Source of the DNA: a virus
Direction: 5' to 3' (one strand)
Length of the DNA stretch: 25,754 bases
IMG/VR virus record: IMGVR_UViG_3300000176_000016
Coordinates: 8,322 to 34,075 of that record
Shown here: piece by piece, positions 1-25,754 of the stretch
Numbering within the stretch: position 1 is the first letter of the stretch
How the letters are laid out: each line of letters starts with the position of its first letter
Program-made: the position numbers and the translations under genes
The notes under the pieces: generated by a model
The model's input: only the letters and a program-made list of their open reading frames with translations
Told to the model about the DNA's origin: nothing
Databases searched by the model: none

Positions 1-309
1 TTTAATGCTCAACGTATTCTTCACTCTAGCTACCAAACAGGTAATGCCAACAATGATATTAACGTCATTAAGTCTGGTAACTACTTGCCTGGTGGATTCA
101 AAGTAAACCATTACTTCACAAGCCCACACGCTTGGTTTATCCGTAACACTATTCCTGGTGGAACTGGTATGAAGTACTATGAGCGTCATGCCATTACATT
201 CGATCAAGACAATGATTTTGATACGATGAACGTTAAAGCCAAAGGCTATGAGCGTTATTCTTTTGGATGGTCTGATCCTCGTGCAGTATGGGGCGTTAAC
301 GGTCCTTGA
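1..309 (+). CDS. Major capsid protein, C-terminal part (5' end outside window)
   Basis: The frame is open from base 1 and ends at TGA 307-309, giving about 102 C-terminal residues. The start lies upstream, and the internal ATG at 85 is not the real start. The sequence runs through SPHAWFIRNT and KYYERHAITFDQDNDFDT to a terminal YERYSFGWSDPRAVWGVNG. This Y-R-Y-x-x-GW-DPR ending is, from memory, typical of HK97-fold major capsid proteins of podoviruses (N4 gp56/P22 coat-like group). The gene sits directly before an intrinsic terminator and a run of virion genes, as expected for a capsid gene. The protein would form the icosahedral shell. The exact capsid subfamily cannot be fixed from this fragment. 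Confidence 0.8.
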   Translation, partial: FNAQRILHSSYQTGNANNDINVIKSGNYLPGGFKVNHYFTSPHAWFIRNTIPGGTGMKYYERHAITFDQDNDFDTMNVKAKGYERYSFGWSDPRAVWGVNGP

Positions 310-328
310 TTGTTATTAGTAACTTTAT

Positions 329-353
329 CCCCCCTTTACTGGGGGGTTTCTTT
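329..353 (+). terminator. Intrinsic terminator after the capsid gene
   Basis: CCCCCC (329-334), loop TTTACT (335-340) and GGGGGG (341-346) form a six-pair all-G:C stem, followed by the T-rich tract TTTCTTT (347-353). It lies 20 nt after the capsid stop. No promoter is evident before the next start at 374, so it probably acts as a leaky terminator that sets a high capsid-to-downstream ratio, as Tphi does after T7 gene 10. Confidence 0.88.
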
Positions 354-373
354 AATTTAATGGAGTTTATAAA

Positions 374-532
374 ATGGCTTATGAAATGTCTAAAATGAAG
401 GGTAAGCGTCCTGAACCAAGCATGACTAAACAAGCTGGTGAAGGTTCTGTAAAGAAAATGGCTGCTGCAAAAAAAATGGCTTCTACAATGAAACCAGCAG
501 CAAAAAAGAAAATGATGAAAAAGAAAATGTAA
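374..532 (+). CDS. Small Lys/Met-rich basic protein, 52 aa
   Basis: The ATG at 374 is preceded by GGAG (362-365) at good spacing, and the frame ends at TAA 530-532. Of 52 residues about 15 are Lys and 10 are Met, with Ala and Pro making up much of the rest. The C-terminal half is built of KKM/AAKK/MMKKK runs ending in Met. There is no hydrophobic segment and no recognised domain. The composition suggests binding to nucleic acid or to an acidic protein surface, for example a minor capsid or DNA-condensing protein; this is inference. It lies between the capsid terminator and a structured intergenic RNA, so its expression may be set separately from both neighbours. The strong ribosome-binding site and clean boundaries make it a real gene, of unknown function. 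Confidence 0.72.
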   Translation: MAYEMSKMKGKRPEPSMTKQAGEGSVKKMAAAKKMASTMKPAAKKKMMKKKM

Positions 533-558
533 TCTTAGTGTAGAATACATTCATCCAA

Positions 559-600
559 TGACGCTGTAGAAATACAGCGTTGTTATTCTAAACAACGTCA
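559..600 (+). promoter_or_regulatory. Structured intergenic RNA with overlapping hairpins
   Basis: ACGCTGTA (561-568), GAAA (569-572) and TACAGCGT (573-580) form a perfect 8-pair stem capped by a GNRA tetraloop. CGTTGTT (578-584), ATTCTA and AACAACG (591-597) form a second perfect 7-pair stem that shares 578-580 with the first. TGACG (559-563) can also pair with CGTCA (596-600), closing a three-way junction if the inner stems shorten. The element ends directly at the AAGGAG ribosome-binding site (601-606) of the gene at 614. No T-tract follows, so a simple intrinsic terminator is unlikely. A processing site or translational control element is more plausible. Confidence 0.6.
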
Positions 601-613
601 AAGGAGTTTTTAA

Positions 614-1732
614 ATGGCAAATCCAACCCGTTTCCCCGCTGGTATTAGTACTTATGTCAATAAGACTAACAGCGTTCTTGCTACTTTCCCTAATGTTCCA
701 AACTCAACTCAGTCAAGTGTAATCACTTCTGAAATGAATCCATATGTTGCTGGTTTTTACACAGTAACTAATACAACTGCTACTATTGGTGCTGGTACAG
801 GTCTTACTGGTTTTAATGCAGGTGTTGTTTCTCTTGCTGTAACTACTGCATCTGGTGGTAAAGCCGCAGTTGCTCTTAACGGCAATAGTTCTACTGGTCA
901 AGCAATTCAATTGATTCCTGGTAATCAAATGTGGTTTAATGTTCAAGTAGCACACAACTCTACTTTCTTATCAGATAGCACTACTGTATCTCGTTATGGT
1001 TTGTTTGATGTATCTGATACTACTGGTACTATTGCCAATGGTGTTTACTTAGAAAAATCTGCTGGTAGTACAGCTCTTAAACTTGTTATTAAGAACACTG
1101 GTTTAACAGGATCTACTGTTACCACTACTATTAATAACGTAGCTGATTTAGCTAAACCAAGTGGTATTTATGGAGACACTAGTTCTACAGTTGGTACACT
1201 AACTACTGCTGGTAGCTCTAACAAATACACAAGTATTGCTGTTGGTACAGCAGGTTCTGGTTACGCACAAGCTCCTTTAGTTCGTGCTACTGGTGCTAAC
1301 GGAAGCAGTCCTTATGCTCAACTGTATTGCCAAACACAAAGCAGTTCTTTGTATGCTCCTTACATCACACACATTGGTGGAACAGGTTATACAACATTTA
1401 CAAACGAAGTTAACCATTGGCTTGATCTGTCTTTCTGGTATGACGGTAAAGGTCGTTTCTTCTTTGGTGTTAACGGTAAACAAGTTTTGTCTATTGGACA
1501 AGACGGTACTACTGCATTAGCTGCTGGAGGCACTGCAACTTCTGGTAATTCTTTTGCTGTTACCAATGCTTCTATGACTTCTTCTATTTCTCCTATCCTT
1601 CCTTATGCAGGTGCTTTTGATAACATCATGCCTATGATTGCTCTTAACGCTGCTGCTGGTTACGCATTAAATACTAATGCTACCAACATTATGTTTGTTG
1701 ATAGTATCCAATGTGGTTCTGAGTACAATTAA
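614..1732 (+). CDS. Virion structural protein, lectin-like beta fold suspected (capsid-associated)
   Basis: 372 residues with a good AAGGAG ribosome-binding site at 601-606. The composition is Thr/Ser/Gly/Ala-rich with few charges, as in phage surface proteins. Residues about 100-170 (WFNVQVAHNST, RYGLFDVSDTTG, GVYLEKS) and about 265-298 (NHWLDLSFWYDGKGRFFFGVNGKQ) alternate strands in a way that resembles a concanavalin/LamG-like jelly roll. Residues 215-222, GSGYAQAP, match a motif seen twice in the tail hub protein encoded at 8139. The gene follows the capsid and Lys/Met genes and precedes two small Thr/Gly-rich or beta-rich genes, so a decoration, head-fibre or other capsid-surface role is likely. 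The assignment as virion protein is fairly firm from position and composition; the specific role is inferred. Confidence 0.7.
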   Translation: MANPTRFPAGISTYVNKTNSVLATFPNVPNSTQSSVITSEMNPYVAGFYTVTNTTATIGAGTGLTGFNAGVVSLAVTTASGGKAAVALNGNSSTGQAIQLIPGNQMWFNVQVAHNSTFLSDSTTVSRYGLFDVSDTTGTIANGVYLEKSAGSTALKLVIKNTGLTGSTVTTTINNVADLAKPSGIYGDTSSTVGTLTTAGSSNKYTSIAVGTAGSGYAQAPLVRATGANGSSPYAQLYCQTQSSSLYAPYITHIGGTGYTTFTNEVNHWLDLSFWYDGKGRFFFGVNGKQVLSIGQDGTTALAAGGTATSGNSFAVTNASMTSSISPILPYAGAFDNIMPMIALNAAAGYALNTNATNIMFVDSIQCGSEYN

Positions 1733-1733
1733 T

Positions 1734-2111
1734 ATGCACACTAAGTTAGTACACGAAGCTACTCAAGACAGTATTAATGTTTCTATCGTTAGTGATGGAG
1801 GCAAAAATACTGTCTACTTAGTAACAGGTACTATTGTTAACGAGAATGATTCTGTATTTGATATTATAAATATCAACAAGTTAGCAGGTAATCCAACTAA
1901 TATTAGATTAGATGCAACAGTCTTTATGGTTGAAACTGGTCTTAGAGTATTAGTAACTTATCGTAATCAACCTTACGTTTTACCATTAGAAGGTAGAAGT
2001 AAAATTGATTTGGGATGGGTTAGTGGTTTAATTGGTCACGAAATTGATATGGTATTTAAAGGTACGGGATCATTTTTCATTGTGCTAGATGTAAGCAAAA
2101 TGGGAGTTTAA
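1734..2111 (+). CDS. Hypothetical virion-associated protein, 125 aa
   Basis: The start is taken as ATG 1734, one base after the preceding TAA (1730-1732); a TTG at 1677 in the same frame lies inside the upstream gene. No clear ribosome-binding site is present, so translation is probably coupled to the upstream stop. The protein is rich in short beta strands (KNTVYLVTGTIVNENDSVFD, LRVLVTYRNQPYVLPL, MVFKGTGSFFIVLDV) with no transmembrane segment or catalytic motif. I do not recognise the family. The position between two probable structural genes suggests a small beta-barrel virion protein such as a capsid cement, connector or fibre-associated component, but nothing in the sequence settles this. 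Confidence 0.65.
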   Translation: MHTKLVHEATQDSINVSIVSDGGKNTVYLVTGTIVNENDSVFDIININKLAGNPTNIRLDATVFMVETGLRVLVTYRNQPYVLPLEGRSKIDLGWVSGLIGHEIDMVFKGTGSFFIVLDVSKMGV

Positions 2112-2112
2112 A

Positions 2113-2475
2113 ATGTCTGATGTATTTATTAAGAGTGGTGAGCAACCTCGTTACTTTGCGTTTAGTGGAGTTACTTCAACTACAGCAACAGGAGCTTCTT
2201 CACCTATTTATAAAGAAAGTCCTTATGGTTCTTTCCAGGGTCTTATTAAAGGTACGGGTACTGTAACTGCTACGATTGCAGTTCAAGTAACCAATGAAGA
2301 TGCAACTGCTAATGGAACCAATAGTAACTGGATTACTATGTCAACAATTACTTTATCTGGTACAACAACAGCTACAGATGGTTTTACAACCATTGCTCCT
2401 TGGCGTTGGGTACGAGTTAACGTAACAGCTATATCTGGAACTGGTGCTACTGTACAAGCCATAATGGGTGTGTAA
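2113..2475 (+). CDS. Small beta-rich virion protein (decoration-like), 120 aa
   Basis: GGGAG lies seven to ten bases ahead of ATG 2113, which begins one base after the upstream stop. The sequence opens MSDVFIKSGEQPRYFAFSG. It continues as a Thr/Gly/Ala-rich string of predicted strands, with a central TVTATIAVQVTNEDATANGTN and a late segment PWRWVRVNVTAISGTGATVQAIMGV. The pattern of 'F.SG', 'V..TN', 'W..V...T' and a hydrophobic tail recalls small phage decoration or tail-associated proteins that measure 'mean plus noise' type barrels; this is a resemblance, not a family assignment. It is in a tight run with the genes on either side (TAATG overlap downstream), so it is very probably co-translated virion material. 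Confidence 0.68.
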   Translation: MSDVFIKSGEQPRYFAFSGVTSTTATGASSPIYKESPYGSFQGLIKGTGTVTATIAVQVTNEDATANGTNSNWITMSTITLSGTTTATDGFTTIAPWRWVRVNVTAISGTGATVQAIMGV

Positions 2476-2657
2476 TGAGCACTACCCCCAATAGTCTATA
2501 TGGGTCTTACGTACCAGCTCGTCCTGATTACGTAGACCAGTATGGTGTTACTGATAACATTTATGGGGCTATTATTGAGCCAGAGATTAATTCCTATTTG
2601 TTAATAGAGACTGGTGATTTCTTGTTGCAAGAATCTGGTTATAAATTGGTACTATAA
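2475..2657 (+). CDS. Small protein with C-terminal ETGDFLLQESGYKL motif, 60 aa
   Basis: The ATG overlaps the preceding TAA in a TAATG junction, which indicates translational coupling. The N-terminal half is polar and Tyr/Pro-rich (SLYGSYVPARPDYVDQYG). The C-terminal half carries YLLIETGDFLLQESGYKLVL. Short repeats of the form LLxETGDxLLQEDG are common at the ends of phage structural proteins and in small proteins near tail-fibre genes. No enzymatic motif or membrane segment is visible. It sits between a beta-rich virion gene and a fibre-associated small gene, so a minor virion or fibre-assembly role is the likeliest reading, with low certainty about function. Confidence 0.62.
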   Translation: MSTTPNSLYGSYVPARPDYVDQYGVTDNIYGAIIEPEINSYLLIETGDFLLQESGYKLVL

Positions 2658-2659
2658 AT

Positions 2660-2941
2660 ATGGCTACAACTAATTTTCAAAGTGGTACAGTTATAACATC
2701 AGCTTGGTTAAATGATGTTAATAGTGCAGTTTATACAACTATTCCAAAATTAATATCTCAATCTATAGTAAATTACACAGGAACAGGAACTACAACTTCT
2801 TATACTGTTACAGGGAGTGTAACAAATGTGTATATTAACGGTATATACCAAAATAAAAATTCATATTCTATTTCTGGAACTACACTAACATTTACTCAAG
2901 CTCCTCCGCTTACATCTCAAATTGAGATTTTATATATTTAA
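2660..2941 (+). CDS. Fibre-associated small protein, 93 aa (paralogue of the gene at 6400)
   Basis: It starts two bases after the previous stop. The N-terminus has TVITSAWLNDVN, a motif often found at the start of phage tail fibres or their small partner proteins. The C-terminal half has NVYINGIYQNKNSYSISGT followed by TLTFTQAPP, a short beta module seen in many tail-fibre proteins. The gene at 6400 has the same plan (AWLNAV, VYINGIFQ, GTLLTFT), so the two are probably paralogues. They bracket the fibre and tailspike genes. A role in attaching or assembling the adjacent fibre is inferred. No transmembrane segment or catalytic motif is seen. Confidence 0.68.
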   Translation: MATTNFQSGTVITSAWLNDVNSAVYTTIPKLISQSIVNYTGTGTTTSYTVTGSVTNVYINGIYQNKNSYSISGTTLTFTQAPPLTSQIEILYI

Positions 2942-2953
2942 AAGGAATAAATT

Positions 2954-4405
2954 ATGTCAGATACAAAAATCTCAGCACTTCCCGCAGCATCAACACCTCT
3001 TACAGGTAGTGAAGTTGTTCCTCTTAATCAAAGTGGTGTTACTAGTAATGTTACTGTTGCTAACTTAACAGCAGGTAGAAATGTTTTCGCAAACAATTTT
3101 ATTCCGTCTGTAACAACTACAACAGCATCATCTACACCAATTAATTTAACAGTTAATTCAACTCAGTATCAAACAGTTAATGGAACAACAACATCTCAGC
3201 AATTTAATTTGCCTGATGCAACAACTTTGTCAGTTGGAGATACGTACTACTTTAATAATAATCTTACAGTTTCTTCTGTTCAAGTTAATGCTCACGATGG
3301 ATCAACTTCTATTTTATCGTTACAAGCTGGTGGTGATGCTCAAGTTATTTTGTTAAACAATAGCACAACCAATGGAACTTGGGACGTACATTCTTTTATT
3401 CCTTCTTCTGCATCTTGGGGTACTGCTACATTAAGTTTTAATAACACAACTTCAATTTCTGGAAGTGTTTCTTGGACAGGAACAAAAATAGGAACTGCTT
3501 ATGGTGGTACAGGACTAAGTGGTTCAACTCCGTTTACAGCAAATGGAATAGTATATGCTTCTAGTACAAGTGCTTTAGCTACAAGTAGTAATTTAACTTG
3601 GGATGGAACTACTTTTTCTGTTGCTGGACCAATTCAAGCATCGGCAGGTCATTATTCATCTATTTATTCTTCAAATTCTGATGGAGGCTATCCATCAAAT
3701 TATTTGAACAGTGCTGGTGGAGATTCTCAAGTTTCAATTGCGGCTAATTGGTTTAGCGGACAAAAAGATTTATCAATAGTAAATAGCAACATTGCTGGTG
3801 GTGGATTTGGTTTTTATCAAATGACCAGTTCATCTGCAAAAACAAGGTTAATTTCTTTTAATACAGGAACATTTCAACCTGGTGTTGATAATACAATGAC
3901 TTTAGGTGCTTCATCTTTTAGATGGACAACTGTATATGCAACAACTGCTTTAATTAATACATCAGATCAGAACGACAAACAACAAATAGCAGATTTAACA
4001 AGTGCTGAACAAACAGTAGCAAAAGCATTAAAAGGTTTGTTCAAAACTTATAAATTAAATTCAGCAGTAGCATTGAAAGGTGATAAAGCTAGAATTCACG
4101 TTGGAATAATGGCTCAAGACGTTTATCAAACATTCGTTAATCAAGGCCTTGATCCAACAAAATATGCTTTGTTTTGTTCAGATACATGGCAAGAATACAA
4201 TGGTCATGCAGTTAGTGTAGATTCAAATAATATGTATGACTTGTTAACAGGATATACATTAAATGGTCAAACAGTAACTTTGAATGATGGAGACGTAGTT
4301 CCAGAGGGAGCAACACAAATTTATACAAAAGTAGCAACAACAACTGTTACAAAATTGGGTATTAGATATGCAGAATTAATGGCTTTTATAATTTCAGCGC
4401 TTTGA
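2954..4405 (+). CDS. Tail fibre with C-terminal S74 intramolecular chaperone
   Basis: 483 residues, with AAAGGA ahead of ATG 2954. The N-terminus, MSDTKISALPAASTPLTGSE, then VPLNQSGVTSNVTV, is a common phage virion-attachment module. A long Thr/Ser/Gly-rich shaft follows (TKIGTAYGGTGLSGSTPF). From about residue 320 the sequence switches to an S74 chaperone pattern: LGASSFRWTTVYA, then TSDQNDKQQI, then GIMAQDV and a helical end. In this family the trimeric chaperone helps the fibre fold and then cuts itself off with a Ser-Lys dyad in an SDxxxK motif. Here these are S337 and K342, so release would follow S337. The fibre would bind the host surface. The family call rests on motifs and order; the receptor is unknown. 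Confidence 0.85.
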   Translation: MSDTKISALPAASTPLTGSEVVPLNQSGVTSNVTVANLTAGRNVFANNFIPSVTTTTASSTPINLTVNSTQYQTVNGTTTSQQFNLPDATTLSVGDTYYFNNNLTVSSVQVNAHDGSTSILSLQAGGDAQVILLNNSTTNGTWDVHSFIPSSASWGTATLSFNNTTSISGSVSWTGTKIGTAYGGTGLSGSTPFTANGIVYASSTSALATSSNLTWDGTTFSVAGPIQASAGHYSSIYSSNSDGGYPSNYLNSAGGDSQVSIAANWFSGQKDLSIVNSNIAGGGFGFYQMTSSSAKTRLISFNTGTFQPGVDNTMTLGASSFRWTTVYATTALINTSDQNDKQQIADLTSAEQTVAKALKGLFKTYKLNSAVALKGDKARIHVGIMAQDVYQTFVNQGLDPTKYALFCSDTWQEYNGHAVSVDSNNMYDLLTGYTLNGQTVTLNDGDVVPEGATQIYTKVATTTVTKLGIRYAELMAFIISAL

Positions 4406-4420
4406 ATATAGGATAAAAAT

Positions 4421-4474
4421 ATGATAATAACCCTACAAACTCAAATCATAACTTTACAAGCTAAAGGAATATAA
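4421..4474 (+). CDS. Possible 17-residue micro-ORF between the fibre genes
   Basis: ATG 4421 to TAA 4472-4474 encodes MIITLQTQIITLQAKGI. Two near-repeats (IITLQTQ and IITLQAK) are visible. AGGAT (4410-4414) gives a fair ribosome-binding site, and the ORF fills nearly the whole gap between the fibre and tailspike genes. Its last codons contain the AAAGGA that serves the tailspike start. It could be a leader peptide, or a remnant of a third fibre gene. Coding status is uncertain. Confidence 0.25.
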   Translation: MIITLQTQIITLQAKGI

Positions 4475-4477
4475 CAA

Positions 4478-6202
4478 ATGTCTTTAACAAAAATATCTTA
4501 TTCAATGATTAACGGTGCTGTTGCCAATGTGTTAGATTTTGGTGCTACTGGTAATGGTACTACTGATGATACTGTTGCAATACAAGCCGCAATAGATGCT
4601 GTTTGTCCAACTATAGGTTCTGTTTTTAGTGCTGGAGCAGTTTACTTCCCAGCAGGAAATTATCTAATTTCATCAACTTTAAATTGTACAAACAGTAGAA
4701 CATCTAATACAAAAAGTAGAGACGGGTTAATGTTGTTTGGTGCTGGGGAAGGGTCTGTTATTGTTGGTCAAACCAATACTGGTTATGCAATGATAGAAAC
4801 AACTGGATCACAATGGCTAACTATTAGAGATTTACATTTATCTGCTGGTTCTACAAACCCATCAACTGTTGGAATTTATCAAGGTGTATCTTCTACATTA
4901 CCTGAAACTCAAAATCAAAAATTTGAAAAATTGATTATAGGAATGGGTGATAATTCAAGTGTAAATAATAGTCAGGGAACTATTGGAATTTGGAATTTTG
5001 GTGCTGAAGAAAATACATATGATACTTGTTATGTAAGTGCAAATTTACCTTATGTTTTTACTGCTTATGCAACATCTCCTAATCTTGGAATTTCATATGC
5101 TCATAGTTACCAAACACTAGCAACAAGTCATAGCTGTGGAGTTAACACTTTAATTGGTGAAAACTTTATGGTTAGTTTAAATTTTGTTAATGCTTGTTTA
5201 GTTACAGAAGATGTAAACAGTCTTAATTTAGAAAATGTTTATATGGCTAATACAGGAGGTACATCAGGTTCTAATACTTATGCTTGGAAAGTATTTGGTA
5301 GTTGTTCAGGAACAAATGGAAATGGAACAATTGAATCTTATGGGACAGCTCTTTACATTATTGGGGCTTTATCTGCGGCAGAATTTAGATTCACATTTGG
5401 TAGCATTTCTAATACAAGCGCACCTAGAATTGCTATAAATCCTGTTAATTCTTCTGGGGTCATTGTAAATAGCAATATTTCTTTCCATGACAATGTTTCT
5501 TCTGCAAGACCTTTGGTTAATTTTATAAGTGGTTATCCAACTACACCAGATCAAGTTGTTGGTTCTTATATAGCTAATACGACATTCAAAACTAATGTTG
5601 ATGCTTCTGGAAACACTTATTTGGCATTACCTGAAAATCTTAAATTTAATGCAAGCACAGGAAATGTTGATATTTTTGGTTTTTATGGTGGCAAATCATA
5701 TAAATATCAAATCCACTATCAAAGAGACAATATTGATATTCCTCCAATAATTTGTTTTCAATCAGGCTCTATTTCTTCAGCAGAAATTTGTAGAGTGCAG
5801 ATGCCAACAGTTTATGGAAGTAATAATGCAACCTCTGTATCAGTAAGAATAAAAGGCAATTTATCAATTAAATCTACTGGTACAAATTCAATGTCCACTA
5901 AATACATTGATGCTCAAATATCAATGTCTAGCAATTATTCAACTGGAACTGTTTATTTTGGTGCTGGTAGCACTACAGGAACAGCAGATCAATTAGTAAC
6001 AACAACACCAGCAAGTGTTAACCCAAGTGGAAACAATATAACTGCTGGAGCAATTACTGCATCTGTTACTTCGAATGTTGTTAGTTTGGTAATGACACCA
6101 ACTTTAGCAGGTACAAATCAAGAAACTGTGCAATTCAATGGAACTGCTGAAATGATATGGGCTAATAATATTGCTAGAGCACCATCTTTATTGATTGGAT
6201 AA
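4478..6202 (+). CDS. Tailspike with pectate-lyase-like beta-helix
   Basis: 574 residues, with AAAGGA ahead of ATG 4478. After a short N-terminal segment, residues about 16-35 read NVLDFGATGNGTTDDTVAIQ, followed by AAIDAV and VYFPAGNYLIS. This is the signature opening of the Pectate_lyase_3 right-handed beta-helix used by phage tailspikes. The following residues (LMLFGAG, WLTIRDLHLS, GIWNFGAEEN) continue the stacked-coil pattern to about residue 260-380. The C-terminal part is a separate beta-rich region. Such spikes bind and often cut host polysaccharide (LPS or capsule). The active-site acids sit at variable positions in the helix and cannot be named here. Thr codons are mostly ACA, unlike the capsid region, which suggests the fibre block was exchanged. 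Confidence 0.82.
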   Translation: MSLTKISYSMINGAVANVLDFGATGNGTTDDTVAIQAAIDAVCPTIGSVFSAGAVYFPAGNYLISSTLNCTNSRTSNTKSRDGLMLFGAGEGSVIVGQTNTGYAMIETTGSQWLTIRDLHLSAGSTNPSTVGIYQGVSSTLPETQNQKFEKLIIGMGDNSSVNNSQGTIGIWNFGAEENTYDTCYVSANLPYVFTAYATSPNLGISYAHSYQTLATSHSCGVNTLIGENFMVSLNFVNACLVTEDVNSLNLENVYMANTGGTSGSNTYAWKVFGSCSGTNGNGTIESYGTALYIIGALSAAEFRFTFGSISNTSAPRIAINPVNSSGVIVNSNISFHDNVSSARPLVNFISGYPTTPDQVVGSYIANTTFKTNVDASGNTYLALPENLKFNASTGNVDIFGFYGGKSYKYQIHYQRDNIDIPPIICFQSGSISSAEICRVQMPTVYGSNNATSVSVRIKGNLSIKSTGTNSMSTKYIDAQISMSSNYSTGTVYFGAGSTTGTADQLVTTTPASVNPSGNNITAGAITASVTSNVVSLVMTPTLAGTNQETVQFNGTAEMIWANNIARAPSLLIG

Positions 6203-6204
6203 AA

Positions 6205-6393
6205 ATGATATTACAACTTTTTAAATCTAAAACGGTTTTATTTGCTTTATTTGTGGCAGCATTGTCTGTATTGCAAGGTTTTTTATTTTTATTGCCACTA
6301 ACACCTATACATCAAATGTTTTTAGGAATTGCAATATCTGTAATAGTAACTTTGTTAAGAATAATAACAACCCAACCTATTTCTGAAAAGTAA
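6205..6393 (+). CDS. Small two-helix membrane protein (holin-like), 62 aa
   Basis: It starts two bases after the tailspike stop. A short basic start (MILQLFKSK) precedes a first membrane helix at about residues 10-32 (VLFALFVAALSVLQGFLFLL) and a second at about 37-56 (FLGIAISVIVTLLRII), with the polar end TTQPISEK. This plan, a hairpin of two helices with a terminal TxPxSEK, recurs in small phage proteins close to tail or lysis genes. Holin is possible by topology, but the gene lies 14 kb from the endolysin, and a clearer 3TM holin is encoded at 20270. It could instead be a holin antagonist or a membrane protein linked to DNA entry. The membrane topology is firm; the role is not. Confidence 0.6.
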   Translation: MILQLFKSKTVLFALFVAALSVLQGFLFLLPLTPIHQMFLGIAISVIVTLLRIITTQPISEK

Positions 6394-6399
6394 AACATT

Positions 6400-6690
6400 A
6401 TGTCTAACCCATTAAATGTAACTTATTCTGATTTTGTTGGACCAACAGTATCTGCTGCTTGGTTAAATGCAGTTAGTACTACAGCATTAATAACACAAAA
6501 TATTATTAATAATCCTACAAACATAACTGCCACATCTAATCAAACAGTATTTACTATTCCCAGTACTTCTGGAGGCATTGTTTATATTAATGGAATATTT
6601 CAAATACCAAATGTAAGCTACACCCGTAATGGAACTTTGCTTACGTTTACTTCTGGTGTTCCTTTAAATGCTGTAGTAACTGTATTTTAA
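6400..6690 (+). CDS. Fibre-associated small protein, 96 aa (paralogue of the gene at 2660)
   Basis: The protein has the same order of motifs as the 93-residue protein encoded at 2660. These are an N-terminal VSAAWLNAVST, a middle TVFTIPSTSGG, then IVYINGIFQIPNVSYTRNGT and LLTFTSGVPL. The shared AWLN and VYINGI(Y/F)Q blocks and the GTxLTFT ending make common ancestry likely. It starts six bases after the holin-like gene, without a strong ribosome-binding site. The two copies stand on either side of the fibre and tailspike genes. Each may be the partner of a different fibre, or one may be left over from a fibre replacement. It would be a minor virion or assembly protein; no direct evidence of function is seen. 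Confidence 0.66.
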   Translation: MSNPLNVTYSDFVGPTVSAAWLNAVSTTALITQNIINNPTNITATSNQTVFTIPSTSGGIVYINGIFQIPNVSYTRNGTLLTFTSGVPLNAVVTVF

Positions 6691-6692
6691 AA

Positions 6693-6926
6693 ATGGAAAC
6701 ACAACAACTTATTGACACTGTTCTTGGATTAAGCTGTACCGTAATAGGTTGGTTTGCTAGGGAGTTGTGGACGGCTGTTAAAGAACTTAAAACAGACTTA
6801 GCTAAACTTAGAGAAGACTTACCAAAGACTTACGTAGATAGAAATGATTATCGCAGTGACATGCACGACATCAAATCTATGTTGGGTAAAATATTTGATA
6901 AGTTAGATGGTAAACAGGATAAATAA
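6693..6926 (+). CDS. Membrane-anchored coiled-coil protein, 77 aa
   Basis: It starts two bases after the previous stop. Residues about 5-22 (QLIDTVLGLSCTVIGWFA) form one hydrophobic helix. They are followed by a charged heptad-like stretch, LWTAVKELKTDLAKLREDLP, and a polar tail ending KIFDKLDGKQDK. The pattern of an N-terminal helix with GWFAR, then KxLxxDLxxLR, is common in small phage proteins near lysis or tail genes. It resembles XhlA-type haemolysin/holin helpers or spanin-like anchors in layout. It follows another small membrane protein (6205), so the two may form a membrane pair. Function unassigned. Confidence 0.62.
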   Translation: METQQLIDTVLGLSCTVIGWFARELWTAVKELKTDLAKLREDLPKTYVDRNDYRSDMHDIKSMLGKIFDKLDGKQDK

Positions 6927-6927
6927 C

Positions 6928-6943
6928 TTGTTACTAGGAACAA
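6928..6943 (+). promoter_or_regulatory. Weak hairpin holding the ribosome-binding site of the next gene
   Basis: TTGTT (6928-6932) and AACAA (6939-6943) can pair around the loop ACTAGG. The loop and the base of the 3' arm contain the AGGA (6936-6939) that serves the ATG at 6947. The stem is short and A/T-rich, so any control would be mild. Confidence 0.25.
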
Positions 6944-6946
6944 AAC

Positions 6947-7357
6947 ATGTCTTACAAATCACGTTGGGATAATGGTGGCTGGTTAGTCATCTGTGACCAG
7001 TGTGGTCGTAAATATAAAGAAAGTGAACTTCGGTTACGTTGGGACGGTCTTATGGTTTGTCCTGGAGATTGGGAACCTAGACAACCCCAAGACTTTGTAC
7101 ATGGTGTAGCTGACATCCAAGCTCCACCTTGGGTTAGATCAGAACAATCAGATCAATTTCTTTTTGTGTGTGATTTAATTACTGTAAACAGCATAGCTGA
7201 TTATGGTACTGCAGATTGTGCAACAGTGGGTACTAACAATGGTTATCGTCCATCTTGTACTTTAGAAGGATCATTTGCTATACCTGCTTCAGGTATACCT
7301 GGATGTATGATACCTAGTAAAGTAGCACCTGGACTAAATGACTTTCTTATTGGATAA
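6947..7357 (+). CDS. Cys-rich zinc-ribbon-like phage protein, 136 aa
   Basis: The N-terminal part has CDQC (Cys16 and Cys19), then GRKYKESELRLRWDGLMVC (Cys38) and PGDWEPRQPQDFVHG. I recognise this arrangement, C-x2-C, W-D-G-L-x-V-C and DWExRxPQDF, as a widely shared small protein of phage structural modules, usually annotated as hypothetical. The cysteines could hold one zinc ion, with a fourth ligand not obvious. The second half (from about residue 65) is beta-rich and lacks charge. The gene stands just ahead of the head-tail connector, so a role in neck or tail assembly is likely. The start ATG has AGGAAC upstream, partly inside a small hairpin. Confidence 0.7.
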   Translation: MSYKSRWDNGGWLVICDQCGRKYKESELRLRWDGLMVCPGDWEPRQPQDFVHGVADIQAPPWVRSEQSDQFLFVCDLITVNSIADYGTADCATVGTNNGYRPSCTLEGSFAIPASGIPGCMIPSKVAPGLNDFLIG

Positions 7358-7360
7358 ACT

Positions 7361-8137
7361 ATGAGTTCTACTTACAGTATTAATAGCAGCCAAATTATTT
7401 CCCTAGCACTAGGTAGGTTAGGTGTGCTTGAGATTGGTGATACTCCTGATACCAATACATACAACAATGCTTTAATGTCTCTTAACTTACTCATTAAACA
7501 AATGAGTGTAGATGGATTAAAGCTATGGAAAATAACTGAACTTATTATTCCTACTACATCTGGTCAAACATCTTATGTATTAGGTGGGTCTACATCTACT
7601 TTGATGTATGACTCTTTAAATCCTACTGTAGCTATTACTGACAAACCACTTAAAATTATCCAAGGGTTTTATCGTAATATTCAAGTAACTCCTAACATAG
7701 ATACACCTGTACTTATTGTTTCTAAACAAGAGTACAACATGTTAGGTTCTAAGTTTTCTACTGGTACAGCTAACACTTTGTTTTATGATCCTAGAGAAAA
7801 CAATGGTATCTTATATGTGTACTTAACACCAGATCTTAACTCTCAAACAAACATTCAGTTACATGTTGTAGCTCAAATGCCTTTGAATGATATTACTCTA
7901 GGTACTGGTACTTCTACTGATACTCCTGATTTTCCTATTGAATGGCAAAACACTTTAGTATGGGGACTAGCTGATGAGTTGGCTATGCAGTATGGTGTTC
8001 CAGTTAACTCTAGACAAGAGATAGCAGCAAGAGCACTGGTGTATAAAGAAAAGCTCTCTGATTGGGATGTAGAGGCTTCTAGCACGTTCTTTATGCCTGA
8101 CTTTAGATCTACCAACCCAAACTCTTACGGACGTTAA
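7361..8137 (+). CDS. Head-tail connector / packaged-DNA stabilisation protein (P22 gp4-like)
   Basis: 258 residues. The N-terminus has SINSSQIISLALGRLGVLEIGD, then NNALMSLNLLIKQMSVDGLKLWK, then a beta segment IIPTTSGQTSYVLGG. The order of helix, NxAxxxLNxLIKxxxxDGLxLW and TxxGxxSYxLG is typical of the P22 gp4 family (tail accessory factor), functionally close to T7 gp11. The C-terminal part has PIEWQNTLVWGLADELAMQYGVP, also conserved in these proteins. In P22 twelve copies sit under the portal ring and close the head after packaging. The gp10-like hub gene follows by one base, as expected. The family is confidently placed by motif and order. Confidence 0.83.
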   Translation: MSSTYSINSSQIISLALGRLGVLEIGDTPDTNTYNNALMSLNLLIKQMSVDGLKLWKITELIIPTTSGQTSYVLGGSTSTLMYDSLNPTVAITDKPLKIIQGFYRNIQVTPNIDTPVLIVSKQEYNMLGSKFSTGTANTLFYDPRENNGILYVYLTPDLNSQTNIQLHVVAQMPLNDITLGTGTSTDTPDFPIEWQNTLVWGLADELAMQYGVPVNSRQEIAARALVYKEKLSDWDVEASSTFFMPDFRSTNPNSYGR

Positions 8138-8138
8138 T

Positions 8139-9986
8139 ATGACAACCGAAAGAATAGCACTTACACAACCAATAGATAGTCGTACAGGATCTTTTGCATC
8201 TGATGCGTATTGTGCTAACGTTTTCTTTGATACTAGTAATGGTAAAAGAGATTGGGTTAAAAGACCTGGGCTAACTAAAGCTACTACTATTGCTAGTGGA
8301 ACAGCACAAGGTTTAACTGCTTACAACGGTAATTTAGTATCTGTTATTAATAACACTGTTTACCAAATTAATCCCAGTAGCTACGCTGTTACTACTTTAG
8401 GATCAACGTCTGCATCTACAAGCCAAAGTTATTTTGTAAACACATTTCTTAATAACTATTTGTTTTTTCATAATAAAGTTAATGGTTATTTACTAAACCA
8501 ATCAGGAACTTTAAGTACTATTAATAACACAACTGTTGTAGCTATTAGCATTGACAACCCTGGTTTAAACTATAGTACAGGTATTACTCTTAGCTTTTCT
8601 TCTGGTAGTGTTGCTGCTACTGCTACAGTTGTATCGGGAAATATAACTACTGTAACCATTACCAATCCTGGCAGTGGATACTCTAGTGCTCCTACTTGTA
8701 CAATTAATCTACCTGCTACACAAACTCCTACTGGTTCTGGTACTACTGGCTTTTACACTGTGTCTGTATCTAGTGCTAGTGGTATATACACAGGTATGTT
8801 TGCTAGTGGAACAGGCATAGCACCCAATGCTGTGGTTACTAGCATCAATGGAACAGCAATAACTTTAAATATTCCAAACACAGCTACTGTATCAGGTACT
8901 ATTACCTTTCAAGATTTAGGTTCTGGAGCAGTGTTAACTCCTGCTCTTAACTCATTCCCTGCGGGTCCTTTTGTATCTGGTGCTGTGTTTTTAGACCAAT
9001 ACGTATTTATTGGTACAACTAACAACCGTATATACAACTGCAACGTTGGTGACCCAACTCAATGGAATGCTCTTAGTTTTTTAAGCTTTGAACAAACAGG
9101 AGACACATTAGTTAGTATTGCTAAACATTTAAACTACCTTATAGCTTACGGTTCTTCTACTACCCAATTCTTTTATGATGTTGGTAATGCTGTTGGTTCA
9201 CCTCTTACTGTAGCTCCTAGCTACACTATGGAAATAGGTTGTGCTAATGGAGACAGTCTTGTTGCTACTAGTAACACAGTTGTGTGGGTAGCTACTACAA
9301 AGACTTATGGTAAGTCTGTGTACCTTATGGATGGAGTATCTCCTATTAAAGTATCTACTAGCCATATAGATAGGCACTTAGAAGCCGATTCATTAACACA
9401 CGTATCTGCTTATGTGTATAAGATAAATGGTCATACCTTTTATATACTAACGCTATATAACACCAATAAAACTTTAGTCTATGACTTAGATGAAAAGATG
9501 TGGTACACCTGGACTTCTTACAACGGTTCATCTGAAAACTATTTTGTACCTACATTTTATGCAGATGCTAATAATACTCCCTACTGTTTAGACAGCACTA
9601 GTGGTAATTTGTACTACTTTAATACTAATGTTTACCAAGATAATGGTCAACCTATCTATTGTAGGTCTGTTACAGACATTAGAGACAACGGTACTACCAA
9701 ACGTAAATTCTACGGCAGACTAGAAATCATTGGAGACAAAGTAGCTGGTAACATGTACATCAGTCATTCTGGTAATGACTACGCTAGTTACTCTACTCCT
9801 AGGGTTGTTAACCTTAATGCTCCTAGAGCACAGGTATACCTTAGTGGAGCTGACAGACGTAGGTCTTGGCAGTTTTTATGCTATGACAATGTTCCTCTTA
9901 GGTTAGATGCTGCTGAGATTGATTTTAGACTTGGTGAAATGGACCAAGAACAATCTGTTGGTAGCGGTACTCAATACAAGAGGTAG
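8139..9986 (+). CDS. Tail hub / packaged-DNA stabilisation protein (P22 gp10-like) with an inserted beta module
   Basis: 615 residues, starting one base after the gp4-like gene. The N-terminus and the stretch from about residue 270 match the P22 gp10 pattern: RDWVKRPGL near residue 37, then YVFIGTTNNRIYNCNVGDP, DTLVSIAKHLNYLIAYGS and KSVYLMDGVSPIKVST. The end is polar, with YLSGADRRRSWQFLCYDN. Hexameric gp10 forms the tail hub and holds the spikes and needle. Between about residues 134 and 258 lies material not needed for the hub fold. It comprises two NPGxxY type repeats (DNPGLNYSTG, NPGSGYSSAP) and a segment of the form GMFASGTGIAPNAVVTSING. This looks like a surface-exposed insertion. The same GSGYxxAP motif occurs in the virion protein encoded at 614. 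Confidence 0.82.
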   Translation: MTTERIALTQPIDSRTGSFASDAYCANVFFDTSNGKRDWVKRPGLTKATTIASGTAQGLTAYNGNLVSVINNTVYQINPSSYAVTTLGSTSASTSQSYFVNTFLNNYLFFHNKVNGYLLNQSGTLSTINNTTVVAISIDNPGLNYSTGITLSFSSGSVAATATVVSGNITTVTITNPGSGYSSAPTCTINLPATQTPTGSGTTGFYTVSVSSASGIYTGMFASGTGIAPNAVVTSINGTAITLNIPNTATVSGTITFQDLGSGAVLTPALNSFPAGPFVSGAVFLDQYVFIGTTNNRIYNCNVGDPTQWNALSFLSFEQTGDTLVSIAKHLNYLIAYGSSTTQFFYDVGNAVGSPLTVAPSYTMEIGCANGDSLVATSNTVVWVATTKTYGKSVYLMDGVSPIKVSTSHIDRHLEADSLTHVSAYVYKINGHTFYILTLYNTNKTLVYDLDEKMWYTWTSYNGSSENYFVPTFYADANNTPYCLDSTSGNLYYFNTNVYQDNGQPIYCRSVTDIRDNGTTKRKFYGRLEIIGDKVAGNMYISHSGNDYASYSTPRVVNLNAPRAQVYLSGADRRRSWQFLCYDNVPLRLDAAEIDFRLGEMDQEQSVGSGTQYKR

Positions 9987-9988
9987 TT

Positions 9989-10885
9989 ATGAATCAAATA
10001 GTAGAAGCCATTAATTCTGTAGCTAATAAAGAAGGGTTTAACCTAAGTACTTCAGAAAGCAAATTAGCTTTAGCTAAAGTATTGTTAAAAGAAGAACAAA
10101 TTGAAAATTCCATTGTTCATAGATTTGGTGGAGGGCTGTATATTAGGGAAGCACATTATCCCAAAAATACTCTCATAGTAGGTCAAGAACATGTCTCTGA
10201 GCATATGAATGTTTTGCTTAAGGGTAGCATTAACGTTATAGATGGAAACGGTTCTATACAGACTTTAACAGCTCCACATATGTTTGTAGCTAAAGCAGGT
10301 AGCAAAGTAGGCTTTACATTAGAAGATGTTGTGTGGCAAAATATCTATGTTACTAATAGTACTGATGTAGAATACTTAGAGTCAATATTATTTATATCCC
10401 CAGACATTCTTAAAGAACATCAACAAGAAAAGTTAAGTAAAGAGTATTCTTTATACCAAGAAGATCGAGAAGACTTTTTATTGATGGTTCAAGAATCTGG
10501 TTGGACTTTAGAAGACATAGAGTTAGCATCTAAATATAGAAAAGATTGCATTCCTTTTCCAGATGGTAGTTATAGCATTTGTTCTGGTGATTCACCAATA
10601 CAAGGTAAAGGAATGTTTTCTACTGCTTTAATAAAACAAGATAGTGTTATTGCTCCTATGAGGCTTGGAGGGTTAAGAACTCCTGCTGGTTATCTTGTTA
10701 ATCATTCTAAGCGTCCTAATGCAAAAGCTATTTTAACGGGTTTTAATGACATGTTCTTAGTAACATTGAGGGATATAGGTGGTATGGTAGGTGGTGATTT
10801 AGGTGAAGAAATAACTGTTGACTATAGACAAGTTATGAAATTAAACAATATTTGGAAAGGAGACAAAACATGTCTGCTGGAATAA
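9989..10885 (+). CDS. Cupin-SET fusion: putative protein-lysine methyltransferase in the tail module
   Basis: 298 residues, starting two bases after the hub gene. Residues about 45-125 resemble a cupin or jelly roll. They include YIREAHYPKNTLIVGQEH, with His68 and His72 in the metal-binding stretch, MNVLLKGSINV, APHMFVAKAGSKVGFTLED and VWQNIYVT. Residues about 195-285 are a SET domain: GKGMF at 206-210 (AdoMet-binding GxG), NHSKRPNA at 238-245, and GEEITVDY at 272-279 with the Tyr279 expected at the active site. SET proteins usually methylate lysines using AdoMet. Cupin proteins of this type often lie beside P22-like tail genes. Post-SET cysteines are absent. The 3' end overlaps the next gene by 16 bases. 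SET activity and targets (virion or host proteins) are inferred; the domain calls are fairly strong. Confidence 0.78.
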   Translation: MNQIVEAINSVANKEGFNLSTSESKLALAKVLLKEEQIENSIVHRFGGGLYIREAHYPKNTLIVGQEHVSEHMNVLLKGSINVIDGNGSIQTLTAPHMFVAKAGSKVGFTLEDVVWQNIYVTNSTDVEYLESILFISPDILKEHQQEKLSKEYSLYQEDREDFLLMVQESGWTLEDIELASKYRKDCIPFPDGSYSICSGDSPIQGKGMFSTALIKQDSVIAPMRLGGLRTPAGYLVNHSKRPNAKAILTGFNDMFLVTLRDIGGMVGGDLGEEITVDYRQVMKLNNIWKGDKTCLLE

Positions 10886-11523
10886 CTTTAACTGGTCTTG
10901 CTGCTGGTGTATCTGTAGCTGCTGGTGTTAACGCTCTTACTGGTGGTAGCATAACTAATGCTTTGGGAATTGGTGGAGGTTCAAAAGCAGGTACTGCAGC
11001 TACAAATGCAGCTAATCCTATGGCTCCATATCAAGCTCAATTAGCTCAAATGTATGCTGGATATTTACAACCAGGTCAATCTGCTAATCCCCAAGCTATG
11101 CCTGGATTTACTCAATTTCAAACAGGTGTTGTTGCTCCTGCTGAACAAGCTTCTCAAAGAGCTGCTGCTAATACAGGTATGTTGTACTCTGGTAATGAAG
11201 CTCAAGCCTTACAAGGTGTAGCACAACAAGGTTATTCAGGATTTATGAATAACTATTTAAGTCAATTGTCTGGTGGAGCTGGAGCTGGATTTAATCCTGC
11301 TGCTGCTGCTCAACTAGGTGCAACACAACAAAATGCTCAACAACAAGCTATTATGCAAGGTCTTGGAGCAGTTTCTACTGGATTATCTGGATTATCTGGT
11401 CAATTTGGTGGTGGAGCAAATACATCAGCTATGTCTACTCCTGGGTATCAAACACAAGGTGGAAGCTACACTGGTCCCACTTTAAATTCTAATAATTCAG
11501 ATATAAGCGGTAGTTTGTCTTAA
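10870..11523 (+). CDS. Internal virion / DNA-ejection protein, small (P22 gp7-like), 217 aa
   Basis: ATG 10870 is chosen because AAAGGAG lies at 10856-10862; an in-frame TTG at 10852 falls upstream of this site. It overlaps the SET gene by 16 bases. The N-terminal 45 residues are Gly/Ala-rich and hydrophobic (ITLTGLAAGVSVAAGVNALTGG). After this come Gln/Ala-rich helices, including YQAQLAQMYAGYL, AANTGMLYSGNEAQALQG and GYSGFMNNYLSQL. The 'GxxYSGxxxxAL' block is typical of small ejection proteins of podoviruses. The last 60 residues are Gly/Ser/Asn-rich. In P22 and T7 such proteins leave the capsid and build a conduit in the cell envelope. Next to two larger proteins of the same class, the call is good. 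Confidence 0.77.
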   Translation: MSAGITLTGLAAGVSVAAGVNALTGGSITNALGIGGGSKAGTAATNAANPMAPYQAQLAQMYAGYLQPGQSANPQAMPGFTQFQTGVVAPAEQASQRAAANTGMLYSGNEAQALQGVAQQGYSGFMNNYLSQLSGGAGAGFNPAAAAQLGATQQNAQQQAIMQGLGAVSTGLSGLSGQFGGGANTSAMSTPGYQTQGGSYTGPTLNSNNSDISGSLS

Positions 11524-11540
11524 TAAACAGGAAATAAATT

Positions 11541-13178
11541 ATGGCTTACTTAATGTCCGATGTTGCTGCTGGTAGTCAAGCTGCGTTACAGTTACAGCAG
11601 AATATGGCTGCTGCACCTAATGTGCAACAAGTTGAAGCCAATAAAATGCAAGAGCAACAAAATACTCTGCAAAAACAACAGGTTCAAATACAACAAGAAC
11701 AAGCTACTGTTGAAAAAACTAAACTAGCTAATTTAGTTGATACGTATGGTTTACAAGCTGCACAAGACTCTAAACAAAAATTAGCTGCAATAGTTCAAAC
11801 TCCTGAGTTTAAAACAGGTAATGAAGTTAAACGTCTTCAATTAATATCTCAAGCCCAAGCAGAAACAAATGATATGAATGGGTTTGTTAAAACAACTGCT
11901 GCTATTGATAAAGCACAACTTAATCAAATAACAACAGAACTTAAACAAAGAGAAGCTGATGGTTTAACTATTGGTAGTGCTTATGCAACTATTAAAGATG
12001 CTTCTCCTGAAGCATTTCCTAGTTTGTTAGAACAAATGTCTCCTGAACAACACAAAGCTATTGAGAGTCAAATACCTAACTTCTTTAAAGAGAACGATCC
12101 TAAATTACAAAAGTCTCAACTAGAAGCTTTGTTTGAAAATACTTCTGGTAAAAATTTATTAGCAACTTCTCAAATGAGAGAAGAACTAGCTAATATACAA
12201 AAAACAATACAATATGAACACGATAGAGTTAAAGAACAAATAGCTGAAGGAAAACGCATTTCAGGTACAACTGATAAAGAAACTAAATTAGAACTTTCTC
12301 AATTTAATTCTTATTACCGTGCTTCATCTAGAATAGATACGCTTAATAAAAAAGAACTTGGTGAATTAGAAGCTTCTTATAAAGAAGCTCTTAAAAAAGA
12401 CCAACAAAAAACTGGTTTGTTTGGTATGTTTTCTTCAGCTTCAGAAAAAGCATCTACAGATAAAAATAAATTTTTAGATTTACTTTCTACTAAAGCTTGG
12501 AATGATTTACAAGAAAAGAAAAAAGAAATAGTAGAAGCTAAACTAGATGCTCTTGAAGCTTTACCAGAAGGTAAAGAAAAAGATCGTTTGTATGACATAT
12601 TACAAAAAAACTTGCAGTCTGTTACTTTAGGTCCAGGTGAAAAACTAGAACAAGATAAGCCTACAACAAGTAAAGAAACTACTACACCAACTGAATCTAC
12701 TTCTAAACCTTACTTAGATAGTAAAGGTAATGTTAAACCAGATTGGAAAAGACCAGATGGTTCTACAAAAGGTCCTGGATGGTTAGGTAAACAAAAAAGT
12801 AACAGTGGAAAAGACATGAGTGAGTATTCTATTGGTACTGAAATAAATGGTAAAGAAGTAGACATACCTACATTTGTTCCTGGTCTAACACAAAAAGAAA
12901 TAGACTTTTTAAAGACAGAGCCTAATGTAAAAGACATTCCAGATTCTATTTTTAATAAGGCTAAAACTCATGCTGACAAACTAATTAGTGCAGGTAAGTC
13001 TCCGTTTAAAGAATGGGATGACACCAGTTTAAAAGAGTGGAACAAAGGATCAAAAGATACTAGTAACAAATACACAGAACAAAATCCAGCTAAACCTACT
13101 TCTAAAAATGAGTACGATAAATTACCACCAGGTAGCTACTATATGCAAGATGGTACATTAAAACGTAAGAAAGGTTAA
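11541..13178 (+). CDS. Internal virion / DNA-ejection protein, middle (coiled-coil), 545 aa
   Basis: AGGAAAT precedes ATG 11541. Residues about 15-80 are Gln/Ala-rich and helical (QLQQNMAAAPNVQQVEANKM, TLQKQQVQIQQEQATVEK). A long Lys/Glu/Gln-rich helical region follows, to about residue 370. A Thr/Ser/Lys-rich linker leads to a C-terminal module at about 425-490 with MSEYSIGTEINGKEVDIPTF, then VPGLTQKEIDFL and HADKLISAGKSPFKEWD. From memory this module recurs at the ends of ejection and other virion proteins in many podoviruses. It would be part of the ejected set with the genes on either side. No lytic transglycosylase motif is visible. The family is inferred from composition, order and the end module. 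Confidence 0.74.
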   Translation: MAYLMSDVAAGSQAALQLQQNMAAAPNVQQVEANKMQEQQNTLQKQQVQIQQEQATVEKTKLANLVDTYGLQAAQDSKQKLAAIVQTPEFKTGNEVKRLQLISQAQAETNDMNGFVKTTAAIDKAQLNQITTELKQREADGLTIGSAYATIKDASPEAFPSLLEQMSPEQHKAIESQIPNFFKENDPKLQKSQLEALFENTSGKNLLATSQMREELANIQKTIQYEHDRVKEQIAEGKRISGTTDKETKLELSQFNSYYRASSRIDTLNKKELGELEASYKEALKKDQQKTGLFGMFSSASEKASTDKNKFLDLLSTKAWNDLQEKKKEIVEAKLDALEALPEGKEKDRLYDILQKNLQSVTLGPGEKLEQDKPTTSKETTTPTESTSKPYLDSKGNVKPDWKRPDGSTKGPGWLGKQKSNSGKDMSEYSIGTEINGKEVDIPTFVPGLTQKEIDFLKTEPNVKDIPDSIFNKAKTHADKLISAGKSPFKEWDDTSLKEWNKGSKDTSNKYTEQNPAKPTSKNEYDKLPPGSYYMQDGTLKRKKG

Positions 13179-13180
13179 TC

Positions 13181-16100
13181 ATGGCTGATTTTGGACAAGG
13201 TGATGAGGTTGTATCTAAACCTAAGTCTTCTTGGGGACATGATGATGAAGTTGTATCTACTAAACAAGCTTCTGTAGAAACAAAACAGTCTATTGGTGGA
13301 CCTGTTAGTAACTTAGCTCGTACTACTACAGAAAGTGTTTTACCAGGTTTAGGTGGTCTTGCAGGAGCTGCTGCTGGTGCTAGTGCTGTAACTCCATTAG
13401 CTGAAGGTGTTTTAGCTGTTGGTGGTCCAGCAGGACCTATTATTGCTGGTGCTTTAGAATTAGGTGGTGCAGGATTAGGTGCTTATTTAGGAGCAGAAGG
13501 AGTTGCTTCTGTTCAAGATAAGTTGCATCAATTAATAGCTCCAGAAGACTTTGAACAAAGAAAACTACAAAGAAAACAAAACCCAGCTACTACTTTTGTA
13601 GGTAATATAGCTGGAGGTGTTGTTGGGTTATCTCCTAAAGTTGCTGTAGATACAACTGCTAAAGTTATTAACACTGCTATGAAAGCTAGAGCTGCATCTG
13701 CTGCTGCTCAAGCTGGTGTATCTGCTGGTACTCAATTAGCTACTACGGGTACTGTTGATCCATTAGAAATGGGTGTGGCTGCTGTTACTGGTGCAGTGTT
13801 ACCAGGAACAAATCGTTTAGGAACACCATTTGCTGGTGTAGGTAAAGCTATTGGTGAAACTGTTGCTAATGTATTTAAACCTGGTAAACCAACAACTAAA
13901 ACAAAACCTTTTGATTTACCAGATCGCCCTTTAGAAACAGCTACTCCAGAAGAAAAAACTGAATACATTAAAAAATTAGAAGCTATTAAAACTGAACGTG
14001 ATTCTAAAGCTCCTTTAGTTGAAGCTGCTATTAGAAATAAAGAGACTGGTGAAATAGAGCGTATGGGTCCTAAACATGACCAAGCTCGTAAAGATGATAT
14101 TAGAGAAAACCCTAATTACGAAGAAGGGTTTATAGATGAGCGTGGTAACTTTCACGAGCGTACTGCTGCTGTAGATCAAGCTAAACGTTCTGGTCAAATA
14201 CCAGAAGATCATGTACTTGAGAATCCTCCTGGTGAAACACCTGGGTTACATTCAGGTGATCTACGTAAAGCAGGTGACAAACGTTTTGAAATTACTGACG
14301 AACAACCTGTTGGCGAACCTAAACCTCCTGTTGAAGAAGGTCCTAAGACTCGTGAAGAACATAAAAAAGCTATTGATGATTTAGAGTACGATATTTTTGT
14401 AACACACGAAATAGATTTGCAAGAAGCTAAAAAAATGGGCGATACCGATGGTGTTGCTGAAATTGAATCTAGAATAAAAAGGGATCAAGAAAAGTTAGAA
14501 CAACTTAGTAAAGACATTCCACCAGTTCAATTTGATAATCCACTTAAACCTACTTGGGAAGAGTTGCACGATCATCTTTGGAATGCTAATAAAGTAGGAG
14601 AAGCTTTTGATAAAATTCTTAATGCAGACATTGGTTCTAAAGGACAACAATTTTTAATTAAAGCTCTTAATCAATCTCAATTTATTCGTGATGCTAAATT
14701 AGAATTTTCTAAAGAATTTCTTAAATATATAGATAAAGATGGGTTTGAAAAACAAGATGCTGTTGGTTTATATACTGGAAATTCTATACATAAAGTAGAG
14801 CTTGGGAAAGAAGGTAGTTTAACAACACTGCTGCATGAAGCTATTCATGCTGGTACTCAAAAACTTCTTACTCAAGGTAATCATCCTGCTGCTATTAAAC
14901 TCCAAAAATTATTTGAAGAGTTTGAAGAAAAATATAACGCTGACTATAAAAAAGAAATGGAGTTATATAAAGAAAATAAACCAAATGCTACACCAGCTGA
15001 ACTTAAAGATTATGAACAATTTTATCATGAACAAAACAAACCTTATGGTTTAACAGATGTTGATGAATTTATTGCTGAAGCTTTTACTAACAAAGATTTT
15101 CAAAAATTACTTGGATCAATTAAGTCTAAAGAACCAAACACTGTTATTGGTGACATGTGGGAAAGTTTTAAAGATACTGTTCGTAAAGGCTTAAATATTC
15201 CAGAATCACAACGTACAGCATTTGATGATGCAATTGAACATGGTACTAAACTTATTGAAGAATCTAAAAGTTATTCAGCTTTAAATGTGTTTTCTGTAAG
15301 AACTTCTCCCTCTGTTGTTAAAGCTGCTGAAAAAATAGACCCTCGTTCTATTCCTAATGAAAAAGAATTTTATGAACATGCGACAGATATTTATGAACGT
15401 TATGGCGAAGAAGTAGCCATCAAGTTTTTTGAAGACTATAACAAAAATCTTAAAGAACAATCTATTCCTGTTCCTAATAACATGGAAGAGTTGGATGATG
15501 CTTTTCATAAACTAAATACATTTCAAACTAAAGATAGATCAGAAAATGTATCTTGGTATAAAGAAAATACAGAAAATGGTGTAACAGCAGAAGATCGAAC
15601 CAAATGGTTTGATATGCGTGAGCGTGGTGAAGAGTTACCACCAGAAGCTAAAGCTGTATTAGACGTTATTGACCAAGAAAATTTAGCATTAGTTCGTAAG
15701 ATCAAGGCTATGGGTGGTGATGTTGGTGATGAGTTTGTTAAAGGTCAATCTCGTATAAGAATTTTTGGTGATGTTCAAAGCAATTGGCTTAACACTATTA
15801 AAGAGTTTTTTAGTAATGGTGGAGCACTAGGAGATAAAATTGCTGACCAAGCTAACGCTGCTATGGAACGTAAAGTGTTTGGGCTAGAGACTTGGACTAC
15901 TGATCCCAAAGTTGAGGGTGCTGCTGTTAAAAAAGAAACTGGTCGTGTTATTGAGATGCACAGACATCTAGAAGATACAACCTATTCATACCAAGACGGT
16001 TCTGGTAAATGGCAAACTGTTCCTGTTAAAAAAGGAACATCAATCTGGGAATGGAAAGACGGTAAAAGAAAACAAATTGGACATTCAGAAAAGCTGGACT

Positions 16101-17722
16101 TAAAACGTGGTGATACTTTAGAACTTAAAGTTCCTGGTGAAGCACCTGTAGGTGCTGATGGAACTAAAGTCACACGAGTAATTAAGTCTCAAGCTGTTAT
16201 CTCTGATGGTAAGGTGATGGATATTGAGCGTCATTCTCCTTATCGTTACTTACATGATGCTGAAGCATCTGCTCGTTTAGCTAATATTGGTTTACGTAAA
16301 CAAGCTAGAGAGTTAGAGTTTATTAACAACCTTAAACAATCTAAACTATTTGAAGAAGTTGGATTTAGTCCTGACAAACCACTTAAAAATTTACCACAAG
16401 GTTGGAAAGTTCCTAATAGCATTGATCGTATACCAGAGTTACGTGGATGGCATTTTGATCCTAAAACAGCAGCAATTATAGAAGATTTTGCTAAAGTTTG
16501 GGATAACACTATGTGGACAAAGTTAAGCAATGCTCTTGTTAAAAACATGATGCTTAACCCAGTTCCTCATATGTTCAATGAGGTTATGCACTTGTGGAAT
16601 GCTAGAGGTTTTACTGGTTGGGTAGACCCACGTAGGTTGGGTACTTTTGCAGATACTGCTAGACAAGCTGCTAGAGATGTAGGTAGTCAAACAAAATTCT
16701 ATAGAGACATCATGCGTGAAGGTGGTTCTATACTTGGAGCTGATCCCAGAAATAAAGAGTTCTTTGAACCTATATTTGAAAATGCTAAAAAAGAAATGTT
16801 TGGTGACAAAAATACGCAAAGAAATCTTGGTCAACTAGCAAAACGTTTAGGTACTACTGTAGGTGATTTGTACAACGGAATATCTAAAGCATCTAACAAA
16901 GCCATGTGGTTTACCAGAGATGTAATGTACGTACAATATGTTCGTGAGATTATGGCTGAATCACAAAAACGTGGTCAACCTATGGATCTTAAATCTGCTA
17001 TTAAAGAAGCAGAAAAACACATGCCTAATTATCGTTTACCTTCAGAAGTATTAGGTAAACGTGGTCTATCTCAAGTGCTTAGAAATCCTAACATATCTAT
17101 GTTCTCTCGTTACCACTATGGTATGGTCAAATCTTTGGTTAATACCATAAAAGATGTTGATCCTCGTAATCTAAGTTCTCCAGAAGGTCGTAAACATTTC
17201 CGTCAGGGTGTTGACTCTATGTTGGCTATTGGTGTTGCTATGGGTGTTTTGTATCCATTGATGGACTATATTGCTGAGAGTATGTTTGGCGAAGGAGCAG
17301 AGCAACGTAGAGCAGGTCCTTTCCACTTGTTACAAGCAGGTGTGAATGTGGCTACTAATAAAAAAGATGCTAGTGCTTTAATATGGCCTGTCTTTACTTT
17401 TAATCCTGTATTGTTGTCTTTAGGTCAGTTAGCTTTTAACAAAAACATATTTACTGGTAAAAAAGTATATCATCCAGATGATCCTTTGGGTGATGTTCTT
17501 GGTGATATAGGGCAGTATATTGCTAAACAAGTTCCTATGGGTGCTCCAATGATCTCTGCTGTTACTGATGAAGATGCAGAAACTCAATTTGCTGCTAAAC
17601 AACTAGACATTAAAGTTAAAACAGAAGCAGAAAAACAACGTGAAAGTAAAGCCATAGAACGTGAAAGAAGAGCAGCTAAAAGTCGTGTTACTAAACGGGA
17701 TAAAAGAACGTATATACCATGA
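13181..17722 (+). CDS. Giant ejection protein with HExxH metallopeptidase motif, 1513 aa
   Basis: It starts two bases after the previous stop. Residues about 50-120 are Gly/Ala-rich and membrane-like (GLGGLAGAAAGASAV, AVGGPAGPIIAGALELGGAG). Residues 120-500 are charged and probably unfolded or helical. At 548-560 comes TTLLHEAIHAGTQ, with HEAIH at 552-556. About 70 residues later, DVDEFIAEAFTNKDFQKLL has Glu629 and Glu633 as candidate third zinc ligands, the pattern of a zincin metallopeptidase. Residues about 1345-1365 are hydrophobic (LAIGVAMGVLYPLMDYIAE), and the end is strongly basic. The size and position fit T7 gp16-like or P22 gp16/gp20-like proteins, injected with the genome. The peptidase might open the envelope, act on a host protein or process virion proteins. 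The last four bases overlap the ATP-grasp gene. Confidence 0.78.
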   Translation: MADFGQGDEVVSKPKSSWGHDDEVVSTKQASVETKQSIGGPVSNLARTTTESVLPGLGGLAGAAAGASAVTPLAEGVLAVGGPAGPIIAGALELGGAGLGAYLGAEGVASVQDKLHQLIAPEDFEQRKLQRKQNPATTFVGNIAGGVVGLSPKVAVDTTAKVINTAMKARAASAAAQAGVSAGTQLATTGTVDPLEMGVAAVTGAVLPGTNRLGTPFAGVGKAIGETVANVFKPGKPTTKTKPFDLPDRPLETATPEEKTEYIKKLEAIKTERDSKAPLVEAAIRNKETGEIERMGPKHDQARKDDIRENPNYEEGFIDERGNFHERTAAVDQAKRSGQIPEDHVLENPPGETPGLHSGDLRKAGDKRFEITDEQPVGEPKPPVEEGPKTREEHKKAIDDLEYDIFVTHEIDLQEAKKMGDTDGVAEIESRIKRDQEKLEQLSKDIPPVQFDNPLKPTWEELHDHLWNANKVGEAFDKILNADIGSKGQQFLIKALNQSQFIRDAKLEFSKEFLKYIDKDGFEKQDAVGLYTGNSIHKVELGKEGSLTTLLHEAIHAGTQKLLTQGNHPAAIKLQKLFEEFEEKYNADYKKEMELYKENKPNATPAELKDYEQFYHEQNKPYGLTDVDEFIAEAFTNKDFQKLLGSIKSKEPNTVIGDMWESFKDTVRKGLNIPESQRTAFDDAIEHGTKLIEESKSYSALNVFSVRTSPSVVKAAEKIDPRSIPNEKEFYEHATDIYERYGEEVAIKFFEDYNKNLKEQSIPVPNNMEELDDAFHKLNTFQTKDRSENVSWYKENTENGVTAEDRTKWFDMRERGEELPPEAKAVLDVIDQENLALVRKIKAMGGDVGDEFVKGQSRIRIFGDVQSNWLNTIKEFFSNGGALGDKIADQANAAMERKVFGLETWTTDPKVEGAAVKKETGRVIEMHRHLEDTTYSYQDGSGKWQTVPVKKGTSIWEWKDGKRKQIGHSEKLDLKRGDTLELKVPGEAPVGADGTKVTRVIKSQAVISDGKVMDIERHSPYRYLHDAEASARLANIGLRKQARELEFINNLKQSKLFEEVGFSPDKPLKNLPQGWKVPNSIDRIPELRGWHFDPKTAAIIEDFAKVWDNTMWTKLSNALVKNMMLNPVPHMFNEVMHLWNARGFTGWVDPRRLGTFADTARQAARDVGSQTKFYRDIMREGGSILGADPRNKEFFEPIFENAKKEMFGDKNTQRNLGQLAKRLGTTVGDLYNGISKASNKAMWFTRDVMYVQYVREIMAESQKRGQPMDLKSAIKEAEKHMPNYRLPSEVLGKRGLSQVLRNPNISMFSRYHYGMVKSLVNTIKDVDPRNLSSPEGRKHFRQGVDSMLAIGVAMGVLYPLMDYIAESMFGEGAEQRRAGPFHLLQAGVNVATNKKDASALIWPVFTFNPVLLSLGQLAFNKNIFTGKKVYHPDDPLGDVLGDIGQYIAKQVPMGAPMISAVTDEDAETQFAAKQLDIKVKTEAEKQRESKAIERERRAAKSRVTKRDKRTYIP

Positions 17723-19050
17723 ACCTACTAATAATAGATCAATTTGATTGTGGATTTGCTATGGACTTGGCTATCAAGTCTGCTGCTTACGGACACGATG
17801 TACGTGTGTATATGCGTAATAATTTTGATGGTACTCGCTGTGAAAACGGTGATGGTATGGATTGCTTTAAGAAAGTACCTGATTGGGAACCCAGTATGGA
17901 CTGGGCTGATCTCATATTTGTTACTGATAACAGCAGGTACATACAACGTATAGAGTCTTATAGACGTAAAGGGTATCCTATCTATGGCTGCAACGTAGAA
18001 GGTGCTAGATGGGAACAAGATAGAGAGTATGGATCAGCTATATTTGAAAGAGCTGGTATTGCTACTATTCCTATGCAAAAGTTTAAGAAGTATGATGATG
18101 CTATAGCACTTGTACTTGCTAATAAAAACAAACGCTATGTATCCAAACCTGTTGGTGATGGAGATAAAGCTCTTAGCTATTGCTCTAAAGACTGGCGTGA
18201 TATGGTTTTTATGCTTAACAAATGGAAGAAGAGCAATGCTTATGATGGTGAGTTTGTTCTACAAGAGTTCCATAAAGGTTGTGAGATGGCTGTTGGTGGA
18301 TGGTTTGGTTTAGGTGGATTCTCTAAACACATTCTTGAGAACTGGGAGTTTAAGAAGCTAATGTCTGGGGATCATGGTCCTGCTACTGGTGAGCAAGGTA
18401 CTGTGATGAGGTATACCCAAAAGAGTTTGTTAGCTGAAAAAGTCTTATTACCTTTAGAAGGTTTTTTACATGGTATAGGTTACAGCGGTTATATAGACGT
18501 TAACTGTATCATTGATGATAAGGGTAATCCCTGGCCCCTAGAGTTTACTACTCGTCCTGGATGGCCTCTATTCCAGATCCAACAAGCTCTACATACAGGC
18601 TGCCCTATTGGTTGGATGCTTGACTCTTTAAATGGTAAAGACACTCTTAAAGTTAAAGATAGCATTGCTTGTGGTATTGTGGTATCTCAACCTGACTACC
18701 CATACAACAACGTTAAAAAGAAAGAGAATACAGGATACCCTATCTTTGATTTAACAATGGAAGATGCTACTAGTAACATTCACCTATCAGAAGTTAAGAT
18801 GGGTTTTGGACCAGGTAAAGATGGTAGAAACACAGAGCCTTGTATGGTTACGGCTGGTAGTTATGTGATGACTGTCTCTGGTACAGGTAAAACTGTTTAT
18901 GATGCCAAATGTGATGCTTATGATACCTTTAAGAAGAAAATATGTATGATTAACTCTCCTATGGTCAGAGATGATATAGGAGAAAAATTAGAAGAAATGC
19001 TTCCACTACTTCAAAAGAATGGCTATTGTAAAGACATTAAATACAAGTAA
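17719..19050 (+). CDS. ATP-grasp ligase related to PurD (phosphoribosylamine-glycine ligase-like)
   Basis: 443 residues, overlapping the upstream stop by four bases (ATGA). The N-terminal part is a Rossmann-like pre-ATP-grasp domain (MNLLIIDQFDCGFAMDLAIK, HDVRVYMR). It lacks the GGREHA loop with which true PurD binds phosphoribosylamine. The ATP-grasp core shows Lys143 in YVSKP, Glu183 in VLQEF, Glu189 in CEMAV, Asp260/Asn262 in GYIDVN and Glu275 in WPLEFTTRPG. The usual PurD metal-binding EFNxR is here EFTTR. A C-terminal segment, CMVTAGSYVMTVSGTGKT then AKCDAY, resembles the PurD C-domain. Such enzymes join a carboxylate to an amine using ATP. The substrate is probably not that of PurD. Its place between ejection and fibre genes is unusual and suggests action on a virion component or a small molecule. 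Confidence 0.8.
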   Translation: MNLLIIDQFDCGFAMDLAIKSAAYGHDVRVYMRNNFDGTRCENGDGMDCFKKVPDWEPSMDWADLIFVTDNSRYIQRIESYRRKGYPIYGCNVEGARWEQDREYGSAIFERAGIATIPMQKFKKYDDAIALVLANKNKRYVSKPVGDGDKALSYCSKDWRDMVFMLNKWKKSNAYDGEFVLQEFHKGCEMAVGGWFGLGGFSKHILENWEFKKLMSGDHGPATGEQGTVMRYTQKSLLAEKVLLPLEGFLHGIGYSGYIDVNCIIDDKGNPWPLEFTTRPGWPLFQIQQALHTGCPIGWMLDSLNGKDTLKVKDSIACGIVVSQPDYPYNNVKKKENTGYPIFDLTMEDATSNIHLSEVKMGFGPGKDGRNTEPCMVTAGSYVMTVSGTGKTVYDAKCDAYDTFKKKICMINSPMVRDDIGEKLEEMLPLLQKNGYCKDIKYK

Positions 19051-19055
19051 TTACT

Positions 19056-19619
19056 ATGGCTACTAATCCTAATTCAAACATTCCGATTCCACAGAATCCT
19101 ATAGGGGAGAATTACCCCTGGAGAGATTGGTTTCAAAAGCTTAGTAATAAAGTATATGGTTCTTTAGCTAGTCAAAACTCTAATGGAGTTGCTATATCAG
19201 GTGGTACTATAGACAATACCGCTATAGGTTCTACTACTCCATCAACAGGTAACTTTACAAGTTTAAAGTTAGGTTCTCCTTTAAAAATAACATATGGTGG
19301 AACCAATGGTTTTGCTGTACCTACTGCTGGTGCTGTAGCTTATGGCAATGGTGGTGCTTACGCTTTTACTGCTGTAGGTACTACAGGTCAAGTGCTTACT
19401 TCTAACGCAGGAAGTACACCCACTTGGACTTCTGTTGTTAATAAAATTGCTGCTGGTACTAATATATCTATAACTCCAATAGGAGGCACTGGTACTGTAA
19501 CAATTAACACTACTGGACTTTCTGTAACCATAACAACAGCTAAATTAACTCCAACGGGTACTAATGGAAGTATGACTTTTACGAGTGGAATATTAACAGC
19601 TCAAACAGCAGCTACATAA
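19056..19619 (+). CDS. Short tail fibre or fibre adaptor, 187 aa
   Basis: It starts five bases after the previous stop. The N-terminus has NPIGENYPWRDWFQKLSNKV, then YGSLASQNS, a block that I recognise at the start of many short phage fibres and that probably attaches to the virion. Then comes the standard fibre motif AISGGTIDNTAIGSTTPSTG followed by NFTSLKLG, and a Thr/Gly-rich beta shaft with TYGGTNG and GTTGQVLTSNAGSTPTW. No C-terminal chaperone or enzyme domain is present. It may be an adaptor to which a longer fibre attaches. Position next to the lysis genes is common for late fibre genes. Structural role is fairly sure; the receptor is unknown. Confidence 0.72.
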   Translation: MATNPNSNIPIPQNPIGENYPWRDWFQKLSNKVYGSLASQNSNGVAISGGTIDNTAIGSTTPSTGNFTSLKLGSPLKITYGGTNGFAVPTAGAVAYGNGGAYAFTAVGTTGQVLTSNAGSTPTWTSVVNKIAAGTNISITPIGGTGTVTINTTGLSVTITTAKLTPTGTNGSMTFTSGILTAQTAAT

Positions 19620-19620
19620 A

Positions 19621-20115
19621 ATGGAACCATTTACTCTTGCTCTAGCTGCTCTTTCTGCTGTTAAACAAGGCATAGCCTTATACAAAGATGCTAAAAGCAC
19701 AGGTTCTGAAGTTATTGAAATAACACGTGAACTTAGTGCTTCTCTTGGATCATTTTTTGATCATCAAGAGCAAGCTATTAAACAAGATGAAAAAACAAAA
19801 AAGAATCCTCCCAAGGGTAAATCATTACAAGCAATTGCATTAGAAAATGTTCTTAGACGCAAACAATTAGAACAAGCAGAGGCAGAACTTAGGGAGTTAC
19901 TTGTATATCAATCTCCCCCAGAATTAGGTGCTGTATGGACTGAGTTTGAAAAAGAACGTGAGAAACTAAAAAAAGAACAAAAGATACAAGATGAACTATT
20001 AAAAAAAAAGAGACGGCTGACAAAAGAAGAAATCACGAACGGATGGAGAGGTGGAATATTAGAATTGCAATCTGCATTGCAGTTTTGGTGGTCACCTTTG
20101 TTATTGTTGGGTTAA
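19621..20115 (+). CDS. Coiled-coil lysis-block protein, zero-frame product (164 aa)
   Basis: It starts one base after the fibre stop. The N-terminus is hydrophobic to amphipathic (MEPFTLALAALSAVKQGIAL), followed by YKDAKSTGSEVIEITRELSA and SFFDHQEQAIKQDEK. A long charged helix runs to about residue 140, with ELRELLVYQSPPELGAVWTE near the middle. Homologues that I recall have a soluble domain of this kind, a basic Lys/Arg run, and then a C-terminal membrane helix. Here the membrane helix lies in the -1 frame (see 20043). The zero-frame C-terminus after residue 130, ending LQFWWSPLLLLG, looks like a short alternative end. The exact role is unknown; proximity to holin and endolysin suggests help in lysis. 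Confidence 0.68.
   Translation: MEPFTLALAALSAVKQGIALYKDAKSTGSEVIEITRELSASLGSFFDHQEQAIKQDEKTKKNPPKGKSLQAIALENVLRRKQLEQAEAELRELLVYQSPPELGAVWTEFEKEREKLKKEQKIQDELLKKKRRLTKEEITNGWRGGILELQSALQFWWSPLLLLG
20001..20010 (+). promoter_or_regulatory. Slippery A9G run with in-frame A_AAA_AAG (possible -1 frameshift)
   Basis: Nine A residues (20001-20009) are followed by G. In the frame of the gene at 19621 the heptamer at 20004-20010 reads A_AAA_AAG, the same site used by E. coli dnaX for efficient -1 frameshifting. After the slip the next codon is GAG (20010-20012), and the -1 frame is open to 20273, adding a membrane helix. No strong Shine-Dalgarno stimulator was found upstream and no clear stem downstream, so efficiency is unknown. 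Transcriptional slippage on A9, or a homopolymer sequencing error, would give the same signal. Confidence 0.5.
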
Positions 20116-20273
20116 TGTTTCAAATAGATCGTATGTATAAAGCAGACAAATACGAACATGAGATAGAGTTTGAGTTTAGAAAACGCTTTTATAGCGACAC
20201 AAAAACGTTAGAATGTTTTCAAATATTTAAAGAAACTGGTTTTGTTCCAAAATACTGTAAGGATATATTATGA
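20043..20273 (+). CDS. Membrane protein in the -1 frame; independent gene or C-terminus of a frameshift product
   Basis: ATG 20043 to TAG/TGA-type stop at 20271-20273 gives 76 residues: MERWNIRIAICIAVLVVTF then VIVGLMFQIDRMYKADKYEH and a soluble tail with two Cys. Residues about 6-28 form a clear membrane helix. The first 73 bases overlap the gene at 19621 in another frame. No ribosome-binding site precedes ATG 20043 (only AGAAGAAATCACG). The frame continues open upstream to 20010, immediately at an A_AAA_AAG site. A -1 shift there would join residues 1-130 of the upstream product to an 87-residue extension. It then overlaps the holin start by ATGA. Either reading is possible; I favour the frameshift form. 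Membrane topology is certain, the role is not. Confidence 0.62.
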   Translation: MERWNIRIAICIAVLVVTFVIVGLMFQIDRMYKADKYEHEIEFEFRKRFYSDTKTLECFQIFKETGFVPKYCKDIL

Positions 20274-20767
20274 ATTGGTTATCACAAATTGCTCCTACTA
20301 TTGCCACTGCTATTGCAGGACCCTTTGGTGGTCTAGCATACGAAGCAATTTCTAAAGTAATAGGTGTATCTCAAGATGATGCTAAGAAAATGCTTGATGA
20401 TGGTAAACTTACTGCTGATCAAATAGCATCCGTACAACAAGCTGAGATAGCTCTAAAAGCTAAAGCACAAGAGCTTAACCTAGACTTTGAACAACTAGCT
20501 GTACAAGATAGAAGCTCTGCAAGAACAATGCAAATTGCTACTCAATCTTGGATACCTCCTGTTCTTGCCATAGGTATTACAGGTGGATTTTTTGGTATAC
20601 TTTTTGGATTAATGTACGGTCAAGTACAACATACGCCTCAAATTGATATTATGCTAGGTTCACTTGGTACTGCTTGGACAGGCGTGGTTGCTTTCTATTT
20701 TGGTTCTTCAGCAGGTAGTCAGAAAAAAGACGAACTTTTACATCAATCAACACCAGTTTCAAAATGA
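20270..20767 (+). CDS. 3TM holin
   Basis: 165 residues, overlapping the upstream stop by ATGA. The N-terminus has ATAIAGPFGGLAYEAISKVI, then GVSQDDAKKMLDDGKLTADQ. The middle has DRSSARTM (80-87). Two membrane helices follow, at about residues 95-117 (IPPVLAIGITGGFFGILFGL) and 125-147 (IDIMLGSLGTAWTGVVAFYF), with the polar end SSAGSQKK. The arrangement of the DRxSAR motif, W-x-PP and the last two helices is typical of the GTA/3TM phage holin family. Holins open the inner membrane at the end of infection so that endolysin reaches the wall. The endolysin gene directly follows with another ATGA overlap. Family call is strong. Confidence 0.85.
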   Translation: MNWLSQIAPTIATAIAGPFGGLAYEAISKVIGVSQDDAKKMLDDGKLTADQIASVQQAEIALKAKAQELNLDFEQLAVQDRSSARTMQIATQSWIPPVLAIGITGGFFGILFGLMYGQVQHTPQIDIMLGSLGTAWTGVVAFYFGSSAGSQKKDELLHQSTPVSK

Positions 20768-21183
20768 TTAATTCAAGGGATTTAAATGAACTACTTCCAG
20801 AAGTTAAAACAAGAGTTGAAAAGTTTATTCAATCTTGTAAAGATAAAGGCATTGATATACTTGTTACTAGTACGTATAGAGACATGGAAAGCCAAGCAGC
20901 TCTCTACGCTCAAGGAAGGACCACAGAAGGAAAAATTGTCACAAATGCTGGACCTGGTGATTCTTATCACAATTGGCGTTGTGCTGTGGATGTTGTTCCG
21001 TTGATAAACGGAAAACCTGATTGGGATGGGTCACACCCAGTTTGGGAACAAATAGGTTTAATTGGGTCTGAATGTGGGTTAGAGTGGGCTGGTAAATGGA
21101 TTCACTTTAAAGAATTAGCTCACTTTCAATATACCAATGGTTTAACTATAGCCCAATTAAAAAGTGGTGCTACCATAGTTTAA
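20764..21183 (+). CDS. Endolysin, M15 L-alanyl-D-glutamate-type endopeptidase
   Basis: 139 residues, overlapping the holin by ATGA. The sequence has STYRDMESQAALYAQGR, then GPGDSYHNWRCAVDVVP with His69 and Asp76 as zinc ligands, and KWIHFKELAHFQY with Glu117 and His120. These are the conserved positions of M15/VanY-type peptidases used as endolysins by phages such as T5 and A500-like phages. The enzyme cuts peptide bonds in the peptidoglycan stem. It has no signal peptide, so it depends on the holin for release. Its stop codon overlaps the stop of the minus-strand gene at 21180. The family is strongly supported; the exact bond cut is by analogy. Confidence 0.88.
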   Translation: MINSRDLNELLPEVKTRVEKFIQSCKDKGIDILVTSTYRDMESQAALYAQGRTTEGKIVTNAGPGDSYHNWRCAVDVVPLINGKPDWDGSHPVWEQIGLIGSECGLEWAGKWIHFKELAHFQYTNGLTIAQLKSGATIV

Positions 21184-21386
21184 AATCTATTTATTAATTT
21201 TTTAGTAGGTACTTTATCAGGATCAGGGGAAATACCTAGCTGTATCTCCTCTGATCTTATTTGTCTGTCAAGGTAATTTCTTAACCAATCAATACCTCCT
21301 ATGTCTTGAAACATTTCTCTTTGTTTTAGACTAAGACGTATACCGTAGGTTTTGCTACCTGTTAGATCACTTTTTGGTCTTGGCAT
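21180..21386 (-). CDS. Small RHH-like phage protein, 68 aa (last gene of the minus-strand operon)
   Basis: GGAAG lies six to eight bases ahead of the ATG (21386). The sequence reads MPRPKSDLTGSKTYGIRLS, then LKQREMFQDIGGIDWLRNYL and DRQIRSEEIQ. A Pro/Lys start, an R-L-S strand and two helices with 'GGxxWLRxYL' match a class of small phage proteins similar to ribbon-helix-helix regulators, possibly DNA-binding. It overlaps the preceding gene by 20 bases, and its stop overlaps the endolysin stop on the other strand. DNA binding is inferred from form only. Confidence 0.66.
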   Translation of the reverse strand: MPRPKSDLTGSKTYGIRLSLKQREMFQDIGGIDWLRNYLDRQIRSEEIQLGISPDPDKVPTKKLINRF

Positions 21387-21618
21387 TTTTAGCTTCCATC
21401 ATTGCATCGGCTATTGTGTAACAATCTTTAGCTACAAGGTTTTTCCAATTATCATCCCAACCATGTGTTTGAGCTTGTTCACAATACTTTGTGTACATAG
21501 AGTTTAGAGCAAGACCTGCAAACCAGTCTCTAAGATCCATACCCCCATTCTCTTGCCTACCTACTACTGCTCCTTTTTCAGGACTATATAAAGGCTGTGT
21601 GCTTGGGAATGCTTTCAT
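21367..21618 (-). CDS. Hypothetical early phage protein, 83 aa
   Basis: The start overlaps the stop of the 36-residue membrane protein by ATGA. It contains GGMDLRDWFAGLALNSMY near residues 25-42 and KDCYTIADAMMEAKNAK near the end. The pair 'GMxLRDxFA ... YxxADAMLxAR' is a pattern I recall from many small proteins of phages of Gram-negative bacteria; no biochemical function is known. There is no membrane helix or cysteine motif. It is transcribed with the replication genes, so it is probably expressed early or in the middle of infection. Confidence 0.68.
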   Translation of the reverse strand: MKAFPSTQPLYSPEKGAVVGRQENGGMDLRDWFAGLALNSMYTKYCEQAQTHGWDDNWKNLVAKDCYTIADAMMEAKNAKTKK

Positions 21619-21725
21619 TCTGATTTTCCTATGCTATAAATAATAAAACAAAATACCGCTGTAATCCATATAGCAGCAGTAAATAAAACTGCTACTAGTA
21701 ACAATAAGTCTAGGATTTCATTCAA
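21615..21725 (-). CDS. 36-residue single-span membrane protein (TTG start)
   Basis: The reading frame from TTG (21725-21723) to TGA (21617-21615) encodes LNEILDLLLLVAVLFTAA (first residue Met in translation), then IWITAVFCFIIYSIGKSE. Nearly all of it is one membrane helix with a short charged start and a basic end. GGAG lies seven bases upstream of the TTG. The gene overlaps the upstream stop (21718) by eight bases and the downstream start by ATGA, exactly as other genes of this operon do. This coupling, plus the hydrophobic coding pattern, supports a real gene despite the rare start. Function unknown; small membrane proteins of early phage operons can act on host envelope enzymes. Confidence 0.6.
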   Translation of the reverse strand: MNEILDLLLLVAVLFTAAIWITAVFCFIIYSIGKSE

Positions 21726-21981
21726 TGTTTTTCTCCTTAAGTTTATCTTGTATAAATAACAAATGTCTTTCAAACTCTGGTTTATTTAGAGGTGAGTGCA
21801 TATCTACCCATATCTGAACTGTTTCTATACTTGTTAGATTACGATAAGGTTTCCACCTAGGAGATTGGTCTAATGTCTTATCCTTTAAATAATCTATAGA
21901 CTCTTGTATTTCTTTCCATTTATGGTAGCTGCTCTTATCTAAAAACGTTTGTATTGTTTCTAGTGCTTCATGTTTGTTCAT
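21718..21981 (-). CDS. Hypothetical protein, 87 aa
   Basis: The ATG overlaps the stop of the upstream gene by ATGA. The sequence is charged and helical, with EALETIQTFLDKSSYHKWKE near the start, a central block DQSPRWKPYRNLTSIETVQI, and PLNKPEFERHLLFIQDKLKE near the end. No cysteine, membrane segment or catalytic motif is seen, and I do not recognise the family. GGAGAA inside its last codons serves the TTG start of the small membrane protein that follows. Translation is therefore tightly coupled along this part of the operon. Confidence 0.6.
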   Translation of the reverse strand: MNKHEALETIQTFLDKSSYHKWKEIQESIDYLKDKTLDQSPRWKPYRNLTSIETVQIWVDMHSPLNKPEFERHLLFIQDKLKEKNIE

Positions 21982-22313
21982 ATGTTCTTCTCCTTTAACT
22001 TAGCTTCTATTTCTTTTGCAAAGTCATCCACCCACGCTCCATAAACAATTCGCCACTCATCACATATAGGTTTTAAATCTTCCTCAGTCAAACTTACCCA
22101 TTCTTTAGTACCAACAAATTTTTCAGCACATGGTAGGCAATACAGCGCATACCCACCACTAACACCACATTCATCGCACCCTTGTTGTGGTGTGGTGTAA
22201 AGAGGCAATGGCTCAACATCAACTGTTACTAGCGAGGTAACTGTTGTTGGCTTTGCCCAATAAAAACCGCCTTTTTGCGGATTAAAATAAGCAACAGGCT
22301 CGTCTTTAGTCAT
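21978..22313 (-). CDS. Phage EPVAYF-type protein with CxxC-x9-CxxC zinc knuckle, 111 aa
   Basis: The N-terminus has MTKDEPVAYF and then PLPLYTTPQQ (35-44), the EPVAxx...PLYxxP frame found in many small proteins of phages of proteobacteria. A zinc-like motif follows, with Cys46, Cys49, Cys59 and Cys62 (CDECGVSGGYALYCLPC). The end has EWVSLTEEDLKPICDEWR, then FAKEIEAKLKEKN, another common ending. The Cys motif stands where many relatives have nothing, so it may be an insertion. The start overlaps the upstream stop by eight bases (ATGACTAA). Function unknown; zinc binding is inferred. Confidence 0.66.
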   Translation of the reverse strand: MTKDEPVAYFNPQKGGFYWAKPTTVTSLVTVDVEPLPLYTTPQQGCDECGVSGGYALYCLPCAEKFVGTKEWVSLTEEDLKPICDEWRIVYGAWVDDFAKEIEAKLKEKNI

Positions 22314-22470
22314 TCTTGTCCTCCATTTCTTTCAACATATGGCTCAACGCCATCATCTGTTTACTTTTCTCCATGCGTTGGGCATGAAGGAGGTTCATTG
22401 CATCGCTCAAGGCTTGCATAGCCCCATACAGTTCAATTATTTCTTCTTTAATTTCTTCTTTGGTTTTCAT
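22306..22470 (-). CDS. Small helical protein, 54 aa
   Basis: ATG 22470-22468, stop TAA 22308-22306. The sequence MKTKEEIKEEIIELYGAM, then QALSDAMNLLHAQRMEKS and KQMMALSHMLKEMEDKND, is one long Met/Glu/Lys-rich helix or helical hairpin. GGGGACAAGA precedes the start as a good ribosome-binding site. The start overlaps the upstream stop by ATGA and the end overlaps the next start by eight bases. This fit on both sides is the main evidence that it is coding. Codons are less AT-rich than in the structural genes. No function is recognised; a coiled-coil partner protein is possible. Confidence 0.6.
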   Translation of the reverse strand: MKTKEEIKEEIIELYGAMQALSDAMNLLHAQRMEKSKQMMALSHMLKEMEDKND

Positions 22471-22483
22471 TCTTGTCCCCTTG
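22467..22483. repeat. Repeated gene-junction cassette, copy 1
   Basis: TCATTCTTGTCCCCTTG on the plus strand is identical to 22806-22822. On the minus strand it reads CAAGGGGACAAGAATGA, which holds the ribosome-binding site, the ATG of the next gene and the TGA of the previous one. A shorter related copy (TCATTCTTGTCCTCC) is at 22310-22324. Confidence 0.7.
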
Positions 22484-22649
22484 CTCTGATGGCGTTTGAA
22501 TCGCTTGTCAATGAATATGAATCATGTAATTGCCGAAGTACAGCGCAAAACTTCTCACGCTCATCTTCAACTAAAGCATCAACAATAGTGCGTACCATAC
22601 CTTCGCTAAAGTGTTCCAAAAGTATTTGAACCGCTGTATCTTTAATCAT
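22467..22649 (-). CDS. Hypothetical helical protein, 60 aa
   Basis: The sequence MIKDTAVQILLEHFSEGM, then VRTIVDALVEDEREKFCAVL and RQLHDSYS, is a compact set of helices with a polar tail ending in RARGQE. The start overlaps the upstream stop by eight bases (ATGATTAA), and GGAG precedes it. The stop overlaps the next start by ATGA. The last three codons are part of a 17-base junction sequence that is repeated at 22806. No catalytic motif or membrane helix is visible, and the family is not recognised. Confidence 0.6.
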   Translation of the reverse strand: MIKDTAVQILLEHFSEGMVRTIVDALVEDEREKFCAVLRQLHDSYSLTSDSNAIRARGQE

Positions 22650-22809
22650 TTATTAACTCCATATAAATACCCAGCAATATTTTCAGCATCCATCTTTGAA
22701 AAGCATTAGGCGGTTTTGGTGAATAACTGTGAAAAGTTATGGTGCTATCTTTGCCAAGTCTAAACTTTATATTTGGCTTTGTTGTTATATGAAAAATAGT
22801 GTCAGTCAT
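22642..22809 (-). CDS. Small phage protein with HSYSPKPPNAFQRW motif, 55 aa
   Basis: ATG 22809-22807, stop TAA 22644-22642. The sequence begins MTDTIFHITTKPNIKFRLG, continues KDSTITFHSYSPKPPNAFQR and ends WMLKILLGIYMELIND. The block 'FHxYSxKPxxFxRWMLKxLLGI' matches a short protein that I recall from several phages of beta- and gammaproteobacteria. The second part is amphipathic and could lie on a membrane. GGGGACAAGA is the ribosome-binding site. The start and stop overlap the neighbouring genes by four and eight bases. The function is unknown; coding status is well supported by the overlaps and recognised block. Confidence 0.68.
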   Translation of the reverse strand: MTDTIFHITTKPNIKFRLGKDSTITFHSYSPKPPNAFQRWMLKILLGIYMELIND

Positions 22810-22822
22810 TCTTGTCCCCTTG
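22806..22822. repeat. Repeated gene-junction cassette, copy 2
   Basis: Identical over 17 bases to 22467-22483. It ends the 96-residue gene (codons for GQE and stop) and starts the 55-residue gene. The third, shorter relative lies at 22310-22324. Confidence 0.7.
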
Positions 22823-23096
22823 GGTTATAGTTTAGAATTCCAAGACAACCTTTAATCTTATCTTGCGCCGCCTCTAAAGGGTTAAAGTTAAGACATACAA
22901 GACAATCGTTAATCTTGTCTTGCGCCACCTCTAGATCACGTTCCAATTCATAAATGTATGCATGATTTGACGCACGTTCTTTTTCTACTATTGCTTGGGC
23001 AAAATGAACCAGTAACTCAATGTATGCTTCATTCTTTTCTCTATCGCTTATTGGGAATATATTCCAAGCAATGTTGATTATTTCTTCTTTAGTCAT
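22806..23096 (-). CDS. Hypothetical protein with duplicated 19-residue unit, 96 aa
   Basis: It begins MTKEEIINIAWNIFPISD, followed by AYIELLVHFAQAIVEKERAS. This start ('MTxEEIIxxA ... LxxFAxAIVxxER') is common among small proteins of phages of proteobacteria. The C-terminal part holds two copies of a 19-residue unit, AQDKINDCLVCLNFNP and AQDKIKGCLGILNYNP, coded by a 57-base tandem duplication. Several Cys lie in these units. The start overlaps the upstream 38-residue gene by eight bases (ATGACTAA), and the stop is part of the repeated junction. Function unknown. Confidence 0.64.
   Translation of the reverse strand: MTKEEIINIAWNIFPISDREKNEAYIELLVHFAQAIVEKERASNHAYIYELERDLEVAQDKINDCLVCLNFNPLEAAQDKIKGCLGILNYNPRGQE
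22822..22935. repeat. 57-bp tandem duplication within the 96-residue gene
   Basis: Copy one is 22822-22878 and copy two 22879-22935. The best-conserved part is AAGACAAyCkTTAATCTTrT followed by CTTGCGCCrCCTCTA, at 22842 and 22899. The period is a multiple of three, so the frame is kept and the protein gains 19 residues. The copies have already diverged at several bases, so the duplication is not very recent. Confidence 0.72.
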
Positions 23097-23205
23097 ACCA
23101 CCCCCAATTTATTAAGTATTTAATCCAATCCTGATCCTCGTTATGATAAACATACCAAGGGTCATACCTACAACCTATAACTATTCCTGTTTTAGTAGTG
23201 GTCAT
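23089..23205 (-). CDS. Small Trp/Tyr-rich protein, 38 aa
   Basis: ATG 23205-23203, stop TAA 23091-23089. The sequence is MTTTKTGIVIGCRYDPWYVY, then HNEDQDWIKYLINWGWYD. It is unusually rich in aromatic residues (four Trp, four to five Tyr) and ends in GWYD. GAGG precedes the start. The start overlaps the stop of the endonuclease gene by four bases, and the end overlaps the next start by eight bases, following the same rule as the other genes here. It is too short to assign to a family. Coding status rests on the precise coupling at both ends. Confidence 0.55.
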   Translation of the reverse strand: MTTTKTGIVIGCRYDPWYVYHNEDQDWIKYLINWGWYD

Positions 23206-23600
23206 ATGTACCTCATAATAAAATCTGTCCAGTGTTTAGTATCAGCAAATATGCAAGCATCTAATCCATTCTTAGCAGCCCAATCTAAATAAGTAGTTAC
23301 ACTCTTCTTAGAAAGCTTCTGGTTACGTTGTAAGACATATAAGATGGTTATATCTGGATGTTGTTCTTTAATAAACACAGCTTTCTTTCTATCAGCTCCT
23401 GTCCATAGTCCTTTTGTTTCTATGTAGACGTTATTAGTAACAGTAAAGTCAGGTGTGTAAGTGTGATTACTAGCAGGTATAACGTACTTAATCTTATTTG
23501 CTTCATAAGGTAATTCCCATCCCCGCAGCTTACAAGCTTCTTGGAATTTATTTTCCAATCCGCTTTTGTACATGTTGGGGTTGTGTCTTTTTGGTTTCAT
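23202..23600 (-). CDS. Endonuclease I, Holliday-junction resolvase (T7 gp3-like)
   Basis: From ATG 23600 the product has 132 residues (MKPKRHNPNMYKSGLENKFQ...). An in-frame TTG ten codons upstream has no better ribosome-binding site, so ATG is preferred. The catalytic set of T7 endonuclease I is present: Glu16 in SGLENKF, Asp51 in YTPDFTV, Glu61 and Lys63 in YIETKG. DRKK follows, then EQHPDITILYVLQRNQKL, as in the family. This nuclease resolves branched DNA before packaging and in T7 also helps break down host DNA. The length is close to the 149 residues of T7 gp3. The start overlaps the 60-residue gene by 53 bases. Family call is strong. Confidence 0.88.
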   Translation of the reverse strand: MKPKRHNPNMYKSGLENKFQEACKLRGWELPYEANKIKYVIPASNHTYTPDFTVTNNVYIETKGLWTGADRKKAVFIKEQHPDITILYVLQRNQKLSKKSVTTYLDWAAKNGLDACIFADTKHWTDFIMRYI

Positions 23601-23730
23601 ATAATTCCGCTTCTTTAACAAGTTTAGCAAACCAAATTAATGTTTCTTGATCTGCTTTGAATGGGTTCTCTCCTGGATTTAACCAGTCTGCAAACCTCTT
23701 TGGAAATCTAGCTATGAATGGTGGTGGCAT
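23548..23730 (-). CDS. Hypothetical protein, 60 aa
   Basis: GGAG (about 10 bases upstream) precedes ATG 23730. The sequence begins MPPPFIARFPKRFADWLN, followed by PGENPFKADQETLIWFAKLV and a basic end, TKKTQPQHVQKRIGK. The start overlaps the exonuclease gene by 23 bases and the end overlaps endonuclease I by 53 bases. Long overlaps on both sides are unusual for this operon, but its own ribosome-binding site and aromatic/helical makeup favour coding. It may be a small partner of one of the two nucleases; that is position-based inference only. Confidence 0.58.
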   Translation of the reverse strand: MPPPFIARFPKRFADWLNPGENPFKADQETLIWFAKLVKEAELYETKKTQPQHVQKRIGK

Positions 23731-24475
23731 CCTCTGCTCCTTTTGCTCCGCTGCTGGTTACTGGCTCCGCCTGTGCTCCAGAAGTGCCTACAGGCCTTTC
23801 TGTCGCCCCTTCGTTCCCAGGTGGTTCCCAACTGTCGTTGGGCTTCTGCCATATGTAGAGCAACTTCATATTGAGATGGAATCTCTCATCATCGCTATAC
23901 ATTTCTCTACATTTGTCGTACCACTCTTCTGGTAGAAGCTCTGCTAACGCTCTTTCTGCTTTAACGGGACCAATACCTGCAACACCCATAATGTTATCAC
24001 TACGATCCCCTATAAGGCTTTGTAGATAAAGAAATTTAAGACCTTCGTCTGGGGTTACTTCTTGAAATACCTTCTTGACAAAGTTATAGTGCTTTCCAGG
24101 TATCTGGAGTAAATCTTTGTCTATGCTACATATAGTTGTTGTAGCTCCTGTTTTATCCTGCTGGATACCCATTTCATCATCTGCTTCATATCCGTCACAT
24201 ATGATAGCTTTGTGCTGTGTTACTAGGAACTCTCTGACAGCTTGCCAATGTACAGGACGCTCATCTGGTCTGTTGGCTTTGTAGCTAGGAGCTATTTCTC
24301 TCCTGAAGTTACCCTTACCTGTTAGGTATACGCTGTAAGATGTTGCTTGTGTGTCTGCTAAAATCTCTTGGATCATTGTGTCTGCTCTAGACTGTGCTAT
24401 CCAAGATTCTTCATCATCTTTTGTTGATGCTGCTGATCTATAAACAACAATGTCTCCGTCAATTAATGCTCTCAT
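23708..24475 (-). CDS. 5'-3' exonuclease / flap-endonuclease family (T7 gp6-like)
   Basis: 255 residues, start overlapping the upstream stop by ATGA. The family residues are in order: Asp6 and Asp8 in ALIDGDIVVYR, NFRREIAPSYKANR at 56-69, GYEADDEMG at 95-103, CSIDKDLLQIPG near 116-127, and the helix-hairpin-helix-like GDRSDNIMGVAGIGPVKAE at 156-174. Such enzymes remove RNA primers and degrade host DNA in T7-like replication, using two metal ions. From about residue 218 a Gly/Ala/Glu/Pro/Thr/Ser-rich tail follows (EPPGNEGATERPVGTSGAQA). Its coding DNA is much richer in G and C than the rest, and it seems extra to the enzyme core. Core family call is strong. Confidence 0.87.
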   Translation of the reverse strand: MRALIDGDIVVYRSAASTKDDEESWIAQSRADTMIQEILADTQATSYSVYLTGKGNFRREIAPSYKANRPDERPVHWQAVREFLVTQHKAIICDGYEADDEMGIQQDKTGATTTICSIDKDLLQIPGKHYNFVKKVFQEVTPDEGLKFLYLQSLIGDRSDNIMGVAGIGPVKAERALAELLPEEWYDKCREMYSDDERFHLNMKLLYIWQKPNDSWEPPGNEGATERPVGTSGAQAEPVTSSGAKGAEDATTIHS

Positions 24476-24678
24476 ACCAATCCTTTCTTTCTTCCTGGTT
24501 TAGCTTTAGGTAAGCCATCTTTTTTAAAACCATACTCATTAAACTTAAGCAAAATTTGTTCATAACGATCTAAACGGTCTGTTAGATCCTCAAGAATGTT
24601 TGCTTGTAAAGCAGTACGAGTCTGTAAAAAACTTAGTTCTTCTTGAATTTGTTTTTTATCTTTGTTCCAAAAAAACAT
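24472..24678 (-). CDS. Small coiled-coil protein with basic tail, 68 aa
   Basis: AGGAG lies seven bases ahead of ATG 24678, following a 147-base leader. The sequence MFFWNKDKKQIQEELSFLQT, then RTALQANILEDLTDRLDRYE, is a coiled-coil helix with hydrophobic heptads. The end is basic, with GLPKAKPGRKKGLV, like an AT-hook or other DNA-contacting tail. It overlaps the exonuclease start by ATGA. It could be a DNA-binding helper of the nuclease. I do not recognise a named family. Confidence 0.6.
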   Translation of the reverse strand: MFFWNKDKKQIQEELSFLQTRTALQANILEDLTDRLDRYEQILLKFNEYGFKKDGLPKAKPGRKKGLV

Positions 24679-24825
24679 ATCTATCTCCTATTAAAAAGGG
24701 AGCCTCGATTTGGTATTTCTATACATATCACTATGTACGTGTATAAGAAAGCCAGAAAACTATACACTTAACATCCTCGAATGCTGGCTTAACAGCCCCA
24801 AAACTTACAGTGGCAACTGCAAAAC
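24679..24825 (-). promoter_or_regulatory. 147-bp intergenic leader with several inverted and direct repeats
   Basis: This is the only sizeable gap in the minus-strand operon. It holds TACATA-TCAC-TATGTA (24722-24737), GTGTATA (24739-24745) facing TATACAC (24761-24767), AAGCCAG (24749-24755) facing CTGGCTT (24784-24790), and GGCT-TAAC-AGCC (24786-24797). CAAAACTTAC occurs directly repeated at 24799 and 24820, 21 bases apart, the second copy overlapping the stop of the upstream gene. No convincing sigma70 promoter or T-tract terminator was found. A processing site, operator or internal promoter is likely. Confidence 0.5.
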
Positions 24826-25350
24826 TTACTCTTGTTTACCTTCTTCGTTGTTCTCAGCCATAGCTTGTGCTAAGTCTAAGTCACCTGCTGTGTAAGCTTC
24901 AAACTTACGAGCAAGTCTAACAACAAAGTCTAGGTTACCTTCTTCTAGTTCAAATGGCTTACCACCTCTTGCAGCAATATAAAGATCAGTAGCTCTAGCT
25001 AAAGCATTCTGACGAATAATAGCTCTATCACCATGCAAAGCAGGAATAGGAAATACTTTATCTTTATAACCACCGTAGGAGGCTTTAGGAGCTGCTACAG
25101 ACGTTCCAGTTGCTGCTGGAGTAGGTGTACCACTACCTTTACTAAGAACGTTTACAGCCTTAGTTTCTACACCATATGTTCCAGAGACACCATCAAACTC
25201 AACTTCATAACCAACTTCTACTTTTGGATCTTTAAAACCACATTTAATCCAAGTCCCACTGACTTTCATGGAATAAGTAGGTTTAGTACCAAATTTAGTG
25301 TTTACATCTTTTGTGGTTAGTGCTTCCACAATACCTGTCATCATGCTCAT
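24826..25350 (-). CDS. Probable phage single-stranded-DNA-binding protein
   Basis: 174 residues, start overlapping the polymerase stop by ATGA. Residues 1-70 look like an OB fold (MTGIVEALTTKDVNTKFGTK, TYSMKVSGTWIKCGF, VEVGYEVEFDGVSG). A Pro/Thr/Ala/Gly linker (about 72-95) leads to a helical segment with GDRAIIRQNALARATDLYIA, then a segment rich in acidic residues ending DLAQAMAENNEEGKQE. An OB domain, flexible linker and acidic tail are the layout of ssDNA-binding proteins such as T7 gp2.5, whose tail contacts polymerase and helicase. The position between polymerase and exonuclease fits. Sequence identity to gp2.5 is not apparent, so the call rests on layout and context. Confidence 0.68.
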   Translation of the reverse strand: MSMMTGIVEALTTKDVNTKFGTKPTYSMKVSGTWIKCGFKDPKVEVGYEVEFDGVSGTYGVETKAVNVLSKGSGTPTPAATGTSVAAPKASYGGYKDKVFPIPALHGDRAIIRQNALARATDLYIAARGGKPFELEEGNLDFVVRLARKFEAYTAGDLDLAQAMAENNEEGKQE

Positions 25351-25754
25351 GTTAATTCTTTCATGTTAAACCAATCATCACCTACTGATGCTCCTGCATT
25401 GAGCTTCAGAGCCAGAGGTGTTCCAAAAATACCTTCAAAATACATGTGTGTTTTCTTTAGTGTGTCTGTTATCTCCTCTAAAAAATAATCCAATTGCATT
25501 GGATGTACGTCAAACATAATGGAATCATGAATAGTGTTAACTATACAAACCCCACTGTTCATTATTAGCCTTCTAAAGATAACACCCAACATCATTGGTA
25601 CTATATCTCCAGTAGCTAATCCCTGAATAGGATAATTCTTCATCTCTGTTGGACTAAAATTGTAAGTCTTAGTAGACCAAGAACTATCGCTGTAATACTC
25701 TTTAAACAAAAACTTTCTACCAGTCTCTGTTTGTAGTACGTAAGATTTAACTTT
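25347..25754 (-). CDS. DNA polymerase, family A (T7-like), C-terminal part
   Basis: The frame is open to the right edge, so the start lies outside; the visible part is 135 residues. It contains SYVLQTETGRKFLF near the edge, then FSPTEMKNYPIQGLATGDIV, and VCIVNTIHDSIMFDVHP, which is motif C of family A polymerases (HDxxxxxV; the catalytic Asp follows His). The end is GIFGTPLALKLNAGASVGDD, also typical (LxxExxxGxxW in other members). Motifs A and B and any 3'-5' exonuclease domain lie outside the window. The enzyme would copy the phage genome. The downstream genes for an ssDNA-binding-like protein and exonuclease complete a T7-like replication set. A TTG at 25707-25709 is not a start. Confidence 0.86.
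   Translation of the reverse strand, partial: KVKSYVLQTETGRKFLFKEYYSDSSWSTKTYNFSPTEMKNYPIQGLATGDIVPMMLGVIFRRLIMNSGVCIVNTIHDSIMFDVHPMQLDYFLEEITDTLKKTHMYFEGIFGTPLALKLNAGASVGDDWFNMKELT

Follow-up and report, generated by a model that had tools for sequence, protein, structure and literature searches.

The window analysed here is the whole stretch of 25,754 nucleotides (bases 8322-34075 within a 45,537-base virus record), and it carries on its plus strand an open reading frame of 443 amino acids (17719..19050) that encodes a full-length PurD-fold ATP-grasp protein, called here the ligase. The gene begins within a 4-nt ATGA start/stop overlap (17719..17722, +) with the preceding gene (13181..17722, +), which encodes a protein of 1513 amino acids. 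These coordinates and the overlap are exactly those given in an earlier, sequence-only reading of this DNA, which described the ligase gene as coupled to a giant ejection protein. The overlap stands, while a role of the 1513-aa protein in ejection is inferred only from where its gene lies, 3' of the tail genes: the protein belongs to no named family, and matches only PHROGs (protein-family models) of unknown function.

Upstream of the ligase, the genes of this late operon match head-closure and tail models. They include a gene (9989..10885, +) whose product has an N-terminal part resembling a tail fibre (matching PHROGs for short tail fibre and fibre adhesin) fused to a SET domain that bears the motifs NHSxxPN and GEEITVDY. 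Immediately 3' of the ligase lies a late gene (19056..19619, +) that directly abuts or overlaps the giant gene in relatives without the ligase, and an endolysin gene is found further downstream (20764-21183). Outside the window, the record holds TerL, portal, GroES-like, DnaB-like, primase-like, and MoxR/VWA-like genes (judged by eye). The MoxR-like ATPase and VWA (CobS/CobT-like) pair (L131 4449-7368; G000 34000-45537) is in the early region, and is conserved in 7 of 11 related genomes. No purine genes were seen across the 45.5-kb record, which speaks against a nucleotide-metabolism operon and agrees with the original description of the gene as lying among virion genes and not coupled to nucleotide genes. 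Promoter and terminator scans gave more matches in shuffled than in real sequence.

The ligase is related to PurD, as first proposed, at a level far beyond chance. It matches the PurD model TIGR00877 with 55.3 bits (E 4.7e-15) and the PurD structure 2yw2 with an E-value of 3e-11, and when a profile of 36 family members was searched against the PDB, all 11 sequences matched were PurD (best 2yw2, 1.6e-31), with PurK, PurT, biotin carboxylase, and PylC not among the matches. The score nevertheless falls far short of the curated TIGR00877 cut-off of 288 bits, as do those of the Patescibacterial and plasmid members tested (84-98 bits). The PurD-like C-domain noticed in the sequence-only reading is also confirmed: residues 317-423 (18667..18987, +) match GARS_C (E 4.9e-6; both GARS_C and GARS_A lie under their gathering scores), with the PurD GGR changed to GSY (Tyr382), and a domain of this type was found in 36/36 relatives scanned. 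PHROGs offered no convincing family for the ligase (best E 0.0084). The AlphaFold model (pLDDT 90.2, pTM 0.89, with a weak loop at 213-224) matches PurD chains with Z 29-33 over 375-393 residues, followed by PurK at 23.5, with other ATP-grasps (PurK, PurT, biotin carboxylase, PylC) at or below that value. Because of this gap we assign the architecture to PurD, with the N, A, B, and C domains present in the predicted model and the GARS_C matches. A viral structure library returned generic ATP-grasps only (best TMq 0.46 among the matches listed).

To compare residues, 44 family members (29 phage and 15 cellular) were aligned with 18 PurD sequences from several lineages. The ATP-site residues common to the family and PurD are E99, K143, G187, E189, K212, G220, T223, G224, G227, E275, and R279, and E210 is also kept in the family. 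Among these, K143, which opens the ATP-site stretch KPVGDGDKALSY (residues 143-154; 18145..18180, +), E189, E275, and R279 are invariant in the family, so that the ATP-binding lysine, the acidic Mg ligands, and the phosphate-binding arginine expected of an ATP-grasp enzyme are present by conservation, and remain invariant down to ~37% identity. The catalytic core had been listed before as Lys143, Glu183, Glu189, and Glu275; three of the four are invariant, but position 183 is E or K across the phage family, and the invariant residue is instead Gln182, found where PurD has a Glu (E187 to Q).

By contrast, the residues particular to PurD (G7, G9, R11, E12, P32-G33-N34, E187, G229, N288, D293, E295, and R382) are replaced in the family, including the PurD-invariant positions 7-14 (GGREHA) and 32-34 (PGN) across all 44 members. 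In the window protein, an altered N-terminal loop (residues 7-16; 17737..17766, +) takes the place of GGGGREHA, TGEQGT (residues 223-228; 18385..18402, +) that of TGGMGA, and EFTTRPGWP (residues 275-283; 18541..18567, +) that of EFNxRFGDP. The missing GGREHA and the EFN to EFT change, both remarked on in the sequence-only reading, recur in every relative compared, 29 from phages and 15 from cells (N288 to T in 44/44), and neither the EFNxR Mg-ligand motif nor GDPE is kept. The D293 position (282 in the ligase) is Trp in all phage members and mostly Tyr in the cellular ones. The family has in turn fixed Q182, E225, N262, and T277 (95% or more, in phage and cell members), as well as E210. In PurD, N288 of EFN is a Mg ligand; N262, at the PurD Gly273 position, could stand in for the ligand lost with the N288 to T change. 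By what is known of PurD, PurK, and PurT, the phosphoribosyl group would be held by the glycine loop at the N-terminus together with the C-domain arginine. The alignment shows that the phage proteins lost the basic residues R11, H13, K109, and R382, and gained the acids D7, E207, and E225. Cellular members keep E225 and E210, but D7 is specific to the phage proteins, most cellular members having Ser there.

In a tree with PurK, PurT, and AccC as outgroups, the phage proteins form a clade (100/100) on a stem of 4.15 changes per site that groups with PurD (99/94), the exact attachment being poorly supported (35/32). A second tree joins phage, Patescibacterial, and plasmid sequences in a single clade (100/100; stem 2.4) away from PurD, inside which the cellular members are supported at 100/97 and phage monophyly is weak (67/44); the tree program gave a long-branch warning. 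All three groups share the signature E-F-T-x-R, T-G-E-x-G, and Q182. The phage proteins are therefore one branch of a wider, uncharacterised PurD-related family, new here, that we call the EFT family. The phylogeny called for in the sequence-only reading thus sets the ligase apart from PurD, on a long branch with full support. The outcome that would have marked an ordinary metabolic gene, a tight position within PurD together with the full set of substrate residues, was looked for and not found.

The cellular side of the family emerged when a profile was run against 380 genomes from a single phylum, to which a MAG labelled Saccharibacteria belongs (i.e. Patescibacteria, bacteria with tiny genomes). 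Full-length relatives were present in 12 further genomes (E 1e-70 to 1e-85), together with one phage-like copy; with an earlier profile of phage members, canonical PurD had reached ~2e-30 at best. Two class-level searches matched 22/353 and 32/381 genomes, some of them counted before. The phylum-wide search overturned the idea of a phage-only family, which a first whole-collection genome scan, with its two phage-like contigs, had suggested. A close bacterial PurD origin was also rejected: among the best loci of 274 Gammaproteobacteria there were only canonical PurD and one misbinned phage contig. Two phage contigs with late phage genes and the ligase (L128 and L129) are filed in bacterial MAGs (Methylococcaceae and Saccharibacteria), and the second has a separate small SET gene (4096-4518). 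One Patescibacterial copy, 820 kb into a contig of 1.25 Mb, is chromosomal, and plasmid-borne members were found in Halarchaeum (haloarchaeal), Roseomonas, and Sphingomonas (alphaproteobacterial). No virion genes were found near the homologues on bacterial and archaeal replicons, nor were purine genes seen near the ligase in phage or cellular members.

Some cellular loci show further features. One Patescibacterial genome has two tandem ligase copies followed by a methyltransferase-like gene (L358 8202-10946). In a phage-like Patescibacterial locus (L367), the gene for a very lysine-rich protein of 82 amino acids (9575-9823, -) precedes by ~80 bp a divergent ligase copy of 526 amino acids (7915-9495, -); the small protein is a possible substrate. 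An EamA-like transporter adjoins the ligase in several Patescibacterial loci (five in the neighbour count; e.g. L366 7939-9030 and L478 4406-5386), and may carry the product or substrate of the enzyme.

Viral relatives number 73 loci in one protein scan and at least 553 in a profile scan, and the only annotated phage record that carries the ligase is MW202796.1 (54% identity), where the gene is unannotated. The ligase is held in a syntenic late operon in 138 loci, in 88 of which the same large-gene cluster precedes it, and the 4-nt overlap with the preceding gene recurs in 93/125 loci, including cases where the preceding proteins belong to unrelated clusters. Six related records (two of ~44-45 kb) have no ligase copy and share a head-closure gene that is ~61-65% identical; in the four of them that were read, the giant gene runs up to, or 1 to ~11 nt into, the counterpart of the window gene that comes after the ligase. 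Since related podoviruses lack it, the ligase is an accessory late gene. It is under strong purifying selection (dN/dS 0.06-0.16 against eight relatives). Across 11 genomes no phage gene co-varies with it, and fusions to the upstream protein were sought and none seen in the family (lengths 196-456 aa, including fragments).

Among 61 Patescibacterial loci, the commonest close neighbour of the ligase outside generic mobile and housekeeping genes is a small SET-domain protein (7 loci). The 40 ligase-bearing Patescibacterial genomes have 18 SET genes in total, with 27 genomes having none, and one of 14 control genomes has one. Nine of the 18 are within 6 kb of the ligase (two each in G1085 and G1099, one each in G532, G1133, G676, G1150, and G896), against ~0.2 expected by chance at 1.3% each (P ~5e-13, or 2e-9 assuming 40 SET genes); 6 of the 40 genomes had been chosen with the neighbour already known. 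In G676 the ligase, whose sequence is broken by a stretch of N, is followed through an ATGA by SET, and then by agmatinase (over the cut-off) and a deoxyhypusine-synthase family gene. The neighbours in G532 are a carboxynorspermidine-synthase-like gene, an ornithine/DAP-decarboxylase-family gene, a second saccharopine-dehydrogenase-like gene, SET, MetK, and AhcY, and the ligase of G585 has an AdoMet decarboxylase two genes away. Polyamine neighbours are limited to 3-4 of the 61 loci, and several loci have housekeeping neighbours only. On the Sphingomonas plasmid, the ligase copy is convergent with a SET gene. In phage loci, SET is found in 12/78 ligase-positive and 0/8 ligase-negative cases, a difference that is not significant, with too few cases to test. 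The SET protein of the window, in the same late operon, is a possible functional partner of the ligase.

In our view, held with about as much confidence as doubt, the protein is a catalytically competent carboxylate-amine ligase of the EFT family that would not use phosphoribosylamine and whose amine acceptor is probably cationic. By analogy with PurD, a carboxylate would be activated with ATP as an acyl phosphate and then passed to an amine. Phosphoribosylamine would not be accepted as this amine, because the residues expected to hold the phosphosugar are gone. ATP binding and ligase chemistry, judged by conservation, and rejection of phosphoribosylamine, judged by residue loss, are the best supported of these predicted steps. 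The acceptor is more probably a cationic amine, such as a polyamine or the side chain of lysine. Two observations suggest this: the exchange of basic for acidic residues in the pocket, an argument drawn from the alignment and not from a bound structure, and the SET and polyamine neighbours in cells. Being expressed late, the enzyme would modify its amine during virion assembly or before lysis. The new substrate proposed in the sequence-only reading is thus supported, as residues, score, and placement are all non-PurD; of the candidates named there, a nucleobase is disfavoured, as the cellular neighbours point to amine or lysine chemistry instead.

The position of the gene invites a different reading, in which the ligase modifies a virion protein, e.g. 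by adding an amino acid to the tail, or to a lysine, of the co-translated giant protein upstream. It lies nearly always directly 3' of the last ejection-block gene, and the 4-nt overlap persists where no homology between the upstream proteins can be recognised. The position would also follow from insertion at a gene-block end, however, and the C-termini of the upstream proteins have no visible common motif. The family also occurs on replicons without nearby virion genes, related phages keep the same virion gene set without the ligase, and no phage partner co-varies with it, so that the virion-protein link suggested at first is not borne out, and we consider it unlikely. Similarly doubtful is a late action on the host envelope or another host small molecule (in superinfection exclusion or as a lysis aid), or against a defence system. 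An accessory late gene close to lysis genes would suit such a role, and the cell wall has been proposed as the target of amidoligase and glutamine amidotransferase genes in phages (PMC10580990), but no such partners were recognised by eye in the ORFs outside the window in the 45.5-kb record, which is possibly a fragment, and in relatives L062 and L068 the ligase ends the late operon with no lysis gene just downstream.

A divergent but true GAR synthetase, i.e. an ordinary purine auxiliary metabolic gene, seems very improbable. In both sequence and fold, no characterised family is nearer than PurD; viral surveys include purD or GART genes, with purD reported as an auxiliary metabolic gene (PMC11360552, PMC11097641, PMC12043954); and Patescibacterial genomes with the EFT family show no separate canonical PurD among the matches listed. 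The 55 bits against a cut-off of 288, the family-wide loss of GGREHA, PGN, EFN, GDPE, and GGR, the separate clade, and the lack of purine genes seen nearby all speak against it. Least credible is a degenerate, inactive PurD fold with a structural or regulatory role, which could explain the altered catalytic positions (N288 to T, E187 to Q), but not the invariant ATP-site lysine, acids, and arginine, the identical substitutions fixed in cells and phages, or the low dN/dS.

Returning to the preferred carboxylate-amine ligase, a more speculative extension, which we regard as improbable at present, is that PurD-derived ligases and SET methyltransferases form an unrecognised amine-modifying module, acylating polyamines or lysine-rich proteins, common to Patescibacteria, some plasmids, and podoviruses. 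In podoviruses, such a module would tune the cationic partner of packaged DNA or a virion protein. Independently of this, an uncharacterised enzyme family is now seen in both phages and cells and has, in SET, a genomic partner with statistical support, so that its substrate can be tested. PurD models are the only ones that recognise the widespread phage family, and a lenient search would therefore label its members purD; they are nevertheless very probably not GAR synthetases.

Compared with PurD/GAR synthetase (TIGR00877, PF01071 and PF02843; PDB 2yw2, 1gso, and 2qk4), the ligase shares the whole-chain fold including the C-domain, the ATP-site lysine and acids, the R-x-D-I-G motif, and the TG-x-x-G loop, whereas it lacks GGREHA, PGN, and EFN, has GWPxF for GDPE and GxY for the C-domain GGR, is only 20-24% identical, and is encoded in a late phage operon with no purine genes. 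With PurK, PurT, biotin carboxylase, and PylC it has the ATP-grasp core in common. Iyer et al. are said to have described, in 2009, phage ATP-grasp, amidoligase, and glutamine amidotransferase systems of the phiEco32 type, which are likewise phage-encoded ATP-grasp ligases, but the window protein differs from them in its PurD architecture. Further counterparts are the RefSeq proteins named 'Phosphoribosylglycinamide synthetase C domain-containing protein' (e.g. WP_123078225, Halarchaeum), on which we found no literature study. Their position in the tree (100/100) and their E-F-T-x-R, T-G-E-x-G, and Q182 place them in the same family, but these cellular members are encoded on plasmids or Patescibacterial chromosomes, sometimes with SET neighbours, and outside virion operons.
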